Below are positions 1 through 42,286 of a stretch of 42,286 nucleotides of DNA, in pieces (position 1 is the first letter of the stretch; each line of letters begins with the position of its first letter). The DNA comes from an uncultured Ectothiorhodospiraceae bacterium. GTDB taxonomy: Bacteria; Pseudomonadota; Gammaproteobacteria; UBA6429; Thiohalophilaceae. Below the pieces are notes generated by a model. The model ran no database searches. It had not been told where the DNA came from and saw only the letters and a list, made by a program, of their open reading frames with translations. The position numbers and the translations under genes are program-made. Location of the stretch: NCBI GenBank assembly GCA_947258695.1, contig CAMYJG010000019.1, forward strand, positions 1 through 42,286. The letters run 5' to 3'.

Positions 1-23
1 ACGTTATGTGTAAAAGGAAAATC

Positions 24-392
24 ATGTATCGAGTATTTTTAATATCTCTATTTTTAGTTTCATCTGCTGCGCATGCTTCAAACATTACAGAACTAGAGAA
101 AAGAAATATTGCTGATGTAGAAAGACCAAATGGGAAAAACATTGAAATGGAAGTTGTAAAAAATTTCTGGGGAGACGCTAAATTCATGATGCAGTGTGTA
201 CCCCCAGGCTCCCCCATTCACGAACCATTTACTATTTATATAGAAATACTAAAAACAGGTAAAATCGGTCAGCTAGCATTTACACTAGATACTAAAGCAA
301 CAAAATGTATTGAATCTTTTGTCAGAAAAAAACAATTTATAAAGCCAGAAAATCCTTTTGTAGCTAAAATCAAACTGAGCTTTAAAGAATGA
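24..392 (+). CDS. Cassette 1: small exported protein of unknown function
   Basis: I do not recognise this 122-residue protein. The ATG at 24 is preferred over the ATG at 6, which lies in the attC core; an AAAAGG ribosome site sits at 13-17. Residues 1-18 form a signal peptide (hydrophobic core VFLISLFLVS, likely cleavage after AAHA). The mature part is lysine-rich with two cysteines (MMQCVPPG and TKCIES), which could form a disulfide in the periplasm. The stop lies 9 bases before the R'' of its attC, so the whole gene is a single mobile cassette. The function is unknown; export is the only property I can infer. Confidence 0.8.
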   Translation: MYRVFLISLFLVSSAAHASNITELEKRNIADVERPNGKNIEMEVVKNFWGDAKFMMQCVPPGSPIHEPFTIYIEILKTGKIGQLAFTLDTKATKCIESFVRKKQFIKPENPFVAKIKLSFKE

Positions 393-400
393 AATTAAAA

Positions 401-504
401 ACACATAACAAGTCGTTTAACTACGCAGGTTTTTCAAACCTGCCGGACTCTCAAAAGCGGCGCTCTCGCTTGCTTTTTCGAGCCCGTTAACTCAATCGTT
501 AGGC
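401..504 (+). repeat. attC recombination site, end of cassette 1
   Basis: R'' ACACATAAC (401-409) and R' GTTAGGC (498-504) bound a roughly 100-base imperfect palindrome. It contains an inner hairpin GCAGGTTTTTCAAACCTGC at 425-443. Confidence 0.85.
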
Positions 505-521
505 AACACAGGAGATGGAAT

Positions 522-1082
522 TTGTTTAAACATTTAATTCTAGCAAGTACATTAGCAGCCATGTCTTTTTCAATACATGGAGATACAAATGAATGGGATA
601 TTGCAGAGTCTAAAATAAAAAGGCTATCTCCAGATATATTTTCAAAACTACCATCTAATATTAAAAGTGATCTGAAAAACAATGGTTGTAAAATCCCACA
701 AACATATATAACCAACAATCCACACAATGTTATATCTGGATCTTTTGAAAAAAACGGGCAAATTGATTGGGCTGTGCTTTGCTCCGTGAAAGGAAAATCG
801 ACGATTCGAATATATTGGGATGGTAAATTAGATCAACTTGTAGAAATTGAGCCATCTAAAGATCGAAATTGGCTACAAGGTATTGGCGGTGGAAAGATAG
901 GCTTTAGTCGGTTTATAAGTACAGTTGGAAATGATTTTATCATAAGGCACTATAAGAATTATGGTGGAACGAAACCGCCAGCTCAACTTCATGATGGAAT
1001 TGATGAATCTTTTACTGAAAAAGCATCTTCAGTACATTACTACCACGAAGGTAGCTGGTTAAATCTTTCTGGGGCTGACTAG
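522..1082 (+). CDS. Cassette 2: exported protein of unknown function
   Basis: The protein has 186 residues and starts with TTG at 522, seven bases after a GGAG site at 511-514. The ATG at 515 reads into a stop after four codons, so it is not the start. Residues 1-20 form a signal peptide (LILASTLAAMSFSIHG). The middle has a segment NGQIDWAVLCSVKGKSTIRI, which resembles the short FG-GAP/VCBS-like stretches of exported proteins, and a conserved-looking stretch around HYYHEGSWLNLS near the C-terminus. I do not know a function. The gene fills its cassette, with 12 bases between the stop and the downstream R''. Confidence 0.78.
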   Translation: MFKHLILASTLAAMSFSIHGDTNEWDIAESKIKRLSPDIFSKLPSNIKSDLKNNGCKIPQTYITNNPHNVISGSFEKNGQIDWAVLCSVKGKSTIRIYWDGKLDQLVEIEPSKDRNWLQGIGGGKIGFSRFISTVGNDFIIRHYKNYGGTKPPAQLHDGIDESFTEKASSVHYYHEGSWLNLSGAD

Positions 1083-1094
1083 CGCAATCACAAA

Positions 1095-1173
1095 TGCCTA
1101 ACAAGAAAATTAACTTCGCGTGTTCCACACGCCGGACGCCGGAAAGCGGCGCCGGTTATTAAAAACGTTATGT
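1095..1173 (+). repeat. attC recombination site, end of cassette 2
   Basis: R'' TGCCTAAC (1095-1102) and R' GTTATGT (1167-1173) flank a GC-rich imperfect palindrome of about 80 bases (CGCGTGTTCCACACGCCGG at its centre). Confidence 0.87.
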
Positions 1174-1194
1174 GTAAATAAATTAAAAACATAT

Positions 1195-1614
1195 ATGCGT
1201 GCTATTGCGAACAAAGAGGTAGCTGAAGTATTCAGTAAATACCCAAGTAAAATTAGAAAAAAATTAATGCGTCTACGTCAATTAGTCCTAGATACAGCAT
1301 CAGAAACTGAAGACGTAAAAGATATACAAGAAACACTGAAATGGGGTGAGCCAAGTTACCTGGTAAAGGGTGGCAGTACGATAAGAATGGATTGGAAAAT
1401 ATCAAAGCCAAATGAATATGCCCTATATTTCAATTGCAAAACAAAATTAGCAGACACATTTAAAGAACTTTATGGAGATAAGCTAAATATTGATGGGAAT
1501 CGAGCCATTATATTTCACGAGAATGATGAGATACCAATTAAAGAAATAAAGCATTGTATTTCTCTTGCTCTTACTTATCATAGTATTAAACATTTACCAT
1601 TGTTGGGCGCATGA
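1195..1614 (+). CDS. Cassette 3: DUF1801 family protein
   Basis: The reading frame opens at 1120 inside the attC, so I place the start at the ATG at 1195, giving 139 residues. The order KYPSKIRKKLMRLRQLV, TLKWGEPSY and GSTIRMDWK is typical of DUF1801 (YdhG-like) proteins, which have a small alpha/beta fold and are common integron passengers. The biochemical role of the family is not settled. There is no signal peptide, so it is probably cytoplasmic. It stops six bases before the R'' of its attC. No clear Shine-Dalgarno site precedes the ATG, so expression may depend on readthrough from upstream. Confidence 0.85.
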   Translation: MRAIANKEVAEVFSKYPSKIRKKLMRLRQLVLDTASETEDVKDIQETLKWGEPSYLVKGGSTIRMDWKISKPNEYALYFNCKTKLADTFKELYGDKLNIDGNRAIIFHENDEIPIKEIKHCISLALTYHSIKHLPLLGA

Positions 1615-1620
1615 AAAAAG

Positions 1621-1695
1621 CACATAACAAGCCGGTCAAGTCGCTCACTACGGTCGATGGGACGCAGCTCCGCGCCCCTTATGGCTATGTTATAC
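1621..1695 (+). repeat. attC recombination site, end of cassette 3
   Basis: R'' CACATAAC (1621-1628) and R' GTTATAC (1689-1695) enclose an imperfect palindrome of about 75 bases. Confidence 0.85.
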
Positions 1696-1712
1696 GCTAA
1701 AAGGAATCGATA

Positions 1713-2219
1713 GTGAGTAAAGCAATAGCGTTATTCGCAAGCGCAAGAAGAAATGGTAATACAGGCCAATTTATAGACTGGATAGCTAGCATTCTGGGTA
1801 TACAGATCATCGATCTCACGGATAAAGATATTACTCCTTACGATTACGACCATAAAAATATCAATGATGATTTTATCCCTGTAATGAATCAGTTATTGGG
1901 ATATGACAAAATCATTTTTGTAACACCCGTCTATTGGTATGGACCCAGCGCACAAATGAAAACATTTATAGATAGAACATCGGATTTTTTAGATGTAGAA
2001 GAATTAAAAGATATAGGTCGGAGCCTAAGGAATAAAACTGCTTACATTGTGTGCACATCAATTAGTGATGATGCTGACAGTTCGTTTATTAATTCATTTA
2101 AAAACACATTTGAGTATCTGGGAATGAACTATGGTGGATATATTCACGCAAACTGTGAAAATGGGTATAAGCCGGACAAATATAAAGATGATGTTGACAA
2201 ATTCATTAGCTCAATTTAA
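1713..2219 (+). CDS. Cassette 4: flavodoxin-fold NAD(P)H/FMN reductase-like protein
   Basis: The 168-residue protein starts with GTG at 1713 behind AAAGGAATC at 1700. Residues 8-18 (FASARRNGNTG) form the phosphate-binding loop of the flavodoxin-like/NADPH-dependent FMN reductase fold. DKIIFVTPVYWYGPSAQMKTF (about 69-89) is the strand-loop that contacts the flavin ring in this family. It should bind FMN and reduce small substrates such as quinones in the cytoplasm, though the substrate cannot be read from sequence. Length fits the family and nothing seems missing. Confidence 0.85.
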   Translation: MSKAIALFASARRNGNTGQFIDWIASILGIQIIDLTDKDITPYDYDHKNINDDFIPVMNQLLGYDKIIFVTPVYWYGPSAQMKTFIDRTSDFLDVEELKDIGRSLRNKTAYIVCTSISDDADSSFINSFKNTFEYLGMNYGGYIHANCENGYKPDKYKDDVDKFISSI

Positions 2220-2228
2220 CAAAGAAAA

Positions 2229-2275
2229 AGCGTATAACAAGTCGCTCGTTCGGACGCACAGCTTAAACGTTATAT
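2229..2275 (+). repeat. Short attC recombination site, end of cassette 4
   Basis: R'' AGCGTATAAC (2229-2238) and R' GTTATAT (2269-2275) lie only about 47 bases apart. This is shorter than the other sites here but keeps both core motifs. Confidence 0.78.
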
Positions 2276-2296
2276 GACGAATTAAAGGAATAATTT

Positions 2297-2592
2297 ATGA
2301 AATTTGATAGCCCGATACCAATATTAAGAAGTTTTGATGAAACTAAAGCAAAAGAGTTTTATGTAGATTTTCTTGGTTTCAATATAGATTGGGAACATCG
2401 CTTTGAAGATAACTTCCCCCTATATATGCAATTATCGAAAGACGGCTGCATTATTCATCTTTCCGAACATCATGGAAACAATATAAAAATGCAAAACCGG
2501 GAATTCAAGATATGCCTTGGGGTACTCGTGATATGGCTATCTCAGATCCATTTGGAAACAAACTCATTTTTAATGAAGAAAAGAACACATAA
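2297..2592 (+). pseudogene. Cassette 5: decayed glyoxalase/bleomycin-resistance-fold gene
   Basis: The ATG at 2297 opens a VOC-fold N-terminus (PILRSFDETKAKEFYVDFLGF, then WEHRF and CIIHLSEHHG). After about position 2480 this frame becomes nonsense. From 2497 another frame encodes the normal family C-terminus PGIQDMPWGTRDMAISDPFG, ending in a TAA (2590-2592) that overlaps the attC R''. The central metal/substrate-binding segment is missing, and the total length is about 65-70 bases short of a usual member of roughly 120 residues. An internal deletion that also shifted the frame explains this. A fused 112-residue product could be made from the first frame, but it would lack the second beta-alpha-beta motif. 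Confidence 0.85.
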
Positions 2593-2606
2593 CAAATCGT
2601 TTAACT
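2586..2606 (+). repeat. Truncated attC remnant at the end of the cassette array
   Basis: R'' CACATAAC (2586-2593) followed by AAATCGTTTAACTA matches the left part of the attC at 401. The match stops near 2606, and no R' core or palindrome follows. This is a broken site at the boundary with chromosomal genes. Confidence 0.7.
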
Positions 2607-2638
2607 ATAATACTGTAACTGTCTTCAGTTTATAAGGG
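2606..2638 (+). promoter_or_regulatory. Possible -10 box and ribosome site for the thioredoxin-like gene
   Basis: TATAAT lies at 2606-2611 directly at the broken attC, with no good -35 box about 17 bases upstream. AAGGG at 2634-2638 stands 8 bases before the ATG at 2647. Confidence 0.4.
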
Positions 2639-2646
2639 TCTATAAT

Positions 2647-3108
2647 ATGCGTGCTATTTTTATGCTACTCACGATGCTTCTCACCTTACCGGTTATGGCA
2701 GGGTCACCGAAAGGTTATCCTTTTCAATCGTTTGACAAAGCAATGCAACAGGCACAGGCCGAGAATAAAACGCTATTCGTTTATTTTGGGCGTTACGGAT
2801 GCGATTATTGTGAAAAAACCAATAAAGAAGCTTTTTCTGATAAACAGATACGCGAATCGTATAGCAAAAACTATGTATTAGCTTACGTCGATGCGGAAAG
2901 CGGTAAACGCTTACGCTTACCCAGTGGTGAGCGAGTCACCGAACGTGAAGTTGGTACGCGTTACAATGCCTTTGTCACTCCCGTGTTTACCTTTATGACA
3001 GCCAAAGGCCAGCCACTATTACGACTTGTAGGTGTGCAACGCATCGTGGATCTGCGTGAGGCAGATAAAAAAGTACAACAGGCGCTGAAAAAAGTGGCTA
3101 AACCATGA
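2647..3108 (+). CDS. Exported thioredoxin-fold protein (CxxC)
   Basis: The 153-residue protein has a signal peptide (residues 1-18, LLTLPVMA) and a thioredoxin-like domain. Its active-site motif CDYC covers residues 52-55 in FGRYGCDYCEKT, and the cis-proline is in FVTPVFTF (Pro112). This fits the periplasmic thioredoxin_7/SoxW-like group that reduces or forms disulfides. The specific partner is not visible. Its last four bases (ATGA) overlap the start of the following beta-propeller gene, so the two are probably translationally coupled, and the propeller protein is a candidate client. A TATAAT lies 36 bases upstream. Confidence 0.85.
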   Translation: MRAIFMLLTMLLTLPVMAGSPKGYPFQSFDKAMQQAQAENKTLFVYFGRYGCDYCEKTNKEAFSDKQIRESYSKNYVLAYVDAESGKRLRLPSGERVTEREVGTRYNAFVTPVFTFMTAKGQPLLRLVGVQRIVDLREADKKVQQALKKVAKP

Positions 3109-4328
3109 GATTACAAATAGTCGGGCTCGGATTACTACTGATTTTTTCTTCTTTATCGGTACATGCTCAACCCTGGGAATTTGATAAACCTGTCGAAGTG
3201 ACATCGACACAGGGTGAAAAGATCTTTCATCATCTTGAATCTTCTGGCCGACATAACATTGCGATTTCCGCTGCTACAGTTGCTGTAGCCTGGGAAGATG
3301 ATCGCGACGGTACACCAAGGGTGTACCTGGCGCGTAAGAGTCGTGACAAACAGGAATTTACAAAGGAAGTAAAAATCAGTGGCAAAGGAGAAGCCTACGA
3401 ACCGTCGTTGCTGGCATTAAATAACAATCGGTTTGTTCTGGCCTGGGAAGAAGACAGCCGAATTCATTTACGAGTTGTTACCCCGACCAAGCTAGGGCCG
3501 ACTATTATCCTGGGTAAAGGCGAAGCCGTACAACCTAGCCTGACTGTACATGAACAACAATTGTTACTTGTGTATTCACAGCGTGAAGGTCGCTATGGCC
3601 GCATCTTGATGCAACGCATTGAGATTGATAGAGATACGTTACACTTAAAACAGGGCTGTGCAGTGGATGCTGAACCAGCAAAAGATGAACAACTCTATCC
3701 TGCTGTTGTCGCTGTTGATGATCGCGTTATTGTAAGCTGGGAGGATCGCCGCCCGGGACATACCATCATAATGGCAGCGCAAAGTCATGATCGTAATTCG
3801 TGCCGTTTTGATTCACCACAACGCATTAGCGAACGATTGTCTAGACAACGTCGTTTGCCTTTTGGAAAGGGACATGGTGTTTCACGCGTTGCTCTCACTG
3901 CATATGGCCCCGGCAAGATACTCGCTGTCTGGGCAGATAAGCGTGATTTTCGTGAAGGCTATGATATTTATGCTGCCCATTACCTGCCTGGTAAAAAACA
4001 ATTGTTCGGCCCCAACATTAAAGTACAGGACAGTTTTGGTGGTGTTGCCCAGCAGTGGCATGCCACTGTGGCAGGTGATGCTTCTGGCAGGTTGGTTGTC
4101 GGCTGGGATGATAATCGAGATGGTAATGCCAACATTATGCTGAGTTGGCCCGAAGCTGAGGACTGGAGTGATGATATCGCCGTACCAGGCGCAGATGGTA
4201 AAGGGGAACAAAACCACCCTACCATTAGTCTCGACAAGGATGGTAATTTGCACCTGGCATGGATTGAACGTACTACTATTGGTGGACCGACTCGGTTGTT
4301 CTATCTATTGGGCAGGGTCGTAAAGTAA
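3105..4328 (+). CDS. Exported sialidase-like beta-propeller protein
   Basis: The protein has 407 residues with a signal peptide (1-21, cleavage after SVHA). A blade motif recurs along the chain: AWEDDRDG (62-69), AWEEDSRI (113-120), SWEDRRPG (211-218), VWADKRDF (275-282), GWDDNRDG (333-340) and AWIER (385-389). This spacing suggests a six-bladed propeller with acidic, possibly Ca-binding loops, as in the exo-alpha-sialidase/BNR superfamily. I see no full set of sialidase catalytic residues and would not call it an enzyme. It overlaps the thioredoxin-like gene by four bases and lies in the same periplasmic or surface unit. Confidence 0.75.
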   Translation: MRLQIVGLGLLLIFSSLSVHAQPWEFDKPVEVTSTQGEKIFHHLESSGRHNIAISAATVAVAWEDDRDGTPRVYLARKSRDKQEFTKEVKISGKGEAYEPSLLALNNNRFVLAWEEDSRIHLRVVTPTKLGPTIILGKGEAVQPSLTVHEQQLLLVYSQREGRYGRILMQRIEIDRDTLHLKQGCAVDAEPAKDEQLYPAVVAVDDRVIVSWEDRRPGHTIIMAAQSHDRNSCRFDSPQRISERLSRQRRLPFGKGHGVSRVALTAYGPGKILAVWADKRDFREGYDIYAAHYLPGKKQLFGPNIKVQDSFGGVAQQWHATVAGDASGRLVVGWDDNRDGNANIMLSWPEAEDWSDDIAVPGADGKGEQNHPTISLDKDGNLHLAWIERTTIGGPTRLFYLLGRVVK

Positions 4329-4430
4329 TATAGCAACTAAATAAACGTAGTTGGACCCTTTTTCTAATAGTAGAGACAAACACATAATTCAAACGTTAGA
4401 GTTAATAGAAAAAAATTTGAAAAAAAATCC

Positions 4431-4997
4431 ATGCGTACTCTATTATTAGTTACATTTTTATTATCGACCTTTAATGTATTTGCCAATGACTTTTTGTGGG
4501 AAAAATTACAACAAGATGAAAATATGATTGTGCTAATGCGCAACTCAGAATCAAGCGGTAATAATGATGGTAGAAATATGCTTGTGTGGGATAAAACAGG
4601 GAACTGCAAAGGAGAAAGCAGATTAACTAAAAAAGGGAAAACACATGCAAGAAAGATTGGACAGGCATTCACTAAATATAGAATTAAACCACTCGTAATA
4701 AGTTCGCCGATGTGCCGGTGTAGTGAAACGGCAAAAATAGCTTTTAAAGAATACATTACAGCCCCCGATTTACGACAATCAGCACTGACGAATAGCCAGC
4801 AACAGGAAAAATTCCAGGCTAAAACAAAGACCCTGCTTCGTAAGCATCGCGGGAAAACTCCCATCGTTTTCGTTAATCATCGACCAAATATAGATTCATT
4901 AACGATGGAGTTGCTCGGTTTAGGCGATCTTTTGCTTGGCACTATCAATAAGCGTGGTGAAATAGATGTAATAGGTACAATTCACGTGGAATTATGA
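4431..4997 (+). CDS. Exported histidine-phosphatase-like protein lacking the nucleophilic His
   Basis: The 188-residue protein has a signal peptide (1-18, LLSTFNVFA). The fold of histidine phosphatases is recognisable: LMRNSESSG at 35-43, LTKKGKTHARKIGQAF, SSPMCRCSETA (91-101, second Arg 96) and VNHRPNIDS with His150. The family signature RHG/RHA reads RNS here: Asn38 (codon AAC) replaces the histidine that is normally phosphorylated, one base away from CAC. Arg37, Arg96 and His150 are kept. It may be inactive as a phosphatase and act as a binding protein, or the change may be recent. The coding sequence is more AT-rich by eye than the propeller gene before it. Confidence 0.8.
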   Translation: MRTLLLVTFLLSTFNVFANDFLWEKLQQDENMIVLMRNSESSGNNDGRNMLVWDKTGNCKGESRLTKKGKTHARKIGQAFTKYRIKPLVISSPMCRCSETAKIAFKEYITAPDLRQSALTNSQQQEKFQAKTKTLLRKHRGKTPIVFVNHRPNIDSLTMELLGLGDLLLGTINKRGEIDVIGTIHVEL

Positions 4998-5090
4998 GAC
5001 TATTAACTTACAATGACTTCAAGTGTGTTGAAGCTAAACCACGATACTGTTTTTGACGGCACTGACAAAACATTAACTGTATAAAGACGA

Positions 5091-5558
5091 ATGGAAATAT
5101 CAATACCTACAGCACTTAAAGGACTTTCTGCTTCTGGCTCTGCTGCGAAATCGATTACAAGCTGGTGGAAGAAATCCAAAGGCGATTCCCGTTCACTGAT
5201 TGGTGAACTAAAAGACATCTTGCTCTATCTCGATATGGTCGCGACGGATGACGTTCCTCTCGCGGATGTTATCGATAAGCTTACTGTCTCTGAGTATAAG
5301 CGCTTATCTAAGGAAGGCTTCAATTTCAATAATCTTAAAAAATCAAAAATCGCTAAATACGCATCACTCCAGGGCACCGACCTGATGAAATGGGGAGGAA
5401 AAGAAACAGAAGAGCTTATTATCTCGATCTATGACAAAGTCAACGAACTATTAATAAAATTTCCGCATGTCGGGCGTAACAAGAAATATAGATGGGGAGT
5501 ACGAGTGAATAATATTCGCAAAAGAATATGGTTGTTGTTGAAACATGTTAACAGTTAA
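5091..5558 (+). CDS. Hypothetical protein, unrecognised
   Basis: The 155-residue protein has no signal peptide or membrane segment. The N-terminal half has a helical, amphipathic stretch (SAAKSITSWWKKSKGD, then IGELKDILLYLDMV). The C-terminal half is basic and aromatic (FPHVGRNKKYRWGVRV, RKRIWLLLKHV). I recognise no family. The start ATG at 5091 has only a weak upstream purine run (AAAGACG). It stands alone, 93 bases after the phosphatase-like gene and 81 before the next, in a part of the window made of small accessory genes. Confidence 0.6.
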   Translation: MEISIPTALKGLSASGSAAKSITSWWKKSKGDSRSLIGELKDILLYLDMVATDDVPLADVIDKLTVSEYKRLSKEGFNFNNLKKSKIAKYASLQGTDLMKWGGKETEELIISIYDKVNELLIKFPHVGRNKKYRWGVRVNNIRKRIWLLLKHVNS

Positions 5559-5639
5559 CAATCCTACTTTGTGATGTTTGAAATTTCTTTTTGCCACTCT
5601 AACAGTCTATAATAACTATTAAATTAAGGAGAGATTGGC

Positions 5640-6242
5640 ATGAAATCATTCTTCCGCGAAAATCCTACCATCGCCTTTGGCCTGGGTTTACCGCTATTAC
5701 TCGTTATCGTATTCCTGCTGATTTCGGGGATACCCACTCTATTGGTAGAGCCGCCGAAATACGATGTGCTTTACGCGACTCAATATTACAATTATCAAAA
5801 TGGTGTACAGATATCCGTGGTCGACCAGAAAGTGAAGGTTATCCACCAGGGTAATTTAAACAACCGGCAAAAACCACGTCTCTGGCGTTACAACCCGAAA
5901 ACCGGGGCAGTAAAAGAAATCAGTATCATACTCCCACCTGGCCTGGCAGCGGCTGGAAAAAAACCAGTTAATCCAAAAGACGCTATCAAAACTACCGAGA
6001 TCAATGTTCCCGATCTTGAAGGCCTGACCATTAATTCTTATAGCATTGCACCAGATGGTTATGAATTTAGCGTTGGCCGTGGGCGTTATTCGGGTGATGT
6101 TTTCAGTGGTATATTTTATTCTTCACGCTATCGCAATGCTGCTGTACTAACGAAAAATGGTCGTAGTATCCGTCTACCAAAAGTTGTTGGTCGATATTAT
6201 AGTAATAACACTCGTTTCATCGGCTGGGTTGTATCGCCATGA
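5640..6242 (+). CDS. Membrane-anchored hypothetical protein
   Basis: The 200-residue protein has one N-terminal transmembrane helix (about 12-35, AFGLGLPLLLVIVFLLISGI) and an extracytoplasmic remainder rich in Tyr and Asn. No family is recognised. A strong AAGGAGAG site lies at 5626. The stop overlaps the start of the next gene in ATGA (6239-6242), so the two membrane proteins are almost certainly made together, and this one may be the soluble partner of the DUF2157-like protein. Confidence 0.72.
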   Translation: MKSFFRENPTIAFGLGLPLLLVIVFLLISGIPTLLVEPPKYDVLYATQYYNYQNGVQISVVDQKVKVIHQGNLNNRQKPRLWRYNPKTGAVKEISIILPPGLAAAGKKPVNPKDAIKTTEINVPDLEGLTINSYSIAPDGYEFSVGRGRYSGDVFSGIFYSSRYRNAAVLTKNGRSIRLPKVVGRYYSNNTRFIGWVVSP

Positions 6243-7432
6243 TTTCTTTGATTATCCTCATTGTCATTATCTTGCTGATTGGCGGTGGCATATGGGGCTG
6301 GCCATTGGTAGCGGGTGCGCTTGGTCTCTCAAGTGTCAACGATAAGACCAGTGCGCTGAAGTATATAACGCAACTGATGAATACATATGATATTACACCT
6401 GCCGAAGTAGAATCAGATTTTAATGCGCAGGATAAAACGCAAGCTGAACCCAGCCAGCGTAGTAAGGGCGACATCGCCAAGACATTATTTACTTATCTCG
6501 GCGCCATTTTTATTCTCGCGGGCATTAGTACTTATATTGGCATGTTCTGGGATAGCATGGGCAGTGCGATGCGGATTTTTGTCACGCTCGGCGTTGGTTA
6601 CGTTCTTCTCGTGGTATTGCTTTCTGCTTTGCATGAAAAAAAATATCCAAAGCTTATCCTGCCACTGACGCTTGCCTGTGTAGTCATGATGACCAGTGGC
6701 TGGTTTGTACTCATTCACGAGTTTTTCCCACGCAGCGATAACTGGCATAGTGCTGTGCTTTTTGTGTTTGGCATAATGGCACTTCAATTTGGTGCTCTGT
6801 TTGGTAAATACCGACTCACGGTGCTGGCATTTGCCTCACTGTTTTTTGTTTATGGGTTTATCCACGTTGGTCTCGACAAGATTGGTATCTCGTTGACTTT
6901 TATTGCCATTGTTCTCGGTACCTCGTTGTTCCTGGTGGGTAGTGCACTTGAGAAAACATCACATCGTGTACTGGTGGAGCCTGCTTTATTGATTGCAACC
7001 TGTTGGTTAAACGCCGGGCTGTTTGATCTTGTAGCGGATAATACTGCGCCCAACTGGGCAAGTCTGATCATTGGTGTGAATGTAATGTTAACCGCTTATG
7101 GTTTACATAAGGCAGCGCGTTATCCACGTCTTTCAGGTCTTGGCTATTTCTTTGGTTCGATCCTGGCCTATACGGGTTTGTTCGACCTGGTACAGGGTAC
7201 AAGCATCGAAATACTTTATCTTGCAGTAACGGCATCTATTCTTTATGCCTGCGTGGTATTACAAAGTCGAGCACTGTTACTCACCACGGTCATCGCAATG
7301 CTTTCCTTTATTGGTTATTACTCGGCAGAACACTTTGCAAATTCACTGGGTTGGCCGGTAACCCTGGTACTTATGGGTGTAGCGTTCTTAAGTGTCGGCA
7401 CTATTGCCATTAAGGTAAAACAACGTATCTAA
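6239..7432 (+). CDS. DUF2157-like polytopic membrane protein
   Basis: The 397-residue protein has about ten to eleven hydrophobic segments. After a first helix and a charged stretch (residues 30-80), the sequence TLFTYLGAIFILAGISTYIG followed by MRIFVTLGVGYVLLVVLLSA matches the opening of DUF2157 membrane proteins. Their role is unknown; they are usually found as envelope proteins beside GDYXXLXD-type partners, which are absent here. The ATGA overlap with the preceding anchored protein marks a two-gene operon. Confidence 0.72.
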   Translation: MISLIILIVIILLIGGGIWGWPLVAGALGLSSVNDKTSALKYITQLMNTYDITPAEVESDFNAQDKTQAEPSQRSKGDIAKTLFTYLGAIFILAGISTYIGMFWDSMGSAMRIFVTLGVGYVLLVVLLSALHEKKYPKLILPLTLACVVMMTSGWFVLIHEFFPRSDNWHSAVLFVFGIMALQFGALFGKYRLTVLAFASLFFVYGFIHVGLDKIGISLTFIAIVLGTSLFLVGSALEKTSHRVLVEPALLIATCWLNAGLFDLVADNTAPNWASLIIGVNVMLTAYGLHKAARYPRLSGLGYFFGSILAYTGLFDLVQGTSIEILYLAVTASILYACVVLQSRALLLTTVIAMLSFIGYYSAEHFANSLGWPVTLVLMGVAFLSVGTIAIKVKQRI

Positions 7433-7495
7433 CTTTGTATAAATCACTAAACATGTCATTTAGTTCTATAAAAAAACAGACTACGTTAGTTGATT

Positions 7496-7837
7496 ATGAA
7501 AATTGAAGAAGCTAAAGCATTAGTTGAAGATTACCTTCGCAAGTCTGAAATAGAAATTAATAATTTCGGTTCATCATTGCCTAATTATAAAAACCCGAAT
7601 ATTAAACTTCGGATAATAAATGAAGAAACTGAAGAGCACGATTTTGGCTGGGTGTTCTATTACAACTCGGAAGAATTTCTTCGAACCGGTAATGTTGAAC
7701 ATTCATTAGTCGGCAATGCGCCCTTAATCGTTGACCAGAAATCCAAAATGATAATAGAAACAGGTACCGCGCAGGCTACTGACGTTTATATTAATAATTA
7801 TAAAAAATATGGCGACCCACATTATGAAAGTGACTAG
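7496..7837 (+). CDS. Imm35/YrhB-type immunity protein, orphan
   Basis: I start at the ATG at 7496 rather than the in-frame TTG at 7490, giving 113 residues. The run GWVFYYNSEEFLRTG, then SLVGNAPLIVDQKSKMI and IETGTAQ, is the signature of the Imm35/YrhB domain of polymorphic-toxin immunity proteins: a small cytoplasmic protein that binds a cognate toxin. No toxin gene, toxin fragment or secretion marker is visible on either side, so it is an orphan. Function is inferred from the family only. Confidence 0.7.
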   Translation: MKIEEAKALVEDYLRKSEIEINNFGSSLPNYKNPNIKLRIINEETEEHDFGWVFYYNSEEFLRTGNVEHSLVGNAPLIVDQKSKMIIETGTAQATDVYINNYKKYGDPHYESD

Positions 7838-7928
7838 TCACCTAACGAACTAATTTTTTTAGTAACACAACGCTGTAACTATTATTTATGGCCATTAATA
7901 AAATGACATTCACTTAGCAGGAGGCTAT

Positions 7929-8366
7929 ATGCAATTATTATTAGGTTGGATATTGATTATATTTCCAGGTCTTTTATATCTTGGACAGCTCATATCTTCT
8001 GTCAATTTTCCTCTTGCACAAAAACTGGGCTTACAAGAAAACCCCAATGAAGCTGATCGCTTGTTACAACGAGCAGAGCGCTATGTCGCCTACTGGGATC
8101 TCATCACCCTACTATGGCTCCCACTCGCAGGCATTCTTATGGTCATTGATTATTTAAACTGGCCGCTATTTGCCTTATTCGGTGGTGCAATCTATTTCGA
8201 TACGGCTGGTCGAGAGGCTGCTAAAAATTTAAGCTTTAAACATGAGGGCATACGAATAGGGGCAGAGAAACAGCGGCGCTTATTTTTTTCGACCTATATA
8301 ATCATGGCACTGCTGGCGATTATTGTTATTGCCTATTCAATAATGGAAATGTCCATTGCCTTTTAG
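7929..8366 (+). CDS. Small integral membrane protein, unrecognised
   Basis: The 145-residue protein has about four hydrophobic segments (3-22, 55-75, 77-92, 120-140) separated by a charged loop (PNEADRLLQRAERYVAYWD). AGGAGG just before the ATG is the strongest ribosome site of this stretch. No family is recognised. It stands alone, 91 bases after the Imm35-like gene and 163 before the CheW-LysM gene. Confidence 0.65.
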   Translation: MQLLLGWILIIFPGLLYLGQLISSVNFPLAQKLGLQENPNEADRLLQRAERYVAYWDLITLLWLPLAGILMVIDYLNWPLFALFGGAIYFDTAGREAAKNLSFKHEGIRIGAEKQRRLFFSTYIIMALLAIIVIAYSIMEMSIAF

Positions 8367-8529
8367 GCTTAAAGCACATGCTTATTATTATTTACAATTA
8401 TAAATTGTACGGCAATTTATTGCGAAAAATCATTATGTGACTGCTTGCTCATAGCACGTCTTCCCCCCTTCAAAAATCCTTATTTACGCCGCTATTACTA
8501 TACGATGTCGGTTTATACGTTTACCAAAA

Positions 8530-10254
8530 ATGAATTTTGAGGCTAATCAACAATCTCTGCTTACCTTCCGGGTTGGCCCGGTGCTGTGCTGTGCCCCGAG
8601 TTTTCCGGTTAGAAGTATTGTCACGCCACCAAAATTGACCCATCCACCAGGCAGTAATACCTCGCAACCCGGTATTTTTAAGCATGGTTCGCATATTGTT
8701 AAGGTGTTGGACTTACGTCAAAAGTTTGGGGTTGAGTTAGCAGAACAAACCCAGCCGGGTAATTTGATTATTACCATTTTTAAAGAAGAGAGCTTTGCCT
8801 TTTGGGTCGATCAAATTCTTGATGTCTTTGATTTTCCAACAAGTGGCTGGGGAGACTTACCAGCAGCAATACCCCGTGGCGTATTTAGCCGTACTTTATT
8901 GCTTAATAAAAAAATTCATCTCTACTCAGAGTTTGAAAAGCTGGCAACCATTAATGACCTGGGATATTTGAAACATTATATTCAGCAACTAAAAGAACAA
9001 TCGACTGAAAAAAAAGCGGTTACCAAAAAAGAAAGGCCTACCGTTAGGAATACAGGACAAACGAACGCTAAATCGTTAACCGAGAAAGAGCCAGAAAAAA
9101 TTAGTCCGGCAGCGGTTTCCAAGGTTACTGATAACACTGCATCGACAGCATCGACAGCATCGACAGCATCGACAGCATCGACAGCATCGACAGCAAAAAA
9201 TACACCTTCATCACAGGTTAATCCAACTTTATTTGGTAGAAAAAAAGAACCCTCTAAACCTATTACAACTTCGACATCGACTGCCTATAAAAAACCAGCA
9301 GCGACAATTACTGAAAAACCCAGACCATCTGTTAGCGCTCAGAAAAATACTGTTATACCGCCATCAAGTGCAACTCAAAGTAATACCTTTACTACTGATA
9401 AAGCGAACAGCCCTGATAATAATATCAACCAGGATTCAGCTAACTCGTCAGGGTTCGGCCTATTGCTTTTCTTTTTTATTCTGCTGGGTGCCATCGGCGC
9501 CGGTATATATTATCTGCTTGCAGAACCAACTAATGTAGTTAAATATAAAAAAGTAACACCAATACAATCGACAACCACTCAATATACCGAGACGACGGTT
9601 ATTCCGCCTGTTGTAGATTCTAGCTATGATGAAGTTGATGCAGTCAGTGAGCCCGTTCAAGAAACCTTCTCCACTTTAACCGAGGATGAAGTAAATTCAG
9701 CTGACATTGATGAAGATGAAACCATTGCAGAAGCAAGCTCTCTAAGTGAGGCTAATGTTTCTCAAGAAATAATAGCGCCCATTGATATTGATGACAGTTC
9801 AACCATTGAATCTCAAGCTGAAACAACAACACTCAATGAGACTGAGCTCGAACAAACTGACAGTTCATCTTACCGGGCTGACATCACCTCGATTGATAAT
9901 GAAATTACAATTACTCTGCATCAACCTAGCCCTGACAAACTCGCTGCTACCGAGGAAAAGGTCTTACCTTTAGAAAGCGAACAAATCGAGGAGAGTAAAA
10001 TTGAAGAAAAAGTCGCTGAGCCTGCCCCAGTTAAAGAGCTTAAAGCGGAAGAGATTAAAAAAGATATCGAGAAAAAAATAACCTATAAAGAAGTTATTCA
10101 TGTTGTGGTGAAAGGCGACACTTTGTGGGCGATTGCAAAAAAATACGTCAACAACCCCTTCCTCTATCCAGAGCTGGCCCGATTAAGTAACATTAAAAAT
10201 CCACATCGTATTTATCCCGGTAACCGTGTCAAAATACGTTTTGTAAAAAATTAA
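8530..10254 (+). CDS. CheW-like domain, transmembrane and LysM fusion protein
   Basis: The protein has 574 residues. Residues 8-140 read as a CheW/SH3-like coupling domain: LLTFRVGPVLCCAPSFPV, then VRSIV, HIVKVLDLRQKFGVE, FAFWVDQILDVFDF and KIHLYSEFEKL. A low-complexity linker contains six Ala-Ser-Thr repeats (204-221). A single membrane helix is at about 307-329 (GLLLFFFILLGAIGAGIYYL). An acidic Ser/Thr/Glu-rich linker follows, and a C-terminal LysM domain (523-572, VVVKGDTLWAIAKKY ... IYPGNRVKIRF). The order puts CheW in the cytoplasm and LysM in the periplasm on peptidoglycan, so the protein could anchor a chemosensory array or signalling protein to the cell wall. It has no good ribosome site and no che genes nearby. 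FimV is comparable in having LysM plus TM, but lacks CheW. Confidence 0.82.
   Translation: MNFEANQQSLLTFRVGPVLCCAPSFPVRSIVTPPKLTHPPGSNTSQPGIFKHGSHIVKVLDLRQKFGVELAEQTQPGNLIITIFKEESFAFWVDQILDVFDFPTSGWGDLPAAIPRGVFSRTLLLNKKIHLYSEFEKLATINDLGYLKHYIQQLKEQSTEKKAVTKKERPTVRNTGQTNAKSLTEKEPEKISPAAVSKVTDNTASTASTASTASTASTASTAKNTPSSQVNPTLFGRKKEPSKPITTSTSTAYKKPAATITEKPRPSVSAQKNTVIPPSSATQSNTFTTDKANSPDNNINQDSANSSGFGLLLFFFILLGAIGAGIYYLLAEPTNVVKYKKVTPIQSTTTQYTETTVIPPVVDSSYDEVDAVSEPVQETFSTLTEDEVNSADIDEDETIAEASSLSEANVSQEIIAPIDIDDSSTIESQAETTTLNETELEQTDSSSYRADITSIDNEITITLHQPSPDKLAATEEKVLPLESEQIEESKIEEKVAEPAPVKELKAEEIKKDIEKKITYKEVIHVVVKGDTLWAIAKKYVNNPFLYPELARLSNIKNPHRIYPGNRVKIRFVKN
9139..9192 (+). repeat. Six tandem 9-base repeats (Ala-Ser-Thr codons)
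   Basis: GCATCGACA is repeated six times without a mismatch, followed by a partial GCA. It lies in frame within the CheW-TM-LysM gene, so copy-number change by slippage would alter linker length but not frame. Confidence 0.95.
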
Positions 10255-10291
10255 CCCTGTTGATATTCACCCACCCGTTTGAGGCTTTTTC

Positions 10292-10774
10292 ATGTTAACC
10301 GTGGCAGATTTACCCGCGCAGGCGCTACAAAATTTACTCGATCGCTATTCAATTATTGTTAAAACCGTGCCCAATAATGAACCAATTCCCGGTAGTTTTT
10401 GGGGGGATTCTGAGGCTGGGATAATTGAAAATATGCTCTATGTCCGCCCTGAAACCCCCGTACATTCGGCGTTACACGAGGCCTGCCACTATATTTGCCT
10501 GGATTCAGCCCGTCGTGATGGTTTACACACTGATGCCGGGGGCGATTATGACGAAGAAAATGCGGTTTGTTACCTGCAAATATTACTGGCCGCTAAACTT
10601 TCTGGTTGCTCTGCCGATACATTGATGAAGAACATGGACAGCTGGGGCTACACATTTCGACTGGGATCAGCATTGGCCTGGTTTGAAGATGATGCAGAGG
10701 ATGCCCGGCAGTGGCTATTAAAAGAGCAATTAATTGATCAGGACAATCAACCAACCTGGCAATTGCGGCAATAA
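10292..10774 (+). CDS. Conserved protein with a HExxH motif
   Basis: The 160-residue cytoplasmic protein carries HEACH at 62-66 followed by DYDEENAVCYLQ (Glu89/Glu90). This spacing resembles a zinc metallopeptidase (HExxH plus a downstream Glu, as in the ImmA/IrrE group), though the rest of the chain does not let me place it in that family. Other residues near the motif (FWGDSEAG, YVRPETPVHSAL) look conserved-like. It follows the CheW-LysM gene by 37 bases and precedes the ComFB-like gene by 16. It is likely to be a protease-fold protein, but activity is not shown. Confidence 0.68.
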   Translation: MLTVADLPAQALQNLLDRYSIIVKTVPNNEPIPGSFWGDSEAGIIENMLYVRPETPVHSALHEACHYICLDSARRDGLHTDAGGDYDEENAVCYLQILLAAKLSGCSADTLMKNMDSWGYTFRLGSALAWFEDDAEDARQWLLKEQLIDQDNQPTWQLRQ

Positions 10775-10790
10775 TGGAGACAGGAAAAAA

Positions 10791-11084
10791 ATGGCTTTCG
10801 ATAACATAACTAACTATTTTGAAAAACTCGTTTTTGATTCGCTACAAAAATTAATAGCGGATGGTCAGTTAGAAAATGATGAAGATTTTTTGGGTGATAT
10901 TGCCTGTGTCGCACTCAACCAATTGCCTTCACGTTATGTTCGCCACAATGTCGATATGGTTTTTTACATGACTCTTGAAGAAAGAGAACAAAACCAGGTC
11001 ATTGTTGATGATGCCGTCATCACCGCGATTGACTATGTGCAGAAACATCGCCATAGCGAACGACCTGAAACGATCAATCAATAA
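10791..11084 (+). CDS. ComFB-family (late competence) protein
   Basis: I take the ATG at 10791, behind CAGGA at 10781-10785, and not the upstream in-frame codons that overlap the preceding gene, giving 97 residues. The order NYFEKLVFDSL, DIACVALNQLPSRYV (37-50) and NVDMVFYM is typical of ComFB-like proteins. The usual Cys-rich zinc knuckle of Bacillus ComFB is reduced to one Cys. In several bacteria ComFB-like proteins are c-di-nucleotide-binding regulators; I infer only family membership here. It sits 16 bases from each neighbour and is probably in one operon with apaG. Confidence 0.75.
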   Translation: MAFDNITNYFEKLVFDSLQKLIADGQLENDEDFLGDIACVALNQLPSRYVRHNVDMVFYMTLEEREQNQVIVDDAVITAIDYVQKHRHSERPETINQ

Positions 11085-11100
11085 ATTTTAATGAGAGACT

Positions 11101-11487
11101 ATGACTGAAAACAACCCAATTTATGATACTCGCGTTGAAGTACAAACGAGTTATATTTCAGATCAGTCTGAGCCGGATGACCAGCGTTTTGTTTTTTCGT
11201 ACACCATCACCATTGAAAACCATGGTGAAATTCCCGCGAAACTTTTAAGTCGCCATTGGTATATTACTGATGCCGATGGCAATGTACAGGAAGTTGAAGG
11301 TGACGGTGTGGTTGGCGAACAACCGCATTTAAAACCCGGTGATGGTTTTCGTTATACCAGTGGTACTGTTTTAAAAACACCGGTGGGTAGCATGCACGGT
11401 ACTTATCACATGCTTGCCGATGACGGCACAGAGTTTGATACACCGATAGCTCCTTTCACCCTATCTATTCCTCATTCTTTACATTAA
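11101..11487 (+). CDS. apaG: ApaG family protein
   Basis: The 128-residue protein has the FN3-like ApaG fold and family motifs: RFVFSYTITIENHGEIPAKL, SRHWYITDADG, GVVGEQPHLKPGDGFRYTSG and GSMHGTYHM. ApaG is linked to Co2+/Mg2+ homeostasis and resembles the substrate-binding domain of FBXO3; its precise action is not settled. Length equals the usual 125-130. It precedes apaH by 39 bases, as in many gammaproteobacteria, without the ksgA/pdxA genes often found upstream. Confidence 0.95.
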   Translation: MTENNPIYDTRVEVQTSYISDQSEPDDQRFVFSYTITIENHGEIPAKLLSRHWYITDADGNVQEVEGDGVVGEQPHLKPGDGFRYTSGTVLKTPVGSMHGTYHMLADDGTEFDTPIAPFTLSIPHSLH

Positions 11488-11526
11488 GACTTGCGGCTAC
11501 TCTTTTTTTGCTAGACACTTAGGTCT

Positions 11527-12363
11527 ATGGCTACCTATGCAATTGGTGATCTACAGGGCTGCTATGAATCCCTGTTAGCATTACTCGAAAAAATTCATTT
11601 TGATAAAACAAAAGATACCCTCTGGTTTGCCGGTGACCTTGTTAACCGTGGGCCTGATTCATTATCCTGTTTACGTTTTGTTAAATCACTCGGCGACAGT
11701 GCCATTACGGTACTGGGAAACCATGATCTTCACTTGTTAGCCATTGCAGCAGAACATAAAAAAAATAATGACAAGGGAATTAAAAAAATTCTGAAAGCAG
11801 AAGACTCCCTGGACTTACTGCACTGGTTAAGGACTCGACCACTAATTCATCATGATAAAAAATTAGCTTATACCATGGTACATGCGGGGGTTTACCCAAA
11901 ATGGAGTCTGAAAAAAGCATTGTCTTACGCCGATGAACTTCAGCAAGTACTCGCAAGTGACAACTTTATTGATTTTATTCATAACATGTACGGCAATAAG
12001 CCTGCGAAATGGAAAAAGAGCCTTGCAGACTGGGACAGGTTACGTTTTATCTGTAACGCATTTACCCGCATGCGTTACTGTTATGACAATGGAAAACTGG
12101 ATTTCAATCGTAATGATACACCACAGGTAGAAGCCTCTGATCTAGTTCCCTGGTTTGATGTCCCGGAGCGAAAAATGAAAAATGAAAAAATCCTGTTTGG
12201 TCACTGGTCAACCCTGGGGCTGCTAAAAAGAAATGATGTTTATGCGCTGGATACCGGTTGTGTCTGGGGGGGGAATTTGACCGCGTTACGAATTGATAGT
12301 GAAGAGCCGGAGTACATCAGTATAAACTGCCAGAGTGAGGCGAACCCGGCTGATTATATTTAA
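11527..12363 (+). CDS. apaH: Bis(5'-nucleosyl)-tetraphosphatase, symmetrical
   Basis: The 278-residue enzyme has the metallophosphoesterase motifs GDLQGC (7-12), GDLVNRGPDS (about 37-46) and GNHD (about 66-69), and the C-terminal LFGHWSTLG. It cleaves Ap4A into two ADP and also removes Np4 caps from RNA in Enterobacteria. The catalytic metal ligands Asp, His and Asn are visible. It follows apaG in the same operon and ends five bases before a convergent gene, so no separate terminator is seen between them. Confidence 0.97.
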   Translation: MATYAIGDLQGCYESLLALLEKIHFDKTKDTLWFAGDLVNRGPDSLSCLRFVKSLGDSAITVLGNHDLHLLAIAAEHKKNNDKGIKKILKAEDSLDLLHWLRTRPLIHHDKKLAYTMVHAGVYPKWSLKKALSYADELQQVLASDNFIDFIHNMYGNKPAKWKKSLADWDRLRFICNAFTRMRYCYDNGKLDFNRNDTPQVEASDLVPWFDVPERKMKNEKILFGHWSTLGLLKRNDVYALDTGCVWGGNLTALRIDSEEPEYISINCQSEANPADYI

Positions 12364-12368
12364 TAATA

Positions 12369-12719
12369 TTAACAGGTCGATTCACACTTTAAGGTTGGTA
12401 TTGTCTCTTCTATATTTTTCAGCGTCTTCACTTCGTTATAACAATACTCTGAGCAGTGTCCTTTTTTATCCGGTACGCAAATAAATATTTCTGCCTGGCA
12501 AGCGTCTTTTAACTGGCAGCCTTTCTTTACCGCGACCCAATCGGTAAAACCATCTTTATTTAAATCTTTTTTATAACGGGGTGAAGGCCATTCAGTTTTC
12601 TTTGCACCGTACATGTCTTCAAGCATATAGCGAATATCATCAGGCACATCTTCATTTGCGGCCAACAACTGCGATGAAAGCAAAGTCAACAATGTAAAAA
12701 GTATCGTGCGCGATATCAT
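12369..12719 (-). CDS. Small exported Cys-rich protein, unrecognised
   Basis: The 116-residue protein has a signal peptide (1-20, LLTLLSSQLLA). The mature part contains DLNKDGFTDWVAVKKGC, which resembles a single EF-hand or dockerin-type calcium loop or FG-GAP motif, and eight cysteines (KKGC, DAC, IFIC, HC, YC, LKC, STC), enough for several disulfides. It lies one base after folA, so it is probably the third gene of thyA-folA-orf. No function is recognised. The DWAV motif is like the one in the exported cassette-2 protein, with no other similarity visible. Confidence 0.72.
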   Translation of the reverse strand: MISRTILFTLLTLLSSQLLAANEDVPDDIRYMLEDMYGAKKTEWPSPRYKKDLNKDGFTDWVAVKKGCQLKDACQAEIFICVPDKKGHCSEYCYNEVKTLKNIEETIPTLKCESTC

Positions 12720-12720
12720 C

Positions 12721-13209
12721 TTATTTTCTGTCTAATACAATAAAACTATGTGCATAACGATTTTTGTCATCGCTTTTATGATCGATTTTTTCAACCCTGT
12801 TCCAATCCTTGTTGTCTATTTCCGGGAACCAGGCATCGCCATCCAGTTGTGCATGCACAAAGGTTAAATATAACCTGTCTGCCCTGGGTAGCATTTGTTC
12901 ATAAAACGAGGCGCCACCGATAATCATAACCTCATCTACATCACCCACAGCTTTGATGGCATCTTCAACTGAATGAACCACGATACTGTCTTCGGCCTGG
13001 TAGTTTTCATCACGCGTGATAATAATATTGGTTCTGCCGGGTAATGGCTTGGCACCAAATGATTCAAATGTTTTACGCCCCATTACAATAGGTTTGCCCA
13101 TGGTGTTCTGGCGAAACCATTTCATATCATTCGGTAATTTCCAGGGCAGGGTATTTTTTATGCCAATAACTCGATCTTCGGTCATCGCGGCAATCATCGA
13201 TATCTTCAT
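12721..13209 (-). CDS. folA: Dihydrofolate reductase
   Basis: The 162-residue enzyme reduces dihydrofolate with NADPH and works with ThyA, which consumes methylene-THF and gives dihydrofolate. Motifs: MIAAMTEDRVIGIKNTLPW at the N-terminus, LPNDMKWF (with the substrate-contacting Asp), GRKTFESFG, and VMIIGGASFYEQ in the middle. Its ATG overlaps the thyA stop by one base (TAATG), so translation is coupled. The length is usual for chromosomal FolA. Confidence 0.97.
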   Translation of the reverse strand: MKISMIAAMTEDRVIGIKNTLPWKLPNDMKWFRQNTMGKPIVMGRKTFESFGAKPLPGRTNIIITRDENYQAEDSIVVHSVEDAIKAVGDVDEVMIIGGASFYEQMLPRADRLYLTFVHAQLDGDAWFPEIDNKDWNRVEKIDHKSDDKNRYAHSFIVLDRK

Positions 13210-14003
13210 TAAACCGCAACAACCCCTTTAATGTGTTCATGCGCTTCGTAACCCACCAGTTCAAAATCATCAATGGTGAATGCAAAAATATCTTTCACCT
13301 CTGGATTGATTTTCATGGTGGGTATCGGAAGTGGATCACGACTGAGTTGTAACTCTGTTTGTTCCATGTGATTCGAATATAAATGCGCATCACCAAGGGT
13401 ATGAACAAAATCTCCCACTTCTAAGTCACAGACCTGGGCAATCATCATGGTCAGCAATGCATAAGAGGCAATATTAAAAGGCACACCAAGAAAAATATCG
13501 GCACTGCGTTGGTATAACTGGCAAGACAGCTTGCCATCAGCCACATAAAATTGAAAAAAAGCATGACAAGGTGGTAAAGCCATACTTTCAATTTCACCAA
13601 CATTCCAGGCGCTGACAATTAAACGTCGTGAATCTGGGTTATTTTTTATTTGCTCTACTACCTGTGATATCTGGTCGATGTGTTTGCCATTGGCCGTCGG
13701 CCATGAACGCCACTGCGAACCGTAAACCGGGCCCAGGTTACCCTCTTCATCGGCCCATTCGTCCCAAATCCGGACTTTGTTATCTTTTAAATATTTAATA
13801 TTGGTGTCGCCTTTCAAGAACCAGAGTAGTTCGTGAATAATTGAGCGAAGATGGAGTTTTTTGGTAGTGACAACGGGAAAGCCCTCTGCCAAGTTAAACC
13901 GCATCTGGTAGCCAAATACGCTTTTGGTTCCTGTGCCGGTTCGATCTTCCTTTTCGATACCGTTATCCCTGACATGCCGCATTAAATCTAGATACTGCTT
14001 CAC
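13209..14003 (-). CDS. thyA: Thymidylate synthase
   Basis: The 264-residue protein matches the length of E. coli ThyA and keeps the catalytic Cys146 in [13 protein letters not shown]. Other family blocks seen are [37 protein letters not shown] and [13 protein letters not shown]. It makes dTMP from dUMP using methylene-tetrahydrofolate. It is the first gene of thyA-folA-orf on this strand and is preceded by about 130 bases containing the terminator of the neighbouring DUF302-like gene. Confidence 0.98.
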
Positions 14004-14082
14004 AAATAGCCCCTTCTATCTCAATTTTTTCAGGCTACATTATATGCTGAATATGCAGGCAGGACACATAGAAAACGCGGAC

Positions 14083-14112
14083 AAAAAAAAGCCGGATGTC
14101 TTAATCCGGCTT
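14083..14112 (-). terminator. Intrinsic terminator after the DUF302-like gene
   Basis: A nine-pair stem (AAGCCGGAT 14089-14097, ATCCGGCTT 14104-14112) with a six-base loop is followed, on the minus strand, by a run of T (A at 14083-14090). Confidence 0.9.
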
Positions 14113-14131
14113 CTATTTTTTGTATTGCCAA

Positions 14132-15076
14132 TTAATCGATTTCCTCGGGAATCGGCCATACGCCACCCGCAAGCTGGATAAAATATTCTTCATAAACGTA
14201 GGGTAAATCCATTAGCTTGCCAAAGCTGTGTTTTCCAAACATGTGTAAATCCGGAAAATTGATGGCCAGGCGGAAATGGGGATGCATCATAAAGACCCGT
14301 TTACCAGAAACCATGATTTCATACGGCAAATGGGCACTGCGGCGCAGTTCTTTGCTATCAATAATATCCATAACAAAGCGATCATTGAGGAATTTCTGGT
14401 CTTTGGTGTCATTCTTCAGGCTGACCCCAAAAACAGACTGCTGCTTACCCGGGACATTGATGCGATAGACTTTTTTCATGTCTTTCAGCTCTCGGCCAAA
14501 TCCTCTCTCTACAAACTGGAGTGCCGCTTTGTGTGACTTGTGCTCGGCCAGCTCCATAAAGCCATTAAAGCCTTCTAAACCAAACGCATAGTTGTAATCA
14601 CCTAGCTCACGCGAATCGATACCCTTGCCACCAAAATCTTTCACGTAACCCAGTGTTTTCGCGAGTTTTGTTCGGGTCGAGCTGAGATAATCTTTCATAT
14701 TGTAGGCAATGCCGATATAAGTGGGATTGTTATGCACAACCTGCACATCCTGGGCATATTGAGTAATTGAAACGCGAAGTGCTGCGCCAAAACCACCATA
14801 CTTGCTTTTTTTGGCCGCTTTTAATAATGCGTTGTCGGTAATAATAAAGATTTTCGTGTTTTGATAAGGCTCATAAACACCAACAATCTGGTAGCCAGCA
14901 TCGACGAGCTGTTTTGTTACCTTTGTCGATACCGTGGCAATTTGTGAATTTGAGTAGATTTTTGCCAGGCTAAACGGCTTCAGTAAGATGGCTTTTTCTT
15001 CAGCATATGCCGTGTTCAGGAGCAGCGCCAGGATCATGAATCCGATTGCGCTAATTTTCATCTGCAAATACTTCAT
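14132..15076 (-). CDS. Exported DUF302-like protein
   Basis: The ATG at 15076 (314 residues) is preferred over the TTG at 15085 because AGGGA at 15086-15090 sits nine bases upstream. A signal peptide covers about the first 26 residues (LALLLNTAYA, cleavage before EEKAI). Residues 40-160 resemble the DUF302 fold (VSTKVTKQLVDAGYQIVGVYE, then ITDNALL and VSITQYA). The C-terminal half (FELAEHKSH..., GVSLKNDTKDQKF..., KHSFGKLMDL) is not familiar. Function is unknown. It is a single gene with its own terminator. Confidence 0.65.
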   Translation of the reverse strand: MKYLQMKISAIGFMILALLLNTAYAEEKAILLKPFSLAKIYSNSQIATVSTKVTKQLVDAGYQIVGVYEPYQNTKIFIITDNALLKAAKKSKYGGFGAALRVSITQYAQDVQVVHNNPTYIGIAYNMKDYLSSTRTKLAKTLGYVKDFGGKGIDSRELGDYNYAFGLEGFNGFMELAEHKSHKAALQFVERGFGRELKDMKKVYRINVPGKQQSVFGVSLKNDTKDQKFLNDRFVMDIIDSKELRRSAHLPYEIMVSGKRVFMMHPHFRLAINFPDLHMFGKHSFGKLMDLPYVYEEYFIQLAGGVWPIPEEID

Positions 15077-15209
15077 AGTTAACAATCCCTTTCATAAATT
15101 AATAACATGAAGTTTGCTCTAATTAAGCAACTCATTATGTACGTTTCGTTACATATAGGGGATTTCACCTAGGTATTTTGCAATGTTTAACATTTCAATG
15201 AGTTTTTCC

Positions 15210-15980
15210 TTATTTTTTGTAGGCAAGCCAGATCATTGCGAGTCCGGCAATGATAATGGGCACTGTTAACATCTGCCCCTGGGTCAGCCAACCCCAGGCA
15301 ATGTAGCCTAAATGTGCGTCCGGCACCCGTACAAATTCTACGAGGAACCTGAAAATGCCATAACCGATAAAGAACACCGAGATGGTCGCCATACGGGGGC
15401 GTGGTTTTGCGCTAAACCACCACAAAATGACAAACAAAACCGCCCCTTCGAGAAAGGCTTCATACAATGGATTGGGGTGGCGTGGTAATTTATCGGCAGC
15501 AGGAAAAATCATTCCCCAGGGTAAATCGGTTGGCTTGCCCCACAGCTCACCATTTATAAAGTTACCAATGCGTCCAAACCCCAGCCCCAGTGGAATTAGT
15601 GGTGCACCGAAGTCCAGGATATTGAAGTAGCCTTTTTTATATTTACGATTAAATAAGACCATGGCGAGCATTACACCCAGCATGCCACCATGAAACGACA
15701 TACCACCTTGCCAGACCTGAAAAATCATCAAAGGATCATCAATAAAGTCAGAGAAGGTATAAAAGACGACGTACCCCACCCTACCACCGAGTATGACGCC
15801 AAGCCCGCCATAAAAAAGTAAATCGTCAATTTCTACATTATTCCAATCCTGGTACTGACGCCGGGTTTGCAAACGCGCCAGCCACCAGGCGCTGACAAAT
15901 GCCAATACATACATCAGGCCATACCAGTGTATGCCCCAGCCAAAAATTGAAAAGGCAACCGGATCAAAGTTAACGACCAT
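15210..15980 (-). CDS. lgt: Phosphatidylglycerol-prolipoprotein diacylglyceryl transferase
   Basis: The 256-residue integral membrane enzyme transfers diacylglycerol to the lipobox Cys of prolipoproteins at the inner membrane. It has the HGGMLG motif (97-102) and the signature GFGRIGNFINGELWG (134-148) with the essential Arg and Asn, plus the usual seven hydrophobic segments. Its start overlaps the end of rlmI by 11 bases, so it is translated from the same mRNA. The two DUF5666 lipoproteins and the lipoprotein at 38914 are natural substrates. Confidence 0.97.
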   Translation of the reverse strand: MVVNFDPVAFSIFGWGIHWYGLMYVLAFVSAWWLARLQTRRQYQDWNNVEIDDLLFYGGLGVILGGRVGYVVFYTFSDFIDDPLMIFQVWQGGMSFHGGMLGVMLAMVLFNRKYKKGYFNILDFGAPLIPLGLGFGRIGNFINGELWGKPTDLPWGMIFPAADKLPRHPNPLYEAFLEGAVLFVILWWFSAKPRPRMATISVFFIGYGIFRFLVEFVRVPDAHLGYIAWGWLTQGQMLTVPIIIAGLAMIWLAYKK

Positions 15981-17184
15981 TCTTTTTAACTCCGTGGGTG
16001 ATATGGCAAATAAATGACTTAAGATAATCAGTTTCTTTCATTGCCGGGTGTACCGGGTGATCAGCACCCTGGTGTCCTTGCTCTAAAACCCGGCAAGTCA
16101 CATCAGCCAGGTAAGAGGCTTGCCTGATTTCATTCTGTAATTGTTCACAACTAATATGATAAGAACAGGATGCAGACACTAAGATACCTTCATGTTTCAC
16201 CAGGTTCATTGCCAGTCGATTAATCCGGCGATAGGCAAGTGATCCTTCTTTTAAATCTTTTCGGCGTTTAACAAAAGCAGGAGGATCCAGAATAACAACA
16301 TCATATTTTTCTTTATCTTCGGCTAATGACTTTAATACTTCGAAGGCATCACCTTCGAGTGTATTGAAATCTTTTTCTCGATCATTTAACGCTGCACTTT
16401 GTTGCGCCAGGTTTAGTGCAAATGATGACGCATCGGTACAGGTCACTTGTTTGGCTCCCGCCTGTAATGCTTCGACACCCCAGCCGCCAACATAACTGAA
16501 GACATCAAGCACCCGCTTATTTTTTACGTAATGCTGCGTACGCTGGCGATTTAAACGGTGATCATAGAACCAGCCTGTCTTTTGCCCATGTTCCAGCGAG
16601 GTAACAAAGCGGGTATTGTTTTCTTCTAATTCGATTAACTCCGGCAGTTCACCGAGGACTGTTTTACTATAGCGCTCTAATCCCTCCAGCTCACGCGTTG
16701 CACTGTCATTACGCAACAGGATAGTTTTAGGGTTTACCACTTCAGAGAGAGCTTCAATAATATCGTCCTGAATATTATCCATCCCTGCCGTGGTGATCTG
16801 CACTACTAAAACATCATGGAAGCGATCAACAACCAGGCCGGGTAAAGCATCACTTTCGGCAAAGATTAAGCGGTAACATGGCACAGAAAAAACCTGTTGC
16901 CGCAGGTTTAATGCCTGCTGGATTTTAGCCCGTAATTCAGCGGGAGAAAGAATTTGTTTTTCAAAACGACTTACCAGGCGAGCACAAATTAAGGTATTCG
17001 GATTAACATACGCTGTACCCAGGACCTTACCCCGTGCATTGGTAACATGGCACCATTGACCGGCAGTAAAATTTTTTAATGGTGTGTGTTTAGTATCAAC
17101 TTCATTGCTATAAACCCAGGCATGTCCTGCTCGTAATCGTCTGTCTTCATTTTTTTTTAAACGTAATTCTGGTAATGCGGACAT
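15970..17184 (-). CDS. rlmI: 23S rRNA m5C methyltransferase, RlmI type
   Basis: The 404-residue protein has an N-terminal PUA-like domain (LKKNEDRRLRAGHAWVYSNE), the SAM-binding motif VLDVFSYVGGWG (225-236), DPPAF (300-304) and the catalytic-Cys motif SASCSYH (337-343). It methylates C1962 of 23S rRNA in E. coli. Length is normal (about 396). It is the upstream gene of rlmI-lgt; no clear promoter is visible in the 153 bases before it. Confidence 0.93.
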   Translation of the reverse strand: MSALPELRLKKNEDRRLRAGHAWVYSNEVDTKHTPLKNFTAGQWCHVTNARGKVLGTAYVNPNTLICARLVSRFEKQILSPAELRAKIQQALNLRQQVFSVPCYRLIFAESDALPGLVVDRFHDVLVVQITTAGMDNIQDDIIEALSEVVNPKTILLRNDSATRELEGLERYSKTVLGELPELIELEENNTRFVTSLEHGQKTGWFYDHRLNRQRTQHYVKNKRVLDVFSYVGGWGVEALQAGAKQVTCTDASSFALNLAQQSAALNDREKDFNTLEGDAFEVLKSLAEDKEKYDVVILDPPAFVKRRKDLKEGSLAYRRINRLAMNLVKHEGILVSASCSYHISCEQLQNEIRQASYLADVTCRVLEQGHQGADHPVHPAMKETDYLKSFICHITHGVKKNGR

Positions 17185-17337
17185 AAATTGTAACCACGGT
17201 AATTTATTATAAATCTAAGTTTACACCGATTACGATGGAGATAATATCGCAAACTAGTAGATGGAAAAATAAATAGAGGCTAAAACCATCCTCTTATAAG
17301 ATAGAAATTATAATTATCGCTATACAGAAGCTTATTT

Positions 17338-17664
17338 TTATTTCATCCGATAGGCATCAAAGGCAGCAAATGCCCATAGCGTGACAAATAAAATCAATAA
17401 GATATTTAAATATATATTATCTGAAAAACTACTCACACTTGCTACAGCCGCTGAAATAGATTCACTATCCATGACCGCACCGCTTTTCTGCATTTCTTCG
17501 ACAACAAGCTGTGCCTTTTTGACAACTTCACCAATAATCAAACTCAAAATAATAATAACCAGTACGATAATGCTCCAGCCTTTGTTTTTCTTATTTATGG
17601 ATAGCTGGCCTAGTCCGGGAAAAACAAGGGCTGATAATAATAATGCTTTTGTTGATTGCTTCAT
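17338..17664 (-). CDS. Small membrane protein, unrecognised
   Basis: The 108-residue protein has a first helix (LLLSALVFPGLGQL, a FPGLGQ motif like those of DUF5683/TM2-type proteins), a second (WSIIVLVIIILSLIIGEV), a soluble loop rich in Ser/Ala, and a third helix (NIYLNILLILFVTLWAFAAF). It lies six bases after the DUF924 gene, so they share a transcript. Function unknown. Confidence 0.7.
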   Translation of the reverse strand: MKQSTKALLLSALVFPGLGQLSINKKNKGWSIIVLVIIILSLIIGEVVKKAQLVVEEMQKSGAVMDSESISAAVASVSSFSDNIYLNILLILFVTLWAFAAFDAYRMK

Positions 17665-17670
17665 AATTAA

Positions 17671-18225
17671 CTAACCCTTAAAAGCATCATCGGAATTTAG
17701 GTATTCATTTTCTTCATCTGTACTTTGACGGTTTAATATTTCATTTCGATGAGGAAAACGACCAAATTTTTGCACGATAGCTCGATGATGTTTGGCAAAT
17801 TTCCAATTGTCTTCAAGCCCTGCTTTATCAAATAACTCAACGGAGAGTTCCTGATCTGTAAGATTCTCACTGTGCATCAAAGGCATATATAGAAACGCAA
17901 TTTTTTCTTTTTCAATACTTTGATCAAAACCTTTATCTAGCGCATGTTTTGTTACCTTAATAGCCATTCCCTCGGTACTGAAACTTTTTACCTCTCCCCG
18001 GAACATATTCAATGGGAACTGATCAAAAATAATGGCTAATGCCAGGCAACCCTCAGCGGTATCTTTCCATGAATTATATTCACCGCGGATTGCATTTTTC
18101 CAAATATCTTCATATTTAGTTTTAATCTCTTTATCTATTTTATCTGTTGAATTAAACCAGTAAGGTTTTACCTTTTCGGAAAACCAGTAATCGAGTATTG
18201 AAGTTGGATTAATATTTTCTGACAT
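17671..18225 (-). CDS. DUF924 family protein
   Basis: The 184-residue protein has the family signature ILDYWFSE at the N-terminus, then CLALAIIFDQFPLNMFRG, FLYMPLMHSE and AKHHRAIVQKFGRFPHRNEIL. DUF924 proteins are all-helical TPR-like cytoplasmic proteins found through bacteria and eukaryotes, without an established function. It is followed by the small membrane protein. ATG at 18225. Confidence 0.93.
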   Translation of the reverse strand: MSENINPTSILDYWFSEKVKPYWFNSTDKIDKEIKTKYEDIWKNAIRGEYNSWKDTAEGCLALAIIFDQFPLNMFRGEVKSFSTEGMAIKVTKHALDKGFDQSIEKEKIAFLYMPLMHSENLTDQELSVELFDKAGLEDNWKFAKHHRAIVQKFGRFPHRNEILNRQSTDEENEYLNSDDAFKG

Positions 18226-18274
18226 GATGTTTATCTGCTAAATTAAATTTAGTATTAATTAAATATTACTGTTA

Positions 18275-18303
18275 TAAAAAAACCCGCATTCGCGGGCTTT
18301 TTG
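18275..18303 (-). terminator. Intrinsic terminator after the PfkB gene
   Basis: The stem CCCGC/GCGGG (18283-18287, 18292-18296) is flanked by A-runs and T-runs on both sides, so it could work in both directions. It lies four bases from the PfkB stop. Confidence 0.85.
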
Positions 18304-18306
18304 AAT

Positions 18307-19236
18307 TTAGAAAGAGCTTCCAAAATTCTCTTTATATCGGGATTTAAACTCATCCATGGTAAAAGCATGATTTTGTGTACCATGAGATTCAATTTTTACG
18401 GCGCCCATTAACGAAGCGATACGACCGGTAGTATCCCAGTCAAGCTCATTCAATATGCCATAAAGAATTCCCGCCCGAAATGCATCACCACAACCGGTTG
18501 GATCATTTATGCCACTGACTTTAGCAACCGGTATTTCATGACGATGGCCTTTACTATAAATATGAGAACCTTCACCGCCACGTGTAATAATTAAGGCATC
18601 AACCATCTCTGAAATTTCATGCGGCGACTTACCGGTACGTTCTTCAAATAGCTGTGCTTCATAATCATTTAAGGCAATCCAGGTTGCTTTCTCGGCAAAC
18701 GACAGCAGGTCGTCACCATCAAACATCGGTAAACCCTGGCCCGGATCAAAAATAAAGGGGATACCTGCCTCAGCAAAATGTTCAGCGTGTTGTAGCATAC
18801 CGTCGCGCCCATCCGGAGCAACGATACCCACTTGAACACCTTCTGTTTTTAAAACACTGTTCTCATGAGAGAGACTCATTGCACCGGGGTGAAAAGCGGT
18901 TATCTGGTTATCATCCTGGTCTGTTGTGATATAAGCTTGACCAGTATACATATCCACTTCTTTTAAATACTTGCGGCTGATACCAAACTTATCCATCCAT
19001 TCAGCATACGGGCCAAAATCTTTACCAACCGTGCCCATGGGTAAAGGTTCTTCACCTAATAATTTAAGATTAAATGCAATGTTACCGGCACAGCCACCAA
19101 ACTCTCTGCGCATATCAGGGACTAAAAAAGAAACATTTAAAATATGTACCTGTTCCGGAAGGATATGGTTCTTGAATTTATCGTGAAACACCATAATAGT
19201 GTCATAAGCAAATGAACCACAAATTAATGCTGACAT
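18307..19236 (-). CDS. PfkB-family kinase, adenosine-kinase-like
   Basis: The 309-residue protein belongs to the ribokinase/PfkB fold. Residues 47-56 (GGCAGNIAFN) are the substrate-binding signature, and DPTGCGDAFRAG near 242-253 is the ATP-binding and catalytic-base motif. Similar proteins with a SALICGSFAYDTIM start are often annotated as adenosine kinase, but the sugar specificity cannot be fixed from sequence. It is a single gene with its own terminator. Confidence 0.85.
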   Translation of the reverse strand: MSALICGSFAYDTIMVFHDKFKNHILPEQVHILNVSFLVPDMRREFGGCAGNIAFNLKLLGEEPLPMGTVGKDFGPYAEWMDKFGISRKYLKEVDMYTGQAYITTDQDDNQITAFHPGAMSLSHENSVLKTEGVQVGIVAPDGRDGMLQHAEHFAEAGIPFIFDPGQGLPMFDGDDLLSFAEKATWIALNDYEAQLFEERTGKSPHEISEMVDALIITRGGEGSHIYSKGHRHEIPVAKVSGINDPTGCGDAFRAGILYGILNELDWDTTGRIASLMGAVKIESHGTQNHAFTMDEFKSRYKENFGSSF

Positions 19237-19288
19237 AAAAAGACTCCATGAATTATTGTTGGCCTATATTAAAAGAAAACGGAGACAT

Positions 19289-19309
19289 AAAAAAGGGCCC
19301 GAAGGCCCT
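19289..19309 (-). terminator. Intrinsic terminator after the first DUF5666 gene
   Basis: AGGGCC/GGCCCT (19294-19299, 19304-19309) with a tetraloop, followed on the minus strand by TTTTTT. It stands 37 bases after the DUF5666 stop. Confidence 0.85.
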
Positions 19310-19346
19310 CAAATCACTAGCTTTATATTATTATTATTATATAAAC

Positions 19347-20366
19347 TTATTCAAATTCAATTGACTCAGCAATTAACTTGCCATTTTGAATTTCTCCTTC
19401 AACTTCGAGTTTAACTCCTACCAATATACCAGATACAGCAGAAGCGGTACCCTCATAGGTAGTGGTTGTCTCGACCTGAACGGTGACACCACTTAGTTCG
19501 AAGGTACATGGCGCAGTCGCTCCACAAGCCGTCGACGCAAGACCTTCTACTTCAGCTTTATATCCTTCCAGCTCTGGATTACTTTCATCAAAACTTTCAT
19601 CTTCAAGTTCCACGTTTTCTAATGCTGTCAGTAGATCAGAGCCGTTAAAGGTACCTTTTGCTTCAATAAACTGGCCATCAAAACTCGTTATATCCTGACC
19701 AATTCCAGATGTTGAAATCCTTAACCCGCCAATTTGTAACTCGTACTGACTGTTTACTGAGGCAACCCCTTTTATTTCAAACTTATCTGCAGGCTGATAC
19801 GTATCTTCTTTTTTCTCAATATAAGCGGCTTGTATCTCACCGTTAGTTTCTCTAAAGCCACTTATCTCAACCACTTGTCCATCAGCAATATCGCCTATAC
19901 CTGTCAGGCCATCATCATAAATGGTGGTATTAGAAACGTTCACAGTTTGTCCAAGTGCAACAAAACTGGTGGCACCCGCACCTGGTGTACCCACTACAGG
20001 ACCTTCAAGAATATCTTCATAAGATATGGTTTCAGCAACCCCTGTCACGCCATCATCATTTATTGTGCCGACAACGGTTACCACCATGCCTTCACTTAAG
20101 TATGCAGCCAGTTCTGTTGTATCATCAGACTCAATGGAATTTAAAGTAATGGCCCCTGCTTCATCATCTTCTTCTATGACTTTTGCACCCGATGTACTGA
20201 ACTCAACGCCGTTAACCCAAATACTACCAAATGCAGTGACTGATCCACTCGAGATGCCCGTGCCACCGATACCACCTTCTGAAACCTGGGTACCACCGCC
20301 ACCACAACTGGCCAGCAGCATGCCGATGACTAATCCGATAATGCTATTACTAATTCGCTTGAACAT
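19347..20366 (-). CDS. DUF5666 lipoprotein, downstream of DUF6502
   Basis: The ATG at 20366 (339 residues) follows AGAGGG by eight bases; the GTG at 20375 is an alternative. The lipobox LLASC gives an Lgt-modified Cys followed by GGGG. The rest is a chain of repeated beta modules with the signature of DUF5666 (GSVTAFGSIWVNGVEF, then ISGF, LQIGGLRI, LEVEGEIQNGKLIAESIEFE). Acidic residues prevail. It overlaps the end of the DUF6502 gene by 17 bases, so it is read from the same message. It probably sits on the outer membrane or in the periplasm; no activity is known for the family. Confidence 0.88.
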   Translation of the reverse strand: MFKRISNSIIGLVIGMLLASCGGGGTQVSEGGIGGTGISSGSVTAFGSIWVNGVEFSTSGAKVIEEDDEAGAITLNSIESDDTTELAAYLSEGMVVTVVGTINDDGVTGVAETISYEDILEGPVVGTPGAGATSFVALGQTVNVSNTTIYDDGLTGIGDIADGQVVEISGFRETNGEIQAAYIEKKEDTYQPADKFEIKGVASVNSQYELQIGGLRISTSGIGQDITSFDGQFIEAKGTFNGSDLLTALENVELEDESFDESNPELEGYKAEVEGLASTACGATAPCTFELSGVTVQVETTTTYEGTASAVSGILVGVKLEVEGEIQNGKLIAESIEFE

Positions 20367-21186
20367 CTTCTTCACCCTCTAATACATCTTCTTCGAAATA
20401 GTAGATGCCCAGGCCGGCGTGTTTTCTGCCGCTGCCTGTGATTTGTGGATTACTATCACGATCTTGTTTGACTAAATAACGATTAATTTCTTCTAAAAGT
20501 TCCTGGGCTTTATCACGACTGAGCTCACGTAGTTGAGGAAGTATTTCCTCAGGTAAGTTGTCGTAAGCCACTTTTCGCTGAAAAAGTGGTTTCTCCTGGG
20601 TATTCTCAAGATTATGATCAATCGTATTAATTAATAACGCCACATCTGTGCCAAGAATATACATTTTCTCTTCTTCACCCTCGGCCGGCACATAAGCATG
20701 AGTCAGTAGTTTTACTTCATCATTTTTAAGTTCAACGGCCTTAACCCGAACCAGTTCATCAAGAACAGCACGCACTGGCATATCACCACTGTATGCTTTA
20801 ACCAGTTCGGCAAAACTATTTTTACCCTCAAGGTGTAAAACTGCCGCTTCACCTTCTGCATCGATAAACTGTTTATCCCTAAGCCAACCAGAAATCACCC
20901 TTGCAGCACGGTTATATTGGCGTGCTATAGCCTCATCATCAGGTGTTTCAATAGACTCAATCCGGGACACTTCTTTTCGCGATAAACCGGTCAGAACCGA
21001 CACCCTTGAAACGGTTTGCTTACGCCCGGGAACCGCAAATTCCTTGTCCGCCACGTCGACATAAACCCATTTGGCCAGATCAGAAAAAGTGCCATAGGAA
21101 ATACCGTGACGCAGTAATAATCGTACTAATGGTCTTAGCATGCGTAATATGGCTGCTGATAAGGCTTTTGTTACTTTTTGGGTCAT
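20350..21186 (-). CDS. DUF6502 protein, likely DNA-binding
   Basis: The ATG at 21186 gives 278 residues; TTG at 21195 is better spaced from an AGGG and remains possible. N-terminal region: LRPLVRLLLRHGISYGTFSDLAKWVYVDVA, followed by SRVSVLTGLSRKEVSRI, which has the look of a helix-turn-helix recognition segment. The middle and C-terminus are helical and acidic. DUF6502 proteins are frequently next to DUF5666 lipoproteins; here it lies between two of them and overlaps one. I infer a transcription regulator of the locus; this is not proven. Confidence 0.82.
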   Translation of the reverse strand: MTQKVTKALSAAILRMLRPLVRLLLRHGISYGTFSDLAKWVYVDVADKEFAVPGRKQTVSRVSVLTGLSRKEVSRIESIETPDDEAIARQYNRAARVISGWLRDKQFIDAEGEAAVLHLEGKNSFAELVKAYSGDMPVRAVLDELVRVKAVELKNDEVKLLTHAYVPAEGEEEKMYILGTDVALLINTIDHNLENTQEKPLFQRKVAYDNLPEEILPQLRELSRDKAQELLEEINRYLVKQDRDSNPQITGSGRKHAGLGIYYFEEDVLEGEEDVQAN

Positions 21187-21187
21187 A

Positions 21188-21197
21188 TTTCCCAATT
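21188..21197 (-). promoter_or_regulatory. TTGGGA-type motif upstream of DUF6502
   Basis: The ten bases TTTCCCAATT at 21188-21197 recur at 22630-22639 in front of the second DUF5666 gene. A shared operator is possible. Confidence 0.35.
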
Positions 21198-21253
21198 CTA
21201 CCCTATTTCAGTTGTGAATTTCGGTAAATACACACACTTTTTTAAAATTTAGT

Positions 21254-21282
21254 AAAAAATAGGGGCAGATTTACCTGCCCCT
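21254..21282 (-). terminator. Intrinsic terminator after the second DUF5666 gene
   Basis: An eight-pair stem AGGGGCAG/CTGCCCCT (21261-21268, 21275-21282) with a six-base loop is followed on the minus strand by ATTTTTT. Confidence 0.88.
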
Positions 21283-21315
21283 GTTCAATAAAACTTCTTC
21301 TACACAGGATGCAGC

Positions 21316-22563
21316 TTAAAGTTTTATTTTTCTTTCCAGCTTGATCGCAATTCCGCTGTCAGGATCAACGTAAACTTCAACGGTTTCATCATTGTTCAGA
21401 TAGGTCAGGTTGAATTTACTGACATTGGCTGTGCTATCGTCTTCCATAATGGTCGTGTTATTCACGGTTACATTCACTGGACTTGCACAATTCACAGTCA
21501 GCGTTCCAGAATTCATTTCACCTGGTGTCAGCGACAAGTTAGATACCGTCCCGGTACACTCAGTGTTATCTGAAATGTCATCTTCAAACTCAACAGATTC
21601 TGCAAGCAAAACACCATTTTCAAAGTGTCCTTCGACTTCAAGGTAAAGTTTGCCAAGCATATTGGTATCTTCCATTGCGCTTTGTAATGTAGTCACACCA
21701 TCCATTTCTTCAAACTCGGTAGTGTTGCTAACCTGGACTTTTTGCTCACCAACCATAAATTCATTATTAGAAAGAACAGAAGCGAGTACACCATAGATTT
21801 CGACTTCTTCATCATCATCACCGTGGTAACCCAGTTTGCCACCATCTTCAATTTCAATACTGGTTACTTGTTTACTGGTATCAAACTTAACTTCAACCAG
21901 AAGGCCATCAGTAATAGTGAATCCAAGAGGGGGAAGCGATGAGTAATCAATAGAAAGGGCACCGATATCAAAGCTGCCAGTGATAGGGCTTTGTACGACA
22001 CCTTTAAGCTCAAGTTCACCAATGTATCCGCTTAACGTCGTCGCTTTAACTTCGATACGGGTCGCCAAAATCGTACCTTGCTCTGAGGTGTAACCATGTA
22101 TTTCAACAATATGATCGGCGACAATATCCGCCAGTGTCGCAACTGAACCGGTATAATCTTCAAACGTTGTCATATCGGTAATTGTTACTGTTTGACCCAT
22201 AACAACCATCGTGCCATCCGTCGCAAAAGAATTGCTGTCTACCCAGCCTTCTAGTTCATCAGCAGAAGTGATCGAGGTCGCCGTGCCCGTGGTGCAGTTT
22301 GCTGAACCCGTTACAACAACAACATCACCAACTGATAAATCATCCTCGCTTGCACTTTGTCCATCAACGTAAATACTTGCGGAATCAGTTTCGTATTCAC
22401 AACCATTGACATAAACACTGCCAAACCCGGACACAACACCCACTGTTTTATTAGCTGCTGGAGCAGTATTTGAGCCAGTGCTGCTGCTGCCGCCTCCGCA
22501 AGCGGACAAACCGAGCGCAGCGACGACTGCAAGACTGACATACGATAATTTTGAGATATTCAT
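21316..22563 (-). CDS. DUF5666 lipoprotein, upstream copy
   Basis: The 415-residue lipoprotein has the lipobox LGLSAC and a Gly/Ser-rich tether. It has DUF5666 modules: VGVVSGFGSVYVNGCEYET, VVTGSANCTTGTATSI, VMGQTVTITD, LKGVVQSPITGSFDIGALSI, LEVEGHFENGVLLAESVEFE. It shares the VNG(C/V)E and ENG.LLAESVEFE blocks with the other DUF5666 protein at 19347 but is longer by about 70 residues at the C-terminus. It has its own upstream region with palindromes and its own terminator. Likely on the cell surface; function unknown. Confidence 0.87.
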   Translation of the reverse strand: MNISKLSYVSLAVVAALGLSACGGGSSSTGSNTAPAANKTVGVVSGFGSVYVNGCEYETDSASIYVDGQSASEDDLSVGDVVVVTGSANCTTGTATSITSADELEGWVDSNSFATDGTMVVMGQTVTITDMTTFEDYTGSVATLADIVADHIVEIHGYTSEQGTILATRIEVKATTLSGYIGELELKGVVQSPITGSFDIGALSIDYSSLPPLGFTITDGLLVEVKFDTSKQVTSIEIEDGGKLGYHGDDDEEVEIYGVLASVLSNNEFMVGEQKVQVSNTTEFEEMDGVTTLQSAMEDTNMLGKLYLEVEGHFENGVLLAESVEFEDDISDNTECTGTVSNLSLTPGEMNSGTLTVNCASPVNVTVNNTTIMEDDSTANVSKFNLTYLNNDETVEVYVDPDSGIAIKLERKIKL

Positions 22564-22611
22564 TTTTCTCTCCCTTAGTTTTGCTTAATCAAAGCCAGTC
22601 TTTTACTGACC

Positions 22612-22639
22612 TCCCATATTTGGGATTATTTTCCCAATT
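22612..22639 (-). promoter_or_regulatory. TCCCA/TGGGA inverted repeats upstream of DUF5666
   Basis: TCCCA-tatt-TGGGA (22612-22625) is followed by a second palindrome TTGGGA-ttattt-TCCCAA (22620-22637). Half-sites are shared with the motif in front of DUF6502. An operator array is possible, but no regulator is proven. Confidence 0.4.
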
Positions 22640-22774
22640 ATAGATCAAATCAAGCAGAAATTACAAGTGAAGTGCGTATTTGTGTTGCAATTCACGTAAT
22701 TAAACGTACTTATTTCAGGGTTATTAAGTTATGCCGCTGTTAAAGACATACAAGAAATTAGGAGACAGAAGACT

Positions 22775-23143
22775 TTAAGCGAAATGTTTATAGGCAATCA
22801 GACCCCAGATCACTGCCACATTAACGAGTGACAGTAATACAGCTGCTGAACCAATGTCCTTAGCCCGGCCTGAAAGGGTATGCAATTCACCACCGAAACG
22901 ATCCACCACCGCTTCGATGCCTGAATTTAATAACTCAACGATCATCACCAGTATCACACTACCAATCAACAGGCTAAGTTCGACGGCATCGGTCGTGATC
23001 CAAATTGCAAGCGGTACCAGAACGACGGTTAGTGCGAGTTCCTGGCGAAAAGCCGCTTCATATTTAAAGGCGGCTTTAAATCCTTTCCAGGAATAGCCGG
23101 CAGCATTAATAATTCGAGTTATGCCTGTCGCACCAGGTTTCAT
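22775..23143 (-). CDS. dgkA: Diacylglycerol kinase
   Basis: The 122-residue membrane kinase phosphorylates diacylglycerol to phosphatidic acid. The signature is ELLNSGIEAVVDRFGGELH with the catalytic Glu residues, plus three hydrophobic helices and an N-terminal amphipathic part (RIINAAGYSWKGFKAAFKYEAAFRQE). Length equals that of E. coli DgkA. It starts 38 bases after gcvPB on the same strand, so it may be the last gene of the glycine-cleavage transcript, an unusual companion. Confidence 0.96.
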   Translation of the reverse strand: MKPGATGITRIINAAGYSWKGFKAAFKYEAAFRQELALTVVLVPLAIWITTDAVELSLLIGSVILVMIVELLNSGIEAVVDRFGGELHTLSGRAKDIGSAAVLLSLVNVAVIWGLIAYKHFA

Positions 23144-23181
23144 ACTTTTTTCCTTTATTATTGTTGTTGTTATGAATCTGC

Positions 23182-24648
23182 TTAAGCTTGTTGTTGTTTC
23201 CAGGTGAGATCTAATTCTTTAGCCGCTTTAACATCATCCAGTCTTCTTACTGGTAATGTATAAGGCGCACCCTTCACTTTTTCAGCATCGGTTTCCGCTT
23301 CTTTTTGAATTGCTATCATCGCTTCGATAAAACCATCTAAGGCATCTTGTGCTTCAGTTTCAGTTGGCTCAATTAAGAAACATTCCGGAACCAATAGTGG
23401 AAAGTAGGTGGTTGGTGCATGGAAACCATAGTCGAGCAAACGTTTTGCGAAATCCATGGCATTTACATTCAACTCTTTAGCCTGTTTTTTCAGGGTAACG
23501 ATAAACTCATGTGTCGCTTTACGATTAGGGAAAGCCAGTTCAAAACCGGCAGCCTCAAGCTTCTTCATCATGTAGTTTGCATTCAAGGTTGCGTATTCAG
23601 CAACCCGCTGCATACCATCACGACCGAGTAAACGAGCATAAATATAGGCACGCAATAACACACCCGCGTTGCCCATAAAGGCAGATAAACGACCGATACT
23701 ATTCGGGTTATCCTTTTCAGTGATAACCTGGTATTCATCACTAACTTTTGTCACCATCGGTACAGGTAAGTAAGGAATCAAGCGTTCACTGACACCCACC
23801 GGACCAGCACCTGGACCACCACCACCATGTGGCGTTGAGAACGTTTTATGCAGGTTCATATGAATAACATCAAAGCCCATATCACCCGGTTTAACTTTAC
23901 CTAAAATAGCATTAAGGTTGGCACCATCGTAGTAAAGTAAACCACCGGCCTTATGCACGATATCGGCAATCTCTTTAATCTTACGTTCAAAAACACCAAG
24001 CGTTGATGGATTGGTTAACATGATACCGGCTGTTTGTGGTCCAACTGCTTGTTTCAGTGCATCAATATCTACATCACCATCGCTATTAGTTGGAATTTCC
24101 CGAACTTTAAAGTTACACATGGTCGCCGTTGCCGGGTTAGTGCCGTGTGCCGCATCGGGTACTAAGATTTCGGTACGTTCTGGATCGCCTTTACCACCAT
24201 TTTGCGCATCATGGTAAGCACGAATCATGGCAACTCCGGCAAACTCACCTTGCGCACCGGCCATCGGTGATAATGAGACTTCTTTCATGCCCGTTACATC
24301 TTTTAAGATTTCCTGTAAGTCATACATACAGCTTAAGAAACCCTGGCTCATATTAACGGGACTATCCGGATGACGGTTTAAGAAACCCGGTAACATGGAT
24401 AATGAATTACAACCACGTGGGTTGTATTTCATGGTGCATGAACCTAACGGGTAAAAATGCGTATCGATAGAAAAGTTTTTCGTTGAAAGCCGGGTGTAAT
24501 GACGCACGGCCTGCATTTCTGATACTTCGGGTAATAACGGTTTATCGTTACGTAAAAATTCAGCTGGAATATCTGAAACTGCTTTAGTACCTGCTGGTTG
24601 CTGTGCAGTATTTACCCGACCATTTCTTGATTGTTCAAAAATTAACAT
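23182..24648 (-). CDS. gcvPB: Glycine dehydrogenase (decarboxylating) subunit 2
   Basis: The 488-residue protein is the C-terminal half of the P protein in split form. The PLP-binding lysine is Lys268 in [18 protein letters not shown]. Other blocks: [52 protein letters not shown]. Together with GcvPA it decarboxylates glycine and passes the aminomethyl group to the lipoyl arm of GcvH. It is separated from gcvPA by 198 bases holding a repeat with inverted ends. Confidence 0.98.
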
Positions 24649-24690
24649 CGTGAACCTCTGTTATCTTTTTAATATACTTTATTTAAAGCT

Positions 24691-24800
24691 GTCATTGCAC
24701 CCAGAGAACGGGCATAAACGATGGAACAAAGTGACTGCAGCAATCTCATGGTTGACTACATTTTCATGGAGATTGCTTCGTCGTTCCTCCTCGCAATGAC
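24691..24800. repeat. REP-like element with nested inverted repeats
   Basis: Outer ends GTCATTGC (24691-24698) and GCAATGAC (24793-24800) are inverted, and inner ends GCAATCTC (24740-24747) and GAGATTGC (24769-24776) are inverted again. The minus-strand start GTCATTGCGAGGAGGAACGA resembles a repeat type common in gammaproteobacterial intergenic DNA. It fills the gcvPA-gcvPB gap. Confidence 0.8.
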
Positions 24801-24846
24801 GCGTATTTTTTTAAGCCATATTTGGATTAAATGGACTCGAATAAGT

Positions 24847-26208
24847 CTATGAGTTCTTCGTAATATCTATAACTAAATCAGCATACATTTGTAAGTCTGC
24901 ATCAGTTTTGGTTTCGGTAGCACATACCAACATGACGTTACCTAGCTCTGGATAGTCTTCACTAATATCGACTCCCGGTAGTATCCTTTTTGCTGACATT
25001 GCATCCATCAGCTGATCTGTCGGTAACTCAAATTGCATAACTGACTCATGGAACAGCGGACGATTAAACAAACGTTTCGCTTTGCCGGTTGCTTCCAACT
25101 TATCTATCAGATCTACAGTATTGTTATGACAAGCATTCGCCACTTTAGACAGGCCATCCGGTCCAACCAGTGACATATAAATTGTTGCAGCGGTAACCAG
25201 TAAGCCCTGGTTAGTACAAATGTTTGAGGTCGCTTTAGAACGACGAATGTGTTGTTCACGCGCTTGCAGCGTTAAAGCAAAACCTTGCTTACCATCGAGA
25301 TCAACAGTACGGCCAATAATACGCCCTGGCATTTGGCGCACATAGGCTTGACGGCAAGCCATAAAACCAAAGTAAGGGCCGCCAGACGATAATGGCGCAC
25401 CTAAAGGTTGTCCTTCACCACAGGTAATATCCGCACCTTTATCACCCCAACTACCCGGTGCTTTTAATAACGCCAAAGAAGTTGGGTTAACCACCGCAAT
25501 CACTAATGCTTTATGTTCATGTGCCCAGTTGGTTAAGGCATCGATATCTTCTAGCACACCAAAGTAATTCGGTTGTGGAATCACTAACGCAGTAAAGTCA
25601 CCCGGATCTTTTGGTAAACTCTCAGGATCAATAAAGCCACCGTCCATATCAAAGTCGAGCTCTTCTAAAGTAATGCCCTGACCTTTAACGATGTTGTGCG
25701 CGACCTTACGATAAGCCGGATGCACAGTTCGTGGCATAAAGATACGTTTAGATTTAGATTTCCGGTTAGCACGAACAGCCATCAATACCGCTTCAGCCAG
25801 TGCAGAAGCCCCGTCATACAAAGATGCATTAGAAATATCCATGCCGGTTAAACTGGCCATCATGGTTTGGTATTCATAAAGTAGCTGCAATGTACCCTGG
25901 CTCGCTTCAGCCTGGTAAGGTGTATAAGCTGAATAGAATTCACCACGTGTCGTAATTTCCCAGACAGCCGCTGGTATATGATGTTCATAAGCACCCGCAC
26001 CGGCAAAACATAAGGTACGCGAATCCTGCTGCGCACGTTCATGCATAATACGAGAGAGTTCCATTTCACTGACGCCTTCGGGTACTTTGGTTAACCCTTC
26101 AGCACGCAACTCGTCTGAAATTTCATCAAATAAATCTTCAATACTATCAACACCAATGGTATCGAGCATTGATTTCACATCTTCTTCTGTATGAGGAATA
26201 AACGGCAT
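24847..26208 (-). CDS. gcvPA: Glycine dehydrogenase (decarboxylating) subunit 1
   Basis: The 453-residue protein is the N-terminal half of the split P protein. It has family blocks [18 protein letters not shown]-like ([15 protein letters not shown]), [50 protein letters not shown] and SNICTNQGL. It is needed with GcvPB for glycine decarboxylation. Length matches split forms of about 445-450. The intergenic DNA on each side holds palindromic elements. Confidence 0.98.
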
Positions 26209-26289
26209 TACTTTTTACACCTTAGTAATTTTTGATTTCTTTTGAATATCTTGCTCTGCAAGATATAACGACATTTAGTTAAATGAGGA

Positions 26290-26398
26290 TAAATGGATTC
26301 TGAAGAGGCAAAAATAATTTAAAAAACGGAGCTTACAATTAGTAAGTGAGCAGTTTTAAATTATTTTTAACGTGTTCAGAATGTATTTAGACCATTTA
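26290..26398. repeat. Palindromic repeat, copy A (gcvH-gcvPA gap)
   Basis: A perfect 15-base inverted pair (26310-26324 with 26354-26368) flanks a core at 26327-26352 identical to copy B near 28058. The conserved margins are GGCAAAAA on the left and TTTTTAACG on the right. Outer ATTCTGA/TCAGAAT and TAAATGG/CCATTTA pairs extend the hairpin. Confidence 0.88.
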
Positions 26399-26406
26399 AA
26401 TATATG

Positions 26407-26802
26407 TTAATGATCTTCTTCGGCTACGATCTCTGCATACTCTTCATGACCCATCAGCTCATCAAACGCACCGCCATCTTCTGGCTTAAGCTTGAAGATC
26501 CAACCATCACCGTATGCATCATGGTTAATTGTTTCCGGGGCATCAGCTAAAGCTTCATTACCTTCAATGACTTCGCCATCAACTGGGCAGTAAACATCAG
26601 ACGCCGCTTTTACTGATTCAATAACGGCGCAATCATCACCCGATGAAAAGGTATCTTCTGCTTCCGGGGTTTCTACAAAAACTAAATCACCTAACAGGCC
26701 CTGGGCATGATCTGTAATACCAACCGTTAACGTGCCATCTTCTTCACGACGAACCCATTCATGTGATTTTGTATAGCGTAACTCGTCAGGAATATTGCTC
26801 AT
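26407..26802 (-). CDS. gcvH: Glycine cleavage system H protein
   Basis: The 131-residue lipoyl carrier has the lipoylated lysine Lys65 in [11 protein letters not shown]. Other blocks: [40 protein letters not shown]. It carries the aminomethyl group from P to T protein. It is made on one message with gcvT and gcvPA, and its lipoyl group depends on the octanoyl-to-lipoyl step made by LipA at the head of the operon. Confidence 0.98.
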
Positions 26803-26856
26803 TTTTTTATCCTCTTAAAAATTATTTTAACCTTAAAAACTAAAACTAATCAGCAG

Positions 26857-26884
26857 ATAACGAGTAAACTTATTTACTCGTTAT
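26857..26884 (-). repeat. Hairpin in the gcvT-gcvH gap
   Basis: A perfect 12-base inverted repeat ATAACGAGTAAA/TTTACTCGTTAT with a four-base loop stands five bases after the gcvT stop. There is no U-tract, so an mRNA-stabilising or processing role is more likely than termination. Confidence 0.8.
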
Positions 26885-26888
26885 TCGC

Positions 26889-27971
26889 CTATAAACAAGA
26901 TTTTCCGTTCCTCACAAATGGTGGCTTAACGACTAGTGCATCGATCTGTTTACCACGCATTTCAATTTTACATTTGTCGCCGGTTTCTTTCGGCACACGC
27001 GCAAAAGCGATTGCCTGGCTTAAGGTAGGAGAAAAGCTACCACTTGTTACTTCACCATCGGCTAAGCCATCAACAACCACTTTCTGATGATTCCTGATTA
27101 CACCTTTGCCTTGCAGCACTAAACCAACTAACTTATTTTTTGCACCCTGCTCTTTTTGTTTTGTTATTGCAGTTCGACCAATAAAATCACGCTCTACTGG
27201 TTCCCATGCCACGGTCCAGTTTAAACCACATTCAAGTGGTGAGATTGTTTCATCCATATCACTGCCATACAGGTTCATGCCTGCTTCTAAACGTAGTGTG
27301 TCACGTGCGCCTAAACCACAGGGCTTAACATCCGCTTCAAGTAAACGCGTCCATAATGCAGAGGCGTCTTTTTCCGGCAGCATAATTTCGTAACCGTCTT
27401 CACCGGTATAGCCTGTACGTGCAACATAGCTGTCGCCGTATTCACGAATAAAAAATGGCTTCATATCACCGAGTTTTTCTTCCGCATCATTGCCTAACGC
27501 TTGATGTGCTTTTGCCCGGGCATTAGGTCCCTGTACTGCAATCATGGCATAGTCATCACGCTCAGTAATCTCGACACCAAATGCTTCAGCCTGCTTATTA
27601 ATCCAGGCTAAATCTTTTTCACGCGTTGACGCATTAACCACTGTGCGATAAAAAGTGTCGTTAATATAATACGTAATCAGGTCATCGATCACGCCACCTT
27701 GTTCATTCAACATACATGAATAAAGTGCTTTGCCCGCATCTTTTAAACGCGCCACATCATTCGCCAATAACTTTTGTAAAAAGGCTTTTACCTTGTCACC
27801 TTTCATATCAACGATGGTCATATGTGAAACATCAAACATGCCGGCATCTTTGCGGATGAAATGATGTTCATCAATTTGCGAGCCATAGTTTATTGGCATA
27901 TCCCAGCCACCGAAATCAACCATGCGCGCATTTAATGAAACGTGTAAATCATGTAATGCTGTTTTTTTCAT
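26889..27971 (-). CDS. gcvT: Glycine cleavage system T protein (aminomethyltransferase)
   Basis: The ATG at 27971 gives 360 residues and starts [20 protein letters not shown]; the TTG at 27992 is not needed. Motifs: [50 protein letters not shown] and the C-terminal [16 protein letters not shown]. It transfers the methylene group to tetrahydrofolate, giving methylene-THF, which feeds ThyA among others. It lies between lipA and gcvH. Confidence 0.98.
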
Positions 27972-28008
27972 TTTCAATTCACTTTTTGTCAAATTATGTG
28001 AGGTGACT

Positions 28009-28131
28009 CTACGGGCTATGAGAAGCTAGAGAACAAGGCAAAAACATTATGAAAAAGCGGAGCTTACAATTAGTAAGTGAGCATTTGAATAATGTTTTTA
28101 ACGCCGTTATCTAGTTTCTCATAGCCCGTAG
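28009..28131. repeat. Palindromic repeat, copy B (lipA-gcvT gap)
   Basis: The outer 16-base arms CTACGGGCTATGAGAA/TTCTCATAGCCCGTAG (28009-28024, 28116-28131) and an inner 11-base pair (28040-28050, 28089-28099) surround the core 28058-28083 that is identical to copy A for 26 bases. The left margin GGCAAAAA and the right TTTTTAACG are also shared, but the arms differ from copy A. Confidence 0.9.
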
Positions 28132-28133
28132 TG

Positions 28134-29054
28134 TTAGCTCTGAATTTCTTCTGCGTGGTATGAAGACCTCACCATCGGCCCTGACTTCACCCATGAAAAA
28201 CCTAACTCATTTGCTATTTTTCCATACTGCTCAAACTGTTCTAACGCAACATATTCTTTAACCGGTAAGTGATAACGAGTTGGGCGCAAGTACTGTCCCA
28301 TCGCGATACGTTGCACACCCACACTGCGTAAATCTTTTAATACTTCTGTCACCTGTCCTTCGGTTTCACCCATGCCCATCATAATCGCAGATTTGGCTTC
28401 AATGCCTTCTTGCTGGACAGCTAACTCGAGCATTTTTAATGAACGTTCATAGTTTGAGCCTTTGCGTACTGTTTTATATAACTCGGGAATGGTTTCAACG
28501 TTATGTCCCCACACCATTTGCGTTTCTAATGAGTCGCACTTTACTTGATTTAATTGAGACATGATGATGTCAATCGCCTCTTGCTGACAGCGATTAAAAT
28601 CAGGTGTTAATAATTCCAGGCCAATATCATGTTTATCCTGGCGTAACGCGGTTATGGTATCAGCGAAAATTTTCGCACCACCGTCTTTCATATCATCACG
28701 ATTAACGGATGTCAGGACGATATAATCCAGTCCCATTTCTTTTACTGCATTAGCGATACGTTGCGCTTCTTCATCATCAAACCAGGTCGGTTTACCTGTT
28801 TTAACATTACAAAAACCACATGCGCGGGTGCAGGTTTCGCCCAATAACATAAACGTGGCGGTGCCACTGGACCAGCATTCATTCCGGTTAGGACAGGATG
28901 CTTCTTCACAAACAGTATTTAATCCATTGGAATGGACTGCACGTGCGGTATCAGAATAACGAACATCAGTTGTCAATGGCTGACGGATCAATAACGGCAC
29001 GCGCAAGGCATTAGGTTCATGAGAATGATCAAAAACTGGAATTGGTTTTTTCAT
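28134..29054 (-). CDS. lipA: Lipoyl synthase
   Basis: The 306-residue radical-SAM enzyme inserts two sulfurs into octanoyl chains on GcvH and other lipoyl proteins. The auxiliary [4Fe-4S] cluster ligands are Cys49, Cys54 and Cys60 (CEEASCPNRNEC), and the SAM cluster ligands are Cys75, Cys79 and Cys82 (CTRACGFC). The C-terminal SGPMVRSSYHAEE holds the conserved RSSY serine that ligates the auxiliary cluster. It is the first gene after the glycine riboswitch, 40 bases beyond the terminator, so its expression follows glycine. In most gammaproteobacteria lipA lies with lipB; no lipB is in the window. Confidence 0.98.
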   Translation of the reverse strand: MKKPIPVFDHSHEPNALRVPLLIRQPLTTDVRYSDTARAVHSNGLNTVCEEASCPNRNECWSSGTATFMLLGETCTRACGFCNVKTGKPTWFDDEEAQRIANAVKEMGLDYIVLTSVNRDDMKDGGAKIFADTITALRQDKHDIGLELLTPDFNRCQQEAIDIIMSQLNQVKCDSLETQMVWGHNVETIPELYKTVRKGSNYERSLKMLELAVQQEGIEAKSAIMMGMGETEGQVTEVLKDLRSVGVQRIAMGQYLRPTRYHLPVKEYVALEQFEQYGKIANELGFSWVKSGPMVRSSYHAEEIQS

Positions 29055-29094
29055 GCTAATTAAGATCTCTGGATCATTTTTATATCAGTTAAAT

Positions 29095-29154
29095 AAAAAA
29101 AGGGCGACGCCATATCACTACCATGCGATCAATGTAGTTAATATCGCGTCGCCC
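29095..29154 (-). terminator. Riboswitch-controlled terminator
   Basis: The nine-base stem GGGCGACGC (29102-29110) and GCGTCGCCC (29146-29154), extended by ATATC.ACTAC/GTAGT.TAATAT, is followed on the minus strand by seven T (29095-29101). It starts one base from the 3' strand of the second aptamer's P1, so glycine binding can control it. Its position before lipA argues for a transcriptional ON/OFF switch; direction is inferred from known glycine riboswitches. Confidence 0.85.
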
Positions 29155-29359
29155 CTCTGTCCTGATGCCTGAGAGCTTGAGCCCCTTCGGCGGATCTATA
29201 ATAATCTAGCATACTGCGAAACTAAATTATAAAAACCTCTCTCCAGAGTCGATTCGGAATTTAATACTATTCCTTTCCAGCGGTCCTTTTGCCTGAGCGT
29301 TTCCGGACGGGTTGCGCCTTCGGCGTTTTCCTTTTATCTAGGAAAACCTCTCCCACTGG
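29155..29359 (-). promoter_or_regulatory. Tandem glycine riboswitch (two aptamers)
   Basis: Read on the minus strand, aptamer 1 (29359-29277) has GGGAGAGG, CGCCGAAGGCGC and GCTCAGGCAAAAGGACC. Aptamer 2 (29248-29155) has GGAGAGAGG, CCGCCGAAGGGG and CTCTCAGGCATCAGGACAG. These are the conserved cores of the gcvT/glycine riboswitch. CTCTG/CAGAG (29244-29248 with 29155-29159) closes P1 of aptamer 2. A long, AT-rich stem lies between the GGAGAGAGG and CCGAAGG blocks of aptamer 2. It controls the operon lipA-gcvT-gcvH-gcvPA-gcvPB(-dgkA). Confidence 0.96.
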
Positions 29360-29373
29360 GTGCTAAATCGATG

Positions 29374-29402
29374 TCTATATTTTACGCGTGGTTAAGGATC
29401 AA
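29374..29402 (-). promoter_or_regulatory. Promoter of the glycine operon
   Basis: On the minus strand, TTGATC (29397-29402) and TATAGA (29374-29379) stand 17 bases apart. The start of transcription would be near 29366, just before aptamer 1. The promoter begins 13 bases from the fbpB stop. Confidence 0.65.
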
Positions 29403-29414
29403 AACCAGTCTAAA

Positions 29415-31016
29415 TCAGCTTGATTTATCTGATTTCTCACGCATCAGGAACCAAAGTACCGGCAACGTCCCTACCACCAACATGAGTGAGGAAGGTGCAG
29501 CCAGCTCCAGCATCTCTTCGCTGGCCTCGATCCAGATTCGTACCGGCAAGGTATCAAAACCGGTGGGCCTTAATAATAAGGTGGCTGGTAATTCTTTTAG
29601 GGTGTCGATAAAGACCAGGATCCAGGCTGTTGCCATGCCGCCTTTTAATATCGGGAGAATCACCCGGCGCAGGTTTTCATACCAGTTGGCACCCAGGCTA
29701 CGTGAGGCTTGCTCGATAGAAGGGGTCAATTGCTGCACGGCTGATTCTTGTGCCTGGATTGATAAAGGTAAAAAACGCACCATCATTGCCAGGGCCAGAA
29801 CACTGAGACCACCATATATCGCTGGCATGGTGGCAATTACAAAACTCAAAATCCCCAGCGCAATAACCGGACCGGGTAAAACAAACCCAATATTCGATAA
29901 ATATAAAAATCCCTGGCTCACTGCACTGCGTTCACGTGCGTGGTATAACGCCACCGGCAATGCTGCAATCACTGTCAGTGTTGCTGCCAATGCACTGACC
30001 GTAAGTGAATTACTGACATAACCCCAGAACTCGGCATCAATCAATTCCTGCTGCCAGGCTTGCCAGCTCCAGCCAATCATCCACATGATCGGTAGTATAA
30101 AAGCGAAAGTAGAAATTAAACCTAACCAGAACCAGATAGCGATGACTTCAAAGCGAGTGGCTTTTTTTGCCGTGATTTTTTTCGACTGACCACTGCCATA
30201 ATAACGCTGGCGATTACGGAAGAAACGCTCCAGCACCATGAAAGTCAAACTCAGGCAAACCAACACTAAACTCAATCCAGCTGCAGCCTGGTAGTCAAAG
30301 CGGCTGCTCATTTGTAAATAAATGCTGAGAGTAAAAGTCTGGTAGCGCAACATACTGACGGCACCGAAATCAGACAGGACATGTAACACAACCAGCGCTA
30401 TCCCCGCGGCAATTGCAGGACGTAACATCGGTATATTCACCCGCCAGAAAACCTGTAACGGTGTCGCCCCATGAATACGTGCGGCTTCTTCGATATCCTG
30501 TTGTGATCGACTTAAGGCGTCGCGCACCAGTAAAAATACATATGAGAAACCCGCTAGCACTAACACTAAGGTTACACCAAAAATATTAAAAATTTCGGGA
30601 ATAGGAGTCGCAGGAAATAACACCATCCATAATTGACCTAACCAACCATCTTCTTCAAGTAAAATCGTATATATGTGAGCAAAGACATAAGTCGGTATGG
30701 TTAGCGGTAAAACCATTAACCATATTGCGATACCTCGACCGGGAAAGTCGCGACGGGTAATCCACCATGCTGCCGAGACACCAAGAATCATGCTGCCTAT
30801 GGCAACTAATACTGCCAGGCTTAATGTATTAAACAATAACTCGGGTAAACGATTACTCCATAAGCTTGTCCATTGTTGCAACGATAACTGGCCACTACTG
30901 AATAACACAAACAGTAATGGTACAGCCGCAATTAGAACCACTAATAAAGCAAGAAACCCGCGCAGTGAAGGTGCGCGGGTTTTTATTTTTTCACGAAATA
31001 CAGCAGTTGACGTCAT
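29415..31016 (-). CDS. fbpB: Ferric-iron ABC transporter permease
   Basis: The 533-residue protein is a fused double permease with about 12 membrane segments. Each half has an EAA loop: EEAARIHGATPLQVFWRV and EQASRSLGANWYENLRRVIL, which dock on the ATPase. It follows fbpA by 38 bases and takes up Fe3+ delivered by FbpA. A strong hairpin lies in its first codons (30954-30982). No fbpC ATPase gene is present in this window, so it must be elsewhere or shared. No terminator separates it from the glycine operon, so transcripts could run into the riboswitch. Confidence 0.93.
   Translation of the reverse strand: MTSTAVFREKIKTRAPSLRGFLALLVVLIAAVPLLFVLFSSGQLSLQQWTSLWSNRLPELLFNTLSLAVLVAIGSMILGVSAAWWITRRDFPGRGIAIWLMVLPLTIPTYVFAHIYTILLEEDGWLGQLWMVLFPATPIPEIFNIFGVTLVLVLAGFSYVFLLVRDALSRSQQDIEEAARIHGATPLQVFWRVNIPMLRPAIAAGIALVVLHVLSDFGAVSMLRYQTFTLSIYLQMSSRFDYQAAAGLSLVLVCLSLTFMVLERFFRNRQRYYGSGQSKKITAKKATRFEVIAIWFWLGLISTFAFILPIMWMIGWSWQAWQQELIDAEFWGYVSNSLTVSALAATLTVIAALPVALYHARERSAVSQGFLYLSNIGFVLPGPVIALGILSFVIATMPAIYGGLSVLALAMMVRFLPLSIQAQESAVQQLTPSIEQASRSLGANWYENLRRVILPILKGGMATAWILVFIDTLKELPATLLLRPTGFDTLPVRIWIEASEEMLELAAPSSLMLVVGTLPVLWFLMREKSDKSS
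30954..30982. repeat. Strong hairpin inside the fbpB start region
   Basis: An 11-base perfect stem AAACCCGCGCA (30954-30964) and TGCGCGGGTTT (30972-30982). The stem is followed by TTATTTTTT only on the plus strand. On the fbp mRNA it lies about 10-20 codons into fbpB. Confidence 0.8.
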
Positions 31017-31054
31017 AACAGCATGATAACTCAGAACTGTAATAATGTCGTAAT

Positions 31055-32053
31055 TTAAGGCATGCCAACGGATTCAATTAAATCGAGTGTTGCATTCCGT
31101 TTTTGCCCTAAGACTTGCATTGCAACCGGTGCAACTTTATAGCTTCCGGCAGCAGGAACTTCAGCTGCTGCTGCAATACCTTCCCTGGCAGGGTACTCTC
31201 TGTTCACATTCGCAAAAAGTGATTGGCCTTTCTCAGAAGTCACAAAAGCAATAAATTGTTTTGCCGCTTCTGCATTTTTTGAACCTTTAACCAGTGCAAC
31301 ACCTGCCACATTCCATGCTACACCAATATCGTTTTTACCTTGATCAGGTAATACAATTTTAATCGGCGCTTTTGGATGTTTTTTAAGGTGACGATAAATG
31401 TAGTAATGATTCACTAAACCCACACTACGTTTACCTTTGGCAACGGCTTTAACAATTTTACTGTGCTTGTTAAATACTTTACCGCCAACATTAGACTTCA
31501 TGCCTGCTAACCAGTCAGCCGTTTTCTTTTTACCAGCTGATTCCATGTAAACCGTCACACCCGCGATATAACTACCATTACCGCTGTGCGTAATTGCCAG
31601 TTTATTTTTTAAACGTGGATCAGATAAATCAAAGACTGATTTTACAAAATCAACTGACTTATCTTCTGTATTAACAACCAGTACACGAGCACGGGCGGAT
31701 AAACCAACCCAGCTGTTATCAGAGGCACGTAGACTTTGAGGAATACCATTTACCAGCTCGGTAGGAACAGTTGAAAATAAATTTAACTCTTTACCCTTTT
31801 CAAGGTTACCCGCGTCATTACTGATATAAAGATCAGCCGTCGATTTATTGCCTTCGAGTTTTAATTTGTTCAACAACGCGGTTGAACTACCCGAATGTAA
31901 AAGTACCTTGATGCCCGTTTCTTTAGTGAACTCGGCTACTACCGGTTTAATGAATTTATCTTTTCGACCAGAGTAAACAACTAATTGTGCTGCTTGAGCA
32001 ATTTGCCCAATTAAAAGACTGAAAAGAACTACAAGAGTGAGACCTGATTTCAT
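31055..32053 (-). CDS. fbpA: Periplasmic ferric-iron-binding protein
   Basis: The 332-residue protein has a signal peptide (1-21, LLIGQIAQA) and the FbpA/ferric-binding fold: LVVYSGRKDKFIKPVV at the mature N-terminus and the paired iron-ligand tyrosines Tyr217-Tyr218 in LVNHYYIYRH. The canonical HYY arrangement supports iron rather than other metals. A Fur box lies 46 bases upstream of its start and fbpB follows. Confidence 0.95.
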   Translation of the reverse strand: MKSGLTLVVLFSLLIGQIAQAAQLVVYSGRKDKFIKPVVAEFTKETGIKVLLHSGSSTALLNKLKLEGNKSTADLYISNDAGNLEKGKELNLFSTVPTELVNGIPQSLRASDNSWVGLSARARVLVVNTEDKSVDFVKSVFDLSDPRLKNKLAITHSGNGSYIAGVTVYMESAGKKKTADWLAGMKSNVGGKVFNKHSKIVKAVAKGKRSVGLVNHYYIYRHLKKHPKAPIKIVLPDQGKNDIGVAWNVAGVALVKGSKNAEAAKQFIAFVTSEKGQSLFANVNREYPAREGIAAAAEVPAAGSYKVAPVAMQVLGQKRNATLDLIESVGMP

Positions 32054-32098
32054 GCGACTCTCCGAACAATATTACAAACAATTTTAGAAAGAATCTTA

Positions 32099-32119
32099 AT
32101 GATAATGATTCTCATTACT
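32099..32119 (-). promoter_or_regulatory. Fur box upstream of fbpA
   Basis: The 19 bases GATAATGATTCTCATTACT (32101-32119) differ from the Fur consensus GATAATGATAATCATTATC at only four positions. It should repress fbpAB when iron is sufficient. Confidence 0.85.
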
Positions 32120-32227
32120 GAGATCAAGTCCAAAATGCTAAAATTACTCCTGCTATATATAAAGGTAGCGAATAAGACCGGTATTTCAAAAAATGAGCTA
32201 GAAAAGCTGTAAATTAGCTAATTCTGA

Positions 32228-33499
32228 CTACTGGACGTGTTTTTTAACCAGCACCCGCAACGCTTCTACCTGAACCTGCTTAACCAGTGAACCGAGGGTA
32301 AGCCCTTGAACCAGAATGGAAAAGATAACCAGCGCATAGGTTACCGCGAGGATCACTTCGCGCTCGTTGCCCTGCGGAAGTGACAGCGCCAGGGCAACCG
32401 AAATACCACCGCGTAATCCTCCCCATGTCATTAACCGTGTTACCCCAGGGCTAAAGTCACGTACTTTTTTCATAAAGTAAATCGGTGTACCCACGGCAAT
32501 AAAACGTGACACTAATACCACGGGGATGATGGCCAATGCGGCAAGGAAGTACTCGGTATGGTAAACCAGGATCAAAACTTCCATGCCAATTAACAAAAAC
32601 AGAACGGCATTCAAAATTTCATCAACCAGTTCCCAGAATGTATCCAGGTGCTCACGGGTACTCTCCGACATCGCCAATACACGGCCATGATTACCAATCA
32701 TTAAACCCGCAACCACCATCGCAATCGGGCCTGAAACGTGAAGCGCGGTAGCTAAGGCATAACCGCCCATCACCAATGCCAGGGTTAGCAAAATTTCAAC
32801 CTGGTAATTATTCACTGTGCGCAACATATAAAAGCATGCTGCACCAATCGCTAAACCATAAACTATGCCGCCAACCGCTTCCTGTAAAAACAATATACTG
32901 ACAGAAGAAACGGTAGCTTCACTCTCACCAGTAGCGATACCAAGTAGTACCAGGAAGACAACAACAGCAACGCCATCATTAAAGAGTGACTCACCGGTAA
33001 TTTTAACTTCCAGGCTTTTGGGAATTCCAACTGTTTTTAATACGCCAAGCACGGCTATCGGATCAGTAGGTGATATTAAAGAACCAAACAACAAGCAATA
33101 AATAAAACTGACATTGAGATCCAGCGCATTCAGTATGACCCAGCTTACGCCACCAATAATAAAGGTAGAACTCACTATACCAACTGTGGCTAAAACAAAG
33201 ATAACCCACTTTTGCTTACTCAAGTCATTAAGATTAATGTGCAAGGCGCCAGCAAACAATAAAAAACTCAGCATGCCATTGATTAAGGTAGTATGAAAAT
33301 CGATGCCTTTTATCAGGTTACTGGCTTGTTGCGAAATGTCGAATAAACCCAGCTTGCCACTGAATATTAACAACAACGATAACACTAAAGAAATAAGCAT
33401 AATGCCAATGGCGGTAGGCAACTTGATAAAGCGATAGTTGAGGTAACTAAAAACCGCTGATAACGTTAGTAATAGCGCAATCGTGTTTAATTTTTCCAT
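32228..33499 (-). CDS. CPA1-family Na+/H+ antiporter
   Basis: The 423-residue protein has about 12 helices and the two signatures of CPA1/NhaP exchangers: SPTDPIAVLG (143-152, Asp146) and ESLFNDGVAVV (170-180, Asn174/Asp175, the ion-binding ND pair). GLRGGISVALAL near 365 is also typical. It exports Na+ (or K+/Li+) for protons across the inner membrane. The C-terminal cytoplasmic tail is short (VQVEALRVLVKKHVQ). It stands alone between fbpA and the DUF3047 gene, all on the same strand. NhaP or another CPA1 subgroup cannot be told apart here. Confidence 0.9.
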   Translation of the reverse strand: MEKLNTIALLLTLSAVFSYLNYRFIKLPTAIGIMLISLVLSLLLIFSGKLGLFDISQQASNLIKGIDFHTTLINGMLSFLLFAGALHINLNDLSKQKWVIFVLATVGIVSSTFIIGGVSWVILNALDLNVSFIYCLLFGSLISPTDPIAVLGVLKTVGIPKSLEVKITGESLFNDGVAVVVFLVLLGIATGESEATVSSVSILFLQEAVGGIVYGLAIGAACFYMLRTVNNYQVEILLTLALVMGGYALATALHVSGPIAMVVAGLMIGNHGRVLAMSESTREHLDTFWELVDEILNAVLFLLIGMEVLILVYHTEYFLAALAIIPVVLVSRFIAVGTPIYFMKKVRDFSPGVTRLMTWGGLRGGISVALALSLPQGNEREVILAVTYALVIFSILVQGLTLGSLVKQVQVEALRVLVKKHVQ

Positions 33500-33583
33500 G
33501 CGCCTAAAGATACCCTAAAACTGCTTTGCAAAATAGGGAAAGCGCTTGTCTTTAAACAAGAAAACAGGATTAAATTGTGACTT

Positions 33584-34387
33584 TTATTTGCGTTTTGCTA
33601 ATGCGTTTTTAGTCGGTTTTGATGCTTGTACGACTGATTTTTTTAACTGGCTGACTTTAGACACAACGATATCGCCAAAATAACTTTCTGCCATGGCTTC
33701 TGTATTATCAGTATCAGTCATAATTGCTATGCTAATCACATCCTTGGGTTCTTCACCAAAAGCCTTTTTATAATCTTCATAAATATTACGTTCTTCAATA
33801 TGCCATTGCTGAAGCTCTGAACCTTTATTTTTTAATACCACCATTTTTACCCTGTCCGTATAAGGACTGGAGATAATTTTTCCAACCGGCATTTTATTTG
33901 CCCAGATATAATTAAGTGTTGCCAATGGCGGTAACTTGCCATTAAAGAATTTATACCAGCTTATACGAGACTGTTCTTGTTCCGGTAAATCTTCGAGGTT
34001 GTATTTAAACATCACGTAAATACGTGCCGCATAATCATCGCCCGACTTTGAAGTGACATCTGTACCCGGAATCGCTTTATTGACTTTCCAGCGCCAGGAC
34101 AAGTAAGGATAGTCTTTTGGATTAAAGGTGACTTTTTTAGACAGCCCCGAAGCAGATTCATTGCTCTCAGCTTTTATTACTTTAATATCCTCATCATCAA
34201 CTAAAGTATATGATGTGTGTTCTTCAATACTACCAAAGGTCAGCGTATCCCATGATTCCGGCAAGGAATGATCTTGTTGTGAAAAATCACCCACCACCAT
34301 CTTTTGATTTTCAGAGGCATTTAATGCTGAAGCAAGAGCTAAAAGACACAAAAATATCGTGTTTTTATAGTGTGTAGTGGATAACAT
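33584..34387 (-). CDS. Exported DUF3047 protein
   Basis: The 267-residue protein has a signal peptide (1-24, LALASALNA) and the DUF3047 pattern: FSQQDHSLPESWDTLTF, YPYLSWRWKVNKAIPG, DDYAARIYVMF and the C-terminal SIAIMTDTDNTEAMAESYFGDI. The family is periplasmic and of unknown function, perhaps carbohydrate-binding. Ribosome site GTAAGGAGCG precedes the ATG. A hairpin (34415-34421 with 34430-34436) lies between it and the upstream PDC-sensor gene. Confidence 0.87.
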   Translation of the reverse strand: MLSTTHYKNTIFLCLLALASALNASENQKMVVGDFSQQDHSLPESWDTLTFGSIEEHTSYTLVDDEDIKVIKAESNESASGLSKKVTFNPKDYPYLSWRWKVNKAIPGTDVTSKSGDDYAARIYVMFKYNLEDLPEQEQSRISWYKFFNGKLPPLATLNYIWANKMPVGKIISSPYTDRVKMVVLKNKGSELQQWHIEERNIYEDYKKAFGEEPKDVISIAIMTDTDNTEAMAESYFGDIVVSKVSQLKKSVVQASKPTKNALAKRK

Positions 34388-34462
34388 GGCCGCTCCTTAC
34401 GAATCTTCCTGATTATCTTGTGACACTCAACAAGATCGTAAGTTCCGACTTTTGTTCGCTAT

Positions 34463-35431
34463 TTATTTAATAGCCGTTTGCCTTTTAATTTTATTCAGGT
34501 TTGAACGCGTTAATATTTCTTCAGCTTTTGCACCGAGAAAAACATAAATACCTAAGCCCACCAGTAATGAAACCGCAGCGATCATCATTCCGATAGCACT
34601 ATTTAAGTACTGCTCTGATCCCAGTACTGATTTAAACATGAGCAACAGTGCTTCAATAGACACGGCAATTAAAATTGCTGCAATAAAGCGGGTTATGGTT
34701 CGCCTGGTAGAACTATGCCTGAAAATATCTTTATGCATTAACACTTCTTCTTCAAGAATTGTTTTTCCCAGGTCAAAAATCGCTAATGCCAGGGTTAAGA
34801 AGATAATGATGCCAAAAGGCTTAAGATGAAAATCAGCTTCAACTGGCTGATTAAATAATGTAAATATTTCATATGTTGCAGAGAACAGTAATATCCCGGC
34901 TACAACAAATAAACCAATAACAATAAAGGAATACACCGAAACAAACATCGGGTTAAATTTTTTCCTTTTCCTGTCCCCCATTAAAAACTCAATCGCATGC
35001 GCCAGGTCAATATCAACAACAAGTATGCCTTTAACTTTGCCATCGTGATCAAGACAGCGAACCGCAGAAGATACGCATAAATGATGACTGGAGCTTGATA
35101 AATAAGGTTCAGTAACAATAACCGTTTCACTTTCCAGCGCTTTTATATAATAAGGTCGATGACGGCGATCGACACCAAGACCTTTACTACTATTTTTCTC
35201 TTTAAAATGCCCTGGCAAAATATTATTACTGGTTTGAACTCCGTTGCCGTCGAGGGTAAAAATTAACTCAACAAAAGGGTAATTTTTTGTTAACCATTTA
35301 ATGGTTGCAGCTAGATTTTTTTCATCGATAAATACTTTATCATCAAAAATACCGGTAACTACTGAAGCCAACAATTCATGAATAGCGGTCTTATATTCAT
35401 GGTATCGCTCAATAACATTAATATAATTCAT
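34463..35431 (-). CDS. PDC/Cache-sensor membrane protein
   Basis: The ATG at 35431 is used (322 residues; GTG at 35437 is possible). Residues 1-150 are a PDC/Cache sensor domain, seen from LDGNGVQTSN, GVDRRHRPYYIKAL and SSAVRCLDHDGKVKGILVVDIDL. Four hydrophobic helices follow (about 165-320). No N-terminal membrane helix precedes the sensor, so unlike usual chemoreceptors it would face the cytoplasm unless the fold is secreted otherwise. There is no HAMP, kinase, GGDEF or methyl-accepting part. Similar PDC-plus-membrane proteins exist in several gammaproteobacteria and epsilonproteobacteria; their signal is unknown. Confidence 0.75.
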   Translation of the reverse strand: MNYINVIERYHEYKTAIHELLASVVTGIFDDKVFIDEKNLAATIKWLTKNYPFVELIFTLDGNGVQTSNNILPGHFKEKNSSKGLGVDRRHRPYYIKALESETVIVTEPYLSSSSHHLCVSSAVRCLDHDGKVKGILVVDIDLAHAIEFLMGDRKRKKFNPMFVSVYSFIVIGLFVVAGILLFSATYEIFTLFNQPVEADFHLKPFGIIIFLTLALAIFDLGKTILEEEVLMHKDIFRHSSTRRTITRFIAAILIAVSIEALLLMFKSVLGSEQYLNSAIGMMIAAVSLLVGLGIYVFLGAKAEEILTRSNLNKIKRQTAIK

Positions 35432-35529
35432 AAACACATCCTTTTTGTTTAACCTGTATATAACTGAGCAAAAAACAGGCCAAACAAATTCAGGACGAAA
35501 GGGGCATAAAACTAAAATATAAGAGAAGA

Positions 35530-35556
35530 AAAAGGTGCAGATTTATTTATCTGCCC
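35530..35556 (-). terminator. Probable terminator of the bufferin-sigma operon
   Basis: GCAGAT/ATCTGC (35537-35542, 35549-35554) with a six-base loop is followed on the minus strand by ACCTTTTTCTT. It lies about 50 bases after the anti-sigma gene. Confidence 0.6.
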
Positions 35557-35605
35557 TATATTAGTGCGTTTGTTATAACAGTCACTGTTTTTCGAGCAGT
35601 AAATT

Positions 35606-36220
35606 TTATTGTTTATTTTCTTTTGTTAACGCAAATAAAATACCTTTCTCAACCCAGATATCAACAGCAAGTCCTTTTGAATAAACCGTTACTGGTTTTT
35701 TATTCTCTTCAAGCTGAGGCAATCCTGAAAAGACTTTTTTATCGTAAACGGTTTGATATAAAGACTGAACTTGCCCGCTTTGATCATCCTTAAGTCTAAG
35801 TTGCGCTGCCGTAATTCCCTGGATAGAGCAATAACGCCCACCAATCAATCTCTTGGAACTGCCTGCTAACAAGGCGGATTCCATCGGCATAAAATCCAGT
35901 TCGGTTAAAAAACCACGTATTGCCTGCATACTTGATGTTTCAATTTCAAGTGGTTTTAAATTAATATGGTTTTTGGCAACCTCACTGCCAATACGTTGAT
36001 CCAGGGTTAACTCAGGACTCATGGAAAAGTAAAACACATTAGCGAAGGCAACAACAAACACAGCTGCAATCGCTATCCAACGAAACTGTTTTTTAGCCGC
36101 TTGTTTTTCAGTTTCGCTATTCGGGTTTTGTATTTGCATTAGTGATTCAAGTTGCGATTCTGAAAGCGCTTGCTTTTCAACATGTTCACGAATTACTTTT
36201 TTTAAATTACCCTTACTCAT
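35606..36220 (-). CDS. Probable membrane anti-sigma factor
   Basis: The 204-residue protein has a cytoplasmic N-terminus of about 45 residues, one membrane helix (47-67, FRWIAIAAVFVVAFANVFYF) and a periplasmic domain with LLAGSSKRLIGGRYCSIQG, holding one Cys that could sense a metal or redox signal. The ATGA overlap with the ECF sigma gene shows coupled translation, as is common for sigma/anti-sigma pairs. No classical zinc-binding anti-sigma motif is visible. The role is inferred from layout and topology. Confidence 0.8.
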   Translation of the reverse strand: MSKGNLKKVIREHVEKQALSESQLESLMQIQNPNSETEKQAAKKQFRWIAIAAVFVVAFANVFYFSMSPELTLDQRIGSEVAKNHINLKPLEIETSSMQAIRGFLTELDFMPMESALLAGSSKRLIGGRYCSIQGITAAQLRLKDDQSGQVQSLYQTVYDKKVFSGLPQLEENKKPVTVYSKGLAVDIWVEKGILFALTKENKQ

Positions 36221-36720
36221 TTTCCTGCCTCCACAACATCACTGGAGTTATCGCTAAATTTCTCAAGTAGTTTTTTTCGCATACGGTATATTTTTGAGAG
36301 TATAGTCCCTTTTGGTTTTTCAATTTTCTCTGCAATTTCAGAAGTTGAAAACCCTTCTATTGCCCAGCAATACATGATTTCACGCTCATCAGGTTCAAGG
36401 CTTTGCAAGAGTTGCTTAGCCATATCCTCATTTACCATTAATTCTTCCAGCGTTTGAACATCAAAATCAGCGGGAAAAATTGTCTCCTCCTGGTTTTCGG
36501 TTTCTATACTTTCAAATTGAACAAGCTTGTTACGACGACATTCATCAATATAACGATGAAATATCATTTTTTTCACATAAGCCACAGGCTGGTTGGCAAT
36601 TATTTTTGCTTGAATATATTTCTCGATGGCCGTCTGCAACAGGTCATATGCATCATGTTCGTCACACGTTAAACTATAAGAATAACGATATAACTGCTGT
36701 AAAGTAGCCTTATCAAACAT
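36217..36720 (-). CDS. ECF-type sigma-70 factor
   Basis: The 167-residue sigma factor has region 2 (EHDAYDLLQTAIEKYIQ and AYVKKMIFHRYIDECRR) and region 4 (EREIMYCWAIEGFSTSEIAE, then KPKGTILSKIYRMRKKL). There is no region 1 or 3. It follows bufC by 27 bases and is overlapped by its anti-sigma, so the sigma factor is probably part of the bufferin operon and may drive it. Known Caulobacter bufferin genes also use an ECF sigma, SigF. Confidence 0.93.
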   Translation of the reverse strand: MFDKATLQQLYRYSYSLTCDEHDAYDLLQTAIEKYIQAKIIANQPVAYVKKMIFHRYIDECRRNKLVQFESIETENQEETIFPADFDVQTLEELMVNEDMAKQLLQSLEPDEREIMYCWAIEGFSTSEIAEKIEKPKGTILSKIYRMRKKLLEKFSDNSSDVVEAGK

Positions 36721-36747
36721 TAAATCATCCCGATCATCATTTTTAAC

Positions 36748-37548
36748 CTATTCCTTAATGTCCTGCAACGCAAAACCAGATACCCAGTTTTTCTGTATAA
36801 ACTTGATTAACCTGCTTTGAAAATCATTCTCGCCTGTCTTATCACTTATTTCAGACAATTGACTTAAAGCTAAGTTGCCTGCGATCGATTTTAATAACTG
36901 GTATTCATATGTTGTCAGTTCTTCTAATAGCGGAAAGAATCCTGCCCGGGTTATACAAAAATACTGAGTTGAATCCGGCATAGAAAATTCTTGCTCACTG
37001 CCAGGCTCTTTATTATTTGCATGCCATATTTCCATCACCGGAAAATCACTGGCGTGCAAGGAAAAAGAATCATTCAATGTAAAAATTAAATTATCATGTA
37101 ACACTGGATCAACGGCCACTAACTTTTCAAAATCAAACAACGGGTTATCTTTCACATAGTAACTGCGATGCCAATGCCATTCCAAACAGGCTAAATCAGG
37201 TAAATATTCATACCCTTCCAGACTATTATCAAGTTTGAATAGTTTAACGATAAAATCTGAAAAGTATTCACCATAGTTGTTTAAATCAGAATCGGTGGAT
37301 GGATATTGAAAACGATAAGCCCGGCATAACTGGCTAAAATAATCTTCACCTAAAATATTCAGGCATGCAGGATAAACCTGTTCTAACACTTTCTGATGCG
37401 CACCATTGATATTACTTCGATAAATATAAAGCTGTTTATTTACATCAAGTGAACCGACAGTTAATAATTGAGACAAAAAGCCTGAGTCACTCGATTGTGG
37501 CTTAACCAAGCTATCAATAAATGATTTTTGTATCTCAGCCAATGGCAT
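36748..37548 (-). CDS. bufC: BufC-like DUF2063 bufferin maturation partner
   Basis: The ATG at 37548 (266 residues) is behind GGGGA; the TTG at 37554 is an alternative. Family features: LYIYRSNINGAHQKVLEQVYPACLNILGEDYF and YLPDLACLEWHWHRSYY, as in DUF2063/BufC-HvfC proteins. It is the partner of the DUF692 oxidase that is thought to recruit the precursor. It overlaps the end of bufB by 14 bases. Confidence 0.92.
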   Translation of the reverse strand: MPLAEIQKSFIDSLVKPQSSDSGFLSQLLTVGSLDVNKQLYIYRSNINGAHQKVLEQVYPACLNILGEDYFSQLCRAYRFQYPSTDSDLNNYGEYFSDFIVKLFKLDNSLEGYEYLPDLACLEWHWHRSYYVKDNPLFDFEKLVAVDPVLHDNLIFTLNDSFSLHASDFPVMEIWHANNKEPGSEQEFSMPDSTQYFCITRAGFFPLLEELTTYEYQLLKSIAGNLALSQLSEISDKTGENDFQSRLIKFIQKNWVSGFALQDIKE

Positions 37549-38428
37549 AGTCAAGATTCCCCGCTCGATAATTATTGATAATATTATCTGCTTTGTCTGC
37601 TTCTTCTATTAATTTTTGCAAGGCTGGGATATCGTTATCCCACTCAATCAAGGTCGGAACGTCGGCTACATGCTGAATCAGTTTTTCAAAAAGTTGCCAG
37701 ACCGGTTCAGCCACCGGGTTATTGTGTGCGTCCAGAATATAATCACCCCTGTTATCAAAACCGGCCAGATGAATTTCTTTAATTCTGTCATAAGGCAAAC
37801 TGGCAATATAATCATCAATATTAATTCCCTGGTTAATATGATTAACATAGATGTTATTAACATCAACTAATAATGAACAATCCGCTTGCTTTGCCAACTC
37901 TGATATAAATTCAGATTCATTCAATGTCGTTTCTGCAAATTTCATATAGCTGGAAACATTTTCGATTAATATTTGTTCTCCTAAAAAGTCCTGCACTTGT
38001 GAAATACGTTCTGCCATATGAGATAAACTTTCTTCTGAATAAGGCAGAGGTAACAAGTCATGTGAATGAAATCCATCTACCGAAGTAAAGCAACAATGCT
38101 CCGATAACCAGGCCACACCATAACTCTTCATTAATTTTTTTAATTTAGCCAGGTAGTTGAAATCTAAAGGATCAACGGAGCCTAAAGATAAACCAACACT
38201 ATGAAAGGTGATCGGATAATGCTGGCAAATTTGAGCTAACTGCACCGGAATAAGTCCACCTTCAACCATGTGGTTATCAGCTAACAACTCAAACCAGGGT
38301 ATCCTGGGTAAATCAGTTAAAATTTCGTTAATATGAGGTGAACGTAAGCCAAGCCCCACACCTGAAATCAGATCTGAAGCTGGCTGTACATTGTCATCAT
38401 TTAACCGCCCTGGGTTAATTGTAGTCAT
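37535..38428 (-). CDS. bufB: BufB multinuclear non-heme iron oxygenase (DUF692)
   Basis: The 297-residue DUF692/MNIO enzyme modifies Cys residues of the BufA precursor, in known bufferins to thiooxazoles. The TIM-barrel metal ligands are visible: His76 (FHSVGLSLG), the SEH triad at 109-111, Glu156 (ENVSSY), the DVNN motif at 189-192, His220 (HLAGFDNRG), Asp233 and His235 (DAHNN) and Glu262 (IEWDNDIP). It lies five bases after bufA1 and overlaps bufC. Confidence 0.95.
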   Translation of the reverse strand: MTTINPGRLNDDNVQPASDLISGVGLGLRSPHINEILTDLPRIPWFELLADNHMVEGGLIPVQLAQICQHYPITFHSVGLSLGSVDPLDFNYLAKLKKLMKSYGVAWLSEHCCFTSVDGFHSHDLLPLPYSEESLSHMAERISQVQDFLGEQILIENVSSYMKFAETTLNESEFISELAKQADCSLLVDVNNIYVNHINQGINIDDYIASLPYDRIKEIHLAGFDNRGDYILDAHNNPVAEPVWQLFEKLIQHVADVPTLIEWDNDIPALQKLIEEADKADNIINNYRAGNLDYAIG

Positions 38429-38433
38429 GATAT

Positions 38434-38727
38434 TTAGCTTTTTGCTGGCTTAACTTTTCTTACTTTGCCACCAACAATCTTGGCGCAGGTTCCCTTAGGG
38501 ACATAAACCCATTCATCAGGATGACTGTCTTTATTGGCCTGACCTGAGCAAGCATGTTTGCCATCAAGTGATCCACAATCATTCATACCTGCTTTCGCTA
38601 TACCTGAACACTTTTCCCAAAACTTGGGCTGATCGGGTACGGCAGACGCAGAAGTACTGACCATAGTCGCTCCCAGCGCTAAAATTCCAGCAACAGTCGA
38701 TTGAATCGCTTTATTTTGGTTTTTCAT
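38434..38727 (-). CDS. bufA1: BufA1-type bufferin precursor (DUF2282)
   Basis: The 97-residue precursor has a signal peptide (1-29, [17 protein letters not shown]) and a mature part with four cysteines, Cys40, Cys51, Cys60 and Cys81, in [21 protein letters not shown] and [10 protein letters not shown]. This is the layout of bufferin 1-type peptides, which are exported metallophores that bind copper after Cys modification. GGAGGAAATT precedes its ATG, the strongest ribosome site of the operon. The DoxX-like bufD found with other bufferins is not present here. Confidence 0.95.
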
Positions 38728-38769
38728 ATAATTTCCTCCACAAATCTTTTAACAACAACACAAAACTCA

Positions 38770-38801
38770 AGACGTTCTGTGCCTGTTAATAACTAGACGT
38801 T
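38770..38801 (-). promoter_or_regulatory. AACGTCT direct repeats upstream of bufA1
   Basis: AACGTCT occurs twice on the minus strand (38795-38801 and 38770-38776), 25 bases apart, within the bufA1 leader. CGTC is a usual -10 core of ECF promoters, so one of them may be the promoter; the matching -35 box is not evident. Confidence 0.35.
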
Positions 38802-38856
38802 TGGCAAAGGAATTTGATTGCAGGAAATGACAAATTATTTTCTCTTTCCTTTCGGC

Positions 38857-38888
38857 AAAAAAAACAGGCCGCAAATGCGGCCTGTTTT
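38857..38888 (-). terminator. Intrinsic terminator after the lipoprotein gene
   Basis: A 12-base stem AAAACAGGCCGC/GCGGCCTGTTTT (38861-38872, 38877-38888) with a four-base loop is followed on the minus strand by eight T. It separates the lipoprotein from the bufferin operon. Confidence 0.93.
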
Positions 38889-38913
38889 AGATTAGAAAAT
38901 ATGAAGTTATAAC

Positions 38914-39525
38914 TTACATACCATCTTGTGGGTTTAGATGACGTTGTGCCTTTTCATTCGGGTTTTTAGTTTGAAAACGTTTCCAGTATTCTTTGTAGGC
39001 TTCTAATACATTTTTCTGTTCTTTAGCAAACCATTTTTTCGCATCTGCTGGAATCGGCTCCATTAACTCGGTACCCGATACCCATTCTTTAAACTCTGGA
39101 ATACCGGTATGGTATTCTGAGGTACCATCGGTACGAATTGGTGTTGGTGCAAACCCACCCGTTCCCCAGTTTGGTCGAACTATAACGTAATAGGTTTTAC
39201 CCGCACGTACATCAGCGGTCATAAAGTCAGCCGCTAAACCATGCGCCATAAAAACTTTTTTACCTGGTGTCGTTTCGTAACTGACTTTACTACCGTATGG
39301 AATTGAACCAATGAATTTCATTTTACCTTTAGCAATTTCAAATAATTCTGCATTGATTGCGCCGGCGACAAACGAGGTTCGCATAAAGACAATTTTTGCT
39401 TTTTTTGCACTTGCTGGAGTGATGCTTTGATTAGCACTGGGCTTCATTAACGCCGAACTACCGCCACAACCTACTAAAATCGAAAACGCGATTAATACTG
39501 CAATTTTCTTTAAGATGTTACCCAT
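38914..39525 (-). CDS. Lipoprotein with DUF2846-like domain
   Basis: The 203-residue protein has a lipobox (ILVGC, Cys20) followed by a small-residue tether. Residues 45-130 (KIVFMRTSFVAGAINAELFEI, IPYGSKVSYETTPGKKVFMAHG and ADVRAGKTYYVIVRP) resemble the DUF2846 fold. The C-terminal part is helical and charged (FAKEQKNVLEAYKEYWKRFQ). It sits in front of the bufferin operon on the same strand but with a strong terminator between. Function unknown. Confidence 0.8.
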   Translation of the reverse strand: MGNILKKIAVLIAFSILVGCGGSSALMKPSANQSITPASAKKAKIVFMRTSFVAGAINAELFEIAKGKMKFIGSIPYGSKVSYETTPGKKVFMAHGLAADFMTADVRAGKTYYVIVRPNWGTGGFAPTPIRTDGTSEYHTGIPEFKEWVSGTELMEPIPADAKKWFAKEQKNVLEAYKEYWKRFQTKNPNEKAQRHLNPQDGM

Positions 39526-39649
39526 TTTATATCTCCCTATTTCTTTATAATTATCTGCTTAAAACTATATCAATTTAATATTACTTTTAGCAACCAAAAA
39601 TTATTTTACTTCACGGTAAATATATTATCTTACACTTATGGTATTAGAT

Positions 39650-40666
39650 TTATTTTATACAAGTTGGACAATGTGCTTTAACCGTACGACCTGAATGTTC
39701 CCGTCTTTGTGGACGTTTAATATTATCCTGCGTACTCATCCTTGCATAAAGTTGTCGCTCCTTGCCAATAACCGCATATTCATGCTTATACGGGTAAAGC
39801 ACGTTATTCATACCGCCTTGTGCAATAAACTCTTCGCCATTGACCAACATGCTATGAGCATGTAGTAATTCATGTAGCAAGGCATCAGCCGGTGAAGCAA
39901 TACAAACAGGATTACCTTCACAACCGTTATTTAAGCGTAGTTGCGCAGCTGAACGGGTATTAAAATGAATCACGGCTTTTTCAACCTGCATCATATTACC
40001 ACTGCCCGTAGTAACCCAGTTATGCTCATTAAAAGATAACTCCCAGTTCTTATCTTTTAACTCTTTAATAAGCGAAACAGATTCAGGAAACTCACTGTAA
40101 TAATTTGCGATCTCTTTTAAATCTTCATTAATGTAATTCGGATCGGTTTCTTGTTTTTTATAACGGCGACTTAATTCTTCAAATATAAACTGTGCTAACT
40201 CAGATTTAATTTTCACCGATTTTTTTTCTTCATCGGCTAGATTAATACTATATTTAATCTGTTGCCTGACTTTATTATTTGAAATTAACTGCAACTCGAT
40301 GTTTTGTTGCGGTTGTAATAAAGTGGCTTCATTCACTTCCAGCTCCACTTCTGCAAATGCGCTGCTCTCAAAAAGTAAACTCGCAGTGAATAAAAGTAGC
40401 GGCGCCCATTTACGTCTTTGGTTTTTATATTTATTACTCGTACTTGCTGAGCGTTGGTCTTCTTTTAGCGTATAGCCTTTTTTTTGAAAATGCTGGCTTA
40501 ACCTGGCAAACAGATCGGGCGATTTATCTTTCAGTCCCCTGGGATAAACAATGTGGGGCTGGTTATTAATAACACAGGGGTGAACATAAGTATGAGAATA
40601 AACAGAAAATACGTCCTCTTTATTATCTGAAAAATTGTTCCACTTAAAAAAGTGTCTTTTTTCCAC
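39650..40666 (-). CDS. Membrane-anchored HExxH metallopeptidase, M91-like
   Basis: The 338-residue protein starts with GTG at 40666. Residues 1-86 are a basic cytoplasmic part with no recognised fold. A membrane helix or uncleaved signal follows (88-104, APLLLFTASLLFESSAFA). The peptidase domain holds DALLHELLHAHSML (HExxH at 265-269) and a downstream Glu in HEYAVIGKERQLY (about 296), the third ligand as in M91 (NleD-like) proteins. A CPTC motif ends the protein (333-336). AFA|E would be a good signal-peptidase site, but no start codon exists close before it, so the N-terminal extension is real or a frameshift merged two parts. Substrate unknown. Confidence 0.72.
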   Translation of the reverse strand: MEKRHFFKWNNFSDNKEDVFSVYSHTYVHPCVINNQPHIVYPRGLKDKSPDLFARLSQHFQKKGYTLKEDQRSASTSNKYKNQRRKWAPLLLFTASLLFESSAFAEVELEVNEATLLQPQQNIELQLISNNKVRQQIKYSINLADEEKKSVKIKSELAQFIFEELSRRYKKQETDPNYINEDLKEIANYYSEFPESVSLIKELKDKNWELSFNEHNWVTTGSGNMMQVEKAVIHFNTRSAAQLRLNNGCEGNPVCIASPADALLHELLHAHSMLVNGEEFIAQGGMNNVLYPYKHEYAVIGKERQLYARMSTQDNIKRPQRREHSGRTVKAHCPTCIK

Positions 40667-40745
40667 ACCTTATCCCCAACTACTACTCATTACTCTATAT
40701 AACGGTCATTGGAAAAATAATATTAATTATTTAGGGAAAAGCCTT

Positions 40746-40822
40746 GTCATTTCGCTATGTTTTATAGCTGGAACCCGGTTCTTGTTAGAGCTAGATTCCG
40801 GCTAAGATCATGCCGGAATGAC
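40746..40822. repeat. REP-like palindrome
   Basis: ATTCCGGC (40795-40802) and GCCGGAAT (40812-40819) form a hairpin, and GTCATT/AATGAC (40746-40751, 40817-40822) mark inverted ends. The TCATTCCGGCATG-type unit is common between genes in gammaproteobacteria. It lies between the peptidase and DUF5062 genes. Confidence 0.7.
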
Positions 40823-40853
40823 GAGAGGAAATATCGCGCTGACTTTGATTCGC

Positions 40854-41114
40854 TTATTTATTTAAAGGGTGATCGGCAGGCAGTTGTTTTTGCATCCAAC
40901 AAGCCAATTTGTGTTTTATATTGGGTTGCGATTCCTGATCCTTGGCAAGCGGCTGTAATATTTTGTCATGAACCAGTAAACGGTAAACATACTCAATTTT
41001 TTCTTTTGATGAATCGGTCGCTTCGAACTTAACCACGCCTTTTTTCTCAGCAATCGACATCACCAAATCGAGTGCAAGTTTAACGAGTTCTTTTTCGTGT
41101 TTGAGTTTTTTCAC
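40854..41114 (-). CDS. DUF5062 family protein
   Basis: The GTG at 41114 gives 86 residues, the normal length of DUF5062. A longer frame from 41162 has an unrelated N-terminus and is not used; GGAG lies ten bases before the GTG. Core motifs: KHEKELVKLALDLVMSIAEK, KEKIEYVYRLLVHDKILQPLA, then SQPNIKHKLACWMQKQLP and DHPL at the end. The family is small, cytoplasmic and typical of marine gammaproteobacteria; its role is unknown. Confidence 0.85.
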   Translation of the reverse strand: MKKLKHEKELVKLALDLVMSIAEKKGVVKFEATDSSKEKIEYVYRLLVHDKILQPLAKDQESQPNIKHKLACWMQKQLPADHPLNK

Positions 41115-41191
41115 TGTAAAACCGCTCCGCGTTTTATTCAGTATTACAATGAACTTTATCATATATCAGCTTGATGAAAGTTATATGATTT

Positions 41192-42079
41192 CTATGTGTT
41201 ATCAAGATTTTCCCGCAAGTGATCAATTAGCGCGTGGACTTTCGCGGGGACATAATGTCGCTCAGGATAAATCGCATTCAGCTCCATTGGGGTTGGAGTA
41301 TAATTATTTAATATCACTTTAAGCTCGCCATCATTTATCGCATCCTGCACTAACCAGGTCGGTGCCACGGCAATGCCGAAGCCTTTTAATGCCGCTTCAA
41401 GCATGGCATCCGGACTACTGGTACAGATGCGCCCATTAACCTGGATCTTTTTTAACTCCTGCTTATCATAATAGTGCCAGTTATTACCGGTAGTGAGTAA
41501 GGTAAACACGATGCAACTGTGATTTTTAAGTTCTTCAACAGTTCCAGGTTCACCATACTTTTCAATGTATGACGGGGAAGCAACGGTCAGCCGTTGATAA
41601 CAACCCAGTTTTCTTGCGACTAAACTGGAATCAAACAAAGGGCCAACCCGGACCGCGAGATCAATACCTTCTTTTACCAAGTCGACATAGTGATCATCCA
41701 TCATAATATCCAGGTTGATTGCCGGGTAAGCTTGCATAAATGACCATAAAGCAGGAAGCACTTGCCGACGACCAAACGAAATCGGCACATTAATACGAAG
41801 CAATCCTGTTAGTTCGGTTTGCTGCTGACCTACACTGGCTTCGGCTTCAGCGACTTCATCTAAAATACGAACACAGTAGTGATAATATTTTTTACCCGGC
41901 TCAGTCGTCGCTAAATGCCGGGTCGATCGATTCAGTAATTTCACACCGAGGTGTTTTTCTAAAGCAGAGATGTGTTTACTAATTGTTGGTTGAGAAACGC
42001 CGGTTTCCCTGGCAACGGCAGAAAAACTCTCAGCCTCTACCACTCGTCTAAACATCGACATGCCAGATATCAAATCCAT
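41192..42079 (-). CDS. LysR-type transcriptional regulator
   Basis: The 295-residue protein has the N-terminal winged helix-turn-helix (residues 18-45, FSAVARETGVSQPTISKHISALE) and a ligand-binding domain (LRINVPISFGRRQVLPAL, GIDLAVRVG). It is divergent from the gene starting at 42197. LysR regulators usually bind the divergent intergenic region and respond to a small molecule; the ligand is not predictable. It resembles the CrgA/YhjC-like subgroup. Confidence 0.93.
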   Translation of the reverse strand: MDLISGMSMFRRVVEAESFSAVARETGVSQPTISKHISALEKHLGVKLLNRSTRHLATTEPGKKYYHYCVRILDEVAEAEASVGQQQTELTGLLRINVPISFGRRQVLPALWSFMQAYPAINLDIMMDDHYVDLVKEGIDLAVRVGPLFDSSLVARKLGCYQRLTVASPSYIEKYGEPGTVEELKNHSCIVFTLLTTGNNWHYYDKQELKKIQVNGRICTSSPDAMLEAALKGFGIAVAPTWLVQDAINDGELKVILNNYTPTPMELNAIYPERHYVPAKVHALIDHLRENLDNT

Positions 42080-42196
42080 TTTATATAACCTTTAATTTAT
42101 TCCAATTACGAATAAATATTAGTCCAATCTTACATATTATCAATCAAATTAGAATAAACTAATGTTATTACCTCTCAACAATATAGAGGTAATACC
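42080..42196. promoter_or_regulatory. Divergent control region of the LysR gene and its target
   Basis: 117 bases between the LysR start and the divergent ATG contain ATTC-N7-GAAT (from 42101) and TTAG-N6-CTAA, T-N11-A-like LysR half-sites. AT content is high. No unique promoter can be chosen. Confidence 0.35.
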
Positions 42197-42286
42197 ATGA
42201 TTTCAAAACAACGCGGAATAATTGATCCCTGGACCCGGGGATTTTTAATTGGCCTGACCGTCTTAACTATTATTCAGCCCTGGGAC
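42197..42286 (+). CDS. Start of a membrane protein, cut by the window end
   Basis: An ATG at 42197 with GAGGT at 42186-42190 opens 30 codons without a stop, encoding MISKQRGIIDPWTR, then a hydrophobic stretch GFLIGLTVLTIIQPW. It lies divergent from the LysR gene and is its likely target. The family is not recognised from so short a piece. Confidence 0.6.
   Translation, partial: MISKQRGIIDPWTRGFLIGLTVLTIIQPWD

Follow-up and report, generated by a model that had tools for sequence, protein, structure and literature searches.

The window, that is, the whole stretch of 42,286 nucleotides that was analysed, is contig C19 of the source assembly (3.2 Mb in 164 contigs, 95% complete). The closest named relatives by LipA (67–86% identity) are MAGs that carry the label Gammaproteobacteria or Chromatiales. 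Two glycine aptamers lie on the minus strand, followed by a terminator with seven T and then by lipA2, gcvT, gcvH, gcvPA and gcvPB. An earlier note on this DNA had described the same succession, with lipA at the head of a gcv operon under a glycine riboswitch. The RF00504 matches, the fold and the protein profiles, whose matches lie in this order on the minus strand, agree with that description. The features are as follows:

29379..29407, minus strand, candidate promoter TGGTTT-17-TAAAAT (common to five sister MAGs, spacing 16 or 17)
29271..29365, minus strand, glycine riboswitch aptamer 1 (RF00504, 66.4 bits)
29147..29256, minus strand, glycine riboswitch aptamer 2 (RF00504, 49.5 bits)
29095..29155, minus strand, expression platform: intrinsic terminator (sequence, fold, comparative platform analysis)
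28134..29054, minus strand, lipA2, lipoyl synthase of the glycine-riboswitch clade, 306 aa (TIGR00510, NF009544, tree, catalytic residues)
27990..28133, minus strand, inverted-repeat element in the lipA2/gcvT gap, outside the conserved operon (fold)
26889..27971, minus strand, gcvT (NF001567, TIGR00528)
26407..26802, minus strand, gcvH, lipoyl acceptor (NF002270, TIGR00527)
24847..26208, minus strand, gcvPA (NF001696)
23182..24648, minus strand, gcvPB (NF003346)
22775..23143, minus strand, gene 3′ of gcvPB (tblastn homologues behind gcvPB in relatives)

The last gene has a homologue behind gcvPB in 15 of 16 loci of the same order and 12 of 20 loci of the class (tblastn). Its product gives no match to the NCBIfam profiles; we take it to be diacylglycerol-kinase-like. 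Further along, two DUF5666 proteins (19347-20375 and 21316-22563), presumably with lipoprotein-like starts, flank a DUF6502 gene.

The lipA2-gcvT gap (27990-28133) and the gcvH-gcvPA gap (26209-26406) hold inverted repeats with an identical 26-base core (28058-28083 and 26327-26352). The first is predicted to fold stably (27990-28136, −56.3 kcal/mol, z −10.25). The core occurs in only 5 of 185 loci, four of which are copies of the window's own stretch, so the repeat is treated as an insertion and a regulatory role was rejected; in the source genome it may affect how the mRNA is processed between lipA2 and gcvT. The gcvPA-gcvPB gap (24649-24846) contains an imperfect inverted repeat starting CGTCATTGCGAGG, which presumably resembles dispersed repeats; the one pattern built for it gave no match.

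The leader and the proposed switch

Both aptamer matches exceed the RF00504 gathering score of 32, and the source genome has no RF00504 match besides these two. The leader has tandem aptamers and one expression platform. The terminator, visible in both sequence and fold, is a hairpin GGGCGACGC/GCGTCGCCC (29154-29102) followed by seven T (29101-29095). It consists of a 9-bp GC-rich base stem and an upper stem, and the 3′ strand of an extended aptamer-2 P1 runs into its 5′ side. It does not appear in the output of the consensus scan, whose loop limit is 3–8 bases. The promoter proposed in the earlier note is kept as a candidate: the consensus scan lists none near aptamer 1 on the minus strand, but the TGGTTT-(16 or 17)-TAAAAT pair (29407-29379) recurs in the window and five named sister MAGs (two further alignment rows were left out of this count). 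From the position of this pair, transcription is expected to start on or near the first base of aptamer 1.

The platform was compared across 55 distinct LipA2 loci, in 52 of which the 3′ end of aptamer 2 is visible. A strong terminator, defined as at least 8 uninterrupted pairs starting at the end of aptamer 2 and then at least 4 T, is present in 44 of the 52 leaders and missing under this rule in 8, compared to 0.4 expected from shuffled tails. Together with the recurrence of the arrangement in all 37 riboswitch-bearing genomes of the order (see below), this indicates more than chance. In 40 of the 52 leaders the outer strands of P1 stand in pairing register; slid registers give 2, 0 and 2. 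The bases of the outer P1 are needed for the terminator as well, so that competition between the two forms is expected, in keeping with a glycine-ON switch. The inner five P1 pairs are structurally compatible with the terminator, and the exclusion of one form by the other depends on the outer pairs. These are mostly invariant, with little compensatory change across the leaders, so that covariation is no proof of the exclusion.

We propose that, in the absence of glycine, the terminator would form and most transcripts would end before lipA2. In its presence the aptamers would fold and the extended P1 of aptamer 2 would capture bases of the 5′ side of the terminator; with these bases held in P1, the polymerase would read through into lipA2. 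Lipoyl synthase would then be produced along with GcvH, the carrier protein of glycine cleavage that depends on lipoyl. The expected competition between P1 and terminator would fit ON polarity of the lipA2 leader, and riboswitches in the gcv context are described as ON switches in PMC6944388. The reverse, an OFF switch, or a relic in which glycine fails to raise readthrough, is very unlikely. In its favour, aptamer 2 of the window has two mismatched P1 pairs and an inner P1 that could coexist with the terminator; besides the polarity described for gcv-context switches, it is opposed by the retention of aptamers in front of lipA2 in 12 families and of a terminator, at a constant place, in 44 of the 52 leaders. 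Under the ON reading, glycine probably controls the cofactor enzyme jointly with its acceptor GcvH, as the earlier note had it.

The LipA2 clade and its distribution

The window protein scores 339.7 bits against TIGR00510, above the equivalog cut-off of 310.25. The hallmarks of LipA are three N-terminal cysteines, the radical-SAM cysteines and a C-terminal RSSY. C49, C54, C60, C75, C79 and C82, as well as R296-S-S-Y299, are kept in both LipA clades, and LipA2 is predicted to act as a lipoyl synthase. In a tree of 86 LipA that includes the E. coli protein, the 55 LipA2 proteins are set apart from the rest by a branch with an SH-aLRT of 100; the tree is a quick one without bootstrap, and some outgroup rows have long branches. 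Several alignment columns distinguish the two clades. On the sequence evidence, LipA2 is a paralogue of the ordinary, lipB-linked LipA.

The order sample comprises 40 genomes from one family code and 18 genus codes, in which the coordinates of RF00504 and TIGR00510 matches were paired by hand. RF00504 is found in 37 of the 40 genomes, and in 37 of these 37 a lipA reading frame lies directly downstream on the same strand (contig ends interrupt it in G015 and G017; complete copies score 335–360 bits against TIGR00510). The three genomes without the riboswitch (G003, G008 and G019, which are 66, 86 and 70% complete) also lack lipA2. The order lipA2-gcvT-gcvH-gcvPA-gcvPB is found in 15 of 16 loci, L084 stopping after gcvH.

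The class sample comprises 275 genomes with a completeness of at least 85%, and stricter filters were applied for RF00504, which is found in at least 115 of them; LipA is found at E 1e-30 in at least 260. Among the matches listed, LipA2 proteins are 56–100% identical to the window protein and the others at most 49%; LipA2 occurs in at least 25 of the 275 genomes (13 family codes), and the riboswitch lies directly upstream of lipA2 in 21 of these 25 (12 family codes). The lipA2 of G072 is cut by a contig end, so that its upstream region cannot be judged. No riboswitch was found at lipA2 in G242, G229 and G110, even at E 0.5 (3 of the 55 distinct LipA2 loci). The five-gene order occurs in 19 of the 22 class loci examined, one of which, L174, has its gcvPB truncated at a contig end; L164 and L188 stop early at contig ends and L166 has only lipA2-gcvT. 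The other three of the 25 genomes belong to the order set. Among 249 genomes sampled from the phylum and searched for LipA at E 1e-78, LipA2-like identity is seen, besides the window genome, only in G483 (57%), which is of the same class and has one aptamer upstream of lipA2; the LipA of G354, from another class, is 48% identical to the window protein.

The earlier note had called the coupling of lipA to glycine uncommon and suggested a survey of glycine riboswitches next to lipA. This survey, with lipA directly downstream in 37 of 37 cases in the order and riboswitch-linked lipA2 spread over 12 family codes in the class sample, shows instead a conserved arrangement.

Lipoyl supply where only LipA2 is found

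A second type of lipA, lipA1 (416–449 bits against TIGR00510), is present in 21 of the 40 genomes of the order, 20 of which also have lipA2. Where genomes carry LipA1, 19 lipB loci have lipA1 directly behind lipB, mostly with genes that we take to be dat and ybeD in front. In E. coli, lipA is one gene behind lipB and ybeD is on the other side of lipB. The earlier note's remark that lipA sits with lipB thus applies to the ordinary gene of the relatives, but the window gene belongs to a separate clade: it lies on the opposite side of the support-100 branch and is not beside lipB. The note had also named, as grounds against its reading, a second lipA that shows this one to be specialised. Both types do coexist in 20 of the 40 genomes, but only one lipA was found in the window genome. 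LipA2 would be a second, glycine-linked lipoyl synthase in Gammaproteobacteria; the ordinary lipB-linked lipA is present as well in many of them. A second TIGR00510 match in the source genome (C43, 24.5 bits) was rejected as a lipA, since it is BioB (TIGR00433, 422 bits).

In the TIGR00510 profile search of the assemblies, lipA1 was not found in 19 of the 40 genomes: 8 of 8 in the genus of the window, 4 of 4 in g3, 4 of 4 in g16, and G015, G017 and G024. One of the 19, G036, is rated 100% complete. A lipA fragment of 275 bits in G015 was discarded as a canonical lipA, being the C-terminal part of the broken lipA2 with gcvT behind it. Neither type was found in G003 and G008. Among the class matches listed, lipA2 occurs without lipA1 in G000 (the window genome), G206, G303, G242, G129 and G109. 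Ten lipB loci from three genera (L016, L100, L101, L112, L113; L096, L099, L105; L123, L124) have no lipA behind lipB, though about 0.7–1.5 kb of sequence is present there; this neighbourhood evidence covers the three genera, and G015, G017 and G024 supply none. The lipB of the window genome lies on a different contig and is not followed by a lipA.

It is very unlikely that a canonical lipA is present in the window genome but was missed, with LipA2 serving GcvH alone everywhere. The source genome is in 164 contigs and 95% complete, and six of the 40 assemblies (G003, G010, G017, G024, G033 and G034) even have neither lipB nor any PF21948 match, which leaves room for a missed gene; the uniform absence in three genera, including the complete G036, and the ten lipB loci with sequence behind them argue against it. 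When the presence of lipA1 is mapped on the LipA2 tree, at least 5 changes are required with all 54 scored rows, and 3 when only the ten better-supported absences are kept. Ordinary lipA appears to have been lost in the genus of the window and in at least two other lineages. In these genera lipB is kept but ordinary lipA was not found, which leaves LipA2 as the only lipoyl synthase detected.

Of the 35 loci that have both gcvPA and gcvPB, 21 contain a thiol peroxidase gene (NF001808; L076, 7341-7841) between the two. It is absent from the window, L005, L083, L088 and L167, where no lipA1 was detected, and from nine loci with lipA1; it is present in two loci without lipA1 (L163 and L174).

The window genome has one LipB and one PF00198 protein, which is the E2 of pyruvate dehydrogenase (PDH; TIGR01348, 627.5 bits, cut-off 552.1) and adjoins the end of aceE. 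The frame after it matches dihydrolipoyl dehydrogenase with 392.8 bits, under the cut-off because the locus ends there. No LplA/LipL/LipM-type gene was detected, PF21948 giving only LipB in the 34 of the 40 genomes with any match. A relay in which LipA2 acts on GcvH and a LipL/LIPT1-type enzyme transfers the lipoyl group to PDH was rejected on this basis, though an enzyme outside the known types might act as such a relay. The idea that loss of canonical lipA follows loss of the 2-oxoacid dehydrogenases was not borne out either: PF00198 matches above 220 bits are found in 9 of the 19 genomes without detected LipA1 (G000, G005, G009, G011, G013, G014, G017, G033 and G036) and in 8 of the 21 that have LipA1, the identity as PDH E2 being established for the window genome only. 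Many genomes of the order also have PF00198 matches of ~157–175 bits inside frames of about 600–1060 aa, unlike the usual E2 proteins.

With a PDH E2 present and no ligase-type gene detected, a genome with lipA2 only should need LipA2 for PDH, and where ordinary lipA was lost the glycine-controlled copy would have to supply the other lipoyl enzymes, including PDH. We infer this dependence from gene content, and a missing contig or another enzyme could break it. PDH would suffer if a sole lipoyl synthase were switched off at low glycine, and basal readthrough must therefore be assumed.

Constitutive supply of lipA would be expected in lineages without LipA1, and the riboswitch might rule the gcv genes while lipA2 is mostly independent, if the terminator leaks or the leader contains a promoter; glycine would then not limit lipoyl synthesis. 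In family f91, both sampled genomes lack LipA1, one of them (G242) also lacks the riboswitch, and the other (G129) has a stem of 6 pairs. Only 40 bases separate the T run from the lipA2 start in the window, which leaves little room for a promoter, and the consensus scan finds none there on the same strand. Moreover, strong terminator stems are kept in 16 of the 19 leaders from genomes without detected LipA1, compared to 28 of the remaining 33 (which include one, that of G483, without lipA1 scoring). Independence of lipA2 is therefore unlikely. The f91 locus without riboswitch or lipA1 is L166; its family mate keeps the aptamers in front of the shortened stem, and glycine control may have been relaxed in these leaders once lipA2 was alone.

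The reading we prefer, a tandem glycine-ON switch with a terminator that drives the lipA2-gcv operon, the lone LipA2 also serving PDH, is given a probability of about 0.77. That glycine actually sets the lipoylation of both PDH and GcvH through the riboswitch, in the genus of the window and several other lineages, is a more tentative proposition, which we hold to be possible but somewhat doubtful.

Significance and comparison with known systems

With this operon, cofactor synthesis joins the glycine riboswitch regulon, and a LipA lineage is seen to travel with the glycine cleavage genes. Genomes with two lipA may have one general and one glycine-linked enzyme. The lineages with LipA2 only would be a natural experiment, in which either all lipoylation tracks glycine or the switch has been relaxed; both are testable. 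A sole glycine-switched LipA2 would amount to an amino-acid switch on the entry into central carbon metabolism.

No report of lipA in a glycine riboswitch operon was found in the open literature searched, and mention in tables is possible: lipA has no occurrence in the main text of the regulon surveys PMC3766115, PMC6944388, PMC2258182 and PMC12452182, and no such operon was seen to be reported in passages of PMC4035088, PMC9495176, PMC13104608, PMC2848557, PMC12674515 and PMC9723716. No riboswitch for lipoic acid is known according to PMC9971707.

Canonical gammaproteobacterial LipA, from the dat-ybeD-lipB-lipA region, and LipA2 belong to one enzyme family, with the catalytic cysteines and RSSY in both, but the canonical proteins are only about 40–47% identical to the window protein and form a separate branch. 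Most LipA2 have ACGFC, VWGHN and YLRP where canonical LipA has RCPFC, VFNHN and YLQP, and their gene context is a riboswitch and the gcv operon. The nearest solved structure by sequence is PDB 4u0o (E 6.2e-74), lipoyl synthase 2, presumably from Thermosynechococcus elongatus, which also carries the name of a second lipoyl synthase.

An example of a tandem glycine riboswitch operon (RF00504) is gcvT-gcvPA-gcvPB of Bacillus subtilis. The window has in common with the gcvT operons of this type the two aptamers with one platform, the terminator, the glycine cleavage genes downstream and the split gcvPA/gcvPB, and differs from them in that its first gene encodes a lipoyl synthase. The arrangement is real and conserved, and extends the glycine riboswitch operon to the making of the lipoyl cofactor by way of a separate LipA lineage.
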